From Reyranella sp. CPCC 100927 (GTDB lineage Bacteria > Pseudomonadota > Alphaproteobacteria > Reyranellales > Reyranellaceae), in contig NZ_VOHA01000002.1 of NCBI RefSeq assembly GCF_007859315.1, forward strand, positions 620,001 through 684,000: DNA of 64,000 nt, read 5' to 3'. This document shows positions 1 to 64,000 of this stretch, in pieces. Both the position numbers and the translations under genes were made by a program. Within the stretch, counting starts at the first letter, position 1. Each line of letters opens with the position of its first letter. The notes under the pieces were generated by a model, which was not told the origin of the DNA, ran no database searches, and saw nothing but the letters and a program-made list of their open reading frames with translations.

Positions 1-54
1 CTGACGGTCGCCGAATTCGGCCGCTACCTGGCGCGGCAGGTGCTCGATGATTGA
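1..54 (+). CDS. 3' end of a gene cut by the window edge
   Basis: The first 17 codons read LTVAEFGRYLARQVLDD and end at TGA 52-54. The frame has the same G/C-ending codon use as the neighbouring genes, so it is probably the C-terminus of a real protein that starts outside the window. Too little remains to name a family. It converges on the TetR gene, whose stop codon lies three bases away. Confidence 0.5.
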   Translation: MTVAEFGRYLARQVLDD

Positions 55-57
55 TAG

Positions 58-711
58 TCAGCTGCGGGCCGGCTCCAGCAGCCGCAATGCCGTCGCCGCC
101 ATGTCGGCCTGCAGGGCATCGAGCTGCGCCGCGGTGCGCACCGGCGGCTGTGGGGTATAGGGCCAGACCAGCGCCGACAGCACCGCGCCATAGATCATGG
201 CGGTGAAGACGCCGGTGTCCATGGCGCGAAAGAGACCCAGCGCGACACCTTTCTGCAGAATGCGCTCAAGCTTGTCGTGCACGGCCTTGATCGGTGCCAC
301 CTTGTAGGTTTCCTGGGCCGGGCCGAGCGCGGCAACGATCGCTTCATAGCCGCCCGGTGTCGCCAGATCGCGCAGCAGCATGTAGGCGTAGGCTGGACGA
401 GTCGCGAAGAACCAGACGACGCCCCGCGCCCATTGCTCCACGGCAGGCACCGGTTCCAGGTCGACGTCGGGCAGCAGAAAGCGCGCGATGTCCTCGACCA
501 TCTGCCGGGCAAGTGTGCCGATGATCGCATCGCGGCTGGCGAAGTGCTTGTAGACCGACGGCGGCTGGATGCCGACGGCATCCGCAACGTCCTTGATGCG
601 CAGCTCTTCAACGCCGCCGCGCGCGATCAGGCGCATCGCCTCGGCCAGGATCAACTCGCGCGTACTGGCCGGGTCTTCTTGGCGCAGGCGGCGACGGCTC
701 GGCGCGGTCAA
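58..711 (-). CDS. TetR/AcrR family transcriptional regulator
   Basis: A 217-residue protein of usual TetR length. The N-terminal helix-turn-helix is clear at about residues 39-58 (IKDVADAVGIQPPSVYKHFA), followed by the SRDAI segment typical of the family. The rest is an all-helical ligand-binding domain with no recognisable ligand. TetR proteins bind DNA as dimers and usually repress a neighbouring gene. The gene upstream on the same strand is the M48 peptidase, 29 bp away, and the two could be co-transcribed. The target cannot be read from the sequence. Confidence 0.92.
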   Translation of the reverse strand: MTAPSRRRLRQEDPASTRELILAEAMRLIARGGVEELRIKDVADAVGIQPPSVYKHFASRDAIIGTLARQMVEDIARFLLPDVDLEPVPAVEQWARGVVWFFATRPAYAYMLLRDLATPGGYEAIVAALGPAQETYKVAPIKAVHDKLERILQKGVALGLFRAMDTGVFTAMIYGAVLSALVWPYTPQPPVRTAAQLDALQADMAATALRLLEPARS

Positions 712-739
712 CGATGCCTCTGCAACAGCGCGGCCAGCA

Positions 740-1888
740 TCAGCGACGGCAAACCGCCCGCAGCGCCTGCCATTCGCTGGCGCTCATGGCCGGCGCGCCG
801 GTCGTTGGCCGCTTGGTGGCTTCCAGCCGCTCGCGCGTCGGCGGATGGGTCGACAAAATGCCGGCTTCCTCGGCCGCATCGCGCGGCGCCTTGGTCGCGG
901 TATCGCCCTTGGGCTTGCCCTTGTCGCCCGGCGTCGGCTTGTTCTGCATGTCGAGCAGCTTGCCGAAGAATGTCGACAGGCCATCGGCGCGCATACCCAG
1001 CCGGTCCATCAGCTCCAGCGCCGTGGCGTCGGCTTCGCGCTCGGCATCCCGGCTGTGGCGCAGCGCCAGCAACACGCCGCCGGCGCCGCCCAGGGTCGCG
1101 ACATCGGACGAGTAGCCGCCGGTCACCAGCTTCAGCATCATGTCGAAGCCGTAGGCCCGCAGCAGACCCTTCATGGAGTGGAAGTGCACGACGTGCCCGA
1201 CCTCATGGGCGATGACGCCCGCGACTTCCTCGGGTCCGCTCGCCTTGTCGATCAGGCCGGAAAACACGATCAGCCGGCCGCCCGGTACGGCGAATGCGTT
1301 CACGATCGGGTTCTGCACCACGGTCACGTCGATGCGCCGCCCGTACGTCGATACCTGCTGCAGGCGATCGATCAGCTTTTGCAAAGCCTCCTGGCCTTCG
1401 GCGCTGGTGCACTTGCGCATGTCATCGGTCATCGCGCTCACGACCGAATCGCCCAGTGAGCGCTGCCAGGCATGGGGCACGAAGGGAGCCACGACGTTGG
1501 GCAGCTTCTCGGCGGCAAACGCCATCAGGCCCACCGTCAGCGCCAGCGCGCCGGCGACACCGCCCAGCGCCGGCGCGATGCGAGGCCGCCGGTTGGCGGC
1601 TTGCTTGAGGTTTCCGCCCAGCTCGGCCAGCGATTGACGCAGCGCATCGTCCTCGATCGCCAGCCGGGTACCGGGCTGGCGCGCGCACACCAGCAGCGCA
1701 TGCGGTTCGTGCTCGGCGTCCGACGCCACCTCGATCTCGGCCGTCGGCCAGCGCACGACGACCTGCCCGGCGGCGGTCGCAGCCACCAGTTCAGCCGGCG
1801 TTGCCTTGATCGTGACGGGATGCGCGACCGGATGCACGCCGTCGTAGAAGCGGGCGTGCATGGAAAGTGCGATGGCGGACTGGGTCAT
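740..1888 (-). CDS. M48 family zinc metallopeptidase, membrane-anchored
   Basis: The protein has the gluzincin motif HEVGH at about residues 228-232 and a downstream SRDAEREADATAL segment that supplies the third zinc ligand (Glu), as in M48 (HtpX/Oma1/BepA-like) peptidases. One hydrophobic stretch near residues 105-125 probably anchors it with the catalytic domain on one side of the membrane. The start used is ATG 1888: the DUF898 stop codon lies one base upstream (TGA-C-ATG), so translation is coupled. An open reading frame continues 25 codons further upstream but runs into the DUF898 gene. Likely role: quality control or processing of membrane proteins together with its DUF898 partner. The substrate is unknown. 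Confidence 0.88.
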   Translation of the reverse strand: MTQSAIALSMHARFYDGVHPVAHPVTIKATPAELVAATAAGQVVVRWPTAEIEVASDAEHEPHALLVCARQPGTRLAIEDDALRQSLAELGGNLKQAANRRPRIAPALGGVAGALALTVGLMAFAAEKLPNVVAPFVPHAWQRSLGDSVVSAMTDDMRKCTSAEGQEALQKLIDRLQQVSTYGRRIDVTVVQNPIVNAFAVPGGRLIVFSGLIDKASGPEEVAGVIAHEVGHVVHFHSMKGLLRAYGFDMMLKLVTGGYSSDVATLGGAGGVLLALRHSRDAEREADATALELMDRLGMRADGLSTFFGKLLDMQNKPTPGDKGKPKGDTATKAPRDAAEEAGILSTHPPTRERLEATKRPTTGAPAMSASEWQALRAVCRR

Positions 1889-1889
1889 G

Positions 1890-3377
1890 TCACACGATTC
1901 CGGTGTCGAACAGGTCGAGCAGGCCTTCGCCGACGGCCGGCCCTTGTCCCAGGGCCTGGGCAACGGCCGCGGCGTCTATTTCGCCGTAGATCCAGAGCTG
2001 GTCGGCGATCAGCCTGGCCGTCCGATGCAGAACCCACGGCCAGCCGAAGCCGAGGGTGAACACCAGGATGATCCAGTTCAGCACGAGGAAGCCCCACATC
2101 TGGCCCGTGGTCACGCCGCTCACGAACTGCATGCGCCCGAACCAGGTGCGCGATACCAGGTAACGCAACAGGTAAGCCTGGTACCAACAACGCAGCGGCA
2201 GGATCACCAACCCGATCAGCGAGTAGAACGCCAACGCCACCAGGACCATGATCAGGATCACCAGCGGCGTCGGATGCGTGATCTTGTCCATCAGCGTTTC
2301 CCAGCCGCCGAGGCGGTCGATCACGCCGGACAGTCCACCCACGATGGCAACCACGATGCCGACCAGCACGAGCCAGGCCAGGATATTGAGGAAGTAGAAG
2401 CCGATGAAGCGGCCGTAGATGTCGCCTGCCTGGCCGGCGAAGCCGAAGCGCACGGTGCCGAAGGTCAGGTTCTGCAAGCGGTACTTGGCCAGCGCGACGT
2501 CGAGCACCGGTGTCATGAGCTGGCCGCTGAGCCCGTTCACCAGGCCCAGCCCAACCGAGATGCCGCCGAATTTCCACGCCGACCCTTCCAGCCCAGAGCG
2601 GATGCCGCGCCAGCGTGTGCGCGTGAGCTTGTAGCGCAAGCCGGCATAGCGGCCGACGGCCAGCAGCGGGTAGCCGGCCAACAGCAGCAGCCAGGTCGCG
2701 ACGTCTGTGGCGTCGACCTCCTGCAGCAGGGTTTCGCGCGCGAACAGCCACAACGCACCCAGCACGAGGCCGCCGATCACCATCAGAAAGCCGAGACCGG
2801 TCAGGAAGCCGAGGAACAGCTCGATGCCGCGGCCGCGATACTCGAAGCGATCGTCGAACGCCTTGAAGTGCGACCACAGGTAACGACGCACGCGCGTGCG
2901 GCCCCAGAACCGGTAGACTCCCAGGGTCAGCAATGTCAGCAGCAGGCTGCGCAGATAGACGAGATAGAGTTCGCCGAGCTTGCCGTCGTAGGTCAGTCGC
3001 GTCGGTGGATTGACGTGGATCGGCGGCGCGTAGGCGACAGGCGTGCCGTAGGGCGGATAGCCGGGCGGTGCCCCGGCGTAGCCTGGCGGCATCGCGTAGC
3101 CGGGGTGAACATATCCTACGGTCGCGGCCCCCGGCGTCGCGGGTGCGCCGGTGGGCGGCGGATAACCCGGCGGCGGCGCATGGCTGGGCGGCGGGACGTA
3201 GTTCCGGGCAAAGCCCTGGCTGTGCGCAAAGCCGCCATCGCGCGGGATCGGGGGGGTATCGCTCGCCGCTGCCGGCTGCGCCTCGGGCGACGGCGTCAGC
3301 CACTGGGGCGCGGGAGTGTCGTTCGCGACGGGGGCGTCGGGGCGCTTGTCAACGCCGGATGGGGATTCGTCGTTCAC
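1890..3377 (-). CDS. DUF898 (YjgN-like) multispanning membrane protein
   Basis: A 495-residue protein. The first ~125 residues are low-complexity and proline/glycine/tyrosine-rich (repeats of PPGYP/PGYA type), probably a flexible cytoplasmic tail. After it come the DUF898 hallmarks (YDGKLGELYLVYLRSLLLTL, then LGVYRFWGRTRVRRYLW) and several hydrophobic helices. DUF898/YjgN proteins are inner-membrane proteins of unknown function. The stop codon is one base from the M48 peptidase start, so the two form an operon, a pairing that suggests a peptidase/membrane-partner complex (inference). Confidence 0.88.
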   Translation of the reverse strand: MNDESPSGVDKRPDAPVANDTPAPQWLTPSPEAQPAAASDTPPIPRDGGFAHSQGFARNYVPPPSHAPPPGYPPPTGAPATPGAATVGYVHPGYAMPPGYAGAPPGYPPYGTPVAYAPPIHVNPPTRLTYDGKLGELYLVYLRSLLLTLLTLGVYRFWGRTRVRRYLWSHFKAFDDRFEYRGRGIELFLGFLTGLGFLMVIGGLVLGALWLFARETLLQEVDATDVATWLLLLAGYPLLAVGRYAGLRYKLTRTRWRGIRSGLEGSAWKFGGISVGLGLVNGLSGQLMTPVLDVALAKYRLQNLTFGTVRFGFAGQAGDIYGRFIGFYFLNILAWLVLVGIVVAIVGGLSGVIDRLGGWETLMDKITHPTPLVILIMVLVALAFYSLIGLVILPLRCWYQAYLLRYLVSRTWFGRMQFVSGVTTGQMWGFLVLNWIILVFTLGFGWPWVLHRTARLIADQLWIYGEIDAAAVAQALGQGPAVGEGLLDLFDTGIV

Positions 3378-3526
3378 TCTGCAGGCCCAAATGATTGTCT
3401 ACTCATATGACTGGGCCGGCTGGCAGGCGCAACTGCCCATTCTGTGGCGACGTGAAATTACGAAAATCAGGGCTCATATAGCAACAATACGTCGAATATA
3501 TTGCATCGCAGCACGAATTCCCATAG
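3378..3526. other. divergent intergenic region between DUF898 and ethylmalonyl-CoA mutase genes
   Basis: This 149-bp gap is A/T-richer than its surroundings and must carry the promoters of both divergent genes. Segments such as CATATAG (near 3475) and ATATATTGC (near 3497) are plausible -10 regions, but no consensus -35/-10 pair stands out and no cobalamin riboswitch is recognisable, although the mutase is B12-dependent. Confidence 0.4.
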
Positions 3527-5587
3527 GTGATGATCAGGCCTACGCGCGTTATCGAGCCGATGGAATCCGCAATGCCCGCCGACACCCGCTCCCCTGTGCC
3601 CGCCACCGCTGCCGCACCTGCGAAGGACCGGCCGTGGATGATCCGCACCTACTCCGGGCACTCGACCGCCAAGGTGTCGAACGCGCTCTATCGCAAGAAC
3701 CTGGCGCGCGGCCAGACCGGCCTGTCGATCGCTTTCGATCTGCCGACCCAGACCGGCTACGACAGCGATCATGCCTTGGCCAAGGGGGAAGTGGGCAAGG
3801 TCGGCGTGCCGGTCTCGCACCTGGGCGACATGCTGGCCCTGCTCGACGGCATTCCGCTCGACCGGATGAACACGTCGATGACGATCAACGCGCCGGCGGC
3901 CTGGTTGCTGGCGCTGTATGTCGCCGTGGCCGAGACGCAAGGCGTCGCGCGCAAGGCGCTGCAGGGCACGACGCAGAACGACATCATCAAGGAGTACCTG
4001 TCGCGCGGCACCTACGTCTTCCCGCCCGAGCCGTCGCTGCGACTGACCGCCGACACCATCGCGTTCACGGTGCGCGAGGTGCCCAAGTGGAACCCGATGA
4101 ACGTCTGCAGCTACCACCTGCAGGAAGCCGGCGCGACGCCGATGCAGGAGCTGGCCTACGCACTGGCCGACGCCATTGCCGTGCTCGATACGGTGAAGGC
4201 GCGCGGCCAGCTGGCGCCCGAGGAGTTCCCGCAGGTGGTGGGTCGCATCAGCTTCTTCTGCAATGCCGGTGTGCGCTTCGTCACCGAGCTCTGCAAGATG
4301 CGCGCGTTCTGCGAGCTGTGGGATGAACTGACGCGTGACCGCTACGGCGTCGCCGATCCCAAGATGCGGCTGTTCCGCTACGGCGTGCAGGTGAACTCGC
4401 TGGGTCTCACCGAACAGCAACCGGAGAACAACGTCTACCGCATCCTGCTGGAGATGCTGGCGGTGGTGTTGTCGAAGAATGCCCGCGCCCGCTCGGTGCA
4501 GTTGCCGGCATGGAACGAGGCACTGGGCCTGCCGCGGCCGTGGGACCAGCAATGGTCGCTGCGCCTGCAGCAGATCGTGGCGCACGAGACCGACCTGTTG
4601 GAGTTCGGTGACATCTTCGACGGCAGCAAAGAGATCGAGCGCAAGGTCGCCGAGCTGAAGGCCGAGACCACAGCCGAACTGGCCCGCATCGATGACATGG
4701 GTGGCGCCATCGCCGCCGTCGAGGCCGGCTACATGAAGCAGCGCCTGGTCGAGTCGAACCTCAAGCGCATCGCGGCGATCGAAAGCGGCGCGCAGACGGT
4801 GATCGGCGTCAACGCCTTCACCGAGGGCGAGCCCAGCCCCCTCTCGGCCGGCGAAGCGGCGATCCAGACCGTCGATGCCGACGTCGAGCGCGAACAGATC
4901 GAACAGCTGCAGGCGTGGCGCGCCAAACGCGATGCGGCGACGGTCGACGCGGCGCTGGCGGACCTGTGCACCGCGGCCAAGGAAGGCCGCAACATCATGG
5001 AACCGTCGATCGCCTGTGCCCATGCCGGCGTGACAACAGGCGAATGGGGCCAGGCCCTGCGCGAGATCTTCGGCGAGTACCGCGCGCCCACGGGTGTCGG
5101 TCGCGCCGCCGGCGTCGGCAGCGATCGGCTGGAGCCGGTACGGCGCGAGGTCGAGCGCGTGTCGCGCAAGCTCGGGCGGCGGCTCAAGATGCTGGTCGGC
5201 AAGCCCGGGCTCGACGGCCACAGCAACGGCGCCGAGCAGATCGCCGTGCGCGCCCGCGACTGCGGCATGGAAGTCGTCTACGAAGGCATCCGCCTGACAC
5301 CGGCCCGCATCGTCAATGCCGCACTCGAAGAGGGCGTGCACGTCGTGGGCCTGTCGATCCTGTCGGGCAGCCACGTGCCGCTGGTGACGGAAGTGATGGC
5401 CGGCATGCGCAGCGCCGGCATGACCGACGTGCCCGTCGTGGTCGGCGGCATCATCCCGCCTGAGGACGCCGAGATCCTGCTCAAGGCGGGCGTGGCACGT
5501 GTCTACACACCCAAGGACTTCGACATCACCGCGATCATGAGCGACGTTGTGACGGTGGTCGACGACGCGTGGAAGGAAGCGGCGTAG
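3527..5587 (+). CDS. ecm: ethylmalonyl-CoA mutase (MeaA type), B12-dependent
   Basis: Single-chain acyl-CoA mutase of 686 residues. The N-terminal part is the TIM-barrel substrate domain (RTYSGHSTAKVSNALYR, then QTGLSIAFDLPTQTGYDSDH, the signature of the MeaA/Ecm branch). The C-terminal part is the cobalamin-binding Rossmann domain with DGHSNG at about residues 563-568, where the His is the lower axial ligand of B12. Ecm converts (2R)-ethylmalonyl-CoA to methylsuccinyl-CoA in the ethylmalonyl-CoA pathway for C2 assimilation. Alternative starts at 3530, 3560 and 3572 are possible; the family's conserved region begins only at about residue 34, and AGGTG sits just before 3527. No other pathway genes flank it here. 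Confidence 0.9.
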   Translation: MMIRPTRVIEPMESAMPADTRSPVPATAAAPAKDRPWMIRTYSGHSTAKVSNALYRKNLARGQTGLSIAFDLPTQTGYDSDHALAKGEVGKVGVPVSHLGDMLALLDGIPLDRMNTSMTINAPAAWLLALYVAVAETQGVARKALQGTTQNDIIKEYLSRGTYVFPPEPSLRLTADTIAFTVREVPKWNPMNVCSYHLQEAGATPMQELAYALADAIAVLDTVKARGQLAPEEFPQVVGRISFFCNAGVRFVTELCKMRAFCELWDELTRDRYGVADPKMRLFRYGVQVNSLGLTEQQPENNVYRILLEMLAVVLSKNARARSVQLPAWNEALGLPRPWDQQWSLRLQQIVAHETDLLEFGDIFDGSKEIERKVAELKAETTAELARIDDMGGAIAAVEAGYMKQRLVESNLKRIAAIESGAQTVIGVNAFTEGEPSPLSAGEAAIQTVDADVEREQIEQLQAWRAKRDAATVDAALADLCTAAKEGRNIMEPSIACAHAGVTTGEWGQALREIFGEYRAPTGVGRAAGVGSDRLEPVRREVERVSRKLGRRLKMLVGKPGLDGHSNGAEQIAVRARDCGMEVVYEGIRLTPARIVNAALEEGVHVVGLSILSGSHVPLVTEVMAGMRSAGMTDVPVVVGGIIPPEDAEILLKAGVARVYTPKDFDITAIMSDVVTVVDDAWKEAA

Positions 5588-5641
5588 TCTTCCGACCGCC
5601 ACCGTCGCTGCGCTCAGGACGACGAGTCATTCGGCCGCCGG

Positions 5642-7246
5642 TTACTTGCGGGACGGCGCCTCGCGGTCCCACGCCTCCTGCGATCCCTTCTTGCGCAGGA
5701 CGGCACGCTGTACCTTGCCGGTCGCCGTCTTCGGCAGTTCGGACACGAACGCGACATACCGCGGCGCGGCATAGCGCGGCAGCACCTTGTCCGCGTGCCG
5801 GATCACGGCTTCGGCTGTCAGCGTCGCACCGGCGGCCGGGACGATCGCCAGCATCAGCTCGTCCTCGCCACCAGGTATGCTTGACGGCACGGCAAAGGCA
5901 GCGACCTCTTCCGCGCCCGCCAGTTGGCTGATCGCCGATTCGACTTCGGTGGCCGCTATGTTTTCACCGCGGCGCCGGATGGTGTCCTTGATCCGATCGA
6001 CGAACGTCACCAGTCCGTCGGCATCCATCGTGGCGGCATCGCCGGTGTGAAACCACAGGTTCCGCCATGCCTCGACCGTGCGGTCCGGCATGTTGTGATA
6101 GCCGACCATGAAGCAGAACGGGATTTTCGGCCGCACCAGGATCTCGCCGAGCTGGCCCGGCGGCATCGGCTGATCGGTTTCCGTATCCGCCACAATCACC
6201 TCGAAGTGCGCGCGATCGACCCAGCCTGCAGCGCCAGGCCGCGACTCCCCGACCCGTCCCCAGACCGGGATGTTCACCTCGGTCATGCCGAAGCCGGAGA
6301 ACACATCACGGATCCCGAAACGTTCGCGAAAGGCGGCTTCGTGCTCCGGCAGATTGGGGGCGTTGCAGAGCGCCCGCAATCCGTGCTGCGCGTCATCGTC
6401 GCGCCGCGGCTGCGCCAGCACGAAAGCGGCCAGTGCACCCAGCGCGTTGGTGACGGTGCAGCGGTGCCGGCGAATGTCGTTCAGCCATTCCGAGGCACTG
6501 AAGCGCTGACGGACGACAGCCGGGATGCCGAGCTGGAGCGTGGCCCCCAGTTGCATCAGCAGACCGTTGGCGTGGAACAGCGGCAGCGTGATGTAGAAGC
6601 GATCGTCGTGGGTCAGCTGCGTCGCCCGGATCTGGCCCATGCCATAGAGCGCGCAATGGGCATGCGGCATCAGCACGCCCTTGGACGGGCCGCTGGTGCC
6701 CGACGTGTACATCACGCAGGCGATGTCCTGGCCGCGCGGCAGTGGTCCGTCGTACGGTGGTGCCGTTCGCCAGCCCTCCCAGCTCAGAAGCTGCGGCCGG
6801 GCTGGTGTCGGGCCTGATGCACTGCCAGGAACCAGAAGCCGCTGGAGCGTATCCACGTGCGGCGCCGCCTCCATGATCGCATCCACGAAGGATGCATCGG
6901 CGATCACCAGGTCGGCACCGCAATTGCGCAACTGGTGTTGCAGGAACGCGCCCCGCAGTTCCGTGTTCAGCATCACGGCAACTGCGCCCAGCGTGCCGAC
7001 CCCGAGCCACGCGCGCACGAGGTCGATCCCGTTGGGCATCATCACCCCGACCATGTCGCCGGGCTTGATGCCCAGGCTGGCCAGGTAACTCGCCACCCGG
7101 CGAACATCCTCGGCGGCCTCGCCGAATGTCAGGCTGTCGCCGCCCACCACGGTGATCCAGGGTGCCGCTGGCCGCAGCCGCCCCTGCTCGGCCAGGATCT
7201 GCGGCAGCACCCAATCGGTGGGGTTCGTCGATCGGTTCTGTGTCAT
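5642..7246 (-). CDS. AMP-dependent acyl-CoA synthetase (CaiC-like ANL ligase)
   Basis: ANL-superfamily ligase with the P-loop YTSGTSGPSKG, the GFGMTE motif that contacts AMP, the WFHTGD motif and the C-terminal catalytic Lys in PKTATGKVQR. It activates a carboxylic acid to its acyl-AMP and then acyl-CoA. Closest in style to crotonobetaine/carnitine-CoA ligases, but the substrate cannot be read from sequence. ATG 7246 is chosen because a strong AGGGAGG ribosome site lies 7 bases upstream; the frame stays open for 14 codons further. The gene converges with the ethylmalonyl-CoA mutase gene. Confidence 0.9.
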   Translation of the reverse strand: MTQNRSTNPTDWVLPQILAEQGRLRPAAPWITVVGGDSLTFGEAAEDVRRVASYLASLGIKPGDMVGVMMPNGIDLVRAWLGVGTLGAVAVMLNTELRGAFLQHQLRNCGADLVIADASFVDAIMEAAPHVDTLQRLLVPGSASGPTPARPQLLSWEGWRTAPPYDGPLPRGQDIACVMYTSGTSGPSKGVLMPHAHCALYGMGQIRATQLTHDDRFYITLPLFHANGLLMQLGATLQLGIPAVVRQRFSASEWLNDIRRHRCTVTNALGALAAFVLAQPRRDDDAQHGLRALCNAPNLPEHEAAFRERFGIRDVFSGFGMTEVNIPVWGRVGESRPGAAGWVDRAHFEVIVADTETDQPMPPGQLGEILVRPKIPFCFMVGYHNMPDRTVEAWRNLWFHTGDAATMDADGLVTFVDRIKDTIRRRGENIAATEVESAISQLAGAEEVAAFAVPSSIPGGEDELMLAIVPAAGATLTAEAVIRHADKVLPRYAAPRYVAFVSELPKTATGKVQRAVLRKKGSQEAWDREAPSRK

Positions 7247-7382
7247 CGCCTGCCTCCCTGGCCGTTCTCCACTGTGTTTACGCGACAAGGGCGGGCACAG
7301 CTACTGGTCCGCAGATCGGACGAAGCGTCGTAGACCGTCGCTCCGGGCGCGTTACAGTCGACGCGACCCATCGCATGGACCG

Positions 7383-8966
7383 CTACGGCTGGAGGTCGAG
7401 GCCCTTGTAGAGGGCAGCGGCGTAGTTTCCATGCGCGCGGGCGCCCTTGATGCTCTTCTTGGCCACGAGATACAGCCGGCTATGCACGGTGGGCAGCATC
7501 AAGGCCTCGTCGTGCACGAGCTGCTGAACCTTGTAGAAATTGTCGCGCCTGTCGGCGTCGCTGACCGCCGTGCGGCCGGCGTCAAGCAGCTTGTCCGTCA
7601 CGGGATCGGCCCACATCGTGCGGTTGGGCGCCGGCCGGTTGTTCGAATGGTAGTAGAGGTACATCTGATCGCCCGCCGATGTGTACGGTACCGACAGGGT
7701 CCAGATGTCGTAGTCCTGCTGCGCGATCTTTTGGAAGAAGGCGGTCGGATCCCACATCTGGACCTTGATGTCGATGCCGATCTTGCGCGCGGCGCCCTGC
7801 AGCACCTCGGAAAGCTTCGGGTTCTCGCCCACTGTATAGGAGTAGAGCAGCAGCTCCAGCTTCTTGCCGTCCTTGTAGCGGAAACCGTCGGACCGCAGTT
7901 CCCAGCCCGCCTCGTCCAGCAGCTTGCGCGACGCCGCCGGATCGAACCGGGTCAACCCGTCGAGGGTGGCGGGATTGAAATCCTGCGCTTTCTCGTGAAC
8001 CAGCGAGCGCGCGGGCTGGGCTTGGCCGAAGAACAGTGCCTTGTTGATCTCGTCGCGGTCCAGCACGTGGCTGAGGGCGGCGCGCACGCGTCGATCGCGC
8101 ATGTATTCGCGCGTGGACTTCATGCCGAAGTAGTACATCCCGAAATAGGCGTCAGGCTCGTAGACCGCGAGATGCGGCGCCTTTCTGAAGGCATCGATCG
8201 CCTGCAGCGGATTCCAATGGCAGAAATCCGCCTGGCCCGCCAGCATCGCTGCCATGCGGGTCGTCTCCTCTGGCACGATACGCCAGATCATGCGCTCGTA
8301 TTTGACCGGACCGGGATTCTTGTAGACGCCGGTGGGCCCCCATTTGTAGGCGCCATGCCGCTTGAGCACGAGCTCCTTGCGTGGTTCCCACGCCTCCCAG
8401 CACAAAGGTCCCGTGCCGTCGAATCCCTTGACGCCGAAATCCGCGCCCAGGGCCTCTACATTCTCCTTGTTGATGATGGTCGCGGCAAAGTTGGTCAGGT
8501 CGACCAGCAATTCCGCGTGCGGCCGCTTGAGCTTGTAGATGACTGTGTAGGGATCGGGCGCGGTAAGGGCGTCGATCTCGCCCAGTCGCCAGTGAAACGG
8601 ATACTTCGCGGCAGGATCGGCCAGACGGGTGAAGGAGTAGATCACATCGTCCGCCGTGAGCTTCTTGCCACTGCAGAACGTGACATCGTCGCGCAGCTTG
8701 AACGTATAGGTCAGGCCGTCGGCTGACATCGTCCACGACGTCGCCAGCAGCGGCTTGACGGTCTTCAGGTCCCAGTCGAGCGCCACCAGCGTGTCGCCCA
8801 TCATGAACATCGGGTGGCCCATGCCGCTCGAGGTGTTGTGGTGCGGGTCGTATCGCGGCGCGTCCTGGGTCCGGATATTGATGAGCGTCTGGGCGCGGAT
8901 CGGCAGGCTCGCGAGGCCTGCCGCCGCGGCAAGGAGAAAAGCGACGGCGACACGTACAGCGGTCAT
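7383..8966 (-). CDS. ABC transporter substrate-binding protein, family 5 (peptide/opine type)
   Basis: A 527-residue periplasmic protein with a Sec signal peptide (MTAVRVAVAFLLAAAAGLASLPIRAQ). The SBP_bac_5 signatures are present: LATSWTMSADGLTYTFKLR and then DDVTFCSGKKLTADDV, with a C-terminal region ending in LYLVAKKSIKGA. These proteins bind peptides, opines, glutathione or other solutes for a DppBCDF-like transporter. No permease or ATPase gene is adjacent, so it is an orphan binding protein here. The neighbouring CoA ligase, same strand 136 bp downstream, might act on an imported acid (inference). Confidence 0.92.
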   Translation of the reverse strand: MTAVRVAVAFLLAAAAGLASLPIRAQTLINIRTQDAPRYDPHHNTSSGMGHPMFMMGDTLVALDWDLKTVKPLLATSWTMSADGLTYTFKLRDDVTFCSGKKLTADDVIYSFTRLADPAAKYPFHWRLGEIDALTAPDPYTVIYKLKRPHAELLVDLTNFAATIINKENVEALGADFGVKGFDGTGPLCWEAWEPRKELVLKRHGAYKWGPTGVYKNPGPVKYERMIWRIVPEETTRMAAMLAGQADFCHWNPLQAIDAFRKAPHLAVYEPDAYFGMYYFGMKSTREYMRDRRVRAALSHVLDRDEINKALFFGQAQPARSLVHEKAQDFNPATLDGLTRFDPAASRKLLDEAGWELRSDGFRYKDGKKLELLLYSYTVGENPKLSEVLQGAARKIGIDIKVQMWDPTAFFQKIAQQDYDIWTLSVPYTSAGDQMYLYYHSNNRPAPNRTMWADPVTDKLLDAGRTAVSDADRRDNFYKVQQLVHDEALMLPTVHSRLYLVAKKSIKGARAHGNYAAALYKGLDLQP

Positions 8967-9145
8967 GTTTCCCTCCCTCGTTCCGTCGATTGCTCACGCG
9001 ACGGATTTTCCCCAGCCTAGGCGGCGTCAAGCGCCACCGCAATCGGCCGCGCCTCCTTCCGCACACACGGCAGGGACGCCGATTCTTCGATTGAGACTGC
9101 CTGTCACGCACCCTAGCCTTGCTGCAACGAAGGAAGGATTCGCCG

Positions 9146-10750
9146 ATGCCCGAAACGTTCGACTACATCATCGTGGGTGCCGGTGCGGCGGGCTGCGTGC
9201 TGGCCAACAGGCTGAGCGCCTCGGGCCAGCACCGCGTCGCGGTACTCGAGGCCGGCGGACCGGATCGGCACATCTGGATCAAGGTGCCGGCGGGTTTCAA
9301 CAAGACGGTCTACGACCCCAAGCTCAACTGGGGCTATGAGACAGCGCCCGGTCCGCACATCGACGGCCGCAAGATCATGTTCCCGCGCGGCAAGGTGCTG
9401 GGCGGCTCTGGCTCGATCAACGGCCACCTCTACGTACGCGGCCAGGCCGCCGACTATGACACCTGGGCCCAGCTCGGCTGCCGCGGCTGGTCGTGGACCG
9501 ACGTGCTGCCCTACTTCAAGCGCGCCGAGCGTCGGGTCGGCGGCGAGGATGCCGTACGCGGTCGCGACGGTCTGCTCTACATCGAAGACCAGCGCGATCC
9601 ACACCTGTTGAGCGATGCCTATGTCGCGGCCAACGAGGCGCTCGGCCTGAAGCGCACAGCGGACTACAACTGCGGTGACCAGGAAGGTACGTTCCTCTAT
9701 CAGCAGATGATGCGTGGCGGCCGGCGCTGGAGCCCGGTCGATGCCTATCTGCGCCCGATCCTGTCGCGGCCCAATCTGCGCGTCATTCCGTGGGTACTGG
9801 CCGAGCGCGTCGTGTTCGACGGCAAGCGCGCCACCGGTGTCCGCTATCGCCGCCGCGACGGCGGCGCGGAGACACTGAACGCCAGCCGCGACGTGATCCT
9901 GTGCGGTGGCAGCATCAACACACCGCATCTGCTGCAGCTGTCCGGCGTCGGCGATCCCGCATGGCTCAACGATCTCGGCGTCGATGTCGTGCACGCCCTG
10001 CCCGGCGTCGGCCGCAATTTCCGCGACCACTACGCGGTGCGCGTCTCGGCCCTGGTCAAAGGTGCCGGATCGCTCAACGAGCGCTCGCACGGGCTGCGCC
10101 TGGTCGGCGAGGTCATCCGCTACGCCATCAATCGCAAGGGCCTGCTGGCGGCGAGCCCCTCGCATGCCGGCGGCTACGTCAAGACGCGGCCGGGGCTCGA
10201 GACGCCAGATATGCAACTCTACTTCGCACCCGCCAGCTATGCCGGTGGTCGCTACGGCACTGCGGTGCTGGACACGCGGCCGGGCATGACCTTGGGCGCC
10301 TCGCAGCTGCGCCCGGAGAGCACCGGCCATGTCAAGGCGCTGAGCGCCGACGCCGCCGCCAAGCCGGAGATCCAGCCCAACTACCTCGCCGACCAGATCG
10401 ACCGCGACGCTCTGCTGGCGGCGATGAAGTACCTACGCAAGCTGCTGGCGACAAAGCCGCTGGTCGACTATGTCGACCACGAGAACTTCCCCGGGCCACA
10501 GATCAAGAGCGACGACGAACTGATGGCGCATGCGCGCGCCACCGGCTCGACGACCTATCACCCGGTCGGTACGTGCAAGATCGGCACCGATCCCATGGCG
10601 GTGGTCGACCCGCTGTCGATGAAGGTGATCGGATTGCAGGGCCTGCGCGTGGCCGACGCCTCGGTGATGCCGACCATGGTGTCGGGCAACACCTACGCCG
10701 CTACCAACATGATCGCCGAAAAGGCGTCGGACCTGATCCCGGCAGGATGA
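9146..10750 (+). CDS. GMC family FAD-dependent oxidoreductase (choline dehydrogenase-like)
   Basis: A 534-residue enzyme with the N-terminal FAD-binding motif YIIVGAGAAGCVLANRL, the GMC signature around GGSGSINGHLYVRGQ, the second signature GGSINTPHLLQLSGVG, and the C-terminal catalytic region TYHPVGTCKIG with the conserved His and a terminal SGNTYAATNMIAEK. It oxidises a primary or secondary alcohol using FAD; choline is only one possible substrate. ATG 9146 follows AAGGAAGGA at good spacing. A hairpin (GCCACGC/GCGTGGC, 10761-10781) lies just past the stop codon. Confidence 0.92.
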   Translation: MPETFDYIIVGAGAAGCVLANRLSASGQHRVAVLEAGGPDRHIWIKVPAGFNKTVYDPKLNWGYETAPGPHIDGRKIMFPRGKVLGGSGSINGHLYVRGQAADYDTWAQLGCRGWSWTDVLPYFKRAERRVGGEDAVRGRDGLLYIEDQRDPHLLSDAYVAANEALGLKRTADYNCGDQEGTFLYQQMMRGGRRWSPVDAYLRPILSRPNLRVIPWVLAERVVFDGKRATGVRYRRRDGGAETLNASRDVILCGGSINTPHLLQLSGVGDPAWLNDLGVDVVHALPGVGRNFRDHYAVRVSALVKGAGSLNERSHGLRLVGEVIRYAINRKGLLAASPSHAGGYVKTRPGLETPDMQLYFAPASYAGGRYGTAVLDTRPGMTLGASQLRPESTGHVKALSADAAAKPEIQPNYLADQIDRDALLAAMKYLRKLLATKPLVDYVDHENFPGPQIKSDDELMAHARATGSTTYHPVGTCKIGTDPMAVVDPLSMKVIGLQGLRVADASVMPTMVSGNTYAATNMIAEKASDLIPAG

Positions 10751-10760
10751 CCCTGACAGC

Positions 10761-10781
10761 GCCACGCTTGCGCGGCGTGGC
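10761..10781 (+). terminator. possible hairpin after the GMC gene
   Basis: Seven-base arms GCCACGC and GCGTGGC enclose a short loop 10 bases after the GMC stop codon. There is no T-run, so it is at best a weak or Rho-assisted terminator. It separates the GMC gene from the trpS leader. Confidence 0.35.
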
Positions 10782-10804
10782 GTTCCGTGGCATCTGCCTT
10801 TGCC

Positions 10805-10855
10805 ATGGCTGACGTCGTTGCCCTGACAATGCTTCGTTGGTGGCGCTCCTCGTAG
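10805..10855 (+). CDS. candidate Trp leader peptide of the trpS attenuator
   Basis: A 16-codon frame from ATG 10805 to TAG 10853 reads [16 protein letters not shown]. It carries two adjacent Trp codons (10838-10843) just before the first arm of a hairpin. Tandem Trp codons in a short open frame 115 bp upstream of a tryptophanyl-tRNA synthetase gene are what a ribosome-mediated attenuator needs. No good Shine-Dalgarno site precedes the ATG, so the peptide may be leaderless, as trpL of Sinorhizobium is known to be. Existence of the peptide is inferred. Confidence 0.7.
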
Positions 10856-10919
10856 GAGCGGCACGTCAGCCCTTGTGTGCGACCGTTGCCGCCGTGATCA
10901 GGCAGGCACAGGTCGTTTT
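10838..10919 (+). promoter_or_regulatory. tryptophan-responsive transcription attenuator upstream of trpS
   Basis: Three mutually exclusive pairings can be drawn. Protector: CGCTCCT 10844-10850 with AGGAGCG 10854-10860. Antiterminator: GCGGCA 10858-10863 with TGCCGC 10887-10892. Terminator: CGACC/GGTCG 10880-10915 with inner TGCC/GGCA and GCC/GGC pairs, followed by TTTT. The antiterminator uses bases of both others. A ribosome stalled at the Trp codons 10838-10843 would mask the first protector arm, free 10858-10863 and open the terminator; a ribosome reaching the stop codon would mask it and allow termination. This is the classical trpL logic, worked out by eye and not folded by program. Confidence 0.68.
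10880..10919 (+). terminator. attenuator terminator hairpin of trpS
   Basis: Stem CGACC (10880-10884) with GGTCG (10911-10915), an internal 2x2 loop, TGCC (10887-10890) with GGCA (10905-10908), a bulged A, GCC with GGC, and loop GTGATCA; 12 pairs in all, followed by TTTT at 10916-10919. It lies 51 bp before the trpS start, so if formed it would stop transcription before the gene. Confidence 0.6.
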
Positions 10920-10970
10920 CCCCGACAGTACTTCCGTTCGCGGCGGCTCCCTTTCCTTGGAGACGTCACG

Positions 10971-12044
10971 ATGTCCTTCAATACCCGACCCGTCATCCTG
11001 ACCGGCGACCGGACCACCGGTCCGCTGCACCTGGGCCATTACGTCGGCTCGCTGAAGAACCGGGTTGCCCTGCAGGAGTCGCATCGCCAGTTCCTGCTGC
11101 TGGCCGACACCCAGGCCCTGACCGACAATGCCCACGACCCCGGCAAGGTGCGCAGCAATGTGCTGGAGGTGGCGCTCGACTATCTTGCTGTCGGCATTGA
11201 TCCGGCGAAGACGACCATCTGCGTGCAATCCGGCCTGCCGGCGCTGGCCGAGCTCACCACGCTCTACATGAACTTCGTCACCGTGGCGCGCCTGGAGCGC
11301 AACCCGACCATCAAGGACGAGATCCACGCCCGCGGCTTTGGCCGCGACATCCCGGCCGGCTTTCTCTGTTATCCCGTCTCCCAGGCTGCGGACATCACGG
11401 CCTTCAAGGCCACCGTCGTGCCGGTCGGCGAGGACCAGCTGCCCCTGATCGAGCAGACGAACGAGATCGCGCGCCGCATCAACCGCCAGATCGGTCGCGA
11501 TGTGCTGCCGGAGGCCTGCGCCTTGATTCCCGAGATCGGCCGACTGCCGGGCATCGACGGCACCGCCAAGATGAGCAAATCGCAAGGCAACGCGATCCCC
11601 CTGTCGGCCTCACCCGATCTGATCCGCGAGTCGGTGCGTCGCATGTACACCGATCCCAACCACCTGCGGGTTTCCGATCCGGGGACCGTCGAGGGCAATG
11701 TCGTCTTCACCTACCTCGACGCGTTCGATGCCGACCGCTCCGCCGTCGACGCGCTCAAGGCGCACTACCGCCGCGGCGGCTTGGCGGACATGGCGGTGAA
11801 GCGGCGGCTGGAGGACATACTGCAGGCTCTCCTCGAGCCGATCCGCGCGCGCCGCGCGGCACTCGCCCGTGAGCCTGGCTACGTGCTGGACGTGCTGCGC
11901 CAGGGTACGTCGCGGGCCCGGCAGGCGACGCAGGCGACCCTGGACGAGATCCGGCACGGCCTGGGCCTGTTCACGTTCGAATTCGACGCCGTCCCGCGGA
12001 GTGCCGCCGACGGATCGCCCCTCTATCCATCGTCGCGCCCGTGA
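10971..12044 (+). CDS. trpS: tryptophanyl-tRNA synthetase, probably an auxiliary form
   Basis: Class I aminoacyl-tRNA synthetase of 357 residues that charges tRNA-Trp. The HIGH-type motif is HLGH (residues 20-23, within [18 protein letters not shown]) and the KMSKS motif is exact (200-204). The opening [18 protein letters not shown] resembles TrpRS of Firmicutes and of auxiliary synthetases, not the usual proteobacterial form with FSGVQPTGxLHLGNYLG (recalled family knowledge). Start ATG 10971 has GGAG upstream. It is preceded by a candidate Trp attenuator and followed after 18 bp by an MFS exporter gene, so the pair is probably one inducible operon. A second, housekeeping trpS would be expected elsewhere. 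Confidence 0.93.
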
Positions 12045-12062
12045 CCGCGATGGATACCCGCC

Positions 12063-13283
12063 ATGTCCCTGTCTCCCTTCCTGCGCCTGCAGGCAGCCAC
12101 CGTCGGCGTTCACGCCGCCGACCAGCTGGCGCTGGCGGCGCTGCCGCTGACCGCCGTCCTGCTGCTCGACGCCGGGCCGGGGCTCGTCGGCATCCTGGTC
12201 GCAATCCAGGGTGCAGCGTGGCTGCTGGCATCGATGCCGGCGGGGATCATCGTCGATCGCCTGACGGCACCCGTGGTGCTGCTCGCCGCACCCGTGCTGT
12301 CGCTGGCCGCCGCCGTGGTCGCCCTGACCGCCGCCGTCGCCGATCTGCTGTGGCCGCTGGCTGGTGCCGCCTTCATCGGCGCGGCCGGTACGGTGTCGTT
12401 CGTGCTGGCGGCGACCGCCGTGGTCCCGCGCCTGGTGTCACCGCAACAGCTGCCGGCCGGCAACGCACGCCTGGAGCTTGGACGTGCCGCAGCGACCCTG
12501 GCGGCCCCCTTCATCGTCGGCGAACTGGCGACGCGCCTGTCGCCGACCTGGGGCTACGCACTCGCCATCGTGGCTGCGCTGTTCGCCGTCGTCTGGCTTG
12601 CAGGGCTCGACCGGCGCGCCATCGCCATCCCGCCGTCGACGCGCCAACCGATCCTCGCCGCCATCCGTGAAGGCGCCGCGTTCGTCCTGCGCCAGCGCCT
12701 GCTGCGCGGCATCGCGCTCTGCGCCATCTTCTGGAACATGGCGTTCTTCGCGCTGTGGGCCATCTTCGTACCGTTCGCCCTGAAGGTGCTCGCGCTTGAC
12801 CCGCGCCAGACCGGCGCCGTGCAGATGGCCTACGGCGCCGGCCTGATCGTGGGCGCACTATCGGGTGGTGCGCTGCTGACCCGCCTGCCACCGAACGTGA
12901 CCCTGCTGTTCGGCCCCGGCGTGTCGGCCATCGCCGGCATCCTGCTTCTGCTGTCGGTCCAGACGCACGGAACGATCCTGCCGGCAATCGCGTACTTCCT
13001 GGTCGGCTTCGGTCCCATGCTGTGGCTGATCTGCCAGACCACGGTGCGCCAGCTCGTCACGCCGCCCGAACTGCTGGGCCGCGTCAATGCCACGATCCAG
13101 GTCGCGATTTACGGCATGCGTCCGATCGGCGCCCTGTTGGGCGGCTGGCTGAGCGCCACGTTCGGCTACGAGGTGGCACTTTTCACTGTCGCGGTGGGCT
13201 TCGCTGCCTCGTTCAGTGTCGTGCTGCTGACACCATTGGTGAGGCTGCGCACCATGCCGACCCAGGTTGCCTCGCCCTGCTAG
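12063..13283 (+). CDS. MFS exporter in operon with trpS
   Basis: A 406-residue protein with about 12 hydrophobic helices and the MFS loop motif GIIVDRLTAPVVL between helices 2 and 3. It resembles the DHA3/EntS-like drug or siderophore exporters. It starts 18 bp after trpS, so it should be co-transcribed and share the Trp attenuator. An efflux pump next to an auxiliary TrpRS suggests export of a TrpRS-directed inhibitor or Trp analogue (inference). The substrate is unknown. Confidence 0.85.
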   Translation: MSLSPFLRLQAATVGVHAADQLALAALPLTAVLLLDAGPGLVGILVAIQGAAWLLASMPAGIIVDRLTAPVVLLAAPVLSLAAAVVALTAAVADLLWPLAGAAFIGAAGTVSFVLAATAVVPRLVSPQQLPAGNARLELGRAAATLAAPFIVGELATRLSPTWGYALAIVAALFAVVWLAGLDRRAIAIPPSTRQPILAAIREGAAFVLRQRLLRGIALCAIFWNMAFFALWAIFVPFALKVLALDPRQTGAVQMAYGAGLIVGALSGGALLTRLPPNVTLLFGPGVSAIAGILLLLSVQTHGTILPAIAYFLVGFGPMLWLICQTTVRQLVTPPELLGRVNATIQVAIYGMRPIGALLGGWLSATFGYEVALFTVAVGFAASFSVVLLTPLVRLRTMPTQVASPC

Positions 13284-13315
13284 CACCCGCTATCGATCGA
13301 GCGTGACTCGGGAGC

Positions 13316-13401
13316 GTCATCCCGAGCGCAGCGAGGGATCTTTTGATGCAGGCGCACCCGTGCATCACTTGCAGAAGATCCCTCGCTGTGCTCGGGATGA
13401 C
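13316..13401. repeat. intergenic inverted repeat, family A copy 1
   Basis: Arms 13316-13342 and 13375-13401 share the core TCATCCCGAGCGCAGCGAGG and its complement with few mismatches around a ~32-base loop. It lies between the convergent MFS and thioesterase genes and may act as a bidirectional terminator. Five more copies occur in the window (near 21806, 36736, 42174, 53818 and 56361). Confidence 0.85.
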
Positions 13402-13431
13402 AGCTGTATCAGTGACGCGTGATTCCGAGTA

Positions 13432-13845
13432 CTAGGTCGCGCGCGGCGTCAGCACCAGGCTGGCCGTGGCGTGCAGCACCGCTTCGACCGGCGTGTGATC
13501 GAACAACCAGGCCTCGGCATGGGCCATGCGCTTGCCACGGCGGATGACGCGGGCGATGGCGACCACATCGGTCGCCGGCATGGGGCGCAGGAACGTCGTG
13601 GTCATCGTCGCCACCATGCCGAGCGAGCGACCGCTGCTGGCCGCCAGGACCGCGGCGAAGATCGCGGTATCGGCGAAACCCAGCAGTGCCGGACCGGAGA
13701 AGATGTCGCCCGGCCCCAGCAGCGCCGGCCGGAACGGAAAGCGCAGCCGCACATCCTGGTCCTGCGCTTCCTCGACAACCACGCCATGCTGGTCGATCGC
13801 CGGCAGGATGGCCGCGATCAGTCCCTGAAGCTCGTCCTCCGTCAT
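13432..13845 (-). CDS. PaaI-like hotdog-fold thioesterase
   Basis: A 137-residue protein of typical hotdog length. The central segment GDIFSGPALLGFADTAIFAAVLAASSG has the buried helix of the PaaI family (the usual HGG..A is replaced by SGPALLGFAD), followed by strands ending TTTFLRPMPATDVVAIARV. Such enzymes hydrolyse acyl-CoA thioesters. Its ATG overlaps the stop codon of the upstream PLP enzyme (ATGA, 13842-13845), so the two are translationally coupled. Confidence 0.85.
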   Translation of the reverse strand: MTEDELQGLIAAILPAIDQHGVVVEEAQDQDVRLRFPFRPALLGPGDIFSGPALLGFADTAIFAAVLAASSGRSLGMVATMTTTFLRPMPATDVVAIARVIRRGKRMAHAEAWLFDHTPVEAVLHATASLVLTPRAT

Positions 13846-14993
13846 CGGCTGCGGCCGCGGCCGGCAATGGGCCAGATGTCGACCAGGGTATGGCCCTTCA
13901 CCACGTGGTAGGCGTCGTAGAGGTTCACCGTCGGATCACAGTGCGGCGGCACCAAAGTGACGACGGCGTCAATGCCCGGCCCCGACGCACCGTCGGGAAA
14001 GGTGATGCGGGCGTGCTCATCACCGGCGAAGCGGAAGCTGGTGCCCTCGGGCACGCCGGCCAGGATCGGCGGCGCGCCGGCCTCGGTCGCCATCGACTTC
14101 AGGCCGGAGTCGATGGTTGCCATGCCCGGCGTGTTGGCGCTGACCACACGCGCATCGATCTGCAGCGCCTGTTCGAACGGCAAGCCGCCGTCACCACGCA
14201 GGTCGCAGACGTTGTACTGATGGTCCATGAAGACGTAGGAGCCGACCTGCAGCTCGGTGAAGACACCCAGCGCCGCGTCGATGGCATGCGTGCCGGTGCC
14301 GCCGCCGGTCACGATTCCCGGTTTCAGGCCGGCTGCCGTGAGCTGCTCGACGATGCCCTTGAGGTAGGCCGTGCGCTCGGTGATTTCGTCACGGCGTTGG
14401 GCATAGGACTCGATATGCTGATGCCGACCGCAATAGAACTGCACGCCGGCGTAGCGCAGCGACGGCTGCGCCGCGATCTGTCGCGCCAACGCCACGGTCG
14501 CTTCCGGCGAGGCGACCCCGGTGCGGTGCAGGCCAGGGTCGATATCGACCACGACCGACAACACCACGCCGGTAGTGGCGGCAGCACGCGCCAATGCGGC
14601 GACGTTGTCGGGATGATCGGCCGTCACCATCAGGTCGGGGCTGCGCGCCGCCAGCGCCACCAGGCGCTCGATACCCGGCGCCGAGACGACGGGCGATGTG
14701 ATCAGCAGCCCGCCGATGCCGGCATCGACCATGGCCTCGGCCTCGCCGAGCTTGGCGCAGCAATTGCCCAGCGCGCCGGCGGCGATCTGGCGCCGCGCGA
14801 TCTCCGGGCTCTTGTGGGTCTTGGAATGCGGTCGCAGCGATATCCGGCTGTCGCGCGCGAACGATGCCATGGCGGCGATGTTGCGCTCGAGCATCTCCAG
14901 GTCAAGCACCAGAGCCGGCGTGTTCAGCAGCCCACGCGACCCCTGGCGGTCGATCAGGTGGGCATGCAGGCGGTGGGAATCGGTGGGATGCAC
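13842..14993 (-). CDS. DSD1/D-threonine aldolase-like PLP enzyme
   Basis: Fold-type III PLP enzyme: an alanine-racemase-like barrel with NTPALVLDLEMLERNI and the PLP-lysine segment LRPHSKTHKSPEIA, then a C-terminal D-serine-dehydratase-like domain with the metal-binding PPHCDPTVNLYD. The family cleaves or dehydrates D-3-hydroxyamino acids (D-threonine, D-serine, 3-hydroxyaspartate). No ATG lies near the conserved start, so GTG 14993 (VHPTDSHRL) is proposed, giving 383 residues; the frame stays open to 15110 through an intergenic palindrome. Coupled to the thioesterase gene by a 4-base overlap. Confidence 0.87.
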   Translation of the reverse strand: MHPTDSHRLHAHLIDRQGSRGLLNTPALVLDLEMLERNIAAMASFARDSRISLRPHSKTHKSPEIARRQIAAGALGNCCAKLGEAEAMVDAGIGGLLITSPVVSAPGIERLVALAARSPDLMVTADHPDNVAALARAAATTGVVLSVVVDIDPGLHRTGVASPEATVALARQIAAQPSLRYAGVQFYCGRHQHIESYAQRRDEITERTAYLKGIVEQLTAAGLKPGIVTGGGTGTHAIDAALGVFTELQVGSYVFMDHQYNVCDLRGDGGLPFEQALQIDARVVSANTPGMATIDSGLKSMATEAGAPPILAGVPEGTSFRFAGDEHARITFPDGASGPGIDAVVTLVPPHCDPTVNLYDAYHVVKGHTLVDIWPIAGRGRSR

Positions 14994-15060
14994 GGCGGAC
15001 TCGCAAGGATGGTTGCAGGACGAATGCCGCAGTCTAGGCTGATGATGCCGGCTCTCCAAC

Positions 15061-15139
15061 ACCTGGGAGTGCGGACGCGCCGTCCGCACCGGCGCGTGGT
15101 GCCCGGGCATGAGCGGGCCGGTGGCCCGCGTTCCCAGGT
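15061..15139. repeat. intergenic inverted repeat, family D copy 1
   Basis: Outer arms ACCTGGGA and TCCCAGGT with inner GC-rich palindromes (TGCGGACGCGCCGTCCGCA and GCGGGCCGGTGGCCCGC). Its last base is the first base of the histidine kinase stop codon. Related elements at 34451-34575 and 48538-48592 also sit at the 3' ends of minus-strand genes. Confidence 0.75.
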
Positions 15140-17907
15140 CAATAACCCTGCGCCGGCGGGTGCCCCAGGGCGCGGCGGATCCGTCGCGCCAGTTCTCGGC
15201 TGCGGAAAGGCTTCTGCAGCAGCTCGATATCGGGTGGGCGGCCGTAGCGCTCGATCGCGCTCTCGGCGTAGCCTGACGCGCACAATACCTTCAGGTCGGG
15301 TCGCAGGCGGCGGCTTTCGTCGGCAAGTTGAAAGCCGTCCATGCCGCCCGGCATCACCACGTCGGTGAACAACAGATCGATCGGCTGCGGGCCGGCGATG
15401 ATCTGGAGTGCCTCGTGGCCACTGGCGGCTTCGATGACGTGGTATCCCAGATTGCGCAACAAGGTGCTGACGGTGTCGCGCACCGCCCAGTCGTCCTCGA
15501 CCAGCAGGATCACCTCCGAACCGCGCGGCTGCTCACTGGGCATCGCGCTGTCGTTGTCGATGACACCGCCGCCGCCGACCTGCGGCAACAGCAACCGGAC
15601 CGTCGTGCCTTCGCCGGGCACGCTGTCGATGGTCATGTGGCCGCCAGACTGCTTGACGAAGCCGAAGACCATGCTCAAGCCGAGGCCGGTTCCCTTGCCG
15701 ACCGGCTTGGTCGTGAAGAACGGCTCGATGGCACGCGAGGCGGTCTCCGCCGCCATGCCGCGTCCGGTATCGACGACCCGGATCAGGATGTAGCGTCCGG
15801 GCCTGACGTCACCGATGTCTGCCGCCTGTCGCTTGTCGATGCGGCCGTTGCCGGTCTCGATCCGCAGGCGTCCGCCGCCGGGCATGGCATCGCGGGCATT
15901 GACGGCGAGATTGATGATCGCGTTCTGCAGCTGGTGCGCGTCGATATGGGCGACGGGCGGATCGGCACGCAGGTCGATCCGCAGGTCGATATCCTCGCCG
16001 AGCGGGCCTGCCAGCAGCGGCCGCAATTCCTCGATGAGCTGATTGACATCGACGGCGCGCGGCTGCAGCGGCTGCTTGCGCGCGAAGGCCAACAGCTGAT
16101 GGGTCAGTTCCGAGCCCCGGTTGCTGGCCGTGAGGATGTTACGGACCAGCTCCTTGTTGGCGAGGTCGACCTCGGCCAGCTCCTCGTTCAGCAGTTCGGC
16201 GCACCCCATGATGACGGTCAGCAGGTTGTTGAAATCATGCGCCACGCCGCCGGTGAGCTGGCCGATCGCCTCCGTCTTCTGTGCCTGATGCAGTCGCTCC
16301 TCGGCCGCCTTGCGGTCGGTGACATCGATGCCGATGCCGTCCCACTGCAGGGCATCGTCGGGCAGTTTCTTGGCCGTCGTATGCAGGCGCAGCCAGCGGA
16401 TCTCGCCGCCAGGACGCGTGATCAGTCGCACTTCGATCAATGCCGGACCGGGCTGTGCATTCGACGCCAGCAGCGAACGAACCAGGCGCTCGCGGTCGTC
16501 GGCGTGGACGTGATCGAGCAGGGTACCGTGGCCGCTGCTGATCTCCTCGGCCGGAACCCCGATCATCTCCTTCAACCGGTCGCTGAAGTAGGCGTTGCCG
16601 AACCTGCCGTCGACGGTCACGACCTGCCTGAAGATGAAGCCGGGCAGGTTCCCTGCGATCGCCCGCAGCCGCTCCTCGCGATCCTGCAGGGCAAGCTCGC
16701 GTTCGATCAGGTCGGTGACGTCGGTGCGGATGATCACGGTGCTGCCGTCCGGCATGCGATGATCACGGGCTCGGCACCAGCGGTTGCCGATCGCGCGCAC
16801 CAACCGCGCGCCACGGCCCTCGCGATGCTCGCGCAGCCGCTCGGCGACGAAACTCTCCTCGTTGCCGATCGCCTCGACATAGTGACCGCTGGCGACGCCC
16901 GTGCGCAGGATCTCCTCGAAGGTCTGGCCCGGCTGTACCCAGTCGGTATCCGGCGGCAGCGATTCGCGATAGCGGCGGTTCATCAGGACCAGGCGGTCCT
17001 CGGCGTCGAACACGGCAAAGCCGTCCGACATGCCCTCGATGGCCATCGTCAGCAGGCCTTCGGTGGCATTGGCCTGGGCGCGCGCCTCGATTTCGGCCGT
17101 CTCGTCGCTGGCAACACAGCGATAGCCGATGAAACGCCCTTCATCGTCGAATACCGGCACACCGCTGGCGCGCCTGTAATGCGTGCGTCCCTGCGGATCG
17201 ACCAGCGTGTAGCGGATGTCACGGAACGGCTGGCGCGCCTGCATCAAGGTCAGGACATCGCGCCACGTGGGATCGAGGTTGGGGTCGCTCACGCCGGCGG
17301 CTTGCCACACCGGGCGGCCCACCATCTCGTCCATCGTGCGAACGGATTTGGCGTCGGAGGCCAGAGCGGCCTGAGCGATACGCAGGTCGGCATCGGTCTC
17401 GACCCAAAGGCTGCATGCCGCCTCGATGAAATCCCGGAACCGCGCCTCGGCGTTCTGCAAAGCCCGCTCGGTTTCGCGTTGCTGCGTGATGTCATTGACG
17501 ACCAGGAGGAAGGCCCGTGCCTGGTCCTCGCCATGGCCAATGACCGAAATCGTGTTGCGGACCCAGGCGACGGTGCCGTCCTTGCGCAGATAGCGCTTGT
17601 CGACGGTGGCGCTGGTACCGTCCGTTGCCGACAGACGCTCCAGCAGGGCGGGCCCCGGCGCCCGATCCTGCGGGTACGTAATGGCAATCTCGTCACAGTC
17701 CCGCAGCTCGTCGGCGCCGTAGCCGACCAGCCGCTGAAAGGCCACGTTGGCTTCCCTGATGCGCCCGTCGCGGTCGAGCACGACGAACCCGATGGCGGCG
17801 TGCTCCAGCGCCGTGCGCAGATTGCCGTCCGTCTGGTGAGGCCCCACAGCGCCCGCCGATGCTCCCGATGACTTGGCCAACGGACGATGAAGACTTTGCG
17901 TGTTCAC
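15139..17907 (-). CDS. hybrid sensor histidine kinase with four PAS domains and a receiver
   Basis: About 922 residues, no membrane segments, so a cytoplasmic sensor. Four PAS domains in a row are followed by a HisKA domain with the phospho-His in GGVAHDFNN (about H557), an HATPase with NLAVNARDAMPGGG and a GKGTGLGLSM motif, and a C-terminal receiver (ILLVEDDWAVRD, phospho-Asp in FTDVVMPGGMDG, about D849). No response regulator is adjacent, so its output is unknown. GTG 17907 is proposed because the upstream 180 bases lose the codon bias of the gene and AAGG precedes it; the frame is open back to ATG 18087. The start is uncertain. Confidence 0.88.
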   Translation of the reverse strand: MNTQSLHRPLAKSSGASAGAVGPHQTDGNLRTALEHAAIGFVVLDRDGRIREANVAFQRLVGYGADELRDCDEIAITYPQDRAPGPALLERLSATDGTSATVDKRYLRKDGTVAWVRNTISVIGHGEDQARAFLLVVNDITQQRETERALQNAEARFRDFIEAACSLWVETDADLRIAQAALASDAKSVRTMDEMVGRPVWQAAGVSDPNLDPTWRDVLTLMQARQPFRDIRYTLVDPQGRTHYRRASGVPVFDDEGRFIGYRCVASDETAEIEARAQANATEGLLTMAIEGMSDGFAVFDAEDRLVLMNRRYRESLPPDTDWVQPGQTFEEILRTGVASGHYVEAIGNEESFVAERLREHREGRGARLVRAIGNRWCRARDHRMPDGSTVIIRTDVTDLIERELALQDREERLRAIAGNLPGFIFRQVVTVDGRFGNAYFSDRLKEMIGVPAEEISSGHGTLLDHVHADDRERLVRSLLASNAQPGPALIEVRLITRPGGEIRWLRLHTTAKKLPDDALQWDGIGIDVTDRKAAEERLHQAQKTEAIGQLTGGVAHDFNNLLTVIMGCAELLNEELAEVDLANKELVRNILTASNRGSELTHQLLAFARKQPLQPRAVDVNQLIEELRPLLAGPLGEDIDLRIDLRADPPVAHIDAHQLQNAIINLAVNARDAMPGGGRLRIETGNGRIDKRQAADIGDVRPGRYILIRVVDTGRGMAAETASRAIEPFFTTKPVGKGTGLGLSMVFGFVKQSGGHMTIDSVPGEGTTVRLLLPQVGGGGVIDNDSAMPSEQPRGSEVILLVEDDWAVRDTVSTLLRNLGYHVIEAASGHEALQIIAGPQPIDLLFTDVVMPGGMDGFQLADESRRLRPDLKVLCASGYAESAIERYGRPPDIELLQKPFRSRELARRIRRALGHPPAQGY

Positions 17908-17953
17908 CTGCTGAACCTTGGGCAACTGCCCTGTACGCCGTAGACCAAACGCC

Positions 17954-17977
17954 TGGGCATACCAAACGGCATGCCCA
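17954..17977. promoter_or_regulatory. inverted repeat upstream of the hybrid kinase
   Basis: TGGGCAT (17954-17960) and ATGCCCA (17971-17977) are perfect 7-base arms with a 10-base spacer, 47 bp upstream of the proposed kinase start. A candidate regulator site; the protein is unknown. Confidence 0.4.
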
Positions 17978-18073
17978 ACTCTTACACCATGTCTCGTGAC
18001 GCCTGACGTCCAACCTACGTTGGGACATCCGACAATCATCCGCGAAACGGTCCAAAGTGAAAGGGATCGGGCC

Positions 18074-18096
18074 TGACGATCGTGCATTGATCGTCA
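18074..18096. promoter_or_regulatory. perfect inverted repeat in the kinase upstream region
   Basis: TGACGATC (18074-18081) and GATCGTCA (18089-18096) are exact 8-base arms with spacer GTGCATT. The half-site spacing suits a dimeric regulator. It lies between the kinase and the upstream CoA ligase gene, in an A/T-richer 285-bp gap that should hold the kinase promoter. Confidence 0.45.
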
Positions 18097-18192
18097 GACA
18101 CGCAGTAATTCGTTAGAAATCAGCAGATGGCCGGCATAAACAACCGGTCAGGAACTTTGGCGTGCCCCTGACTCTATTAGACGGGACGTATT

Positions 18193-20121
18193 TTATACGA
18201 CTGTCACGACGCCATCGGCGGATGGCTCGGCATAGAGCTTTTCGACCAGTGCGGCCCGACGCGCGAGCGCGGCGCGCTGGTTGATGTAACCCTTGTCCGT
18301 CAATTCGTTGCCGTCGACCGACGGCGGCTCGGCCATCAGCAGCACGCGCGCCACCCGCATCGAGGACCCGCGGGTACGGGCGTTCATCGCCGCCAGGCCG
18401 TCGCGCAAACGCTCGACCACGGCCTTGTGGGCCAGCAGTTCGGCCAGGCCGAGCGTACCGGCCGTATCGCCCGCCAGCTGACGACAGGCGGAAATGTTGG
18501 GAAAGCCGAGCAATCCGACATAGGGCCGGTCCTGACCAGCCACCAGCGCGTCCTGCAGCACCGGCGAGGCGGCGGCTACGGCGGCGGCACGCAGGGTGCC
18601 GACCAGGACGAAGGTGCCGCTGGTCAGCTTGAAGTCCTCGACGACGCGACCGTCGAACACCAGGCCCTGGGCCGGATCCGCCGGGTCGACGAAACGGCCG
18701 GCGTCGCCGATCTTGTAGAAGCCCTCCTCGTCGAACATCTGGGCCGTGAGCTCGGGCTGCTTGTGGTAGCCCGGTGTCACGATCACGCTGCGCAAGCGCA
18801 GCTCGTAGCGACCCTCCTCGCCGGTCGGCACCATCTTGAGTTCAACGCCGGCGTACGGCAGGCCGATCAGGCCGACCCGCTCGCTCGCCCAGTGCACGGT
18901 CGTCGCGGTCGGCGCCGTCTCGGTGCTGCCCCAGCCGGTCACGAACGGAATCCGATAGCCGGTGTAGCGCACCGCCAGCGCCTGCATGCGGCTATAGAGA
19001 TCATCGGGCAAGGTGGCGCCGCCGTAGGCCAGCAGGCCGAGATTGCGGAAAAAGCGCTGCGCCAGCGCCTCGTCCTTCTCCAGCGCCGTGGCCAGCATGG
19101 CGTAACCCGCCGGTACGTTGACGAAGTAGGTCGGCGAGATCTCGCGCAGGTTGCGCAGCGTCTCGTCGAACATTCCCGGTAACGGCCGCCCGTCGTCGAT
19201 GTAGGTCGTGCCGCCCTCGGCCAGATTGCCGTGCAACGTGGCGTTGCCGCCCATGGTGTGGTTCCACGGCAACCAGTCGAGAACGATGGCAGGCGGTTCG
19301 CCGTCCCGGCGCTGCCGCGACATCTGGCCCATGGCGACGTTGGCGCACATCATTTCCTGGGTGTTGACCACCGCCTTGGGCATGCCGGTCGACCCTGACG
19401 TGAACAGGTACTTGCCCACCGTCTTGCCGTCGATCAGCGCCACCGAGCGCGCCACGGCATCGGTCGGCGTCGTCGCCACCAGGTCGGCGAACGATACCGA
19501 CGGCAGATCCGGCGGCGGCGCCTCGACGTGAACCAGGGTCACGCCGTCGAGATCGAGCGCGCGCAGCGCCTTGGCGAACATCGGTCCGTTCTGCACCAGC
19601 ACCAGGCCGGGACGGATCAGATCGTAGACATATTTCAGCTTGGCGTTGTCCTCGCTCATCAGCGCGTAGACGGGCGATACCGGCGCCACCGGTGCGCGCG
19701 CCTGCATGGCCGCCATCGTCAGCAGCGCGAACTCGATGGAATTGCCCGACAGGATCATGACCGGCCGCTCCGGTCCGAAGCCGCGATCCAGCAGCGCCTG
19801 GGTGATGGCATCGACCTGGGCCTTGGCCGCGGCATAGCTCAGCGTCAGCCACTGGCGCTGCGGACCACGGCGCTGCGCCAGCCAGATGCGGTCGGGAGCC
19901 TGTTTCGCCCATTTTTCCAGCAGCGCCGGGATATGGCGCTCGTAGGGCGGCAATGTATGGCGCGAACGCAGCACCATGGTGCCGTCGGCCCGGCGCTCCA
20001 GCGCCACATCGCGCGGCAGGAAATCGATCGGCTTGAACGGCACCCGCTCGGGCGACTCTATGGTGATGGTGCTGTCCACGGTGGCGTTCCTCTTGGCGGT
20101 GTTTCTCGGTGTTGCCCGCAT
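18193..20121 (-). CDS. feruloyl-CoA synthase-like AMP-binding ligase
   Basis: A 642-residue ANL ligase. P-loop FTSGSTGMPKAV, adenine-binding GWGSTETAP, and the late segment GRVVEDFKLTSGTFV followed by a C-terminus with NELTDKGYINQRAAL match the feruloyl-CoA synthase branch (recalled family features). It activates an aromatic or long-chain acid to its CoA ester. It is divergent from an acyl-CoA dehydrogenase gene across a palindrome-filled gap, and both could serve degradation of the same CoA ester (inference). Confidence 0.87.
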   Translation of the reverse strand: MRATPRNTAKRNATVDSTITIESPERVPFKPIDFLPRDVALERRADGTMVLRSRHTLPPYERHIPALLEKWAKQAPDRIWLAQRRGPQRQWLTLSYAAAKAQVDAITQALLDRGFGPERPVMILSGNSIEFALLTMAAMQARAPVAPVSPVYALMSEDNAKLKYVYDLIRPGLVLVQNGPMFAKALRALDLDGVTLVHVEAPPPDLPSVSFADLVATTPTDAVARSVALIDGKTVGKYLFTSGSTGMPKAVVNTQEMMCANVAMGQMSRQRRDGEPPAIVLDWLPWNHTMGGNATLHGNLAEGGTTYIDDGRPLPGMFDETLRNLREISPTYFVNVPAGYAMLATALEKDEALAQRFFRNLGLLAYGGATLPDDLYSRMQALAVRYTGYRIPFVTGWGSTETAPTATTVHWASERVGLIGLPYAGVELKMVPTGEEGRYELRLRSVIVTPGYHKQPELTAQMFDEEGFYKIGDAGRFVDPADPAQGLVFDGRVVEDFKLTSGTFVLVGTLRAAAVAAASPVLQDALVAGQDRPYVGLLGFPNISACRQLAGDTAGTLGLAELLAHKAVVERLRDGLAAMNARTRGSSMRVARVLLMAEPPSVDGNELTDKGYINQRAALARRAALVEKLYAEPSADGVVTVV

Positions 20122-20135
20122 CTAGCGGGCTCTTT

Positions 20136-20308
20136 ACCTCTCCCGCAAGCGGGAGAGGTCGACGCGCGCGGCGCGCGGTCAGGTGTATCGGCCTTCGGCC
20201 GATACACCGAGGTGAGGGCTTAAGGACGAGGCGGTTCGTTCGTAGTCCCTCACCCTCCCATCGCTTCGCGATGGGCCCTCCCTCTCCCGCTTGCGGGAGA
20301 GGGACCTC
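20136..20308. repeat. intergenic inverted repeat, family B copy 1
   Basis: Short palindromes in series: ACCTCTCCCGCAAGCGGGAG and complement (20136-20159), GGTGTATCGGCC/GGCCGATACACC (20181-20207), CCCATCG/CGATGGG, and CCCTCTCCCGCTTGCGGGAG and complement (20280-20303). The outer two also pair with each other. It occupies much of the 396-bp gap between two divergent genes; the rest (20309-20517) holds the acyl-CoA dehydrogenase promoter, with no clear consensus. Confidence 0.8.
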
Positions 20309-20517
20309 ATTTCGCGGCGCGGACGGCAAATCGGCGCAACGAAATAGGGTTTCGCGGGCCGGACGGACGAGCGACGCCACCGAAAATGGTCGTTCATATG
20401 CTCGCGCGATCGGCCTACAGTCGCCGCCGGCGAGAAAGAGGCATTGGCCGGGGCCTGTTCATCGGGGACGGGCCGGGCAGCGTCGGGCCAGACGCGCCAC
20501 ATGAGGAGACGAGAACG

Positions 20518-21747
<1,230 letters not shown>

Positions 21748-21772
21748 GCGACGAGCAAATCGCATCGAGCAA

Positions 21773-21798
21773 GGGTCGCCCACGGGCGGCCCTTTTTT
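21773..21798 (+). terminator. Rho-independent terminator of the acyl-CoA dehydrogenase gene
   Basis: GGGTCGCCC (21773-21781) pairs with GGGCGGCCC (21784-21792) with one G-T wobble and a tight loop, followed by six T. It begins 26 bases after the stop codon. Confidence 0.8.
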
Positions 21799-21805
21799 CG
21801 TTTTT

Positions 21806-22010
21806 GTCATCCTGAGCGAAGCGAAGGATCTTGCGGTGCTTGTTTCAGGATGCCGGCGTCCCTGATGACGGGTCGGACCGCGCCGCTCCAGCGGCGCTCT
21901 TTCCGACGTAAGGCCATGAGCGCCGCTGGAGCGGCGCGGTCCCAGCCGCCACCAGGATTGCCACTGACTGAAACCCCGATCGCCGGGTCCTTCGCTTCGC
22001 TCAGGACGAC
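21806..22010. repeat. intergenic inverted repeat, family A copy 2 with a nested palindrome
   Basis: Outer arms 21806-21832 and 21985-22010 carry the family A core in a CTGAGCGAAGCGAAGGATC variant. Between them sits a second, unrelated inverted repeat at 21875-21942. Confidence 0.75.
21875..21942. repeat. perfect 24-bp inverted repeat inside family A copy 2
   Basis: Arms 21875-21898 and 21919-21942 are exact complements over 24 bases (core CGCCGCTCCAGCGGCG, itself palindromic) with a 20-base loop. The nesting suggests one element inserted into the other. Confidence 0.8.
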
Positions 22011-22021
22011 ACGAAACCACG

Positions 22022-22115
22022 CCGACAGAAGCGACAGAAAATCGGTTTCGTTGTGATCGCAACACGCTGATCGCCTGTGTTGACCTGACAGAAAAGCGAC
22101 AGAAAGCGACAGAAA
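22022..22115. repeat. iteron-like direct repeats GCGACAGAAA
   Basis: GCGACAGAAA is exact at 22031-22040, 22096-22105 and 22106-22115; variants GCCGACAGAA (22022-22030) and CTGACAGAAA (22086-22095) extend the series. A near-palindrome TTGTGATCGCAA lies between the two clusters. The repeats end 9 bases from the stop codon of the DUF3987 gene. Their arrangement recalls replication iterons, but no DnaA box or A/T-rich unwinding region is apparent. Confidence 0.55.
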
Positions 22116-22124
22116 GCCGTGCGC

Positions 22125-23651
22125 CTATGCCACGGGCGCTGTCGCGAGAGCCGGATTGACGGCCCAGCGCACGCACGGTCGGCCGCGCGGCGGGCCGGCA
22201 GCCTCCAGCGACCGCAGCCAGCCGGCCACCACCAGCGCATCGGCCACGCGCTGGGTTTCGGCGGCATCGCAGGCAAGCCCGAGTGCCTTGCGACGCAGCA
22301 CCGTGCGCGTGATATCGGTCACCTGCGCGCGGTGCATCCAGCGCAACGCCTTCTGCGCGCGGCGATCGCACACGCTGCTGCCCGTGGTGCGAAAGACAGC
22401 GCGCGCATGAGGCCACAAATAGTCGTGCCACAACCGGATGGCAGCACCGATCGCCCACCCCGGCACAACCGACGGCTCCGCCGTGCCGGGGGACGCGGCG
22501 GCCCAGTCGAGGAACGCCAGCACGCCGGCCAGGCGCAACACCATGCCGCTGCCCTTGCCCCACCAGTCGGCCTCCCGGCCGTCAAGATCATCACCACGGG
22601 CATAGTGCATGCGCCTGAAGGCATCGAACGGCGCCAGGGCCTCCGGCGAGAGGCCCAGGTCGCGTCGCACCTTCGGCAGATCGCGCAGCCGCGCCAGCGC
22701 TGCGCACGCAGCATCGTCCGGGGGCGGCGTCATCTGCGACAACGTGCGGAACGACGGTCGCAGTGGCCAGGCGAACAGAAAGCGCGCCACCACGTCATCA
22801 TCCTCGCCGGCCAGGGTCGCCGCCAGGGCATCGGGCCGCAGCGTCCCCAGGATCGACACGGCGGCGGCGTTCGTCCGGGCAACCGACGCGATGCGGACGT
22901 TCGGCACTGCCTTGCGATGAACGCTGCAGGCGCGGGCTGCCCACGCCGCCAGCCAGAACGCGCGATTGCTGCCGTCCCTGGCGTCGCGGATCATCTCGTC
23001 CAGCCACGCGCCGCGCCCGTCGCGCGCCAGCAATACGCCACCCGGCGCCCCGGTCAACGCGCGCGACAGAGACTCGATGTCGGCATCGTCGAACACGAGC
23101 CGGCGCGGCTCGAAGCGTGGCCGGCCCGGCAGCGCCGGCGCCGGGCCGTCGGTGCGTTCGGCCTCGCGCGCCTGTTCCGCCCACCGCTCTGTCGCCGCCC
23201 GGTCCTGCTCCAGACGCAGCCGGCGTGCTCCGGTGTTGACGACAGCAAGGTCGGCGTCCACCGCCTGCAACAACCGCAACGCCGTTTCCAGCGCCGGTGA
23301 CTTGCCGGACGACGGCGCGCCGACCAACGCCGCCCACAGGATGCACGGCTCCGACCACGATGGGGCCGGCGCCACGCGCCGCATGCTGCCCAGGAGGCTC
23401 GCCGCCGCCGTGATCAGCGACAGCGCAACATGGCCGACCGATGCACTGGCGCCGATGGCGCTGCGGCACACCCAGTCGCGCCAGAACGCTGGCAGCACGT
23501 CGACCGAAAACGCCGGCACGTCGCTGCGTCGATGGTCGAGCAGCGTCAGGTCAGGCTCGGGCCAGGCATCGACGGATGCGGTCACGGACGCGCTGGCAGT
23601 CTTCGCCGGACCGCCGCGTCGGGTTGCGGCTGGAACGTCATGCGCACTCAT
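22125..23651 (-). CDS. DUF3987 (YfjI-like) P-loop protein
   Basis: A 508-residue protein from ATG 23651, which has GAGGGG just upstream (frame open to 23867). The Walker A motif ALVGAPSSGKSPALE and the DUF3987 core (PGGVLLARDGRGAWLDEM, then a late VARFLFAWPL segment) are clear. DUF3987 proteins resemble the helicase parts of phage and plasmid primase-helicases and are often found in mobile elements. Base composition here equals the chromosome's, so any transfer is old. Direct repeats lie just past its 3' end. No integrase or other phage gene is beside it. Confidence 0.8.
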   Translation of the reverse strand: MSAHDVPAATRRGGPAKTASASVTASVDAWPEPDLTLLDHRRSDVPAFSVDVLPAFWRDWVCRSAIGASASVGHVALSLITAAASLLGSMRRVAPAPSWSEPCILWAALVGAPSSGKSPALETALRLLQAVDADLAVVNTGARRLRLEQDRAATERWAEQAREAERTDGPAPALPGRPRFEPRRLVFDDADIESLSRALTGAPGGVLLARDGRGAWLDEMIRDARDGSNRAFWLAAWAARACSVHRKAVPNVRIASVARTNAAAVSILGTLRPDALAATLAGEDDDVVARFLFAWPLRPSFRTLSQMTPPPDDAACAALARLRDLPKVRRDLGLSPEALAPFDAFRRMHYARGDDLDGREADWWGKGSGMVLRLAGVLAFLDWAAASPGTAEPSVVPGWAIGAAIRLWHDYLWPHARAVFRTTGSSVCDRRAQKALRWMHRAQVTDITRTVLRRKALGLACDAAETQRVADALVVAGWLRSLEAAGPPRGRPCVRWAVNPALATAPVA

Positions 23652-24110
23652 GGCGCCACCCCTCGATGTATGTGAAAGCGGCGTTCGCCTTCGCCGCGCG
23701 ACAGCGGACGGATGCCTCACGACGACGGCAGCCGGCGATCCAGCCGGCACCCGTGTTCCGGCATCGAATATGCGAACGTGTGGCCAATTACAGCGCAGGG
23801 TGCGGCACCGACAAGAGTCCAAAAATCGACACCGAGAATATTTTTTCGCTAGGATTTGGCCGTCCACCTCGGACGGCGACCGGGCGACACCTCAAAACCT
23901 TAGGGCTATATGGCGACGCACACCCTCATCCTGAGGAGGCCGGCGCAGCCGGCGTCTCGAAGGATGGGCTATGGTCTCGTTCGATCGCCTCAGCCGTTGT
24001 CGAAACGCACGTATGGTAGCCCACCCTTCGAGACGCTCGCTTCGCTCGCTCCTCAGGGTGAGGTCGGCGCCATATGCGATAGCCCTCCCTCGAATCAGGA
24101 GCATGGCCCC
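23652..24110. other. divergent intergenic region with a long inverted repeat
   Basis: The part near 23820-23870 is A/T-rich (GAATATTTTTTCGCTAGGAT) and probably holds the promoter of the DUF3987 gene. From 23922 a long inverted repeat fills the rest up to the quinone reductase gene. No gene is supported here. Confidence 0.5.
23922..24062. repeat. intergenic inverted repeat, family E
   Basis: Arms of about 45 bases (23922-23969 and 24018-24062) begin CCTCATCCTGAGGAG and CTCAGGGTGAGG and share CTCGAAGGATGGGCT/AGCCCACCCTTCGAG. Elements of this sort are widespread in alphaproteobacterial intergenic DNA. Confidence 0.8.
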
Positions 24111-25115
24111 ATGCGCGCCTACGTTCTGAAGCACTACGGCGGCCCCGACGGCGCGCAGCTGATCGATGTCCCTGTGCCGACACCGGGGCCACGCGACGTC
24201 CGCGTCGACGTCCGGGCGGCCGGCCTGAACCCCGTCGACTTCAAGTTCCGACAAGGCAAGCTGCGCGCCATCCTGCGGCCGACGCTTCCGCTTGTGCTGG
24301 GCAACGAACTGGCGGGCGACGTCGTCGCGATAGGCAGCGACGTCAAACGGTTCCGCATCGGTGATACTGTTTTCGCCCGGGTCGCCAAGGACCGTGCCGG
24401 CGCCTTCGCCGAGCAAGCGTGCGTTGACGAGGACGACGCCGCGCGGATTCCGCGGGGCCTGGATTTCGCCACGGCGGCGGCGGTACCGCTGGCCGGTCTG
24501 ACGGCGCTGCAGGCGTTGCGGGACGAGCTCGGCGTCGAGCCGGGGCAGAAGGTGCTCATCTCCGGCGGCGCCGGAGGGGTCGGCACCTTCGCCATTCAGA
24601 TCGCCAAATGGCTGGGCGCCCATGTAACGACGACAGCGTCGGCGCGCGGCGAGGCGCTGGTGCGCGCGTTGGGCTGCGATGCGGTGATCGACTACACGGC
24701 GCAGGACCTGTCCAAAGTGGATGACCGGTTTGATGCCGGGCTTGATCTTGTCGGCGGCGACACCCTGGCGCAGATGGTCGACGTCATGAAGCCCGGCAGC
24801 CGGATCGTCTCGGTCGCCGCTCTGCCGGAGCCGCAGACGGCGATCAAGGACCTCGGCGGCAGCCGCGTCCTTGCCGCTCTGTTCTGGATCATCAGCTACG
24901 GCATCAGATCGCGCGCGCGACGCGCCGGGATCGGCTATCGATTTCTTTTCATGCACTCCAGCGGCCGCGACCTTGGCCTGCTCGGCGACCTCATCGAACA
25001 GGGTAAACTCCGGGTCATCGTCGACAAGACATATCCGTTTGCACAGATTGCCGAAGCCCTGGCCTACGTCGAAAGCGGGCGCGCCAAGGGAAAGGTGGTC
25101 GTTGCCATGCACTGA
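24111..25115 (+). CDS. zinc-independent MDR oxidoreductase (NADPH:quinone reductase-like)
   Basis: A 334-residue medium-chain dehydrogenase/reductase. The N-terminal GroES-like domain has AAGLNPVDFKFRQG and the NADPH-binding domain has KVLISGGAGGVGTFAIQIAKWLGAHV. The structural and catalytic zinc cysteines of alcohol dehydrogenases are absent, which fits the quinone oxidoreductase subgroup. AGGAG precedes ATG 24111; the frame is open another 67 codons through a palindromic repeat, so the longer start is rejected. Confidence 0.9.
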   Translation: MRAYVLKHYGGPDGAQLIDVPVPTPGPRDVRVDVRAAGLNPVDFKFRQGKLRAILRPTLPLVLGNELAGDVVAIGSDVKRFRIGDTVFARVAKDRAGAFAEQACVDEDDAARIPRGLDFATAAAVPLAGLTALQALRDELGVEPGQKVLISGGAGGVGTFAIQIAKWLGAHVTTTASARGEALVRALGCDAVIDYTAQDLSKVDDRFDAGLDLVGGDTLAQMVDVMKPGSRIVSVAALPEPQTAIKDLGGSRVLAALFWIISYGIRSRARRAGIGYRFLFMHSSGRDLGLLGDLIEQGKLRVIVDKTYPFAQIAEALAYVESGRAKGKVVVAMH

Positions 25116-25193
25116 CGCTTGGCTCGATCGGACGATCACCGGCGCCGTCGTTGGCCCATGGCGTACCGGCGGCGCGCGGGCCCGACCGCGTCC

Positions 25194-26039
25194 CTATGGC
25201 GCTGTGGCGGCAACCATCCAGCAGGCTGAGGTGAAGCGGATCTGCGTTCCATCGACGTAGCGATCAAAGGCGGCGCGAACCGTTTGAATGATCCCCGCCT
25301 GTGTGGCCGGATCGGTGTCGCGCAGGATCGCTCCGAGCGGGCCCATATGGGTCAGATAGGGGGTCAGGGCCGTCGCGGGCATGACGCACGCGACATCCAT
25401 CGGGCGGATGTCGATGCTGGTCCAGCCGGCCTGCTCCAGGATGTGCCGGACCCGCCGTCCGTCCGCGAAGCCGAATTGCCCCGGTGCGTCCGGTACGCGG
25501 GCGGGCATGGTGGGCACCAGCGGCGCCGCCGCGCGCTCGGCGGTCGTCATGAACGGATTTTCCTCCGGACTGCGCCAGGCGATGAAGCGCAGGGCGGCCC
25601 GGCTTTGCGCGGCGTGCCGGAGATTGGCGAAGGCGCGGATCGGATCGTCGAAGAACATGACGCCGAAACGCGAGATGATCATGTCGAATTCCGCAGGCAC
25701 GAACTCATAGGACTGCGCATCGGCGCGAATGAAGCGCACCGGCAGCCGCTGCCGCGCGGCATGGTCGTGCGCCGCCACCATCATCGGGTCGGAAATGTCG
25801 ATGCCGGTGTAATGCGCACCCGCGCCGAGCCGCCTTGCCACCGCCAGCGTCGTGCTTCCCGCGCCGCAGCCCACGTCGAGCACGGCGCGCGGTGCGACCG
25901 CGACGGCCGCATCGACCAACAATGCCTCGAACGGCGCGAACAACGCGTCGATCATGGCCTGATGCTCGACCCAGGTCCGCCCGGTGGGGCCGTTCCACAG
26001 GGTGAACTGGTCGCTGCCGGGACGGCTCGGCACAGTCAT
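25194..26039 (-). CDS. class I SAM-dependent methyltransferase
   Basis: A 281-residue protein with motif I AVLDVGCGAGSTTLAVARRL, the acidic IDISDPMM loop and a PAEFDMIISRFGVMFFDD motif IV-like segment, all typical of small-molecule methyltransferases. The substrate is unknown. ATG 26039 has AAGGAG six bases upstream. It is transcribed divergently from a MerR-type regulator with a MerR-style operator between them, so it is probably the regulated target. Confidence 0.9.
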   Translation of the reverse strand: MTVPSRPGSDQFTLWNGPTGRTWVEHQAMIDALFAPFEALLVDAAVAVAPRAVLDVGCGAGSTTLAVARRLGAGAHYTGIDISDPMMVAAHDHAARQRLPVRFIRADAQSYEFVPAEFDMIISRFGVMFFDDPIRAFANLRHAAQSRAALRFIAWRSPEENPFMTTAERAAAPLVPTMPARVPDAPGQFGFADGRRVRHILEQAGWTSIDIRPMDVACVMPATALTPYLTHMGPLGAILRDTDPATQAGIIQTVRAAFDRYVDGTQIRFTSACWMVAATAP

Positions 26040-26087
26040 CGTCATCTCCTTTTCGATTGCCCCTGGGGCATGGAGACGACACTCTCG

Positions 26088-26111
26088 CACTTCAAGTCGA
26101 CTTGAGGTCAA
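26088..26111 (-). promoter_or_regulatory. MerR/SoxR-type operator and promoter of the methyltransferase gene
   Basis: The dyad CTTCAAGTCGACTTGAGG (26090-26107; one mismatch between 9-base arms) overlaps a -35-like TTGACC on the minus strand (26111-26106). This matches the known MerR-family design, in which the dyad sits in an over-long spacer. The SoxR consensus has the same CCTCAAGT/ACTTGAGG half-sites (recalled). The -10 region (near 26081-26086) is weak. Confidence 0.7.
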
Positions 26112-26114
26112 GGA

Positions 26115-26639
26115 ATGCGAGGTCTCGACATTGCGGAAGTCGCCCGGCAGTCCGGCGTCGCCGCGTCAGCGTTGCGCTTCTACGAGCGGAAGGGGCTGAT
26201 CGCATCGATCGGCCGGCGCGGCCTGAAGCGCCTGTTCGAACCGGCCGTGCTCGAACGGCTGGCCTTGATCACGCTCGGACAGGCCGCGGGCTTCTCGCTC
26301 GACGAGATGGCGCTGATGTTCGCCGGCCGCGACGGCCGTCCGGACATCGATCGCCGGCGGCTGACCGAGAAGGCGGACGCGCTCGACGATACCATCCGCC
26401 GGCTGACCGCGATGCGCGATGGCCTACGCCACGCCGCCCGCTGCCCCGCGCCCAGCCATTGGGAGTGCCCCACATTCCGCCGCTACCTGAACGCCGCCGC
26501 AGCCGGCGCGTTCACCCGCGGGGCGCCGCTATCGACGACGCCGGCCGCAGTTTCCAATCTGCAGCGGAGCCAGACCGCCCCACAAGCTGCCCCAGCTGTC
26601 GCAGCACGATCAGGTGCATCATCGACCAACCGGCGTTGA
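26115..26639 (+). CDS. MerR family transcriptional regulator
   Basis: The N-terminal winged helix is clear (LDIAEVARQSGVAASALRFYERKGLI) followed by a coiled-coil dimer helix. Two cysteines near residues 110-118 (RCPAPSHWECPTFRR) match a common SoxR-like subgroup, but the four-Cys iron-sulfur cluster of true SoxR is missing. The last ~45 residues are low-complexity Ala/Ser/Thr/Gln, unlike the family, suggesting the 3' end was altered where the island begins. AAGGA touches the ATG. It should act on the divergent promoter whose operator lies just upstream. Confidence 0.88.
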   Translation: MRGLDIAEVARQSGVAASALRFYERKGLIASIGRRGLKRLFEPAVLERLALITLGQAAGFSLDEMALMFAGRDGRPDIDRRRLTEKADALDDTIRRLTAMRDGLRHAARCPAPSHWECPTFRRYLNAAAAGAFTRGAPLSTTPAAVSNLQRSQTAPQAAPAVAARSGASSTNRR

Positions 26640-27119
26640 CGTGGTCACCTTCCGCGAAAACCAAGCTGGTTCGCAGCAATTGAGCGGACCGCACGTCTCT
26701 ATCGGGTCTCTCAGCAGGCTTTGAAACAGACCCTCGCGAGCACTAGGCTGGTGGCTATAGGCGCTGTCGGGAACACCGCGCAGGCGCCGGGCGTCGATCC
26801 GCCACTCTGGTCCAGCCGCGCGATGAGCCCATCCTTCGCCGAGATTTGCGCCAACATCTTGGCATCGGCCACGATCGTTACCCTGCCTGAGACCGTTCCC
26901 GCCCGAAGGAACGCGCGGTGGCGCCCGACTTCTTTCGACCCCCTGGGTGGCACCTTTCGTTGTGCCCTCTGCGCTCCGACACGCCCGCCATGTACTATGC
27001 GCGCCGCAGAGATGATGGCACAAATTGTTCAGCGATTGTAGGCGGCAAAGTTATGGTATCTCCAGATCAGCGTGGCAGCGATCCATCGCCACACCGTCGA
27101 TCGAGCAGGTAGGACCAAC
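26640..27119. other. left boundary of the defence island
   Basis: About 480 bp without a convincing gene. Codon-like bias is lost and several short frames overlap on both strands. One minus-strand stretch may be a transposase remnant (listed separately). No tRNA gene, direct-repeat attachment site or promoter consensus is recognisable. Confidence 0.5.
26711..26953 (-). pseudogene. possible remnant of an IS1634-like transposase
   Basis: The minus-strand frame contains RVTIVADAKML, resembling the VTIVADAGMLS motif of IS1634/IS4-type transposases (recalled), followed by sequence that does not continue the family. If real it is a degraded fragment of about 80 codons at the island edge. No terminal repeats were found. 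The call rests on one short motif. Confidence 0.25.
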
Positions 27120-27893
27120 GTGGTGCAGTTCAACGACTGGTGCAATACTGCCGAGAGCAATGTCGGAGTTCACCCGCTTCGCATTCTTTCTGGTGACCCC
27201 GTACGACTGAACGCCGGTGTCGCTGCGATGGCTGTCATCCTGCCGACTCACTACGCGGCCGAGGAGCGTGTCGGCGCCGTTCTTCGCCGACTCGGCAAGA
27301 TCGAAGCTGCCAAATTCGTTGAAGGTAAACTGCCAACAAGCAAATCCATCCGTTCAGGCGACCTTGGCGAAATCCTGGCGTCCGAATTTATCGCGACTCA
27401 AAGTGGCTTTCAGGTTCCGATCAAGCGGCTACGCTGGAAGGACCACCGCAACATGGCGATGCGTGGCGATGACGTGATCGGCTTTCACCACGACCCGCAG
27501 GCCGGCCGTCTTCTGTTCCTCAAGACTGAAGCCAAGAGCCGCGCGGCCTTAACCGCCGCGGTCGTGGCAGAAGCGCGAACGGGCCTCGACAAGGATGGCG
27601 GCCTGCCCTCGGCCCACGCCCTGTCGTTTATCGCCGACCGACTGGCAGAGCTGGGCGAAGAGGCACTAGCAGACGCTATCCTCGACGCGCTGCTCAAGCA
27701 CGGCATCCAACCGCAGAACGTGAGCCACTTGCTCTTCACCTTCTCTGGTAACAACCCCGAGGCCCATCTCACCGGCTCGCTGCAGACCTATGCGGGTGGC
27801 ATCGCGCAATGGGGCGTAGGGCTGCGGGTCGAAGGCCATGGTGCCTTCGTGGCCGCAGTCTACGACCTAGTGATCGCCAATGCCTACAGTTGA
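27120..27893 (+). CDS. hamA: HamA-like DUF1837 nuclease (Hachiman defence)
   Basis: A DUF1837 protein with the conserved blocks SGDLGEILASEF and LRWKDHRNMAMRGDDVIGF. The likely PD-(D/E)xK active site is E84/E89 in the first block, D117-D118, and E137-A-K139 in KTEAKSR. HamA is the effector nuclease of the Hachiman anti-phage system and works with helicase HamB. GTG 27120 is preferred because AGGTAGGA lies five bases upstream; GTG 27123 and ATG 27072 are alternatives. The gene overlaps hamB by 14 bases. Codon use is less G/C-ended than in neighbours, a sign of transfer. Confidence 0.85.
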   Translation: MVQFNDWCNTAESNVGVHPLRILSGDPVRLNAGVAAMAVILPTHYAAEERVGAVLRRLGKIEAAKFVEGKLPTSKSIRSGDLGEILASEFIATQSGFQVPIKRLRWKDHRNMAMRGDDVIGFHHDPQAGRLLFLKTEAKSRAALTAAVVAEARTGLDKDGGLPSAHALSFIADRLAELGEEALADAILDALLKHGIQPQNVSHLLFTFSGNNPEAHLTGSLQTYAGGIAQWGVGLRVEGHGAFVAAVYDLVIANAYS

Positions 27894-30800
27894 AAGCATC
27901 CAGGCCAACATAGATGAAGCGGTTATCCCGGGTTTCCGCGACCGGCTAATCGCGCGTGGCCAAGCCAGGGCTATGATTTGGCGCGATGGCGTGCTGCCGG
28001 CCGGTGCTCCCACCTTTTCACCCCAACTCAGCTACGACCTCCATTCCTATGGCTATTCGCTCCTGGAACTCGGCCTGCATCTCCGTGAGCTGGGCGGCGA
28101 TCCGGCTCGAGCTCGCCTTGCCTTCGAACAGGCAGCGACCGCTCTGGAAGCGGTTATGGCGAAAGGGGCACGTGGCGAAAGCGACCGTGACTTCCATTTT
28201 GTCATGGCCGCGGCGGCCTATCACCTGGCCCATCTCTCGGCCCGGGCATATTCGCTGCTGACGATCGTCCAGGCCGAGGACAATTTCTCGCCGATCGAGC
28301 GCGTGCTCGCCCAGCTCATGCTTCGAGATCTGGGCGAGCTGCAGACGACCATTCTCAGCTTTCGACTTCAAGGTAACGGTAGCGACGCCACCATCACCGC
28401 CGCCTTTCACGTGCAGTGGGATCAGGCTGAGGGCGGTGAGCCGGCGGACGGCGCATCGTCCTTCTTGTTCGAAGGCATCGACCTCGCGCTCACCGACAAC
28501 TTCTTCGGTGTGCTAGCGGTCTTCCTGCTTGCCGTTGAGCGTGGTGACCGGGAGCTCATGGAGCAAGCTCTCGCACGGCTTCGCGAAGGCCTCAGCATCT
28601 GCGCGGAAATCAACCTGCTGCCCCAATGGTGGGCGCACCGTGTCGCACTGCACTTGTTGTCAGATCTCTGGGACTCGACATTTCACGAACGCCTGCCATT
28701 GATTCCCGCCGGAGGCGACGCCGCCGACTGGCCATTGTTGCGTGAACTTTTCATTGCCTCGCTGGTTCGTCGACCTAGGGCCGAGATCGACCTCTGGCCC
28801 TCACAGATCGCCGCGGCCGCGCGCGCCGTGGACCAAGCCGACGACCTTGTGGTCTCACTGCCGACCAGCGCCGGCAAGACCCGCATCTCCGAGCTATGTA
28901 TCCTGCGATGCCTAGCGGCGGGCCGTCGAGTCATCTTTGTAACCCCGTTGCGAGCGTTGTCGGCCCAGACCGAAGCTACCCTGCAACGCACCTTCGGACC
29001 GCTCGGAAAGACCATCTCAGCGCTCTACGGCAGCATCGGCGTCAGCGGTTTCGACGAAGATGCGATCCGCCAACGTCACATCGTTGTGGCTACCCCTGAG
29101 AAGCTCGATTTCGCACTGAGGAACGATTCGAGTCTCCTCGACGACGTTGGCCTGCTCGTTTTCGATGAAGGCCACATGATCGGACTCAGCGAACGAGAGG
29201 TCCGCTATGAGGTCCAGATCCAGCGGCTCTTGCGACGCGCAGACGCCGCACAGCGCAGGATCGTGTGCCTGTCGGCCATCCTGCCCGACGGCAACCAGCT
29301 CGACGATTTCGCCGGCTGGCTACGCCGCGACCGACCCGGCGGTTTGATCAAGAACGACTGGCGGCCGACGCGGCTGCGCTATGGTGAGGTGGTCTGGAAT
29401 GGGCAGCACGCACGGCTGAACCTGCGCGTTGGCCAGGAACGCCCCTTCGTTCCGCGTTTCCTCACCGGGTTCGTGCCCCCGGTCGGCAGACGCAAGAAGA
29501 CGTTTCCTGCCGATCTTGGTGAACTCTGTCTCGCGACCGCTTGGCGTCTCGTGAATGACGGTCAGTCCGTCCTTGTCTTCTGCCCCGTACGTGCCCATGT
29601 CGAGCCATTCGCTGATCGAATCCTCGACCTGCACGAGCGTGGCGCACTATCATCGTTGCTTCAGGTAGACCAAGCAGTCCTGAACACTGCGCTTACGCTC
29701 GGTGCAGAATGGCTCGGCACCGACCATTCGATCCTCCAGTGCCTGAAACTCGGCGTCGCGATTCACCACGGTGCACTGCCGGCCGCTTTCCGAAAGGAGG
29801 TCGAGCGGCTGTTGCGCGAAGGCGTTCTCAAAGTAACGATCTCATCGCCGACACTCGCTCAAGGCCTCAATCTCTCGGCGACTGCCATCATTATCCATTC
29901 GCTCTTCCGAAATCGTGAGCGGATCGAGACCTCCGAATTCAAGAATGTGGTTGGGCGTGCTGGCCGCGCCTACGTCGATGTTGAGGGTTTGGTTCTCTAT
30001 CCGATCTTCGATAATCATGCGCGCCGCACAGCCCAGTGGGAAGCCTTGGTTGCGGATTTGAGCTCCCGGGAAATGGAAAGCGGTCTTGTACGATTGCTCA
30101 TCACCTTGCTCTTGCGTATGAGCAAGAAGGTCAGTGGGGGGCTTGACCGACTTGTCGAGTATGTCGTCAACAACGCCGAGGCTTGGACCTTTCCGGAAGT
30201 CGCCGGCGAAGGCGCCGAGAGTCGGGAGCTGGCCCGGGCCGACTGGGACGTCTATCTCGCGACGCTGGATACCGCGATCCTCAGCTTGATCGGCGAGAAC
30301 GATATCGCCGACGCGGACATTCCAGCTGCCCTCGACGACATCCTACAATCATCACTATGGGAAAGGCGCCTCAATCGGCGGAAAGACAACGTCAAAGCAG
30401 TGCTCAAGGCCGCCCTGATTTCCCGCAGCCGGCAGATCTGGGCGCAATCCACGCCCGTCAGGCGCCGAGGCTACTTCCTGGCCGGTATCGGCCTGAAAAC
30501 CGGCCATGCGCTCGACGCCATAGCGGCCGACGGCAACGACCTTCTTATCAGCGCCAACGGCGCCCTCCTGAGCGGAGACGCCGACAAAGCCGTCACCGCG
30601 ATCACCGCTATCGCCGAGCGCGTGTTCGCCATCAGTCCGTTCATACCCGACAAGCTACCGCCGAATTGGCGCGACATCCTTCGCTGTTGGTTGCTCGGTG
30701 AACCTCTCGCAGCCGTCGCCATTGACCAGGAAGCCGACACGCTCCAGTTCGTTGAGGGCGGTCTCGTCTATCGTCTTCCCTGGGCGATGGAAGCGATCCG

Positions 30801-31380
30801 CGTGCGTGGCCTCGCCAACGGCGACGTAGTCGGCGACATGGGCTTGCAGTTGGACGACTTCGAACTCGGGTTTGCCGTACCTGCCGTCGAGACCGGCACG
30901 ATCCAGAGACCTGCCTCAATCCTCATTCAGGCCGGTTTTTCATCCCGGTTGGCCGCCATCAAGGCAGTGAATGACACGGCCGCGACCTTCTCGAACGCCC
31001 CCGAGCTTCAACAATGGCTCGCGTCGGACCGGGTCAAGGCACTGAGCGCCCAACCCGATTGGCCTACCCCTGAAACCAAGGCAATGTGGACCGCATTCGT
31101 CACGAACTTTATTCCACAAACGTCGACTACCTGGAAGGACCACCGCTATTGGGCGGATGTGAAGTGGAACCCCACCGCACTCCCGCCGGCTGGAACGCCT
31201 GTGCGAGTGCATCACATTCAGGACCGGCCCTTTATCCTATCCGCCGACGGCTCCCCGATTGGCGAAGCCAACATGCCGCTCAACCCCTCGCGACGCGGAT
31301 TATTGCGTGCCACGGTCAGCGCGAACCCGGGCAAGATTGACCTCAGCTATCTTGGCCCAGATGACCTCTGGCTGGGTTGA
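27880..31380 (+). CDS. hamB: HamB-like SF2 helicase (Hachiman defence)
   Basis: A 1166-residue helicase. After an alpha-helical N-terminal ~300 residues come Walker A LPTSAGKTRISEL (about 326-338), motif Ia VTPLRALSAQTE, motif II VFDEGH (about 427-432), motif III LSAIL, motif V SSPTLAQGLNLSATAI and motif VI NVVGRAGRAY (about 686-695). The order matches Ski2-like SF2 helicases such as HamB. A ~470-residue C-terminal part has no motif I recognise. HamB is thought to sense abnormal DNA and release HamA nuclease. Translation is probably coupled to hamA by the 14-base overlap. Confidence 0.87.
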   Translation: MPTVESIQANIDEAVIPGFRDRLIARGQARAMIWRDGVLPAGAPTFSPQLSYDLHSYGYSLLELGLHLRELGGDPARARLAFEQAATALEAVMAKGARGESDRDFHFVMAAAAYHLAHLSARAYSLLTIVQAEDNFSPIERVLAQLMLRDLGELQTTILSFRLQGNGSDATITAAFHVQWDQAEGGEPADGASSFLFEGIDLALTDNFFGVLAVFLLAVERGDRELMEQALARLREGLSICAEINLLPQWWAHRVALHLLSDLWDSTFHERLPLIPAGGDAADWPLLRELFIASLVRRPRAEIDLWPSQIAAAARAVDQADDLVVSLPTSAGKTRISELCILRCLAAGRRVIFVTPLRALSAQTEATLQRTFGPLGKTISALYGSIGVSGFDEDAIRQRHIVVATPEKLDFALRNDSSLLDDVGLLVFDEGHMIGLSEREVRYEVQIQRLLRRADAAQRRIVCLSAILPDGNQLDDFAGWLRRDRPGGLIKNDWRPTRLRYGEVVWNGQHARLNLRVGQERPFVPRFLTGFVPPVGRRKKTFPADLGELCLATAWRLVNDGQSVLVFCPVRAHVEPFADRILDLHERGALSSLLQVDQAVLNTALTLGAEWLGTDHSILQCLKLGVAIHHGALPAAFRKEVERLLREGVLKVTISSPTLAQGLNLSATAIIIHSLFRNRERIETSEFKNVVGRAGRAYVDVEGLVLYPIFDNHARRTAQWEALVADLSSREMESGLVRLLITLLLRMSKKVSGGLDRLVEYVVNNAEAWTFPEVAGEGAESRELARADWDVYLATLDTAILSLIGENDIADADIPAALDDILQSSLWERRLNRRKDNVKAVLKAALISRSRQIWAQSTPVRRRGYFLAGIGLKTGHALDAIAADGNDLLISANGALLSGDADKAVTAITAIAERVFAISPFIPDKLPPNWRDILRCWLLGEPLAAVAIDQEADTLQFVEGGLVYRLPWAMEAIRVRGLANGDVVGDMGLQLDDFELGFAVPAVETGTIQRPASILIQAGFSSRLAAIKAVNDTAATFSNAPELQQWLASDRVKALSAQPDWPTPETKAMWTAFVTNFIPQTSTTWKDHRYWADVKWNPTALPPAGTPVRVHHIQDRPFILSADGSPIGEANMPLNPSRRGLLRATVSANPGKIDLSYLGPDDLWLG

Positions 31381-31497
31381 CCAGCCACCGGTCGGGAGCT
31401 GATCTGAAATGGATGACCAAGATGCTCAGAATTTTGGGCACCGACGTCCGCGCTCGTGTGTTGACGGTTTTCACTGCTCCCTGAGAATTGCGCCTGC
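31381..31497. other. gap between hamB and the HEPN/zinc-finger gene
   Basis: This 117-bp spacer shows no terminator hairpin with a T-run. The third gene may be read from the hamAB transcript or from its own promoter here; no consensus promoter is obvious. Confidence 0.35.
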
Positions 31498-32748
31498 ATG
31501 ATCACCGAGATCCCAACCGCAGCGGACTTTCACGCCGCAGGCCTCAATCAGCTCTATCTCGCCTGGCAGATCGCAATGCAAGCGACTCAGGATTACGAGG
31601 AAGCTCAGCAGCTGGCCGTTGAACTAGACGAAACCGAAGGCGTTACCGCTGCGGCGGCATACTGGCTGAAATCGCAGCCTGCGCTCGCGAACGCGTTCGG
31701 ATTGGTTCAGCAGGCTATGGAGATGGCCTTGAAAGGACGGATCGCTGCGATCTCCCCCTATCTGCTGATCGCACGCGACCCGAAGGATTGGCCGAGCGGT
31801 GTCGAAACACGCTCTGTACCCTTCAGCGAGTTCCGGACGCTCGACGCCGCCGACTTGGCAAAGGTCCACAATACTTTCGCCTCTATTCCACTAGACGATG
31901 GATTCCGCGTGTTTTGGGATGGTGTTCGCCGTGACCGGAACAAAGTGATGCACTCCATCTCAACGAAGACTTTCGATCCAGCAATACTCATTCGCAGCAT
32001 ACTCACCGCGACAGAGGCTCTATTTCCTGAAATCCGTTGGCCGCAGCTTCTTTTCACCATGGAAGCCGAAGGAAAGTACGCCGCTTATGGTCTCTCCGTA
32101 GACGATCACCACAACATCGTTATGGGCCAAATTGACATTGCCGTTCGGCATCTCACGCCCGCGGAGAGCAAGCGCTTCTTCGGGCTGGTACCCAAACGAC
32201 GCACCTACATGTGCCCGTTGTGCTGGGGTCACGCGAACCGCGACTGGCAGAATGACTGGCCGGCGCTAGCGCAGCTCAGCTCAAGATCCGCAGGCGAGAT
32301 ACGTCTGCGCTGCATCGTTTGCGGAGAGACAACGGAAGTGGAGCGCCGTGCCTGCATCAACCCCGATTGCAAAGGCACCGTCCTCTATGAGGATACTTGT
32401 CTGACTTGCTTATGGTCCCAGGACTCGCCGGACAACTTCCCATCGGGCCTTCAAAACGACAAGCTCACGATCAGCTATGAGTATCACTTCACCTTCAGGC
32501 GGCAGGGACTGATACAGTCTAGCTTCGGGCGCTTTACCGATCACGCCGCTGCAATCGAACATGTGCGACGTGCACTGAGCGCGCCGTATTTGCAAGTTTG
32601 GCATAGCGCAACGATCAGCCGCCGTCCCATAGGGAATGAGGTACTCGGGACGTGGATCCGGGAGCTATCCGGACTCGTCTGGCACCCCGAGATCAAAACA
32701 CTCTTTGGTGACATTAGAATCGGCCCTGACAACGGGCCTCCATCATAG
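31498..32748 (+). CDS. HEPN-like protein with two Cys4 zinc fingers, linked to Hachiman
   Basis: A 416-residue protein I cannot assign to a named family. The N-terminal half is helical and contains RRDRNKVMHS, with R147-N-K-V-M-H152 fitting the Rx4-6H catalytic motif of HEPN ribonucleases. The second half has two zinc-binding sets: C239/C242 with C272/C275, and C286/C291 with C301/C304. It follows hamB by 117 bp on the same strand and shares the island's codon use. It may be an RNase effector, a nucleic-acid sensor, or an unrelated cargo gene. It ends 18 bp from the convergent CoA ligase gene, at the right edge of the island. Confidence 0.75.
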   Translation: MITEIPTAADFHAAGLNQLYLAWQIAMQATQDYEEAQQLAVELDETEGVTAAAAYWLKSQPALANAFGLVQQAMEMALKGRIAAISPYLLIARDPKDWPSGVETRSVPFSEFRTLDAADLAKVHNTFASIPLDDGFRVFWDGVRRDRNKVMHSISTKTFDPAILIRSILTATEALFPEIRWPQLLFTMEAEGKYAAYGLSVDDHHNIVMGQIDIAVRHLTPAESKRFFGLVPKRRTYMCPLCWGHANRDWQNDWPALAQLSSRSAGEIRLRCIVCGETTEVERRACINPDCKGTVLYEDTCLTCLWSQDSPDNFPSGLQNDKLTISYEYHFTFRRQGLIQSSFGRFTDHAAAIEHVRRALSAPYLQVWHSATISRRPIGNEVLGTWIRELSGLVWHPEIKTLFGDIRIGPDNGPPS

Positions 32749-32766
32749 GCCCGCAATAATTGTATC

Positions 32767-34428
32767 TCAGCATCCTTGAGGGTGATGACGCGGCACTTCT
32801 TCATGTCGATATCGTCTGGCGTACTCGCGCAGCTTGACCTTCTGGACCTTGCCTGACGGCGTCATGGGAAAGCTGTCGACGATGAACACGTGGCGCGGGA
32901 TCTTGAAACTCGCCACGCGGCCATAGCAGTGCTCACGGATGGCCGTGACGTCGATCGGTGCCGCTTTGCCGGTCATGATCACGAACGCGGCCGGCACTTC
33001 GTTGAGCCGGTCGTCGGGATAGCCGACAACGGAAACATCCAGGACGCCGGGCATCTCCATCAGCAAAGCCTCGACTTCCGCCGGCGCAACGTTTTCGCCG
33101 CCCACCTTCAACATGTCCTTGTAGCGCCCGGTGAAGCGCAGATAGCCGTCCGGCCGCAGGTAGCCGGCATCCCCGGTCCGCAGGAACCCGTCCGGCAGCA
33201 GCACGGCGGCCGACTCGTCGGGCATGCGGTAGTAGCCCTGCATCAGCGAGAAGCTGCGCACCTGGATCTCGCCCAGTTCGCCCGCCGGCTGGGGCCGGCC
33301 GGTTTCCGGATCGACGATGCGGACCTCGACTCCCGGCACGGGGAAGCCGGAGGCTTCGCTCCGCTGCTCCACCGAACTGTCCATGAAGCCGGCGGTGATG
33401 CCGCCCCAGGTTTCGGTCATGCCGAAGGACGGATAGATCGGACAGAATTCCTGGTTGGCACGCCGCACGATCGCCACGCAGTTGTCGGGCCCCGACGGAA
33501 AGCTTCCCATGCGCAGGCTGCCGAGATCGCGCGGCCGGCGGTGCTGGGCGTCCAGCAGGTCGCGGTAATGGGGGTCAAACCCGTGAACAATGGTGGCCTT
33601 TTCGCGCTGGATCAGGTCGAGGGTTTCCTCGGGCTCGAAAGTCTCCATCAGGATCTGCGACGCACCCAGCGCGATCGACGGCACGGTGACGAAGCCTATG
33701 GCGTACAGATGAAACAGCGGCAGGTAGTGCATCTGCACGTCGCGGAACGTCGTGCCCCAGATGACGCTGCGCACGACGCACAGACGTACGCCGGCGTGGC
33801 TCAGCATGACGCCCTTGGCATCACCGGTGGTGCCTGACGTGTAGACGATCATCGCCAGATCATCGATCGCGATCGCCTCGGCACGCGCTTCGATCGCGGC
33901 CGGGTCGACGGGGCCGGCTGCGGCGATCAGGCTGGCCAATGTGTTCGCTGAGGGCAGGCGCTTCTCGTCGACCGCGATCAGGCGACGCAGATGCGGGAAC
34001 ATCTCGCTGCGCAGGCTGCCGTCCGGCAGAGACGCCGCATCCGCCACCACCTCGGCCAGGATTTCGCCGTAGTCGATCGGCCCTGAACGTTCGGCATAGA
34101 CCAGCGCCGTGCACTGCGACTGGGCGAGGCAATAGGCGACGTCGCGCGAGCGATAACGCGTGTTGAGCGGTACCGCGATCGCCCCGATCCGGCTGATGGC
34201 AAACAGCAGAAAGATGTACTCCGGCCGGTTGGTGAACCACAGGCCGATGCGATCGCCCGATTGGAAACCCGCCTGCATCAGCGCCCAGGCATGACGGTCG
34301 ACCGCCTCATGCAGGGCCGAAAACGTCCAGCGCCGGTCGCCGAACACCAAGGCCTCGCGGCTGCCCCAGTTTCGCGCGGCACGTGCCGGCAGGTCACCGA
34401 GCCGCTGCGTCCCGAACAGGTCGATCAA
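32767..34428 (-). CDS. AMP-dependent acyl-CoA ligase
   Basis: A 553-residue ANL ligase with P-loop YTSGTTGDAKGVM, the SFGMTETWGG motif, the FLRTGD hinge region, KVGGENVAPAEVE and the catalytic C-terminal Lys in PMTPSGKVQKVKL. It forms a CoA thioester from an unknown carboxylic acid. The binding-protein gene lies 148 bp upstream on the same strand, separated by a palindromic element. Its 3' end marks the junction with the defence island. Confidence 0.9.
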   Translation of the reverse strand: MIDLFGTQRLGDLPARAARNWGSREALVFGDRRWTFSALHEAVDRHAWALMQAGFQSGDRIGLWFTNRPEYIFLLFAISRIGAIAVPLNTRYRSRDVAYCLAQSQCTALVYAERSGPIDYGEILAEVVADAASLPDGSLRSEMFPHLRRLIAVDEKRLPSANTLASLIAAAGPVDPAAIEARAEAIAIDDLAMIVYTSGTTGDAKGVMLSHAGVRLCVVRSVIWGTTFRDVQMHYLPLFHLYAIGFVTVPSIALGASQILMETFEPEETLDLIQREKATIVHGFDPHYRDLLDAQHRRPRDLGSLRMGSFPSGPDNCVAIVRRANQEFCPIYPSFGMTETWGGITAGFMDSSVEQRSEASGFPVPGVEVRIVDPETGRPQPAGELGEIQVRSFSLMQGYYRMPDESAAVLLPDGFLRTGDAGYLRPDGYLRFTGRYKDMLKVGGENVAPAEVEALLMEMPGVLDVSVVGYPDDRLNEVPAAFVIMTGKAAPIDVTAIREHCYGRVASFKIPRHVFIVDSFPMTPSGKVQKVKLREYARRYRHEEVPRHHPQGC

Positions 34429-34450
34429 CGGAGTCTCCCGTCATGTGCAG

Positions 34451-34575
34451 TTCCCGGGAGCGCGGGCCTCTGGCCTGCATCGCCGGCAATGGCTTTGCTC
34501 TCGCCTACGTGAGAAGCATCGACCGTCGTGGTTCGCCCTTCGGGCGATAGCGGGCGGGGCGCCCGCGCTCCCAGG
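34451..34575. repeat. intergenic inverted repeat, family D copy 2
   Basis: GGGAGCGCGGGC on the left pairs with GCCCGCGCTCCC on the right, with a further CGCCCTTCGGGCG hairpin inside. It ends one base from the stop codon of the binding-protein gene, so it can fold in that gene's 3' mRNA end. Confidence 0.75.
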
Positions 34576-34576
34576 C

Positions 34577-35785
34577 TTACTTGGCCAGTCCCGGGCATTT
34601 CGACTCGGCAAGCGGTGCGTAGCCCACATCGGCGGGAATGCGGCGCACCAGTTTCAGGATATCCCACTTGGACTTCGACTCGGACGGCGCCTTGACCTCC
34701 ATGAGGAAGGTGTCGTGCTGCATCAGGCCATCGGGGCGCAGCTTGCCGTTGCGCGCGAAGAAATCGTTGACCGGCATGGCCCGCATCTGCGGCAGGACCT
34801 TGTCCGGCTCGACGCTGCCGGTGGCCTTGGCGGCTGCCAGGTAGTGCGCCACGGATGAATAGATGCTGGCCTGGATCATGTTCGGCATGGCACCGCGGCG
34901 CTTGAAGAAGCGCTCGGCGAAGGCTCGCGTGCCGTCGTCGAGATCCCAATAGAAGGCGGTTGTCAGGTAGAGGCCGCGCGCCTTGTCGAGACCCAGCGAG
35001 ATGATGTCGCTGTCGTAGACGATCATGCTGGCGAGCCGCTGGCCGCCACTCAACAGGCCGAAGTCGGCAGCGCCCGTCACGATATTGCGGAAGTCCTGAC
35101 CGACATTGGCGACACCGATGATCTTGGCCTTGCTGGCCTGGGCCTGCAGGAGAAACGACGACATATCGGGCGTGTTGAGCGGATTCTTCACGCTGCCCAG
35201 GAACGTGCCGCCGCTCGCGGTGATCATGTCGCGGCTGATCTTTTCCATCGAATGGCCGAAGGCATAGTCGGCGGTGAGGAAGAACCAGCTGTTGCCGCCC
35301 TCCTCCAGGATCGACTTCACCGTGCCGCGCGCCAGCACGTTCGTATCGAGCATCCACTGCACGCTGTAGGGCGCACAATCCTCGTTGCTGAGACGATCGG
35401 TCAGTCCACTCGAGAACAGCACAACCTTTTTCTTCTCGCGGGCGACCGCCTGCACAGCCAGCGCCACCGAGGACACCGGCACGTCGACGATCACCTCGAC
35501 ATTCTCGGTGTCGAACCAGCGGCGCGCGATGTTGGCGCCAATATCCGCCTTGTTCTGATGATCGGCGGCGACGATCTCGATCTTGCGGCCGGCGACCGTG
35601 CCGCCGGCATCCTCCGCCGCCATGCGCGCGGCCTCGACCGAGTTCTCGCCGACGATCGTGGAGAACGGACCGCTGATATCGGTCAGCACGCCGATCTTGA
35701 GCGGTTTGTCCTGCGCCGTGACGGCCGCCGGCGACACGCCCAGCAGACAAAGGCTCAAGCCGACCGCAAGCCACCGCTTGACCAT
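34577..35785 (-). CDS. ABC transporter substrate-binding protein, branched-chain amino acid type
   Basis: A 402-residue Peripla_BP_6 (LivK-like) protein. A signal peptide (MVKRWLAVGLSLCLLGVSPA, cleaved after VTAQ or nearby) is followed by LKIGVLTDISGPFSTIVGENS, the family's opening strand, and by the later VRRIPADVGYAPLAESKCP end seen in many alphaproteobacterial paralogues. Such proteins often carry aromatic or other acids rather than amino acids. No permease or ATPase lies beside it. An IclR gene is immediately upstream on the same strand and a shared motif suggests IclR control. Confidence 0.92.
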   Translation of the reverse strand: MVKRWLAVGLSLCLLGVSPAAVTAQDKPLKIGVLTDISGPFSTIVGENSVEAARMAAEDAGGTVAGRKIEIVAADHQNKADIGANIARRWFDTENVEVIVDVPVSSVALAVQAVAREKKKVVLFSSGLTDRLSNEDCAPYSVQWMLDTNVLARGTVKSILEEGGNSWFFLTADYAFGHSMEKISRDMITASGGTFLGSVKNPLNTPDMSSFLLQAQASKAKIIGVANVGQDFRNIVTGAADFGLLSGGQRLASMIVYDSDIISLGLDKARGLYLTTAFYWDLDDGTRAFAERFFKRRGAMPNMIQASIYSSVAHYLAAAKATGSVEPDKVLPQMRAMPVNDFFARNGKLRPDGLMQHDTFLMEVKAPSESKSKWDILKLVRRIPADVGYAPLAESKCPGLAK

Positions 35786-35881
35786 CGCATCCTCCCGACA
35801 GCTGCCCGCCGTTGTTTGTCGCGGCTCGGCGGTGCACGGGCGACGGTATGAAGGTCGTTCGCTTATGTCAAACGGATTCTA

Positions 35882-35891
35882 CAATAGCGAA
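35882..35891 (-). promoter_or_regulatory. candidate IclR half-site upstream of the binding-protein gene
   Basis: The minus strand reads TTCGCTATTG here, identical to 36865-36874 in the IclR-SDR gap and close to the half-site of the palindrome at 36845-36861. It lies 97 bp upstream of the binding-protein start. The shared motif is seen; binding by IclR is inferred. Confidence 0.45.
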
Positions 35892-35892
35892 A

Positions 35893-36669
35893 TCAATCTG
35901 GCGGTCTGAAACCGAGCCGCTGCGAGATGCGCATGGCACTCTGCTTGGCGGCGCGCGCGGTGGCGCCCTTGGGATCGGCGTCGGCAGGCAGGCCTGGTTT
36001 CATGACGCTGATCGCCATCACGAGCTCGCCGCGGTCATTGAAGACGGGCGCGCTGATCGAGTTCACGCCGGGAACCACGGTGCCGATGCTGCGTGCAATC
36101 CCGAGCTTGCGGACCTCGGCGACAATCTCGTCCAGTGCCGCCACGGAGATGGGTTCGGATCGGCCGGCAAAGCGGCTGCGCTCGTGCTTGAGCGCGCCGA
36201 CAACCACAGGGCGCGGCATGAACGCGGCGAACACCTGACCGGCGGCTGTGTTGGCGAGCGAAAGCACCGTGCCGCTTCGGATGTAGACCTGCAGCGGGTA
36301 GTCCGCCTCGGTGAACTGCACGATGGTGGGCCCCTGATTGCCCCACACCGACACCGCCGTCGAATACTGGGAATCGACCTCGATGTGCTTGAGCTCCTCC
36401 TGGGCGATGCGCAGGGGCGACAGGCGCTGGAATGATGCCAGCCCGATCTGCAGGGCTTCCTCGCCGAGATCGTACTGGCCGGTGGCCGGATCCTGCGCGA
36501 TCAGCTTCAGCTTGCCGAAGCTGACGAGATAGGGATGCGCCTTGGAGGGCGTCATATCCGCCGCCTTGGCCAGATCGCGCAACTGCATCGGGGATCGACT
36601 GCGTGCCAGTGCCAGGAGAAGCGCGCAGCCGAGTTCCACCGACTGGATGCCGCGTTGCTGGCTTTTCAT
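35893..36669 (-). CDS. IclR family transcriptional regulator
   Basis: A 258-residue regulator with an N-terminal winged helix (MQLRDLAKAADMTPSKAHPYLVSF) and the C-terminal IclR effector domain (EVRKLGIARSIGTVVPGVNSISAPVFNDRGELVMAISVM). It probably senses an aromatic or organic acid. ATG 36669 is chosen; AGAGGG precedes it. It sits between the binding-protein gene downstream and a divergent SDR/luciferase-like pair, both with TTCGCTATTG-type sites. Confidence 0.92.
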   Translation of the reverse strand: MKSQQRGIQSVELGCALLLALARSRSPMQLRDLAKAADMTPSKAHPYLVSFGKLKLIAQDPATGQYDLGEEALQIGLASFQRLSPLRIAQEELKHIEVDSQYSTAVSVWGNQGPTIVQFTEADYPLQVYIRSGTVLSLANTAAGQVFAAFMPRPVVVGALKHERSRFAGRSEPISVAALDEIVAEVRKLGIARSIGTVVPGVNSISAPVFNDRGELVMAISVMKPGLPADADPKGATARAAKQSAMRISQRLGFRPPD

Positions 36670-36735
36670 GGACTGCCCTCTCTCATCTCTCATCTGCCGT
36701 TGCGACTAGTATCTGGAATCGCTGGTCGCTGACAC

Positions 36736-36824
36736 CTGTCATCCCGAGCGTCGCGGGGGATCTCCTGCGAGCGACGCATCGTGCGCCATTCGCGGGAGAT
36801 CCCTCGCGACGCTCGGGATGACAG
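36736..36824. repeat. intergenic inverted repeat, family A copy 3
   Basis: Arms 36736-36765 and 36794-36824 with the core CTGTCATCCCGAGCGTCGCG and its complement. Located between the divergent IclR and SDR genes. Confidence 0.85.
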
Positions 36825-36844
36825 CTCACCGCGAGATAATCATC

Positions 36845-36861
36845 ATTCGTTATTAACGAAT
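36845..36861. promoter_or_regulatory. 17-bp perfect palindrome, likely IclR operator
   Basis: ATTCGTTATTAACGAAT is a perfect palindrome about a central T. A second motif TTCGCTATTG follows at 36865-36874 and overlaps a -35-like TTGACA (36872-36877) for the SDR gene. IclR regulators often bind such sites in divergent gaps. Confidence 0.6.
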
Positions 36862-36923
36862 AAATTCGCTATTGACAAATATGACATGAGTCCGATGCTG
36901 CTGCGCAACGACGGGAGGATCAA

Positions 36924-37682
36924 TTGGCCGAAGACGTACGACCAGCCGCGCCCAGCCTCGGGCTGACGGGAAAGCGGGTGCTGCTCACGGGCGCCGCCAG
37001 CGGCATCGGCCGTGCCACCGCGGGGCTGCTCGCCCGGCTGGGCGCCGAGTTGGTCCTGGCCGATGTCTCCCCTCTCGACGAGGTGGCGCAAGACGCGCGG
37101 CGCGCCGGCGCCACGGTCACCACGCGGGTCGGCGACCTCGCGAGTGACGACTTTCTGCAGGCGCTTGCCCGCGAGGACGCGATCTTCGCCTTCGCCAACT
37201 GTGCTGCCGTCTTCAGCCGCGACGGCTGGCGCAGCGACCTGTCCGACGCGGACCGCTTCAGCCTTCTGATGCGCATCAACGTTCGGGCGCCCATGGTCCT
37301 GGGCAACGCGTTCATCGACCGCCTGGGCTCACGCGGCGGCGGCTTCATCGTCCTGGTCGGCTCGGCCGCCGGCCGCAACGGTGGCGGCGTCGCCGGCGGT
37401 ACGCCGATGGACTACGCCGCGTCGAAAGGCGCGGTCCACACGCTGGTGCGCAGCCTCTCGCGGCGCGGCGTCGGCCAGAATGTGCTTGTGAACGGCGTGG
37501 CACCGGGGCCGGTCGATACGCCGCTGGCCCAGGGGCTTCCCTTCGCGTCGTCCGCCCTGCCCCTGGGCCGCATGGGCCGCGCCGAGGAGATCGCCTGGCC
37601 GATCGCCTTCCTGTGCTCACCGGCCGCGTCCTATATCTCCGGCGCGGTGCTCGACGTGAACGGTGGCGCCTTTGTGGGCTGA
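36924..37682 (+). CDS. short-chain dehydrogenase/reductase (SDR)
   Basis: A 252-residue classical SDR: the glycine-rich NAD(P) motif RVLLTGAASGIGRATAG, the catalytic Ser in IVLVGSAAGR, Tyr and Lys in MDYAASKGAVH, and a C-terminal GRMGRAEEIAWPIAFLCSPAASYISG segment. It oxidises or reduces an alcohol/ketone. The start is TTG 36924, with GGGAGG seven bases upstream; no ATG is better placed. The NAG motif is altered to NCA. It is followed after 36 bp by a luciferase-like monooxygenase gene, likely in the same operon. Confidence 0.9.
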   Translation: MAEDVRPAAPSLGLTGKRVLLTGAASGIGRATAGLLARLGAELVLADVSPLDEVAQDARRAGATVTTRVGDLASDDFLQALAREDAIFAFANCAAVFSRDGWRSDLSDADRFSLLMRINVRAPMVLGNAFIDRLGSRGGGFIVLVGSAAGRNGGGVAGGTPMDYAASKGAVHTLVRSLSRRGVGQNVLVNGVAPGPVDTPLAQGLPFASSALPLGRMGRAEEIAWPIAFLCSPAASYISGAVLDVNGGAFVG

Positions 37683-37718
37683 CGCCCGCGGCCACAGCGC
37701 AACAGCAACAACCTGACG

Positions 37719-38801
37719 ATGGAGGTCGGCATGGACGTCGGTATGCAGATGGTGTTCACCAGCCACGGCTGGGACGGCATTTCGGACGGCCAGGTCTACG
37801 ACGAAGAAATTCGCCTGGCCCTGCTCGCCGACGAGCTCGGCTTCGACGTCATCTGGTCGGTCGAACACCACTTCTTCGACTACTCGTTCTGTCCGGACAA
37901 CGCGCAGCTGCTGTCCTATCTCGCCGCCCGGCTGGTGAACGCGGAAGTGGGCACCGCGGCCGTCATCCTGCCGTGGAACGACCCGCTGCGGGTCGCCGAA
38001 AAGATCGCGCTGCTGGATCATTTGGCCGGCGGACGGCTGCGGTTCGGCATCGGCCGCGGCCTGTCGCGCCGGGAGTTCGCTGCCTTTCGCGGCATCGGGA
38101 TGGACGAATCGCGCGAGCGGTTCGACGAGTCGGCGGATCTGATCCTGAATGCCCTCGACACCGGCATCATGGAGGGAAACGGCAAGTTCTATCCTCAGCC
38201 GCGCACCGCCATCCGACCCAAGCCGGCACGGCCATTCGGCGATCGCCTCTACACGGTGGCGTCCAGCGACGACTCCATCGAATCCGCTGCCCGGCTGCGC
38301 GGCCGCATGGTGATGTTCGCCGATCGTACGTGGGAGCATCGTTTGCCGTCGGTCGAGAAGCATCGCCGCCGATACCGCGAACTCCATGGCACGGCGGCGC
38401 CGCCGCCGATGACCTGCGATTTCTGCTTCTGCACGGCCAATCGCGACCAGGCCGAGGACCGGGCGACGCAGTACCTGGGCACCTACCTCGACAGCATCCT
38501 CGAGCACTACGAAATCATGGGCGACCATTTCAAGACGACGAAAGGCTACGCCGCCTATGCCGACGCCGCGAAAGGCCTGAACAAGATGGGCAAGGAAGGC
38601 TTCGTCAAATCGTTCATGGGCGCCACATCGTGGGGCACGCCGGATCGCATCCTGCAGACCCTCGACGCCCGCCGGGCCCTGCTCGGCAACTTCGAACTCG
38701 CGACATCCTTCCGCTTCGGCGGCATCCCTTACGACGAGGCGGAAGCCTCGCTGCGCCTGTTCGCGGCGGAGGTCATGCCGGTGGTGAAGGCATGGCAGTG
38801 A
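37719..38801 (+). CDS. luciferase-like (LLM class) flavin-dependent monooxygenase
   Basis: A 360-residue TIM-barrel protein with bacterial-luciferase family features: LALLADELGFDVIWSVEHHFFDYSF, EKIALLDHLAGGRLRFGIGRGLSRREF and GTPDRILQTLD. These enzymes use reduced flavin and oxygen to oxidise diverse substrates. It lies in the probable IclR-controlled operon after the SDR gene. An ATG at 37731 (MDVGMQMVF) is another possible start. Confidence 0.9.
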   Translation: MEVGMDVGMQMVFTSHGWDGISDGQVYDEEIRLALLADELGFDVIWSVEHHFFDYSFCPDNAQLLSYLAARLVNAEVGTAAVILPWNDPLRVAEKIALLDHLAGGRLRFGIGRGLSRREFAAFRGIGMDESRERFDESADLILNALDTGIMEGNGKFYPQPRTAIRPKPARPFGDRLYTVASSDDSIESAARLRGRMVMFADRTWEHRLPSVEKHRRRYRELHGTAAPPPMTCDFCFCTANRDQAEDRATQYLGTYLDSILEHYEIMGDHFKTTKGYAAYADAAKGLNKMGKEGFVKSFMGATSWGTPDRILQTLDARRALLGNFELATSFRFGGIPYDEAEASLRLFAAEVMPVVKAWQ

Positions 38802-38821
38802 TCGCCGTGCCCTGATCGCAC

Positions 38822-39715
38822 TCAGGCTCGGGCGCGGCGCGATGTCTTGCCGTCACGCACGGTGGAAAATGCGCCGCGGATGATCTCCACCAGGGGCGCC
38901 GCCAGATCGCGCGGCGCCTGGCGCCCGCAGAAGACGGCGATCTCCGTTGCCGGCAGGCGCGGCAACGAAAGACTGGGCGGTGCGCGCTTCAGTTCGGGCG
39001 TGATGGTGCTGTCGGCCAGCACAGTGATGCCGAACCCGGCGCCGACGGCGGCGCAAACGCCCGACAGGCTGGTGCTGGTGCACGCGATCGTCCATGGAAT
39101 GTGGCGGGCATCGAGGGCTTCGATCACCAGCGGTCGGTAGAAGCAACCGTGCGCGAACAGCACCAGCGGCAGCGGACCATCCAGCGCAGCCGGATGATGA
39201 TCGCGCGCAACGACCCAGCTTAGCGGCTCACGCCAGATCACGTCGCCGCGGCGCTGGCGCTGGGCGCGGCGCGCCAGCACGACATCCAGGCGACCATCGT
39301 CCAGGGCGCTCATGAGATCGGCGCTGACGGCGGTGAGCAACTCCAGCTCGACATTGGGATGACTGACCGCGAATTGGCGCAGGATGTGCGGCAGTTGGCG
39401 GACAGCGAAGTCCTCCATGATCCCCACACGCAGCGCGCCCGACAATGTCCGCCCGTGAAGCTGCGTCGCGGCGGCCTGGTGCAGCTGGATCATGCGCCGC
39501 GCGTAGCTGAGCAGGATCTCGCCTTCCGGCGTCAGCACCACGGCCTTGGTGCTGCGCTGGAACACGCGGCAGCGGTAGAGTTCCTCGACGCGGCTGATAT
39601 GGAGACTGACCGTCGACTGCGACCGGTTCAACAGCCGCGCCGCCTTTGTGAAATTGGCCACGTCAGCCACGCGCACGAAGCTGACGAGGATCTCGAGGTC
39701 GGGCGCGTGGATCAT
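38822..39715 (-). CDS. LysR family transcriptional regulator
   Basis: A 297-residue regulator with the N-terminal HTH (FVRVADVANFTKAARLLNRSQSTVSLHISRVEELYRCRVFQRS) and a LysR substrate domain. The start at 39715 (MIHAPDLEILVSF) matches the usual family N-terminus; the frame extends 13 codons further. It is divergent from a D-cysteine-desulfhydrase-like gene, its probable target. Confidence 0.92.
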   Translation of the reverse strand: MIHAPDLEILVSFVRVADVANFTKAARLLNRSQSTVSLHISRVEELYRCRVFQRSTKAVVLTPEGEILLSYARRMIQLHQAAATQLHGRTLSGALRVGIMEDFAVRQLPHILRQFAVSHPNVELELLTAVSADLMSALDDGRLDVVLARRAQRQRRGDVIWREPLSWVVARDHHPAALDGPLPLVLFAHGCFYRPLVIEALDARHIPWTIACTSTSLSGVCAAVGAGFGITVLADSTITPELKRAPPSLSLPRLPATEIAVFCGRQAPRDLAAPLVEIIRGAFSTVRDGKTSRRARA

Positions 39716-39775
39716 TGATCTGAAATCCCGATGGGTGCGCTCGGAAAATCTCATTTCCGGCCGAACACTATCATC

Positions 39776-39790
39776 ATTATCTTCGATAAT
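39776..39790. promoter_or_regulatory. inverted repeat in the LysR/PLP-enzyme gap
   Basis: ATTATC-TTC-GATAAT is a perfect dyad in an A/T-rich stretch between the divergent genes, followed at once by TATACT (39791-39796), a good -10 hexamer for the PLP-enzyme gene. A LysR-binding role is likely from position. Confidence 0.5.
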
Positions 39791-39812
39791 TATACTGTCT
39801 CAATCGGCATTC

Positions 39813-40841
39813 ATGATGACACCGCTGCCGTTGGCCCAGCGCCTCGCCGCCTTTCCGCGGCAGCGCCTGGGTCACAGCCCGACACCGATCGACGCCCTGC
39901 CCCGCCTCGGCGCTCGGCTCGGCATCGATCTGTCGATCAAGCGCGACGACGCCACCGGGTTGGGCGGTGGCGGCAACAAGGTGCGCAAGCTCGAGTTCCT
40001 GTTCGCCGACGCGCTGGCGGCGGGCAGCAACGTCGTGCTGACCGCGGGCGCCGTGCAATCCAACCATGCCCGGCTCACCGCCGCGGCCGCGGCGTCCCTG
40101 GGCCTCGACTGCGAGCTGATCCTGACCACGCCACAAACTGCGATGGACCCGGCCTACGCGTATAACGGCAACCGGCTGCTGGACGAGACCTTTGGTGCGC
40201 GCGTCCATGTCCTGCCGCCGGGCGCCGACAGCATGCCGGCGCTGGAGCATCGCGCGGCCGCCCTCCGGGCCGTCGGTGCCCTGCCCTACATCATCCCGAT
40301 CGGTGGCTCCAATGCGCTCGGCACATTGGGCTATGTCAGCGCGGTTCTGGAGGTCCTGGCGCAGCAATCCGCCCATGGAACGTTCGACGCCGTCGTTGTG
40401 CCGAGCGGCAGTGGCGGGACGCAGGCGGGCGTCGCCCTGGGTGCGGCGTTGACGGGCCAGCCCTGGCGGGTGATCGGCATCAGCGTCGGGCGCGCGGCAT
40501 CGGCGCAGCGCGCGCGAGTCACCGCGATTGTCGCGCAGTGCTGCGCGTTGCTGAAACTGCCGGTGCTCGAGGCCCTGCGGATCGAGGTGTTCGACGGCGC
40601 CCGTGGTCCTGGCTACGGCCTGTTCGACTCCGATACGCGCGCGGCCATTCTGGACGCAGCGCGCCTGGAAGGCCAGTTGCTGGATCCCGTCTACACCGGC
40701 AAGGCCATGGCTGGACTGCGCATGCTGGCGGCGCGTGGCGACATCGTCGCCGGCACGCGCGTGCTGTTCTGGCACACCGGCGGCATGCCGGCGCTGTTCG
40801 GATACCCGGACCTGCTCACGCCATCGGGAGGAACCGCATGA
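39813..40841 (+). CDS. D-cysteine desulfhydrase/ACC-deaminase-like PLP enzyme
   Basis: A 342-residue fold-type II PLP enzyme. The PLP lysine lies in GGGGNKVRKLEFLFADAL and the next block TAGAVQSNHARLTAAAAA is diagnostic for the family, as is the phosphate loop PSGSGGTQAG. Members release H2S, pyruvate and ammonia from D-cysteine, or act on related D-amino acids and ACC. Two adjacent ATG codons (39813, 39816) precede it, without a good ribosome site. Its stop overlaps the next start (ATGA), so it is coupled to a VOC protein. Confidence 0.9.
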   Translation: MMTPLPLAQRLAAFPRQRLGHSPTPIDALPRLGARLGIDLSIKRDDATGLGGGGNKVRKLEFLFADALAAGSNVVLTAGAVQSNHARLTAAAAASLGLDCELILTTPQTAMDPAYAYNGNRLLDETFGARVHVLPPGADSMPALEHRAAALRAVGALPYIIPIGGSNALGTLGYVSAVLEVLAQQSAHGTFDAVVVPSGSGGTQAGVALGAALTGQPWRVIGISVGRAASAQRARVTAIVAQCCALLKLPVLEALRIEVFDGARGPGYGLFDSDTRAAILDAARLEGQLLDPVYTGKAMAGLRMLAARGDIVAGTRVLFWHTGGMPALFGYPDLLTPSGGTA

Positions 40842-41392
40842 CAGACGACGCGAGTCTCACGCCCGGCACGCCGCATGCCGTGCCCACCGGCACGATCAAC
40901 CACCTGCGCCTGACCGTCTCCGACATTGCCCGGGCCAAGGCATTCTATGCGCCTCTGATGGCACGACTGGGTTACCGATTGGTGGAAGAGAGCGCCACGC
41001 GGCTGGCGTGGGCGGGCTGGGCCCCGCACGGCACGCTGCACTGGTTCATCATGGGCGTGTCCAATCCCGACAGCTGCAACAAGAGCCATGATCGCTATTC
41101 ACCAGGCCTGCATCATCTGGCCTGGAACGTCGCCAGCCGCGCCGACGTGGATGCCTGCTACGCCCTGCTGTCGGCATGCGGCGTGCCGATCCTCGATCCG
41201 CCCGCCGCGTACGACTACGAGCCCGGCTACTATGCGTTCTTTTTTGCCGATCCCGATGGCATGAAACTCGAGATCATGCACGTCGCGCCCGAAGGCAGCC
41301 TTGCCTACTGGCGGCGCGTCACCGAGGCCAGCGCGCCGCTCACGCCGCTTGCCATCGCCGAGTCAGCCTTTACGCGCGACAAGGACCGGTAG
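40838..41392 (+). CDS. VOC family (glyoxalase-fold) protein
   Basis: A 184-residue protein with the paired beta-alpha-beta-beta-beta modules of the vicinal-oxygen-chelate fold: INHLRLTVSDIARAKAFYAPLMARLGYR and LHHLAWNVASRADVDACY, ending in FADPDGMKLEIMHVAPEG, where His and Glu would bind a metal. GGGAGGA precedes the ATG, and the ATGA overlap couples it to the D-cysteine-desulfhydrase-like gene. The reaction is unknown. Confidence 0.88.
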   Translation: MTDDASLTPGTPHAVPTGTINHLRLTVSDIARAKAFYAPLMARLGYRLVEESATRLAWAGWAPHGTLHWFIMGVSNPDSCNKSHDRYSPGLHHLAWNVASRADVDACYALLSACGVPILDPPAAYDYEPGYYAFFFADPDGMKLEIMHVAPEGSLAYWRRVTEASAPLTPLAIAESAFTRDKDR

Positions 41393-41457
41393 ACCGGGCG
41401 GCACCGAACATCAGACCAGCCACCAAGTGTGATTCTGATCCTGCCACACTTGAAATT

Positions 41458-41472
41458 ATTACCATTAGTAAT
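41458..41472. promoter_or_regulatory. A/T-rich dyad upstream of the flavodoxin-like gene
   Basis: ATTAC-CATTA-GTAAT is a perfect dyad 58 bp upstream of the gene at 41531, in the most A/T-rich part of the gap. A candidate operator; no regulator gene is adjacent. Confidence 0.4.
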
Positions 41473-41530
41473 TTACTGAGGGTGACAAGATGCCCTGTCC
41501 GGCAATCGACCGAAAAAAGGATCTGCTCTC

Positions 41531-42148
41531 ATGCATGCGCTTATCGTTGCCGCGCACCCCAACCCCGGCTCGTTGACGCACAACCTGGCCCGGCGCGTCG
41601 CCGCCGGCATTGCCGAGGCGGGACCGGAACACACTGTCGAAATCGCCGACCTGGCGGCGGAGGACTTCGATCCACGCTTCACCGCGACCGATGTCGCGAG
41701 CCACCTCCGACAGGTACCGGCCCCGGTGGACGTCGCCGCCGAACAGGCGCGCCTGGATCGAACCGATGCACTGGTTCTGGTCTACCCTGTCTATTGGTGG
41801 TCGATGCCGGCCCTCCTGAAGGGTTGGATCGAACGCGTGTTCGCCAACGGCTGGGCCTACGACGACGGCGATGGCAAACTCGAGAAAAAGCTTCGCCGCC
41901 TGCGGGTTCACCTCATCGCCAGCGCCGGCGCCAACCTGAGAACCTATGCCCGCCATGGCTATTTCGGCGCCATGAAAACGCAGATCGACCATGGCATCTT
42001 CGGCTATTGCGGCGCACCCGTCGTGACGTCGGAGCTTCTGATCCAGCCTGACGCTCCGGACATGACCGTGCTGCTCGACACGGCGCAGGCCATCGGGCGC
42101 CAGGTTTTCGGCGAATCCCGTCGGACGACCGCGGTGCAAGCGGCGTAG
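41531..42148 (+). CDS. NAD(P)H dehydrogenase/flavodoxin-like oxidoreductase
   Basis: A 205-residue protein of the Flavodoxin_2 family (MdaB/KefF/NQO1-like). ALIVAAHPNPGSLTHNLARRV binds flavin phosphate, and VLVYPVYWWSMPALLKGWIERVF is the family signature. It carries out two-electron reduction of quinones or related compounds with NAD(P)H. Confidence 0.92.
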   Translation: MHALIVAAHPNPGSLTHNLARRVAAGIAEAGPEHTVEIADLAAEDFDPRFTATDVASHLRQVPAPVDVAAEQARLDRTDALVLVYPVYWWSMPALLKGWIERVFANGWAYDDGDGKLEKKLRRLRVHLIASAGANLRTYARHGYFGAMKTQIDHGIFGYCGAPVVTSELLIQPDAPDMTVLLDTAQAIGRQVFGESRRTTAVQAA

Positions 42149-42173
42149 CCATCCGGCGTGTTTTCACGCGTCA

Positions 42174-42251
42174 GTCATCCCGAACGCAGCGAGGGATCTT
42201 CTGAAGATGGCGTGCAATGCATCAAAGATCCCTCGCTGCGCTCGGGATGAC
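42174..42251. repeat. intergenic inverted repeat, family A copy 4
   Basis: Arms 42174-42200 and 42225-42251, nearly identical to copy 1, between convergent genes; probably also a terminator for both. Confidence 0.85.
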
Positions 42252-42286
42252 AGCGGGCAGCGAATCACCTCAATGATCGGTCGGCA

Positions 42287-42775
42287 CTATATCTCGGCGA
42301 AGATCTCCAGCACGTTGCCGTCGGGGTCGCGGAAGAAGATCGTGCGATGCCCCCAGGGCTGGTCGGTCAGCGGCGCGACGAGCTTGACGCCCTTGGCCTC
42401 GAGCGCCGCGGCACAGTCGGCCACGACCGGGGGTGCGACGCGGAAGGCCATCTGCAGCGACAGCGCACCGGGCGCCGGCGGCGGATCGTTGAAAACCGGA
42501 CCATAGGCCCGCAAGGCCAAGGTGGTCGATCCGACCTGGTACTCGAACCAGCGGTCGCCCAAGGTCCGCACCAGCGGGAACGCCATGACGGTTTCGTAGA
42601 AGTGCCGCATCGCGTCCATGTCGCGGACAAAGATGACGGTGTAGTCGATCTGGCGAATCTGGCTGAGCGCCTGCATGGTGAATCCCTGTGAAAACGGTTT
42701 GCGTTCCGCGCGCGCCGCGCCGGCGGACACTGTCAGCAGCGCGGCGCCGCGGACGAGCACATCGCGTCGATGCAT
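42287..42775 (-). CDS. VOC family protein with a possible export signal
   Basis: A glyoxalase-fold domain (IDYTVIFVRDMDAMRHFYETVMAFPLV, ending FFRDPDGNVLEIFAEI) follows a ~23-residue N-terminus, MHRRDVLVRGAALLTVSAGA, that looks like a weak twin-arginine signal. ATG 42775 has GGAGG eight bases upstream. A second in-frame ATG at 42676 (MQALSQIRQ) also has AGGGA at good spacing and would give a cytoplasmic form. GTG 42781 is a third option. Function unknown. Confidence 0.83.
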   Translation of the reverse strand: MHRRDVLVRGAALLTVSAGAARAERKPFSQGFTMQALSQIRQIDYTVIFVRDMDAMRHFYETVMAFPLVRTLGDRWFEYQVGSTTLALRAYGPVFNDPPPAPGALSLQMAFRVAPPVVADCAAALEAKGVKLVAPLTDQPWGHRTIFFRDPDGNVLEIFAEI

Positions 42776-42780
42776 CGGCA

Positions 42781-42800
42781 CGTCCTCCGGTTGGAGGACG
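42781..42800 (-). promoter_or_regulatory. hairpin covering the ribosome site of the VOC gene
   Basis: CGTCCTCC (42781-42788) and GGAGGACG (42793-42800) are perfect complements with loop GGTT. In the mRNA the GGAGG would be paired, hiding the ribosome site of the long (signal-bearing) form. Confidence 0.5.
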
Positions 42801-42833
42801 CAACCCTAAGCGGCGTATTAAACTGGTAAAAGA

Positions 42834-42848
42834 TAGGATCTTATCCTA
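42834..42848. promoter_or_regulatory. dyad in front of the XRE-type regulator gene
   Basis: TAGGAT-CTT-ATCCTA is a perfect dyad 15 bp before the regulator's ATG and between divergent genes. An autoregulatory operator is likely. The regulator's ATG has no ribosome site, so its mRNA may be leaderless. Confidence 0.5.
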
Positions 42849-42862
42849 GTACAAGACTTACC

Positions 42863-43744
42863 ATGCCCTTTGACCAGACACGGCGCGACGCGCTCGCGCA
42901 GTTCCTGCGGGGCCGGCGGGAGCGGCTGGACCCGGCGGATTTCGGCATCACCGTCGGCGGCCGCCGTCGCGCCGCGGGCCTTCGGCGCGAAGAGGTTGCC
43001 GATGCCGCCGGTATCAGCACGACCTGGTACGTCTGGCTCGAGCAGGGGCGCAACGTCAACGCATCGCCGCATGCGCTACGGTCGCTCGGCAAGGCGCTCC
43101 GGCTGAGCCCGTCGGAACAGACGTACCTGTTCCACCTCGCGCGACCGGATCTCGACTGGCAACGGGGCGCCGTCTCGCCGGGCTTGCCGACGGCCGACCT
43201 GCTGGCCCTGCTCAAGGGCCTGGCGCCGCACCCGGCCTACATCACCAATCGCTATCGGCAGGTCGTGGCCTCGAACCAGCCGGCGCGGGTATTGCTGGGC
43301 GATTTCGCCGAGGACGAATGGTCGGGCAATCTGATCGCGCGCATGTTCCTGGATCCGCTCTGGCGCGAGCGCTTCGTCGACTGGCCGACGGTGGCGCGCT
43401 CGGTGGTGGCCCAGTTCAGGCTGGCGACGGCGACGATGGCGGACGATCCCGTCATGACGTCCCTGGTGTCGCGCCTGATGGCATCGAGCGAGACCTTCGC
43501 TCAGTGGTGGCGCGATCGCGAGCTCGCGGATCCGCCGATCTGGCGCAAGACCGTACGGCATCCGCGGGTCGGCGACATGAGCTTCGATTTTGCCACCCTG
43601 CAGCCGAGTGGCCGCGACCGTGACTTCTTCGTCTCCCTCTATACGCCGGCCGACAACAAGAGCCGCGATCGCCTGGCACGCCTGCTGGCCGCCGAGACCG
43701 CCGCGCGAAAGCCCGTGACAATCGCCCGGCCGCGGCGGCGATGA
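42863..43744 (+). CDS. XRE family regulator with MmyB-like ligand domain
   Basis: A 293-residue protein. The N-terminal HTH (RREEVADAAGISTTWYVWLEQGRNVNASPHALRSL) is followed by the MmyB-like domain (YITNRYRQVVASNQPARVLLGDF, then WPTVARSVVAQFRLA). MmyB-type regulators bind fatty-acid-like ligands in known examples. It is divergent from the VOC gene and may control it. A ~50-bp piece of its sequence (near 43390-43437) is repeated at 44557-44606. Confidence 0.9.
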   Translation: MPFDQTRRDALAQFLRGRRERLDPADFGITVGGRRRAAGLRREEVADAAGISTTWYVWLEQGRNVNASPHALRSLGKALRLSPSEQTYLFHLARPDLDWQRGAVSPGLPTADLLALLKGLAPHPAYITNRYRQVVASNQPARVLLGDFAEDEWSGNLIARMFLDPLWRERFVDWPTVARSVVAQFRLATATMADDPVMTSLVSRLMASSETFAQWWRDRELADPPIWRKTVRHPRVGDMSFDFATLQPSGRDRDFFVSLYTPADNKSRDRLARLLAAETAARKPVTIARPRRR

Positions 43745-43822
43745 CATCCCGTGTTCACCCGCGATCCGCTCCGGTACAAGAAGAGTCCGAGGCGGGCGAC
43801 CGCTCCTGCAGAGGATCCAGCC

Positions 43823-44524
43823 ATGACGACCGATAGCAAGATTGTCGACGTTCTTTCCCAGGTCACGACGGCGACCATCACGACGATCCTCCTGAAGAAG
43901 GGTCTGCGCAATGTCTGGATCCGCGGCACGCGGCCGTTGCGGCCCGGCCTGCCCCGGCTCGTCGGACGCGCCTTCACGCTGCGCTTCGTGCCGGCGCGCG
44001 AGGACCTCGCAACGCCGGAGTCCTGGTCGTCACCGAAATCGACCCGCGCCGCCATCGAAGCGATGCCCGAAGGCTGCATCGCGGTCGTCGATGCGATGGG
44101 TGTCACCGATGCCGGCATCTTCGGCGACATTCTGTGTGCCCGCATGGCGCAGAGAGGCGTCGCCGCGCTGATCACCGATGGCGTGGTGCGCGACGTCGCC
44201 GGCGTCCTGACCACCGGCCTGCCCGTCTGGTGCCAGGGGGCAGCAGCGCCGCCGTCGGTCGCCGGCCTCACCTTCGTCAACTGGCAGGAGCCGATCGCCT
44301 GCGGCGGGGTCGCCGTGTTTCCCGACGACATCATCGTCGTCGATGACGACGGTGCCGTGCTGATCCCTGCCGCACTTGTCGAGGCGGTGCTGGAACTGGC
44401 ACCCGAGCAGGAGCGGTTCGAAGGCTGGATCATGCAGGAGGTCAAATCAGGCGCTTCGCTGCCGGGCCTCTATCCGCCCAACGCGGAGAACAAGGCACGC
44501 TACGAGGCGACCAAGAACGGCTGA
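43823..44524 (+). CDS. RraA-like 4-hydroxy-4-methyl-2-oxoglutarate aldolase family protein
   Basis: A 233-residue protein with the HMG-aldolase/RraA core: GDILCARMAQRGVAALITDG then VVRD, giving the G-x20-RD pattern that binds metal and pyruvate enolate. Members cleave 4-hydroxy-4-methyl-2-oxoglutarate or decarboxylate oxaloacetate; some are RNase E regulators. ATG 43823 follows AGAGGA. In this catabolic setting the aldolase role is more likely (inference). Confidence 0.88.
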   Translation: MTTDSKIVDVLSQVTTATITTILLKKGLRNVWIRGTRPLRPGLPRLVGRAFTLRFVPAREDLATPESWSSPKSTRAAIEAMPEGCIAVVDAMGVTDAGIFGDILCARMAQRGVAALITDGVVRDVAGVLTTGLPVWCQGAAAPPSVAGLTFVNWQEPIACGGVAVFPDDIIVVDDDGAVLIPAALVEAVLELAPEQERFEGWIMQEVKSGASLPGLYPPNAENKARYEATKNG

Positions 44525-44556
44525 GTGATTCAGGTCCACCGCCGTCGCCGGCAGTT

Positions 44557-44606
44557 GGTGGCGTGCTCAGTGGTCGCCCAGTTCAGGCTGGCGACGGCGA
44601 CGATGG
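44557..44606 (+). pseudogene. duplicated fragment of the XRE-type regulator gene
   Basis: About 50 bases, including an exact run from GCCCAGTTCAGG through GGCGACGGCGACGATGG, match 43390-43437 inside the regulator gene with few differences. No frame of any length continues it. It looks like the scar of a partial duplication or recombination, next to an orphan gene of different composition. Confidence 0.6.
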
Positions 44607-44640
44607 AACCGGCGGCTCGGTGGACCAAGTGTCTACAGGG

Positions 44641-45234
44641 CTAAAGACCGTACTCCTGCCACACGTAGTAGTCCGTGTACTTCGGCGCAAACTCATCCCT
44701 CAGCTCATGATACATCGGCCGGGCAAGGGGAGCATTGAGGTGGTTCCGCAGTATGACCTCTGCCGCCTGCGTAAACCCGCAGGTGATGTACCACGCGCCT
44801 CGAAACGTCAACGCGCCCTCGACCATGGGGTTGGTGGAGGTCGTCACGGTCATCATGATCAATCCACCACAGGCAAAGGCCGAAGGACACGGTCGCTTCT
44901 GACGCTCCTCGTTGAGGCACCAATCCTCAATGGATTTGTTGACAGGGTCGCACAGATCGCGGAGGGCATTGTCTGCCGCCTTGGTGCAAGCGGCTACGTT
45001 TGCCAGGCTGATCGCTTTCTTGAAGAGAAGAGTGGCCGCTCTATTTGATGCAAGCGACCGGCCGCTTGCCGCCGCCAGAGAGGCCTCTCTGCTTCCTGGA
45101 AACGTCCGTGTCACTCCCGATGGCGCGGCGGCAGCAACCTGCTGTTTGGAAATGGTGTAGTCACTGCCAATGCGACGAAAGTTCTTGTTGCCATTAATCG
45201 GCACTGACGTTTCCAATATGATGTAGCTGGGCAC
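44641..45234 (-). CDS. hypothetical protein, orphan
   Basis: A 197-residue protein I do not recognise. It has five or six cysteines, a Ser/Ala-rich middle, and FACGGLIMMTVTTSTNPMVEGALTFRGAWYITCGF, with a Tyr/Trp-rich end. No signal peptide or membrane helix is evident. The coding region is less G/C-rich than its neighbours and lies beside a duplicated fragment, so it may have been acquired. A shorter frame on the other strand lacks coding bias. Confidence 0.5.
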   Translation of the reverse strand: MPSYIILETSVPINGNKNFRRIGSDYTISKQQVAAAAPSGVTRTFPGSREASLAAASGRSLASNRAATLLFKKAISLANVAACTKAADNALRDLCDPVNKSIEDWCLNEERQKRPCPSAFACGGLIMMTVTTSTNPMVEGALTFRGAWYITCGFTQAAEVILRNHLNAPLARPMYHELRDEFAPKYTDYYVWQEYGL

Positions 45235-45410
45235 GGGACGCTCCTGCTGATTGTCGGAGCATCAACAACACAGCCAGGCCGTCATTCCTCACTGCTTCAT
45301 TTTTCCTGCGAACCGCAACGCCCCCGGATTGCTTTCGACAACCTCACCCGCTCTCCATTGGCAAAGACGCCATCGGGTTGTTGCAGCCGTCGATGGATCG
45401 CAGGAAGGTT

Positions 45411-46916
45411 CTAATTCTGCGCCAGCAGCGTACGCCAGCATCGGCCGGCCGGATCGCTCATCGGCGCGATGTAGCGGTCGAGCGTGATGGTCTGGCGATC
45501 CGGTTCCACGTACCGCGGCCAGGCCAGCAGGCCGCCGGCATTGGGATCGCCGGCGCGCACGAAATGGGTCCAATAGCCGCGCATCGCACCGCCGATGTGA
45601 TGGTAATCGGCATCGCTGGCGCCGCGGAACATCGGGGCCTGTGCCCACGCCACGCGATCACCGAACAGGAACGGCAGCTCGATGCAGTGACATGCGCCGA
45701 AGTCTGTCGTCGGCGATGGCCAGTTGAACTGATAGACGAAGGCCGCGCGGCCGGCCTGCGCCTGGTGCCGCGCCAGCGCCAACGCGGGCGCAATGAAGCG
45801 GCGGTCGCTTGCCGCATCGGCATGCAACGCGCCGGCGTTGCGATAGCCGCGCAGCGCCGTGTACTCGGCCATGAGGGCATCAGCCTTGGCACCGAACTCG
45901 GCGCCCAGTACCGCATGCAGCTGCTCGCGGGTCATGGCCTTGAAGGCCGGATCGATGGCCGAGAAAACACTGCATTCCTCGCGCGTGTAGCCCACGATCA
46001 TCTCGCACCACGACGCCGCGCCGGCCGCCGTCGATGCCAGCAGTGGCGCCAGCAGCAGATCGCCATCCAGGCAGGGCACAAAAGGCGGCGTCGAATCGCC
46101 GGGGCCGCGCGAAAAGCGCTGTGCGACGGTGCGCGCCGATGTCAGCAACGCATCGACCGGTACGCGGCGCATGGACTCGGCATCCGGCCGCACATCAAGC
46201 GCGTCGGCAAAGATCCGGCCGCGTTCCTCGGCGCGCGCCAGCGGTTCGGGTTCGAGCCCGAAGGGGCCGCTTTGCAGGATGGCGCGCCGGAACAGCGAAC
46301 GCCCCTCCGCCATCACGGCCAGCGCCAGCACCGCGAAGGCACCAGCCGACTGGCCCGCGATGCAGACGTTCGCCGGGTCGCCACCGAACCCGTCGATGCA
46401 TTGCTGTACCCAGCGCAGGCTGGCGCGCTGGTCGTGCAGGCCGAGATTGCCGTCGCTGACGCCGGACAGCCGCAGATAGCCCAGCGCGCCCAGCCGGCTG
46501 TTAACCGACACCACGACGATGCGGCCGGCACGCGCCAGCGCCGCGCCGGCATACCACGGCAGCGACCCGGCACCGCTCATGAAGGCGCCGCCATGGAACC
46601 ACACAAGCACCGGCACCTTTTCGGTGCCGAGATCGGCCGGCGTCCAGATGGTGAGGCTGAGGCAATCCTCGCCCGGATTGCCGGCGCTCGGACCCATGGC
46701 GATTTCCAGGCGCGACGGCAGCTGCGGCGGAGTCGGCCCGTCGGCGCCGGCGTCGAGCGTTTCATCGGATCGCGGCAGCGGCTCGGGCTTGCTGAAGCGA
46801 CGCGGGCCGACCGGCGGCTGCGCATAGCGCACGCCCCGAAACACATTGAGATCGCCGTCGCGACGCCCGACCAGACGGCCGAACGGCGTCGGTGCAACGG
46901 GGTTGGCCTGTGTCAT
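45411..46916 (-). CDS. type B carboxylesterase
   Basis: A 501-residue alpha/beta hydrolase of the carboxylesterase/lipase family. Seen: FRGVRYAQPPVGPRRF, EDCLSLTIWTP, oxyanion-hole VWFHGGAFMSG, nucleophile elbow GQSAGA, and GACHCIELPFLFG near the catalytic His. It hydrolyses carboxyl esters; the substrate is open. No signal peptide, so cytoplasmic. Confidence 0.92.
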   Translation of the reverse strand: MTQANPVAPTPFGRLVGRRDGDLNVFRGVRYAQPPVGPRRFSKPEPLPRSDETLDAGADGPTPPQLPSRLEIAMGPSAGNPGEDCLSLTIWTPADLGTEKVPVLVWFHGGAFMSGAGSLPWYAGAALARAGRIVVVSVNSRLGALGYLRLSGVSDGNLGLHDQRASLRWVQQCIDGFGGDPANVCIAGQSAGAFAVLALAVMAEGRSLFRRAILQSGPFGLEPEPLARAEERGRIFADALDVRPDAESMRRVPVDALLTSARTVAQRFSRGPGDSTPPFVPCLDGDLLLAPLLASTAAGAASWCEMIVGYTREECSVFSAIDPAFKAMTREQLHAVLGAEFGAKADALMAEYTALRGYRNAGALHADAASDRRFIAPALALARHQAQAGRAAFVYQFNWPSPTTDFGACHCIELPFLFGDRVAWAQAPMFRGASDADYHHIGGAMRGYWTHFVRAGDPNAGGLLAWPRYVEPDRQTITLDRYIAPMSDPAGRCWRTLLAQN

Positions 46917-47046
46917 GTCTTGTACCCTTCCTCGTTACGATAGGCGATGGCGGCACGTAGGTTAATCTACGGATACAACCACATGACCCATCGCAGCGGC
47001 TCTCGGTAAGAGTCGGATCGCGACCGTACTGCATGGAGCCAACATT

Positions 47047-47505
47047 ATGACATCGACGGCTGCCCGACACCTCAAACACTCATTGACATCCATCTTCCGC
47101 CGGAAAGGGGGCGATGGCGCCTACACCCGCTTGTTCGACAACTTGGAGCCATCTCAACAAGGCGTACTGCTTTCCGCGATCTCACTCCGCCCATCGGAGC
47201 TGCCTGTCATCGGCAGCTTGCAGACATCGAATGACTGGCTCGTTCTGACAACGGAGCGGCTGGTCTGGTGCCTTGGCGGCAACCGCCTGGAGCTTGCGGT
47301 AGAGATGATTGGCGACGCGACCGTTGACCTCGCGTCGCTGCAGCGCAGGGGCATCGGTAAGATGGAGATGCGGGAGCTTCACGTCATGACAACGACTGAC
47401 GAAAGACATGTCGTTGAACTGGAAGCCGGTGCCCCATTCTTCGGCGCTTGGAATGTTCTGAAGAACCTCGGCGTTCGAAATCGCAATGCGACTGGTCGCG
47501 GCTAA
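47047..47505 (+). CDS. small protein with a PH-like domain
   Basis: A 152-residue protein with a strand-rich centre (NDWLVLTTERLVWCLGGNRLELAV) reminiscent of bacterial PH (bPH/YokE-like) domains, then a helix at the end. Not enough to assign a function. Composition is lower in G/C than its neighbours. It stands alone between two minus-strand genes. Confidence 0.6.
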   Translation: MTSTAARHLKHSLTSIFRRKGGDGAYTRLFDNLEPSQQGVLLSAISLRPSELPVIGSLQTSNDWLVLTTERLVWCLGGNRLELAVEMIGDATVDLASLQRRGIGKMEMRELHVMTTTDERHVVELEAGAPFFGAWNVLKNLGVRNRNATGRG

Positions 47506-47550
47506 ACGAGCCTCTCCTCGGAGCCTGCGGTCATCGGCCCTGGCCAAGTC

Positions 47551-48420
47551 TCAATTGCCGCCAGGTCCGAACGGATGCCGCCGCAGGCCGGCGACGATGG
47601 CAAAATAGTCGGGATGGTCGGCGGCGATCAGGCCGTGGCGCACGAAAAAGTCGATCAGCACCAGGTTGCAGTTGTACTTGAAATCGACCGTGTCGCGCAC
47701 GCGGGCCACGACATCGGCCACCGGCCACAGCTCGAAGGACTCGGCCTCGCCGTCATTGCTGCGACACTCGAAGCCGTCGGGCAGCTCCAGGTCGAAGACG
47801 TACTGCACGTCGGGCTTCAGTTCCATGCCCGACTGATAGCAGTACGTGATGGCGCCGACCGCCTGGGCCTGGCGCGCGATCTCAGCGGGAATCGACGCTT
47901 CCTCGAGGCATTCCTTGATGACGTTCTCCAGCAGGCCGAGCTTCTCGGGCTGGCCGCCCGCCACCGTGTTGTCGAGCATGCCGGGATAGGTCGACTTGGT
48001 GCGCGAGCGGCGCGGCACCCAGATGTGAAGACCATCGCGGCGACGCACATAGCCGGTCAGATGCACGCCGAAGGCGCGGATGCCGAAGAACGGCACCGCG
48101 GCGCGCTCCATCGCCATCAGGGCCGGCTGTTGGAAGTCCGAGGTCACCGGGTAGCGTTCATCGCGCCAGGCCGAGAACCAGCCCTCGCGCGCGAGATCAC
48201 GCAGGAACGCCTCGACCGCTTGCGTGCGGGCATCGGGCGTCGCCAGGTGGTCCGACAGCCGCCAACCGACATCAGCGGACACGAAAAGGTCCGGCCGCCG
48301 CGCCAGGACCGGCGCGAAATCACGGTGCACCCAGCCGGTGCGCGTAGCGCCAATGAACCACGGCCGAAACGGCGCCAGGTCATGCGCGTTGCAGCGCTCG
48401 ATATGATCCAGGAACGACAT
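47551..48420 (-). CDS. DUF4743/Nudix hydrolase
   Basis: A 289-residue protein. The N-terminal DUF4743 part (MSFLDHIERCNAHDLAPFRPWFIG) precedes a Nudix domain with AGGQPEKLGLLENVIKECLEEASIP as the Nudix box and YPGMLDNTVAGG before it. The arrangement matches the thiamine-pyrophosphokinase-linked Nudix enzymes of fungi and bacteria, thought to hydrolyse damaged thiamine diphosphate forms. ATG 48420 is preferred; the frame is open 19 codons further. Confidence 0.87.
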   Translation of the reverse strand: MSFLDHIERCNAHDLAPFRPWFIGATRTGWVHRDFAPVLARRPDLFVSADVGWRLSDHLATPDARTQAVEAFLRDLAREGWFSAWRDERYPVTSDFQQPALMAMERAAVPFFGIRAFGVHLTGYVRRRDGLHIWVPRRSRTKSTYPGMLDNTVAGGQPEKLGLLENVIKECLEEASIPAEIARQAQAVGAITYCYQSGMELKPDVQYVFDLELPDGFECRSNDGEAESFELWPVADVVARVRDTVDFKYNCNLVLIDFFVRHGLIAADHPDYFAIVAGLRRHPFGPGGN

Positions 48421-48526
48421 GGCAAGCTTATAGCAGCAGAAACTGCCACGGTGACCAAGCCTGTCACGGGAGCGCATCTCGCCCGCTCATGTCAGGTGAA
48501 AGCAAAGCTTTCGCCTTGTGTCGGCG

Positions 48527-49984
48527 CTACGTGCCGAGGTGGGCGGGCCCCTTCGGCGCGCTCAGGGCAGGCTGCCCACGCTCCCAGGAAAGACTTTCGG
48601 TGCGCTCGAGGCGCGGGATGGAGCGGGACTCGGGAAAATCCAGCGTGATCGTGGCGCCGCCACCGGGCGTGTCACTCACATGCACCGCGCCGCCATGCAT
48701 GGTCATCACCTGCGCCACAATGGCGAGACCCAGGCCGACGCCATCGTCGTCGGTCGTGGCGCCACGCGCGAACGGTTGGAACAGCCGCTCGCGGCCTTCG
48801 ACCGGAATCCCCGGCCCGTGGTCGATGACCCGCACCTCGCCCGGCACGACGACCACGACGGCCACATGCCGGCACGTCCCGGCGTGGCGTACGGCATTGC
48901 GCACGAGGTTGGCGACAGCGGAGCGGATCGCGGTTTCGACGCCGCGCACCACGACCGGTCCGTCCGGCGCTGTGACTTCGATGTCGATGGCCGCGGCCAG
49001 GGCCTGCGGCACCAGCTCGGCGACGGTCGTGCGGCAAAGCAGGACCAGATCCACCGGCTGGAAGGCGTGCGGCTGGCCGGACAGGCGCGCCAGATGCAGC
49101 AACGTCGTCACGATGGACGACAGGTTCTGCACGTCGGTGGTCAGGTCCTGGCGCTGCGCCGGATCGGGCACCGCTTCGAGCTTGGTGCGCAGCCGCGTCA
49201 GCGGCGTGCGCAGTTCGTGCGCCGCGTTCGACAGGAAGCTGCGCTGTGAGAGCGCCGCATCGTCGATGCGCTGCAGGGCGCGATTGAAGGCATCGACCAG
49301 CGGCACGAGTTCCTTGGGTGCCGACGCATCGGGCAGCCGGCGGCCGGCCGGCAGGCCGTCGATCGCCTCGGCGGCGCGCGCCACGCGACTCACCGGCCGC
49401 GCGATCAGGCGCGGCAGGACGACCAGGTGCGCCACGGCCATGGCGAACAGGATGAACGCCAGCATGGAATAGAGGTTGGACGCGTCGCCGATGGTGAACA
49501 GGATCATCTCGAGAAACGGCAACTGCGAGATGCCGCCCACCTCCAGCGACACCGGGCCGACGCGCGTCGGGGTGATGACAGCCACGCTGACGGCGCCATC
49601 GGCTTCCACGGACTTGTTGCCGGCGGCTTTGAACTCCGCCAGGCGCAGGCGTCCCTGCCAGGCACCGTCATGCCCGGGGTTGGCCAGCATCACGCCGTGG
49701 GTCAGCGTCGTATCGCCATCGCTGATCACGTACCAGAGCTTGGGGTGGGCAGCGATGAACGCGGCGAGCTCGCCGTTGGGCTCCAGCGTCAGCTGGCCGG
49801 CGGCGTTGCGCGACGTCGCCGCCTGCAACAGTGATGCCGCCTTCAACGGCCCCATCATCTCCCGGTCTTCGCCGAAGTTCAGCAGGTAGGACACGACGAT
49901 CAGGAAGCCGCCGGCCATGACCGCGACCAGCGAGCCGGCGAACGTCGTCGCTGCCCTGACGGTGATCGAGTGACGGCGGCTCAT
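48527..49984 (-). CDS. sensor histidine kinase of a two-component pair
   Basis: A 485-residue membrane kinase: TM1 at about residues 16-35, a periplasmic domain, TM2 at about 171-192, a HAMP region, HisKA with SNAAHELRTPLTR (H256), and HATPase with NLVRNAVRHAG and DDGVGLGLAIV. Its start overlaps the response regulator stop codon by four bases. The last ~21 residues (from about LSWERGQPALSAPKG) are read from a palindromic repeat, so the C-terminus has been altered by that element. The signal sensed is unknown. Confidence 0.92.
   Translation of the reverse strand: MSRRHSITVRAATTFAGSLVAVMAGGFLIVVSYLLNFGEDREMMGPLKAASLLQAATSRNAAGQLTLEPNGELAAFIAAHPKLWYVISDGDTTLTHGVMLANPGHDGAWQGRLRLAEFKAAGNKSVEADGAVSVAVITPTRVGPVSLEVGGISQLPFLEMILFTIGDASNLYSMLAFILFAMAVAHLVVLPRLIARPVSRVARAAEAIDGLPAGRRLPDASAPKELVPLVDAFNRALQRIDDAALSQRSFLSNAAHELRTPLTRLRTKLEAVPDPAQRQDLTTDVQNLSSIVTTLLHLARLSGQPHAFQPVDLVLLCRTTVAELVPQALAAAIDIEVTAPDGPVVVRGVETAIRSAVANLVRNAVRHAGTCRHVAVVVVVPGEVRVIDHGPGIPVEGRERLFQPFARGATTDDDGVGLGLAIVAQVMTMHGGAVHVSDTPGGGATITLDFPESRSIPRLERTESLSWERGQPALSAPKGPAHLGT
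48538..48592. repeat. inverted repeat, family D copy 3, inside a gene end
   Basis: GTGGGCGGGCC.. and ..GCCCACGCTCCCAGG form the arms. This copy lies within the last codons of the sensor kinase gene, while copies 1 and 2 abut the stop codons of their genes. Confidence 0.65.
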
Positions 49985-50652
49985 TGGGCGTTCAACACGT
50001 AGCCGACGCCGCGCACCGTCGTGATCTTGGCGGTGCAGCCGAACTCGCGCAGCCGCCGGCGCAGGCGCGAGACGTGGGAGTCGAGCGCATTGGACTGGAT
50101 CTCGTCGTCGAAGCCGTAGACCGTGGCCTCCAGCGCCTCGCGCAGCACGACCCGATCGACCCGGCGGATCAGGATCTCGAGAATCGCGAGCTCCCGCCGC
50201 GGCAGCGGCAAGCGGACCTCGCCCTGGAAGGCGGACCGGTGCGCGATGTCGAAGCGCAGGTTGCCGACCTGCAGCAGGCCGCCCCGATCCAGGAAGTAGC
50301 GCCGCAATAGCGCCCGCACGCGGGCGAACAGCTCGACCGGTTCGAACGGCTTGCCGATATACTCATCGGCGCCGCCGTCGAGCGCGGTGGCGATGTCCTG
50401 CGGATCATCGAGCGCCGTGAGCATCAGCGTGGCCGGCCGCGGATCGTGCGCCCGCAGATCGGTCAGCAAGGTCACGCCATCGCCGTCCGGCAACCGCCGA
50501 TCGACGACCACGAGCTCGAAGCGGCTGGCCGACAGCGCCGCCCGCGCGGCATCGAGGCAATCGACCCTGTCGGCCGTGCCGATCTCGCGCTCGAAGGCCG
50601 TCTGCAACCAGGCCGCCAGGTCGCGATCATCCTCTACGATCAAGACACGCAT
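49981..50652 (-). CDS. OmpR/PhoB family response regulator
   Basis: A 223-residue regulator: receiver domain with acidic EDD (residues 7-9), phospho-Asp D51 in VVVDRRLPDGDG and Lys in EYIGKPFEP, then a winged-helix DNA-binding domain ending LRRRLREFGCTAKITTVRGVGYVL. It is coupled to the downstream sensor kinase by the 4-base overlap. Similar to the QseB/TctD group; the regulon is unknown. The small lipoprotein gene just upstream may be a target. Confidence 0.93.
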   Translation of the reverse strand: MRVLIVEDDRDLAAWLQTAFEREIGTADRVDCLDAARAALSASRFELVVVDRRLPDGDGVTLLTDLRAHDPRPATLMLTALDDPQDIATALDGGADEYIGKPFEPVELFARVRALLRRYFLDRGGLLQVGNLRFDIAHRSAFQGEVRLPLPRRELAILEILIRRVDRVVLREALEATVYGFDDEIQSNALDSHVSRLRRRLREFGCTAKITTVRGVGYVLNAQ

Positions 50653-50683
50653 GCATCATTCCCAAGACGACGACGCCCGACGA

Positions 50684-50878
50684 TCAGTCGATCACATCGG
50701 CGGTCACATCCAGCGGGGCAGCCACCACGTCGCCAGCCACCGGTACGACTTTCACCACCGCGCTGGTGGCGCGGAACGGCAATGCCACGACACCGCAACC
50801 GCTGAGTGCAGCCGCGGCGGCAACGATGGCCAGCAGCGCCAGCGGGCGGCTGTGGCGGCGAACAAGTGCTACAATCAT
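50684..50878 (-). CDS. small lipoprotein
   Basis: A 64-residue protein with a signal peptide and lipobox ALSGC (Cys about residue 28), then GVVALPFRATSAVVKVVPVAGDV and a VAAPLDVTADVID end. This short type recurs in proteobacteria (NF038104-like lipoproteins, recalled). ATG 50878 has GGAGAA upstream. It precedes the two-component genes by 31 bp and may be in their operon. Confidence 0.8.
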   Translation of the reverse strand: MIVALVRRHSRPLALLAIVAAAAALSGCGVVALPFRATSAVVKVVPVAGDVVAAPLDVTADVID

Positions 50879-51341
50879 GGCTCGTTCTCCAAGGCTGTCG
50901 CCGATGGGTCGGCACGATCGACAAGTGGCGTTCAAGGCCCCGTTTGCGTCGTTTGTAAGGTGACGGCGCTCACGGCTTGGCAGGCCGGCCACCGGCGCGG
51001 CCGCCGCGCACCGCGACAAGCGTCGGCCCTGCTTCCGAGCGGCGCGGCCGGCGCGCCGGCTCGGACAGTCGGCCGCCAGGCCGGACAATGCCGACAACGG
51101 CCGGGCGATCAACCTCCGGCTGCGATTGCCGATGACGCTCCGCCATGCGGCGCAGCGCGAGATGGAAAAAGATCAGCATGGGACAGCCTGCCTTGTTGTC
51201 TTGTGCCGGGGGCTCGGCGCGATGGTTCGTGGCCATCATGGTGTCGCGCGGCCGGGTTGCCGGAACGTTACCTGGGCCGGCACGAAACACTTCTAAATAT
51301 TTCTGTTGCCTGCAAATTGATCGCAGCCGCAGCGGCGCATG
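50879..51341. other. gap without a supported gene
   Basis: A minus-strand frame from ATG about 51178 to 50970 (MLIFFHLALRRMAERHRQ...) would encode a ~69-residue Arg-rich peptide, but its composition is just that of G/C-rich DNA and no ribosome site precedes it. The region must hold promoters for the lipoprotein/two-component genes. Nothing else is seen. Confidence 0.4.
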
Positions 51342-52523
51342 TCAGGATGACGCCGGCTCATCAATCAAGGGGCTGCCCGCCCATCGCCGCGACAACGCGA
51401 TAGCCGCCACCAGACCAACCGCCGTCAGCAATGCCATCGCATAGTAGGCCTGCGTGCCGATCCGGTCATAGAGGACGCCCGCGACCTGATAGACCAGCGC
51501 GACCGGCAGACCGTTGGCCAGGCCGTAATACAGGCTCTGCGCCAGGGTCATGGCGCTGCCCGGCACGGCGCGCTGCAGGAACGTCATCGCCGCCAGATGG
51601 GTGGCACCGAACGTGAGTGCATGCAGCGCCTGCAGGACCAACAGCGCCGGCAGCGAGTCGCCCAGCGCCGGCATGAGAGCCCAGCGCACGACGCTGCCGC
51701 CGGCGCCCAGGATCATCAGCCGCACCGGTCCCAACCGCGCCGACACGGCCCCGGCGAAGAAGAACAGGACGATTTCGGCAAGGATGCCCTCGGCCCACAG
51801 GAAGCTGATGGTGCCATCGCCGATGCCGGCGGCACGCCAGCCGATGGTGCCGAAGCTGTAGATCACGGCATGGCCGGCCTGGGTGCAGCCCACGGCCACG
51901 AGAAACAGCACGAAGGCCGGCTGGCGCAGCAGATCGCGCGCCGTCACCCGACGCGGTGCCGCGCCGGGTGATGCCGCCGGCGCACGCTGCGGCATCGGCA
52001 GCCACAGGATGCAGGGCACCAGCAACACCGCGCCGATGATCGACAGATAGAGCACCCACGGCACGCCGACATGGGCCACCGCCAGGCCGGCCGCGACGGC
52101 GCCGCCAATGAAAGTGACCGATCCCCACACGCGCACGCGACCGTAGTCGAGGCCGCGCTGGCGCGTCACGTTCACCGCCACGCCCTCGCCCAGCGACAGC
52201 AGGGGATGCCACGATGCGCCCCATACCAGGGTGGTGAACCACAGCGGCCAGAAGCCGTAGGCGAATTCCTGTGTCGACAGGGTCGCAATCGCGACGGCGA
52301 CCAGCGCCAGCATCAGGAAACGCTGCTGCTGTACCAGGCGATGCGCCAGCCAGCCGATCGTCAGGGTCGCGGCGACGGTGACGAACTGCCGGCTCATGTA
52401 GAGCGTGCCGATTTCGGCCGGATCGGCGCCATGCGACTGCAGCCAGACCGACCAGTAGCTCAAGCCGACGCCGCCGACGAAGAAGTATGCAGCACCAAAC
52501 GAGGCGAGGCGCAGCGGGATCAT
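51342..52523 (-). CDS. MFS transporter, HcaT-like (3-phenylpropionate permease family)
   Basis: A 393-residue, 12-helix transporter. The N-terminal FGAAYFFVGGVGLSYWSVWL and the central GLDYGRVRVWGSVTFIGG are hallmarks of the HcaT/MFS_1-like group. HcaT-like proteins import aromatic acids; the substrate here is not known. It is followed upstream by a palindrome and a CaiB-type CoA transferase gene on the same strand. Confidence 0.9.
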   Translation of the reverse strand: MIPLRLASFGAAYFFVGGVGLSYWSVWLQSHGADPAEIGTLYMSRQFVTVAATLTIGWLAHRLVQQQRFLMLALVAVAIATLSTQEFAYGFWPLWFTTLVWGASWHPLLSLGEGVAVNVTRQRGLDYGRVRVWGSVTFIGGAVAAGLAVAHVGVPWVLYLSIIGAVLLVPCILWLPMPQRAPAASPGAAPRRVTARDLLRQPAFVLFLVAVGCTQAGHAVIYSFGTIGWRAAGIGDGTISFLWAEGILAEIVLFFFAGAVSARLGPVRLMILGAGGSVVRWALMPALGDSLPALLVLQALHALTFGATHLAAMTFLQRAVPGSAMTLAQSLYYGLANGLPVALVYQVAGVLYDRIGTQAYYAMALLTAVGLVAAIALSRRWAGSPLIDEPASS

Positions 52524-52527
52524 GTAT

Positions 52528-52645
52528 CCCCCTCCCCCCTTGTGGGGGAGGGTTGGGGAGGGGGCCCTTCACACGCGATGACTCGTCCGTAGCCCCCCCA
52601 CCCGTCGGCGCTACGCGCCGCCGACCTCCCCCACAAGGGGGGAGG
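52528..52645. repeat. intergenic inverted repeat, family C
   Basis: Arms CCCTCCCCCTTGTGGGGGAG (52528-52552) and CCTCCCCCACAAGGGGGGAG (52625-52645) are self-palindromic and complementary to each other. Lies between two same-strand genes; related in style to family B. Confidence 0.8.
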
Positions 52646-52671
52646 TGAAGACGGCCCACGCATGTCGTCAC

Positions 52672-53796
52672 TCACACACTGAACTCGGCCCGCACCTTGT
52701 CGGTGTGCTCGCCCAGCGCCGGGACCTTGCCCAACGGCTGCACGGCGCCATCGACGGTGGCGGCTGGCGCCGGCACCGAGATCTCGCCCGTGCCGGTGGC
52801 AATGGTGGTGCGCCGGACCTGCGGGTGGCTGGCGAGATCGCGCAGGGCGCTCACACGCGCGTAGGCGATCTGCGCCGCATCGAGCTTGGCCGTGACAGCG
52901 TCCCATGTGTGGCGGCGGAAGACTTCACCGACGATGGCATTGGTCTCGTCGCGAATGGCGTTGCGCGCGGCGTTGGTGGCAAAGCGCGGGTCCTTCGCCA
53001 TGTCGGGCCGGTCGAGCACGCCGGTGCACAGCCGCACCCATTCCTTGTCGTTCTGGATCGAGATCAGGATCGGCACTTCGTCGCCAGTGGGATAGACACC
53101 GTAGGGTGCAATGAACGGATGCGTCAGACCCAGCCTCGGCCAGTCATAGGAGTCGTACTCCCACGACATCAGCGGGATCGCCATCCACTCGGCCATCGAC
53201 GAGAACAGCGACACGTCGATGTGGCGCCCCTGGCCGGTGTTGGCACGCGCCAGCAGCGCCTCGAGGATGGCGGCATGGGCATACATGCCGGTGCCGATGT
53301 CGGTGGCCGAAATGCCGACACGGCCCGGCGCATGCGCGGATCCGGTGATCGAGGCGAGACCCGACTCAGCCTGCACCAGCAGGTCGTAGGCGCGGCGCTC
53401 GCGATAGGGGCCGAAATCGCCATAACCCGAGACATCGACCGTGATCAGCCGCGGATGCTGCGCTCGCATCTCGGCGGCGCCGAAGCCGGCCCGCGCCGCA
53501 GCACCTGGCGCCAGGTTCTGGATCAGCACGTCGGCCTTGGCGATCATGCGGTGCAGCAGCGCCAGGTCCTCGGCTTGCTTGAAGTCGAGGCAGACCGACT
53601 CCTTGCCGCGATTGAGGAAGACGAAATAGGCACTCTCGCCGCGCACGTGATGATCGTAGCCGCGGGCGAAATCGCCTTCCGGACGCTCGATCTTGATCAC
53701 GCGCGCACCGGCGTCGGCCAGGCGCGCCGCGCAATAGGGCGCCGCCACCGCCTGCTCGACCGAAATCACCAGGACGCCATCGAGCGCACCGGACAT
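52672..53796 (-). CDS. CaiB/BaiF family CoA transferase
   Basis: A 374-residue class III CoA transferase. DGVLVISVEQAVAAPYCAARLADAGARVIKIERP is the family's opening, NRGKESVCLDFK follows, and the catalytic Asp is in RRAYDLLVQAESGLASITG. It moves CoA between carboxylic acids (for example succinyl-CoA donor). It may activate the acid imported by the adjacent transporter (inference). Confidence 0.92.
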   Translation of the reverse strand: MSGALDGVLVISVEQAVAAPYCAARLADAGARVIKIERPEGDFARGYDHHVRGESAYFVFLNRGKESVCLDFKQAEDLALLHRMIAKADVLIQNLAPGAAARAGFGAAEMRAQHPRLITVDVSGYGDFGPYRERRAYDLLVQAESGLASITGSAHAPGRVGISATDIGTGMYAHAAILEALLARANTGQGRHIDVSLFSSMAEWMAIPLMSWEYDSYDWPRLGLTHPFIAPYGVYPTGDEVPILISIQNDKEWVRLCTGVLDRPDMAKDPRFATNAARNAIRDETNAIVGEVFRRHTWDAVTAKLDAAQIAYARVSALRDLASHPQVRRTTIATGTGEISVPAPAATVDGAVQPLGKVPALGEHTDKVRAEFSV

Positions 53797-53817
53797 GCAT
53801 CTACCTCCTCATCGCCG

Positions 53818-53886
53818 CTGTCATGTCGAGCGCAGCGAGACATCTTTGCCACACGCCAAGATTCCTCGCTGCGCTCGGAATGACAG
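53818..53886. repeat. intergenic inverted repeat, family A copy 5
   Basis: Arms 53818-53846 and 53858-53886 with a short loop, between the divergent CoA transferase and aconitase X genes; the most diverged copy (GTCGAG for CCCGAG). Confidence 0.8.
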
Positions 53887-53954
53887 GGAAGCCGCACCAT
53901 GCCGACCGCGCGGCGGTTTGACAATTGCCGGCGGCGCATGGCCATAGTGGCCGC

Positions 53955-55217
53955 ATGGTGCAGCTGACGGTCGAGGAGTGCGCCCGGCGCGACGGCAGCG
54001 ACGGGCCTGCGGCGGCGCTGGCGCTGCGGGTGGTGGTCGAAACCGCACGCATGCTGGGCGCCGCGCGCCTGGTGCCGATCGAGTCGGCGCATATTGACGG
54101 CTGCCTCTACCATGGTGATTCGGGCACGCTGTTCGCCGAGCAGCTCGTGGCCGGCCACGGCCGCGTGCGCGTGCCCACCACGCTCAATGTCGGGGCACTC
54201 GACCTGCTGCACGCCGACCGCGCGCGGCTGGCGCCGCAGCCGGCCGCGATGGCACGGCGCCTGATGCAGGCCTACCTCGATCTCGATTGCCGGCCGACCT
54301 GGACCTGCGCACCCTACCAGGCCGGGCACCGGCCGGCACCCGGCACGCATGTCGCGTGGGGCGAGAGCAACGCGGTGGCGTTCTGCAATTCGGTGCTGGG
54401 CGCACGCAGCGAGCGCTACGGCGACTATCTCGACATCTGCGCCGCGCTCGCGGCGCGGGCTCCCGATGTCGGCCTGCATCGCGACGAGAACCGGCGTGCC
54501 ACCGTGCTGATCGACGGCAGCGGCCTCGATCCGCGGTTGCTGGCGGAAGATGCGTTCTACCCCGTGCTCGGCGCCTGGCTGGGCGCCTCGGTGGGCAGCC
54601 GTATCGCCGCCATCGATGGCCTGCCGTTGAGTTTATCGGATGATCGCCTGAAGGCTTTGTGCGCCGCCGCCGCCTCGACCGGCGCTGTCGGCCTGTTCCA
54701 TATCATCGGCGTCACGCCGGAAGCGCCCGATCGCGCAACCGCGTTTGCCGGTGTCCCGCCAATGGAGACCATCCGGCTGACGGGCGCCCTCCTGCATGCG
54801 GCACGTGATCGGCTGTCGACGACGGCGGCACTGCCGGACACCGCGATCGATGCCATCGCCATCGGCAGCCCGCATCTGTCGATCGACGAATTCCAGCGGT
54901 TGCTCGGCTTGCTGCGCGGCCGCCGCAGTCGCCTGCCGTTCTACGCCTGCACCGGCCGGCACACATTGGACAAGCTGCAGGCACTGGGGCTGACGGAGGC
55001 GGTAGCAGCCGCCAACATCACGGTGGTGGCCGACACCTGCGTGGTGGTGACACCGATCCTGCCGGCGGGCGGCGGCGTGCTGCTCACCAACTCCGGCAAG
55101 TTCGCGCACTACACGCGGCCCAACACAGGCTACGACGTCGTCTACGGCTCGCTGTCGGATGTCGCCGAAACGGCGGCGGCGGGGCGCCTGGTACGGGACG
55201 AGGCGCTGTGGCGATGA
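53955..55217 (+). CDS. aconitase X large (catalytic) subunit
   Basis: A 420-residue protein of the DUF521/AcnX catalytic family: IESAHIDGCLYHGDSG near the N-terminus, VPTTLNVGALDLLH, a WTCAPYQAGHRPAPGTHVAWGESNAVAF block and the late VVADTCVVVTPILPAGGGVLLTNSGKFAHYTRP segment with Fe-S ligand cysteines. Bacterial AcnX enzymes of this two-gene type dehydrate cis-3-hydroxy-L-proline; archaeal ones act on mevalonate 5-phosphate. It overlaps the small-subunit gene by 4 bases. Confidence 0.9.
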   Translation: MVQLTVEECARRDGSDGPAAALALRVVVETARMLGAARLVPIESAHIDGCLYHGDSGTLFAEQLVAGHGRVRVPTTLNVGALDLLHADRARLAPQPAAMARRLMQAYLDLDCRPTWTCAPYQAGHRPAPGTHVAWGESNAVAFCNSVLGARSERYGDYLDICAALAARAPDVGLHRDENRRATVLIDGSGLDPRLLAEDAFYPVLGAWLGASVGSRIAAIDGLPLSLSDDRLKALCAAAASTGAVGLFHIIGVTPEAPDRATAFAGVPPMETIRLTGALLHAARDRLSTTAALPDTAIDAIAIGSPHLSIDEFQRLLGLLRGRRSRLPFYACTGRHTLDKLQALGLTEAVAAANITVVADTCVVVTPILPAGGGVLLTNSGKFAHYTRPNTGYDVVYGSLSDVAETAAAGRLVRDEALWR

Positions 55218-55627
55218 GCGTCGTTGCGCGTGCCCATGTCGTGCAGCCTGGAACCGCGCATGGCCGCGTGGTGAAGATCGCGACCTTGAGCTTCTGGGGC
55301 GGCGTCGATCCGGCAAGCGGCCGGCTGCTCGATCCGGCCGCCGCGCATTGCGGCGAGAGTATCGCCGGTCGCATCCTGCTGGTGGGCGAGCCTCGTGGAT
55401 CCTCGTCGTCCAGCGCCGTGATGCTGGAGCTGCTGCACAACGGCCACGCGCCGGGCGCCGTCGTGTTGGGGCGCATCGATGCGATCCTGGGATTGAGCAT
55501 CGTCGTGGCGCGCGAGATGGGCTGGCCGACGATCCCGCTGTACCAGTTGCCGGCTGAAGAGCACGACACGATTCCCGACGGCGCTGAGATCGCTATCGAT
55601 GAAGGTGGTGTAATTCGGGTGTCGTGA
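55214..55627 (+). CDS. aconitase X small (swivel) subunit
   Basis: A 137-residue DUF126-type swivelling domain: KIATLSFWGGVDPASGRLLD, GESIAGRILLVGEPRGSSSSSAVMLELL and GAVVLGRIDAILGLSIVVAREMGWP. It is the mobile partner of the catalytic subunit. The ATGA overlap at 55214 supports this start; GTG 55208 is possible. Confidence 0.9.
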   Translation: MSVVARAHVVQPGTAHGRVVKIATLSFWGGVDPASGRLLDPAAAHCGESIAGRILLVGEPRGSSSSSAVMLELLHNGHAPGAVVLGRIDAILGLSIVVAREMGWPTIPLYQLPAEEHDTIPDGAEIAIDEGGVIRVS

Positions 55628-55633
55628 CCGAAT

Positions 55634-55813
55634 CCCCTCTCCCGCAAGCGGGAGAGGGAGGGGCCCATTGTGCGCAGCACGATGGGAGGGTGAGGGCCTC
55701 AGGACTCGACGTCGTGTCCTTGGCCCCTCACCCGCCGAGCGCTTCGCGCTCGTCGACCTCTCCCGCTTGCGGGAGAGGTGAAGAAGATGCCTTCTCCCGC
55801 TCACGGGAGAAGG
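55634..55813. repeat. intergenic inverted repeat, family B copy 2
   Basis: Three related palindromes: CCTCTCCCGCAAGCGGGAG at 55636-55658, CCTCTCCCGCTTGCGGGAG at 55756-55779 and CTTCTCCCGCTCACGGGAG at 55790-55813. It lies between the convergent aconitase X and RidA genes and may serve as a terminator for both. Confidence 0.8.
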
Positions 55814-55822
55814 ATCAAGGAT

Positions 55823-56329
55823 TCAAGGCCGTACCGCGGTCACCTCGATCTCGACCAGCCAGCCGGGATTGACCAGGCCGGCGACCTGCATCACCGAGCG
55901 GGCCGGCAGGTTGGGCTGTTCGGCGGTGCCGAAGAACTGCTTGTAGCCGTCCATGAAGCCCGCGAAGTCCATGCCGCTCTTGGTCGGATCGCCGACCAGG
56001 AACACCTGCATCTTCACCACGTCGCCCATCGAAAGATTGACGCTCTTCAGGGCACGCTCGATCGCCTTCAGTACGCTGACGGTCTGCGTCTTGGTATCGC
56101 CGAACGCCGCGACGGTGTTCTTCGCCGCCTTGTCGTCAGTGACCGCCGGCACCTGGCCGCTGACGTACACCGTGGTCTTGCCGGCCGGGATCTCGACGGC
56201 CAGCGCGATCGGGAAATCCGAGTTGGGAATCTTATGGCGCTTGACGTCCTGCGCCAGCGCCGGCGCGCTCGCCGCACCGGCCAGCGCCGCGGCCAGGAAA
56301 CCGGCCTTGATCATCGATCGTCCGAACAT
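55823..56329 (-). CDS. exported RidA family protein
   Basis: A 168-residue RidA/YjgF protein with a signal peptide (MFGRSMIKAGFLAAALAGAA, cleaved after ALAQ), unusual for a family that is mostly cytoplasmic. The core has VYVSGQVPAV, TQTVSVLKAIERALKSVNLSMGDVVKMQVFL and ARSVMQVAGLVNPGWLVEIEVTAV. RidA hydrolyses reactive imines/enamines. The start is ATG 56329, with AGGA six bases upstream. It follows the cytochrome c and amine oxidase genes on the same strand. Confidence 0.9.
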   Translation of the reverse strand: MFGRSMIKAGFLAAALAGAASAPALAQDVKRHKIPNSDFPIALAVEIPAGKTTVYVSGQVPAVTDDKAAKNTVAAFGDTKTQTVSVLKAIERALKSVNLSMGDVVKMQVFLVGDPTKSGMDFAGFMDGYKQFFGTAEQPNLPARSVMQVAGLVNPGWLVEIEVTAVRP

Positions 56330-56360
56330 GGCAGTCCTCATCTGCTTTCGTCACACCACA

Positions 56361-56443
56361 CTGTCATTCCGAGCGAAGCGAGGAATCTCCCAGCTATGGA
56401 GTTCCCGTTCGCAGAAGATCCCTCGCTGCGCGCTCGGGATGAC
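56361..56443. repeat. intergenic inverted repeat, family A copy 6
   Basis: Arms 56361-56388 and 56415-56443 between the RidA and cytochrome c genes, both minus strand. The right arm has a CG insertion relative to other copies. Confidence 0.8.
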
Positions 56444-56460
56444 GGCTCGGACTGACAGTG

Positions 56461-56856
56461 TCATCGCACGGCTTTTACATCGTCGGCGGTGATCTTGTCC
56501 TTGTAGTCGTTGCCAAAATGCGTGCGCACATAGTTGATCACGGCGGCCACCTGCTCGTCGTCAAGATACATGCCGAAACCCGGCATGCCCTGCAGGCCGT
56601 TCAGCACGATGAAGACCGGATAGCCGCTGGCCTCGAGCTTCTCGTTCTTGGCCAGCGCCGGATATTTGCCGGCACCGACGGCGCCCTTGGCGTCCGGCAT
56701 GTGGCAGCCCTGGCAGATGCTGCGAAACAGCACCTCGCCGTCTTTCGGCACGAAGCGCTGATTGCTGGAGAACGTGCCGTCGGACGACTGCGCCACGGCG
56801 CCGGAGGCGGCCAGCGCGGCGACGAGGAAAGACGCCGATGAGATGATCCGCAACAT
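56461..56856 (-). CDS. periplasmic class I cytochrome c
   Basis: A 131-residue protein with a signal peptide (MLRIISSASFLVAALAASGAVAQ), the haem-binding CQGCH (residues 48-52) and a candidate Met ligand in the GLQGMPGFGMYL loop. It lies 18 bp after the amine oxidase gene and probably accepts electrons from it in the periplasm. Confidence 0.92.
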   Translation of the reverse strand: MLRIISSASFLVAALAASGAVAQSSDGTFSSNQRFVPKDGEVLFRSICQGCHMPDAKGAVGAGKYPALAKNEKLEASGYPVFIVLNGLQGMPGFGMYLDDEQVAAVINYVRTHFGNDYKDKITADDVKAVR

Positions 56857-56874
56857 GATGGCGACCTCCCCAAC

Positions 56875-58473
56875 CTAGCGGCTGGCCACGACGCGCTGGT
56901 GCAGGCGCGAGATCGTGTCCAGCGCCGACAGCACCGCACCCTCCTGCCAGGCCGGCAGGTACGAGGCATGTTCGCCGGCCAGCGCAATGCGACCGTCGAT
57001 CTGGCACAGGTTCTTGTAATGCGTCTTGCGGCTCTCCTCGGTCCACATGCCGTAGCAGCCGTTGACGCCGGGCACGCGGTGCCAGCCGACGGAGATGCCG
57101 TTCTCGAACTCGGCGTTGTACTGCGGGTGGATCTGCGCCCCCCACTCCACCGCCTTCTTCACACGCTCCGCCGGTGGCAACGACGTGAACTCGTAGGCAT
57201 AGGGCCCGAAGGCATAGGTGCCCAGCAGCACCGCCTTGCCGGCGTCGTTGTAGCCGTTGTTGGGATAACCGATCAGCGAGATCGGCAGGTCGGTGTAGCT
57301 GATGCCGCCATAGATCGCATCGTCCTGTTCCCAGAAGCGGCGCTTGAACTGCAGGCCGACCTTGATCGAGGCATCATAGGGCACGGCGCTGATGGCGCTC
57401 GCCATCTCGGTGCCCACATTGATCTCCATCTGGCTCAGGATCGACAGCGGGATGGTGCAGATGCACCAGTCGGCGCTGGCCGTGCGCTGCGCGCCGCCGG
57501 GCTTGGTGTTCTGGTAGGTGACGGTGACGCGCTGCGCGTCCTGCTTGATCGACGTGACCTTGGCGTCGAGCTGAATCATGCCTTGCAGCTCGCGTGCCAT
57601 CGCCTTGACGATCATGTCCATGCCGCCGACCGGCTGGAACAGCGTCGTGTGATACTCATAGGTGTTGCCGACCGATAGATGGCGCCACAGACCCGACTTC
57701 AGCAAATCGCTCAGCCCCACCGGCTGCGAGACCGTCGGCGCACCGGTGAGGCCGCCGCCGGGGTCGCGCTCATAGCCGCGGCGGTCGCTGGTCATGTCGC
57801 TGGCGCCATAGGTGTAGTTCTTGTCCAGCGCACCCCAGCGGCGCAGGGCAGCGAGCAGAATCTCCTTGTCCTCCTTGGTCACCATCTCATCGAGCTTGTT
57901 CTGGCTCACGGCCTTGCCCAACAGCTCGGCGACATTGCCGTTGAAATCCGACAGCACGTGACGCAGGCGCTGCGGTTTGCCACCGAAGGCGCGGCGGCTA
58001 TGCAAGAGGGCGTTGTAGTTGACCTGCACGAACGGCTCCAACGCGACGCCGAAACGCTTGCAGTAGTCGAGCATCGCGTGGTGGTGATAGGGGATGCGCC
58101 ACGGACCGGGATTGAAGTACAGGCCCTTGTCGAATTCGCAGTGCTGCTCGAAGCCGCCCATCTCGGTGTAGCGATCGCCGCCGCGCAAGGTCCAGCAGCG
58201 CCCGCCGATATGGTCGGCGTACTCCAGGATCTGGACCTTGTAGCCGGCCTTGCGCAATTCCAGCCCCGCCACGAGGCCGGCGAGGCCAGCGCCCAGGATC
58301 AGGACCGAGGCTCCCTTGGGATCGCCTTCCAGCTTGATCGGTCCGCTATAGGGCGAGTCGGCGGCGAAGCCGAGACTGGTCATCGCCTGGTACATCACGG
58401 CGCTGCCGGCCATGGTACCGATCAACGTCAACAGGTCACGCCGGCTGACGGCCGGCTGCTCCGTATCGCTCAT
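56875..58473 (-). CDS. Tat-exported flavin monoamine oxidase-like oxidoreductase
   Basis: A 532-residue FAD enzyme. A twin-arginine signal (SRRDLLTLIG, residues 10-19) and hydrophobic stretch are followed by the FAD motif SVLILGAGLAGLVAGLELRKAGYKV, then EYADHIGGRCWTLRGG, and a C-terminal GRIALAGEHASYLPAWQEGAVLSA, all typical of the monoamine/L-amino acid oxidase family. It oxidises an amine to an imine. Tat export fits a folded flavoprotein. The cytochrome c and exported RidA genes follow on the same strand. Confidence 0.92.
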   Translation of the reverse strand: MSDTEQPAVSRRDLLTLIGTMAGSAVMYQAMTSLGFAADSPYSGPIKLEGDPKGASVLILGAGLAGLVAGLELRKAGYKVQILEYADHIGGRCWTLRGGDRYTEMGGFEQHCEFDKGLYFNPGPWRIPYHHHAMLDYCKRFGVALEPFVQVNYNALLHSRRAFGGKPQRLRHVLSDFNGNVAELLGKAVSQNKLDEMVTKEDKEILLAALRRWGALDKNYTYGASDMTSDRRGYERDPGGGLTGAPTVSQPVGLSDLLKSGLWRHLSVGNTYEYHTTLFQPVGGMDMIVKAMARELQGMIQLDAKVTSIKQDAQRVTVTYQNTKPGGAQRTASADWCICTIPLSILSQMEINVGTEMASAISAVPYDASIKVGLQFKRRFWEQDDAIYGGISYTDLPISLIGYPNNGYNDAGKAVLLGTYAFGPYAYEFTSLPPAERVKKAVEWGAQIHPQYNAEFENGISVGWHRVPGVNGCYGMWTEESRKTHYKNLCQIDGRIALAGEHASYLPAWQEGAVLSALDTISRLHQRVVASR

Positions 58474-58566
58474 CTTATTGCTCCCTCTCCCGGACGACAG
58501 AAACGTGGAAGGACAGAAGGAACGAACACCGTTGCCCCGACCGCCTTCCGCCTCTGTCCCAGATTC

Positions 58567-59352
58567 TCAGTGCCGCCACTGCGGATCGGTCTTGTCGAGC
58601 TTGCGCAGCAGAGCCGCGAACTCGAGATCGCCAATACCCACCTTCGATTCCTTTTCGGAGAACGAGTCGATGCCGGCGCCCGACTTGCGCGCCACGGCAT
58701 CATCCAGCACGCGCAATCGGCCGGCCGCCGCGGCATCGACCTGGATCTGGCAGGCACGCTCCAGTCGCCACAGCCGCAGGAACGCCTCGGGCACGCTGCG
58801 GCCGGTCGCCAGCAGGCCGTGATTGCGCAGCAGCATGGCCTGGTTGTCACCCAGGTTCGCCTGCAGGCGCTGGCGCTCGTCGAGATCGAGGCTGGGCCCC
58901 TCGTAATCGTGATGCGACAGGCGGCCGGTGAAGCCGGTCGACACCATCGAGATCGGCAGCAATCCTTCCTCCAGCGCGCACACCGCCATGCCGGCGCGCG
59001 TGTGCGTGTGCATCACCACCTTGTGACGCGCCGAGTTGGCCATGTGGATTGCCGAATGGATCACGAAGCCGGCGTGGTTCACGGGATAGTTGGTGGGCTC
59101 GACGATCCTGCCGTCGACGTCGATCTTCACCAGGTTCGAGGCGGTAACCTCATCATAGTTCAGACCGTAGGGATTGATCAGGAAATGCAGTGCCTCGCCA
59201 GGCACGCGTGCCGTGAGGTGGCCGTAGATCAATTCCGTCCAGCCGAAGTGATCGACCAGGCGGTAGGCAGCCGCGAGTTGCCGGCGCAGGACCCACTCGC
59301 CTTGGTCGGGCGGCAATGCATAGACATCGATTCCGGTCAGCGGCAGGTTCAT
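58567..59352 (-). CDS. class II aldolase/adducin family protein
   Basis: A 261-residue protein with metal ligands in VVMHTHTRAG (two His) and LLRNHGLL (third His), and the WTELIYGHLTARVPG N-terminal block. Members are zinc-dependent aldolases, decarboxylases or epimerases of sugar or hydroxy-acid phosphates, or paralogues of unknown function. 93 bp upstream of the amine oxidase gene on the same strand, so possibly in the same operon. Confidence 0.9.
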   Translation of the reverse strand: MNLPLTGIDVYALPPDQGEWVLRRQLAAAYRLVDHFGWTELIYGHLTARVPGEALHFLINPYGLNYDEVTASNLVKIDVDGRIVEPTNYPVNHAGFVIHSAIHMANSARHKVVMHTHTRAGMAVCALEEGLLPISMVSTGFTGRLSHHDYEGPSLDLDERQRLQANLGDNQAMLLRNHGLLATGRSVPEAFLRLWRLERACQIQVDAAAAGRLRVLDDAVARKSGAGIDSFSEKESKVGIGDLEFAALLRKLDKTDPQWRH

Positions 59353-59523
59353 TGTTGTCCCCCAGTGCCGTCATGCCGGGCGCGATCGTACGCCGATTGC
59401 GCCGCACCGCAAGACACGCGCGCGTGGTGACACCCAGACATGCAACGCCGCGCGGCAGTGGCTGCAGTGGTGTGAAGGCATCGTCGGGTCTAACGTGCGC
59501 GCGCAGGAACATGAGGTGAGGCA

Positions 59524-60918
59524 ATGCCCAAAGGAAATGGATCGTCCGAAATCCTCGACCAGCCAGCACCCGCGATCGCCGCCGCCATCCGCCACGGCAA
59601 GGCGACGGCGCGCGACGTGGCGGAGCAAGCCATCGCGCGGGTCGAGGCGCGCAATGCGACGCTCAACGCCATCGTCGACTTCGATCCCGCCGAAGCCCGG
59701 CGCGACGCCGACCGCATCGATGCGCAGCGCCGTGACGGGTTCGACGGCGCGCTGCTGGGCGTACCCTTTACCGTGAAGGACACGACCTGGGTCGCCGGAC
59801 GGCGGGTGACCAACGGCTCGCTGGTGTTCAAGGATTTCATCCCGCCGCGCGATGCGCTCGCCGTCGAGCGCCTGAAGGCGGCCGGCGGCGTGTTCCTCGG
59901 CATGACCAACACACCGGAGTTCGCCGCCAAAGGCCACACCGAGAACAAGGTGTATGGACCCACGCGCCATCCGATGAATCCGGCCCTGACGCCCGGCGGG
60001 TCATCCGGTGGCGCCGCCGCGGCACTGGGCGCCGGCTTTGCGCCGATCGCGCTCGGCACCGACGGCGGCGGCTCGGGGCGGCGGCCGGCCGCACATGTCG
60101 GCGCCGTCGGCCTCAAGACGTCGGCCGGCGCCATTCCGTCGCCATTCGGTTTCGGCGGCTTCTATGGCCCGCTGCACGGCGTCATCGCGCCGATGGGCCG
60201 TACGGTGGCCGACGTGCGGCTGATGTTCGACGTGATGGCCGGCCCCGACCGCCGCGATCCGGTGTCCGTGGCGATGCTTGACGGGCCGCCGCCGGCGCGG
60301 CCCCGCATCGCCTACAGTCCGCGCCTGGGTCTGGACGTCGCCGTCGACCCCGACGTGCGCGCCGCCGTCGATGGCGCCATCGAGCGGCTGCGCGCGGCGG
60401 GCTGGGCGATCGAGCCGGCGGATATCGCCTGGCCTGATGGCACCAACGAGCTGGCGTTCGCGCCCATCACCATGGCTGCCGCGGTGCATATGTACGGCGA
60501 TCTCCACAAGCGCCACCCGGGGCTGTTCGGCGACAACATCGCGGCGATGATCGACAATGGCCGCACGGTCACCGGCGCGGACGTGGCCGCCGCCATCAAG
60601 CTCGCCGACAAGGTGGCGCGAACGGTGGCCGAATTCTTCACCGACTACGACTACCTGCTGACCCCGACCACGGCCTGCGTGTCCTGGCCGGTCGAGCAGG
60701 TCTATCCGCCCGCCATCGAGGGCAAGCCCGCCTCGCCGCGCGGGCATGCCGCCTTCACGCCGCTGTTCAACCAGGCACTGGTGCCGGCGATCTCGGTACC
60801 TTGCGGCACAGGGCGTGACGGCCTGCCGGTCGGCCTGCAGATCGTGGCGCCACGGCTGCACGACCGGCCGCTGCTGGAGATGGCAGCACGGGCGGAAGCG
60901 GCGCTCGATGCGGGCTGA
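59524..60918 (+). CDS. amidase (amidase signature family)
   Basis: A 464-residue protein with the catalytic Lys in LGVPFTVKDTTW and the Ser-rich signature TPGGSSGGAAAALGAGFAPIAL then GTDGGGSGRRPAAHVGAVGLK, where the family usually has GGSIRxPA. It hydrolyses carboxamides, substrate unknown. It is divergent from the aldolase gene. AGGTGAGG lies just before the ATG. Confidence 0.92.
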   Translation: MPKGNGSSEILDQPAPAIAAAIRHGKATARDVAEQAIARVEARNATLNAIVDFDPAEARRDADRIDAQRRDGFDGALLGVPFTVKDTTWVAGRRVTNGSLVFKDFIPPRDALAVERLKAAGGVFLGMTNTPEFAAKGHTENKVYGPTRHPMNPALTPGGSSGGAAAALGAGFAPIALGTDGGGSGRRPAAHVGAVGLKTSAGAIPSPFGFGGFYGPLHGVIAPMGRTVADVRLMFDVMAGPDRRDPVSVAMLDGPPPARPRIAYSPRLGLDVAVDPDVRAAVDGAIERLRAAGWAIEPADIAWPDGTNELAFAPITMAAAVHMYGDLHKRHPGLFGDNIAAMIDNGRTVTGADVAAAIKLADKVARTVAEFFTDYDYLLTPTTACVSWPVEQVYPPAIEGKPASPRGHAAFTPLFNQALVPAISVPCGTGRDGLPVGLQIVAPRLHDRPLLEMAARAEAALDAG

Positions 60919-61044
60919 TGTGCGGCCGTGCACCGGGTGCACAGTGCATTCCCTATAGTCCAAGATCGGTGAACGCGCGCGGCCTAGACCTTCGGTCCGG
61001 CCGCTGCGTGTCGAGCGTGAGGGGCCCTTCCAGCGGAATGGCCC

Positions 61045-61869
61045 ATGAAGCGCTTCGAACCGTATCCGATCCACATCAACCATCCAGGCACGTATGAGCT
61101 GGTCCGCCAGAAGCAGCTGCGGCGGTTCGCGGCCAAGGGCGACAAGCAGATGGTCGCCTGGCTGAAACGGGCCGCTAAGCCCCTGTACGCGACCATCAAC
61201 GACAAGACGCCGGACCTGGTGGTACGAAAGTACGAGGAAGACGTCCTCAGGCTGCTGAGACTCATCCTGGGAACCAAGGTCGGAAAGTTTCTCCTCGATT
61301 CGTTGGACAAGCGGCAGCAATACTGGATCGTGCCGTTGGATGCCGAGGACAAGGCCATGTGCAACGGCTGTGCCGCCTACACGTTCCCGGAGCAGGCCAA
61401 GCACGGCGGCGGCATCCGCGTCTATTTCAACCCCGCCGATTTCAAGGACAACAAATGGGAGACGGCCGACGACATCCTGTTCCACGAGCTGGTTCACGCC
61501 TACCGTTTCGGCCGCGTGGGTTACGATGGCATGAACCGTAAGACCGTCAGCAACTACGACGACGCCGAGGAGTTCCTGGCCCTGCAGATGCAGAACGTCT
61601 ACCTCGCCCATCGCGGCAGCGCGTCTTTCTACCGGTCCTATCGCCAGCACGAGCCCATCAGCAAGGCGAAGGCGTATGAGTCGTTCGTTCTCGATCCTGA
61701 TATCCTGAGCGCATTCCGCCACTTCGTCGACCGTGACCCCCTGGCCGCGACGGTGGCGACATGGCGCGACCAGCCGAACGCATTCAACCCATGGCGCGAC
61801 CAGCCCGCCCTCGAGCAGGCGTTTCTGCGCAGCACGAACGGCGCCATCAAGCGCCTGCCGCCCTTCTGA
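61045..61869 (+). CDS. M91-like (NleD-type) zinc metallopeptidase
   Basis: A 274-residue protein with zincin motif HELVHA (HExxH at residues 147-151) preceded by ADDILF and followed by a NYDDAEEFLALQMQN segment whose Glu may be the third ligand. This matches Peptidase_M91, known from the type III effector NleD. No signal peptide is present. The N-terminal ~100 residues are basic and helical. It stands alone between the amidase and dioxygenase genes. An effector or toxin role is possible, but no secretion genes are nearby. Confidence 0.7.
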   Translation: MKRFEPYPIHINHPGTYELVRQKQLRRFAAKGDKQMVAWLKRAAKPLYATINDKTPDLVVRKYEEDVLRLLRLILGTKVGKFLLDSLDKRQQYWIVPLDAEDKAMCNGCAAYTFPEQAKHGGGIRVYFNPADFKDNKWETADDILFHELVHAYRFGRVGYDGMNRKTVSNYDDAEEFLALQMQNVYLAHRGSASFYRSYRQHEPISKAKAYESFVLDPDILSAFRHFVDRDPLAATVATWRDQPNAFNPWRDQPALEQAFLRSTNGAIKRLPPF

Positions 61870-61977
61870 CCCGGCGACAGCGCCCGCCGGCACCCGCCCG
61901 CAAGGCAGATTTGCACGCAGCGACAGGCACGCGGTGCTAGGATTGTCGTGTCCTGAAAGGCGGTTCGTCACGGGAGG

Positions 61978-62874
61978 ATGCCGATGGAACTGGTTCCGCT
62001 GGGACCCGGATTCGGGGTCGAGGTGCGCGGCGTCAGCCTGCTCGACGTCGCCAGCAGCGCGGCCGCCTATGACGCCGTCCGCGCCGCGTTCGAGGAACAC
62101 TCGATCCTGCTGTTCCGCGACCAGACCGTCACCGACGACATCCAGTGCGCCTACTCGCGCGCCTTCGGACCGCTGGAACTCACCAAGGTGGCCTCGGTCG
62201 GCACCGGCACCTTCTATGCCCGCATCACCAATATCGGGCCGGACGGCACGCTGGTGCCGCCTACCCACCGCCAGTCGTTGACGGCGCGCGCCAACCAGCT
62301 GTGGCACACCGACAGCTCGTTCAAGACCACGGCGGCGCTGGCATCGGTGCTCTCGGCGCGCATCCTGCCCAACGACGGCGGCGAGACGCAGTTCACCTCC
62401 ACGCGCCTGGCCTGGGAACGGCTGCCGCCGGCGATGCAGGACACGCTGCGCGACAGGGTCGTGACCCACAGCTACGCCAATTCGCGCGGCCAGATCGATC
62501 CGACCATGATGACGGCGGCCGAGCATGCATCCCTGCCGCCGGTACGCTGGCGCATGACCTGGCGCAACCCGGCGAATGACCGGCGCTCGCTCTACGTCGC
62601 TTCGCACGCCTATGCCATCGACGGCATGGGCGACAACGAGGCCAAGGCGCTGCTGGCCCGGCTGATCGAGGATGCCACCCGGCCGGAATACACCTACCTG
62701 CACCAGTGGCGTGCCGGCGACGTGGTGATGTGGGACAACCGCGCCACCATGCATCGCGGCCGCCCGTGGCCCGGCAACCAGACACGCTCGATGGTGCGCA
62801 CCACCATTTCCGCTACCGACGCCGACGGCCTGGCCGACATGCGCCCGCCGACACCGCTGCCACGCGCGGCTTGA
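61978..62874 (+). CDS. TauD/TfdA family Fe(II)/2-oxoglutarate dioxygenase
   Basis: A 298-residue enzyme. The iron ligands are in LWHTDSSF (HxD) and ATMHRGRPW (distal His), and the 2-oxoglutarate-binding Arg is in MVRTTIS; EEHSILLFRDQ is the family's opening. It hydroxylates an aromatic ether, taurine or similar compound. AGG precedes the start at 61978 or 61984. Confidence 0.92.
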   Translation: MPMELVPLGPGFGVEVRGVSLLDVASSAAAYDAVRAAFEEHSILLFRDQTVTDDIQCAYSRAFGPLELTKVASVGTGTFYARITNIGPDGTLVPPTHRQSLTARANQLWHTDSSFKTTAALASVLSARILPNDGGETQFTSTRLAWERLPPAMQDTLRDRVVTHSYANSRGQIDPTMMTAAEHASLPPVRWRMTWRNPANDRRSLYVASHAYAIDGMGDNEAKALLARLIEDATRPEYTYLHQWRAGDVVMWDNRATMHRGRPWPGNQTRSMVRTTISATDADGLADMRPPTPLPRAA

Positions 62875-62913
62875 TGTCTGGCATCCTCTGCCGCCTGGTG
62901 CCAGTGACGCATC

Positions 62914-63033
62914 GGAAGATTCACCACAGAGACACAGAGGTCACAGAGTGACACAGAGAAGAACTGCCGCGTGCCGCCGGCGCGCTATCTTTCATGTCTC
63001 TGTGTGTCTCTGTGTCTCTGTGGTGAATCTTCC
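62914..63033. repeat. perfect 26-bp inverted repeat of CACAGAG type
   Basis: Arms 62914-62939 and 63008-63033 are exact complements over 26 bases, built from CACAGAGACACAGAG units, with a 68-base loop that contains further CACAGAG and CTCTGTG units. It lies between two same-strand genes. Confidence 0.85.
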
Positions 63034-63072
63034 TGCCCAGGACGACTGGCAGGCACGACGGGGAGTCACCTG

Positions 63073-64000
63073 GTGACGACGGCACGAAATCGGGCGCGGG
63101 TGTTCCTGACGCATCCGCCGGCGGCACTGGCGGGTTACTTCGGCGACCGGGCACTGGGCGAACTGCGCGCGTTTGCCGATGTTACGCTCAATACGGTCGA
63201 GCGCGAGCTGCCGATGGCGGAACTGGTCGCGGCGGCGGCCGGCCATGACGTCATCATCTCCTACCGCCAGACGCCGGGCGAAGCGGTGATCTTCACGAGC
63301 CTGCCCGATCTGGTGGCTTTCCAGCGTGTTGCCGTCGACATCCGCAACATCGATGTTGCAGCGGCCAGCGCGCACGGCGTGCTGGTGACGCGCGCCAGCC
63401 CCGGCTTCGTGCCGGCGGTCGTCGAGTGGATCCTCGGCGCCATGATCGACGCCGCGCGCCACATCAGCGACTACACCAGCACCTATCGCGGCGGCGCCGT
63501 GCCGGGCGCCCGCATGGGCGGGCAGCTGCAGGGCGCCACGCTGGGCGTGATCGGCTACGGCGCCATCGGCACGCGACTCTGCACGGTGGCCCAGGCGCTT
63601 GGTCTGCGCGTGCTGGTCCATGATCCGTACAAGAGGGTCGCGCCACCGCTGGAGCAAACCGAATTCGCGCATCTGCTGTCAGAGTCCGACTTCGTGGTGC
63701 CGCTGGCGGTGGCGACGCCCGAAACCGAGAACCTGATCGACGCCGCGGCCTTGGCCCGCATGAAACCCACGGCGTGGCTGATCAATGCCTCGCGCGGCAA
63801 CCTGGTCGACGAGCAGGCGCTGGAACGGGCGCTCGACGCGCGCCGCATCGCCGGCGCCGCGATGGACGTCGGCCGCGCGCCCGACCAGATGCCCTCGCCG
63901 CACCTGGCGCGGCGGACCGATGTGATCGCCACGCCGCATATCGGCGGGCTGACGCCACAGGCCATCGAGCACCAGGCGCTGGAGGCCGTGCGGCAGTGCG
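63073..64000 (+). CDS. D-2-hydroxyacid dehydrogenase, cut by the window edge
   Basis: From GTG 63073 (GGGGAG upstream) the frame runs open to the end of the window, 309 codons without a stop. NAD-binding LGVIGYGAIGTRL, INASRGNLVDEQALERALDA and TPHIGGLTPQAIEHQALEAV are those of the D-isomer-specific 2-hydroxyacid dehydrogenase family. The catalytic His is in the last of these. It interconverts a 2-hydroxy and 2-keto acid; the C-terminal few residues lie beyond the window. Confidence 0.92.
   Translation, partial: MTTARNRARVFLTHPPAALAGYFGDRALGELRAFADVTLNTVERELPMAELVAAAAGHDVIISYRQTPGEAVIFTSLPDLVAFQRVAVDIRNIDVAAASAHGVLVTRASPGFVPAVVEWILGAMIDAARHISDYTSTYRGGAVPGARMGGQLQGATLGVIGYGAIGTRLCTVAQALGLRVLVHDPYKRVAPPLEQTEFAHLLSESDFVVPLAVATPETENLIDAAALARMKPTAWLINASRGNLVDEQALERALDARRIAGAAMDVGRAPDQMPSPHLARRTDVIATPHIGGLTPQAIEHQALEAVRQC

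Follow-up and report, generated by a model that had tools for sequence, protein, structure and literature searches.

Streptomyces reportedly possesses an auxiliary, indolmycin-resistant tryptophanyl-tRNA synthetase (TrpRS) with a Trp attenuator, a system that Kitabatake in 2002 and Vecchione and Sello in 2009 and 2010 are said to have described. Trp attenuators have been predicted at the trpS genes of some Streptomyces (PMC1262725). In rhizobia, the transcript of the trpL/trpE(G) attenuator (peTrpL, rnTrpL) begins at the leader ATG and contains tandem Trp codons, and the end of the B. japonicum peptide MSTAVAPARLWWRTS resembles that of the trpS leaders considered here (PMC7298713). The enzyme type known as TrpRS II has been linked to nitric oxide synthase and radiation (PMC9437257). 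Our literature search yielded no paper on trpS attenuation in alphaproteobacteria among the matches listed, the key Streptomyces papers and most subscription papers lying outside it; within that scope, it agrees with the initial annotation of this DNA, which knew of no described example in that class. The leader-trpS arrangement itself is common among the loci that we compared by sequence.

The system found in this study is a variant of the Trp-attenuated spare TrpRS known from Streptomyces, with which it shares a second trpS gene and a leader containing Trp codons. It differs from the Streptomyces system in that loci of this type are found in other phyla, and in having a 15-16-aa, probably leaderless leader, a stem at the start codon and an additional helix, 3:5. 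The rhizobial attenuator controls trpE(G), whereas the one described here would control trpS; the rhizobial transcript begins at the leader ATG, and promoter-like spacing suggests such a start in the trpS leaders too. Similar leaders are located 5' of trpE(G) in two Bradyrhizobium genomes and in Vineibacter terrae; in these three genomes (G470, G471 and G456), a leader-core profile (R1, built from 48 leaders) reported the trpS leader alone at E <= 0.01. The Deinococcus radiodurans TrpRS II supplies the best solved-structure matches of the enzyme (1yi8, 2a4m), and a Deinococcus plasmid copy of TrpRS II has a leader with two adjacent Trp codons (WW), as here.

The leader peptide and its promoter-like region

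The window, that is, the whole 64,000-nucleotide stretch analysed, corresponds to positions 620001-684000 of contig C12 in a genome of 9.08 Mb. Its layout is as the initial annotation gave it, in that the Trp codons, stop codon, hairpins, TTTT, trpS and a downstream ORF of the major facilitator superfamily (MFS) were all located:

10768..10796, + strand: promoter-like pair, TTGCGC at 10768-10773, 17 nt, and an extended -10-like TGG-CATCTG at 10788-10796 (sequence reading)
10805..10855, + strand: leader ORF, probably starting at ATG 10805, with tandem Trp codons at 10838-10843 and the stop codon TAG at 10853-10855 (sequence reading, homologous leaders)
10971..12044, + strand: trpS, auxiliary tryptophanyl-tRNA synthetase of the TrpRS II type, 357 aa (TIGR00233, solved-structure matches)
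12063..13283, + strand: MFS transporter, 406 aa (PF07690), probably cotranscribed with trpS

The closest named match of the TrpRS is that of V. terrae (L032; 85% identity). A search of the genome for another trpS revealed a housekeeping copy on contig C1, which is 32-34% identical to the trpS of the window, and the earlier proposal that the latter is auxiliary is thereby borne out.

Of 61 distinct homologous loci in alpha- and betaproteobacteria, 57 allowed a leader to be delimited. The exceptions are L032, L101, L109 (which lacks an ATG start) and L114 (a single W), and the leader of L036, whose ORF overruns the usual stop (24 aa), was set by hand. The 57 leaders are 16 aa (34 leaders), 15 aa (18) or of other lengths (5), although our rule of taking the ATG nearest 16 codons favours that length. 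The two adjacent Trp codons of the initial annotation are confirmed. An 8-aa leader from ATG 10829 was rejected: because 52 of the 57 homologous leaders are 15-16 aa, ATG 10805 is the likelier start, and the peptide of the window is probably encoded by 16 codons. WW is present in 48 leaders (WWRS in 36) and missing from nine, of which six have W-C (the motif WCRS) and three a single W. In relatives, the stop codon of the leader ORF mostly lies about 105-135 nt 5' of the trpS start, and the alignments keep the order of elements: promoter-like box, ATG, Trp codons, GGAGCGG, GCCGCCG, hairpin, CGGCGGC, Shine-Dalgarno sequence (SD), trpS.

A scan for a short WW ORF (5-30 aa) within 330 nt upstream was positive, more often than chance would give, at 51 of the 64 TrpRS II loci outside a Cupriavidus-type group, or at 49 of 61 distinct loci (L003-L005 repeat contigs of L032, L037 and L039). 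The same scan found none at 26 Cupriavidus-type sole copies, at 23 more distant copies (two with merely 269 and 222 nt upstream) or at 27 housekeeping trpS loci, nearly all of one order.

The promoter-like pair of the window ends about 8 nt 5' of ATG 10805. A -10-like box was recognized in 45 of 51 leaders with a list of words chosen by hand after the leaders had been viewed, and in 44 of these 45 its end is 8-12 nt upstream of the ATG. We predict from this spacing that the transcript starts at or beside the leader ATG, giving a leaderless leader mRNA; a sigma-70 scan found no promoter.

Alternative helices and the trpS ribosome site

The following RNA elements were delineated between the leader start codon and trpS:

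10807..10871, + strand: start-codon stem P0, GGCUGACGU at 10807-10815 with ACGUCAGCC at 10863-10871 (folding; covariation)
10844..10860, + strand: helix 1:2, 10844-10850 with 10854-10860 (folding, 6 of 7 pairs in the longer fold; covariation)
10858..10892, + strand: putative antiterminator 2:3, GCGGCACG at 10858-10865 with CGUUGCCGC at 10884-10892, one bulge (by eye)
10879..10919, + strand: terminator-like hairpin 3:4, 10879-10916, running into UUUU (TTTT 10916-10919) (folding; covariation)
10888..10947, + strand: helix 3:5, GCCGCCG at 10888-10894 with CGGCGGC at 10941-10947, excluding 3:4 (by eye; role proposed)
10945..10962, + strand: possible SD-masking hairpin, GGCUCC/GGAG, SD at 10959-10962 (covariation z -2.0)

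The region 10800-10930 folds at -57.0 kcal/mol, compared with -46.9 (sd 4.0) for shuffled sequences (z -2.5; 2 of 200 shuffles as low), and its sub-stretches gave z values of -2.8 (10870-10925), -2.9 (10800-10875), -1.7 (10856-10925) and -0.9 (10830-10890). Covariation was evaluated by comparing own with foreign partner segments in 29 leaders, with 20000 permutations within three groups; the set was thinned from 50 leaders to less than 80% similarity, and L061, L062, L067, L074, L098, L106 and L110 (which lacks the anchor word) were omitted. Segments paired better with their own than with foreign partners for P0 (z -4.4, 0/20000), helix 1:2 (z -4.5, 0/20000), helix 3:4 (z -5.7, 0/20000) and helix 3:5 (z -4.1, 1/20000), whereas eight control segment pairs gave z values from -0.9 to +1.9. 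The signal of the SD hairpin was weak (z -2.0, 425/20000, with misplaced SD windows in L081 and L100 because of a wrong trpS start), as was that of the antiterminator (z -0.6, 5178/20000; z -1.9, 608/20000 with narrower segments). Ungrouped permutation left the ranking of the helices unchanged (2:3, z -1.2; SD, z -1.3). The four core pairs of 2:3 are kept in 46-48 of 48 leaders with no compensatory change, and because this helix is nearly invariant, covariation cannot prove it. Helices 3:4 and 1:2 thus rest on covariation, and the antiterminator on conservation and geometry. Of the three mutually exclusive pairings in the initial description, 1:2 and 3:4 covary, and 2:3 is conserved but covaries weakly; the UUUU is present in the window, but U-tracts are weak in most leaders.

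At least five U residues within the 8 nt after the folded hairpin were found in 8 of 51 leaders, and the median is 2 (3 in the window); good tracts are present in L041 (8 of 8 nt), L112 (7), L116 (7), L096 (6) and L115 (6). The hairpin at 10879-10919 went unflagged in a simple terminator scan. No RNA family was matched in the window at the Rfam gathering score, and at E <= 1 the sole match among six loci was a sub-threshold, minus-strand match to COG3860, upstream of the leader.

When the leaders were folded with assumed ribosome footprints, the mean SD accessibility was 0.31 with a stalled ribosome, 0.27 with the ribosome at the stop codon and 0.24 with no ribosome. A thermodynamic switch of SD access upon stalling was rejected, in that the stalled value lies more than 0.1 above the stop value in 10 of 57 leaders and more than 0.1 below it in 3, and the two are equal in the window (0.19 in both models). 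On these values, a translational layer is proposed rather than observed.

TrpRS II as a spare or a sole enzyme

The TrpRS of the window scored 232.9 bits against TIGR00233 (cut-off 176.75), and its best solved chains are 1yi8 (391.9 bits) and 2a4m (391.6 bits), the latter named tryptophanyl-tRNA synthetase II; both are presumably D. radiodurans chains. By these scores, the enzyme is of the TrpRS II type, nearer to solved TrpRS II than to housekeeping TrpRS. At two sites it differs from the housekeeping enzyme. The 90 close copies, from 87 distinct loci, all have Arg at a site where 25 of 27 housekeeping copies have Gln (in the other two, the Gln motif pattern fell elsewhere), and the enzyme has Gln where the other copy of its genome has His. 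By alignment offset to a Bacillus chain, these sites are Bacillus positions 9 and 43. Position 9 is one that we take to have a role at the Trp/indolmycin site. Replacement of the His at position 43 (H43N) has been reported to confer indolmycin resistance (PMC4899734). Inhibitor insensitivity would fit the two active-site substitutions; the Arg is present in sole-copy enzymes too and is therefore a feature of the family.

A single trpS match was obtained in each of the 26 leaderless Cupriavidus-type genomes, whereas the 51 other genomes searched, like that of the window, have at least two, split rows and fragments counted. These 51 represent 51 of 60 distinct non-Cupriavidus loci besides that of the window; L035, L040, L072, L073, L075, L078, L079, L101 and L102 were left out. 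Among 30 alphaproteobacteria with more distant copies, mostly in genomes of 0.6-2.1 Mb, one match was found in 27 and a weak or fragmentary second in three. The C. basilensis-like loci L061 and L067, which follow a similar upstream gene end, keep a WW leader in genomes with a second trpS, and L074 combines a single-W leader with a second trpS. V. terrae is an exception, having two trpS genes and the leader core (E 1.1e-6) but no leader peptide. Of 30 genomes selected among TrpRS II carriers, 28 gave an R1 match at E <= 0.01, and the two without a match were Cupriavidus with a sole trpS; since RNAalifold (alignment A2) gave four antiterminator core pairs alone, R1 is largely a sequence profile.

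A tree of 110 proteins places the Cupriavidus group within leader-bearing sequences. Joint changes of leader and auxiliary status were seen in two independent pairs (sign test p 0.5); for this count, 'leader' was given to 60 rows, W-C and single-W included, and every row not in the Cupriavidus-type or distant groups was called auxiliary. With two independent changes alone, the contrast is suggestive, and we rejected it as statistical proof, considering also the long branches and the unsure place of the small-genome group.

Within the order, 4 of 76 genomes contain a relative at 81% identity or more. A sample of 385 genomes drawn from the class included 37 with a match at E <= 1e-60, seven at 70% identity or more (own genome included) and 30 at 40-59%. 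When named genomes were scanned, the best 80 of 524 relatives came mainly from alpha- and betaproteobacteria. In a plasmid collection, 90 records matched at E <= 1e-60, some of them chromosome-sized and some from Klebsiella. Among 17 copies fetched from it, 11 have an upstream short WW ORF (Agrobacterium, Rhizobium, two E. coli, Burkholderia, Variovorax, Photobacterium, Vibrio, Salinivibrio, Aeromonas and Deinococcus); none was found in those of A. baumannii (L196), S. epidermidis, E. faecium, L. crispatus, B. finegoldii and A. persici. A T-box as the regulator of the Bacillota TrpRS II copies (L214-L216) was rejected, none reaching the Rfam gathering score, and these copies have no WW leader; Bacteroides L217 likewise has neither an Rfam T-box nor a WW leader. 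Acetobacter L218 lacks a WW leader, and a single-W look-alike was noticed there by eye.

Possible modes of action and benefit

How might this leader act? At the level of sequence, the locus has a leader ORF with tandem Trp codons, predicted mutually exclusive helices, conservation and a second trpS, and the alignment of orthologous leaders, in which Trp codons and helices are conserved, favours the Trp attenuator first proposed. We consider it very likely that a ribosome-mediated Trp attenuator keeps the spare TrpRS II switched off as long as tRNA-Trp charging is adequate. The ribosome would then reach the stop codon and cover segment 2, and 3:4 would end transcription. Upon charging failure, through Trp shortage or an inhibited housekeeping TrpRS, the ribosome would stall at the Trp codons and 2:3 would form, so that trpS, and in the genome of the window probably also the MFS gene, would be made. 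Because segment 5 lies downstream of the hairpin, 3:5 is possible solely in read-through RNA; both 3:5 and the SD-proximal hairpin would act there, which hints at a further layer of control at translation. Control might even be mainly translational, with 3:4, 3:5 and the SD hairpin switching ribosome access and little termination taking place. The weak U-tracts, the covariation of 3:5 and its position 3' of the hairpin would suit such control, but the good U-tracts of some leaders (L041, L112, L116, L096, L115), the weak covariation of the SD hairpin and the lack of a folded SD switch in most leaders make it quite improbable.

What might the attenuated enzyme be for? The initial annotation saw in the operon an inducible resistance unit that combines an insensitive TrpRS with efflux and is directed against a TrpRS inhibitor or Trp analogue. 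The MFS protein matches PF07690 (MFS_1; 87.8 bits, cut-off 33.4) and is below the cut-offs of TIGR00900 and of the EntS models, and PADLOC matched neither it nor the TrpRS. Given the 18-bp gap, its gene is probably cotranscribed with trpS. Among 140 loci compared, it was matched at the Vineibacter loci L001, L032 and L003 alone (L032 and L003 are one contig; at four of the 90 close loci, less than 1.2 kb follows trpS), and we rejected it as part of a conserved unit. V. terrae keeps the MFS gene, about 95 bp after trpS, but its leader lacks the 5' part. Because the MFS gene adjoins trpS in Vineibacter alone and the V. terrae leader peptide is lost, the attenuated TrpRS-plus-exporter operon is unsupported as a conserved unit, and so is the exporter as part of the unit in the original reading. 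Picking the longest ORF at 31 loci placed the next ORF on the opposite strand in 26, which is weak evidence because this method misread L032, a locus whose MFS gene shares the strand of trpS. The residue changes at the inhibitor site, the MFS gene downstream of trpS both here and in V. terrae, and an MFS gene, catalogued as a predicted efflux pump, that comes after TrpRS II on an S. epidermidis plasmid all speak for resistance; yet the residue changes are family-wide, and no WW leader precedes the S. epidermidis copy. The MFS proteins of that plasmid and of the window show no significant similarity. We retain a resistance operon as a minority possibility. The alternative that TrpRS II serves to raise Trp charging during Trp shortage and is unrelated to drug resistance draws on the facts that the attenuator codons sense Trp-tRNA rather than a drug and that TrpRS II is evidently able to serve as the sole TrpRS; however, the patchy distribution and the plasmid records described above fit a conditionally useful gene, and we hold this alternative only tentatively. 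For the spare enzyme under the attenuator that we favour, the two differing residues at the Trp/indolmycin site make bypass of TrpRS inhibition a plausible benefit.

A broader speculation, which we regard as rather doubtful, is that the leader is a dual-output device travelling with TrpRS II across Pseudomonadota and Deinococcota, in which one stall would both block termination (2:3) and, via 3:5, free the trpS ribosome site, the switch being discarded once TrpRS II displaces the housekeeping TrpRS, as in Cupriavidus, with the C. basilensis relatives, at the same kind of site, as an intermediate. If the attenuator reading is right, various bacteria, some plasmid carriers in human samples among them, would possess a spare TrpRS that comes on once the main enzyme is blocked. 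This would bear on TrpRS as a drug target, and a conditional spare would be seen becoming an essential enzyme and losing its switch. The contrast between Cupriavidus and the C. basilensis relatives makes this spare-to-essential step testable.

Some minor observations were made in the profile and collection searches. In the genome of the window, R1 gave three weak extra matches (E 0.13-0.62), one of which, L142, is another leader. Further extra matches were obtained at G465:C18, G115:C1:2674783 and G484:C125 (E 0.002-0.006); one of these three, L174, shows no evident leader. In addition, 24 records of a phage collection match at E <= 1e-30.

A second attenuator-like leader in the Reyranella genome

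One of the weak matches of the trpS leader-core profile elsewhere in the genome of the window (L142) was read as follows.

C45:344770-344853, minus strand: attenuator-like leader, peptide MTGRRHHSRWYFTSLP

Read by eye, this region contains a start-codon stem as well as a hairpin that resembles a terminator and has a U-run. The gene downstream encodes a GNAT acetyltransferase, which scored below every NCBIfam cut-off. WYFT leaders are located upstream of the GNAT acetyltransferase gene in nine of the 12 fetched homologs, the own copy being counted.

WYFT-leader GNAT loci: L202 (own-genome copy), L203-L208, L212 and L213

Judged from its sequence, L142 is thus another attenuator-like leader; among the matches listed in a paper search, no literature on this acetyltransferase was found.

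Leaders in other genomes

The 15-aa leader peptides at trpE(G) of Vineibacter terrae and two Bradyrhizobium (L175, L176 and L177; MRNSALTARWWRPIQ, MSTAVRPSRLWWRTS and MSTVITPCRLWWRTS) are similar to the trpS leaders. The Methylocystis suflitae genome (G489; L109, L150 and L173) contains two leader matches, one upstream of each TrpRS II copy, and the match of one copy includes an internal TGA.

MFS genes and a downstream inverted repeat

On a Staphylococcus epidermidis plasmid (L214), an MFS gene listed as a predicted efflux pump lies downstream of a TrpRS II gene; it has no significant similarity to the MFS gene of the window. Directly 3′ of the latter, we noted by eye:

13318-13402: long imperfect inverted repeat, arms of ~27 nt each

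At L203, a stretch resembling this repeat precedes the GNAT gene, again as read by eye.
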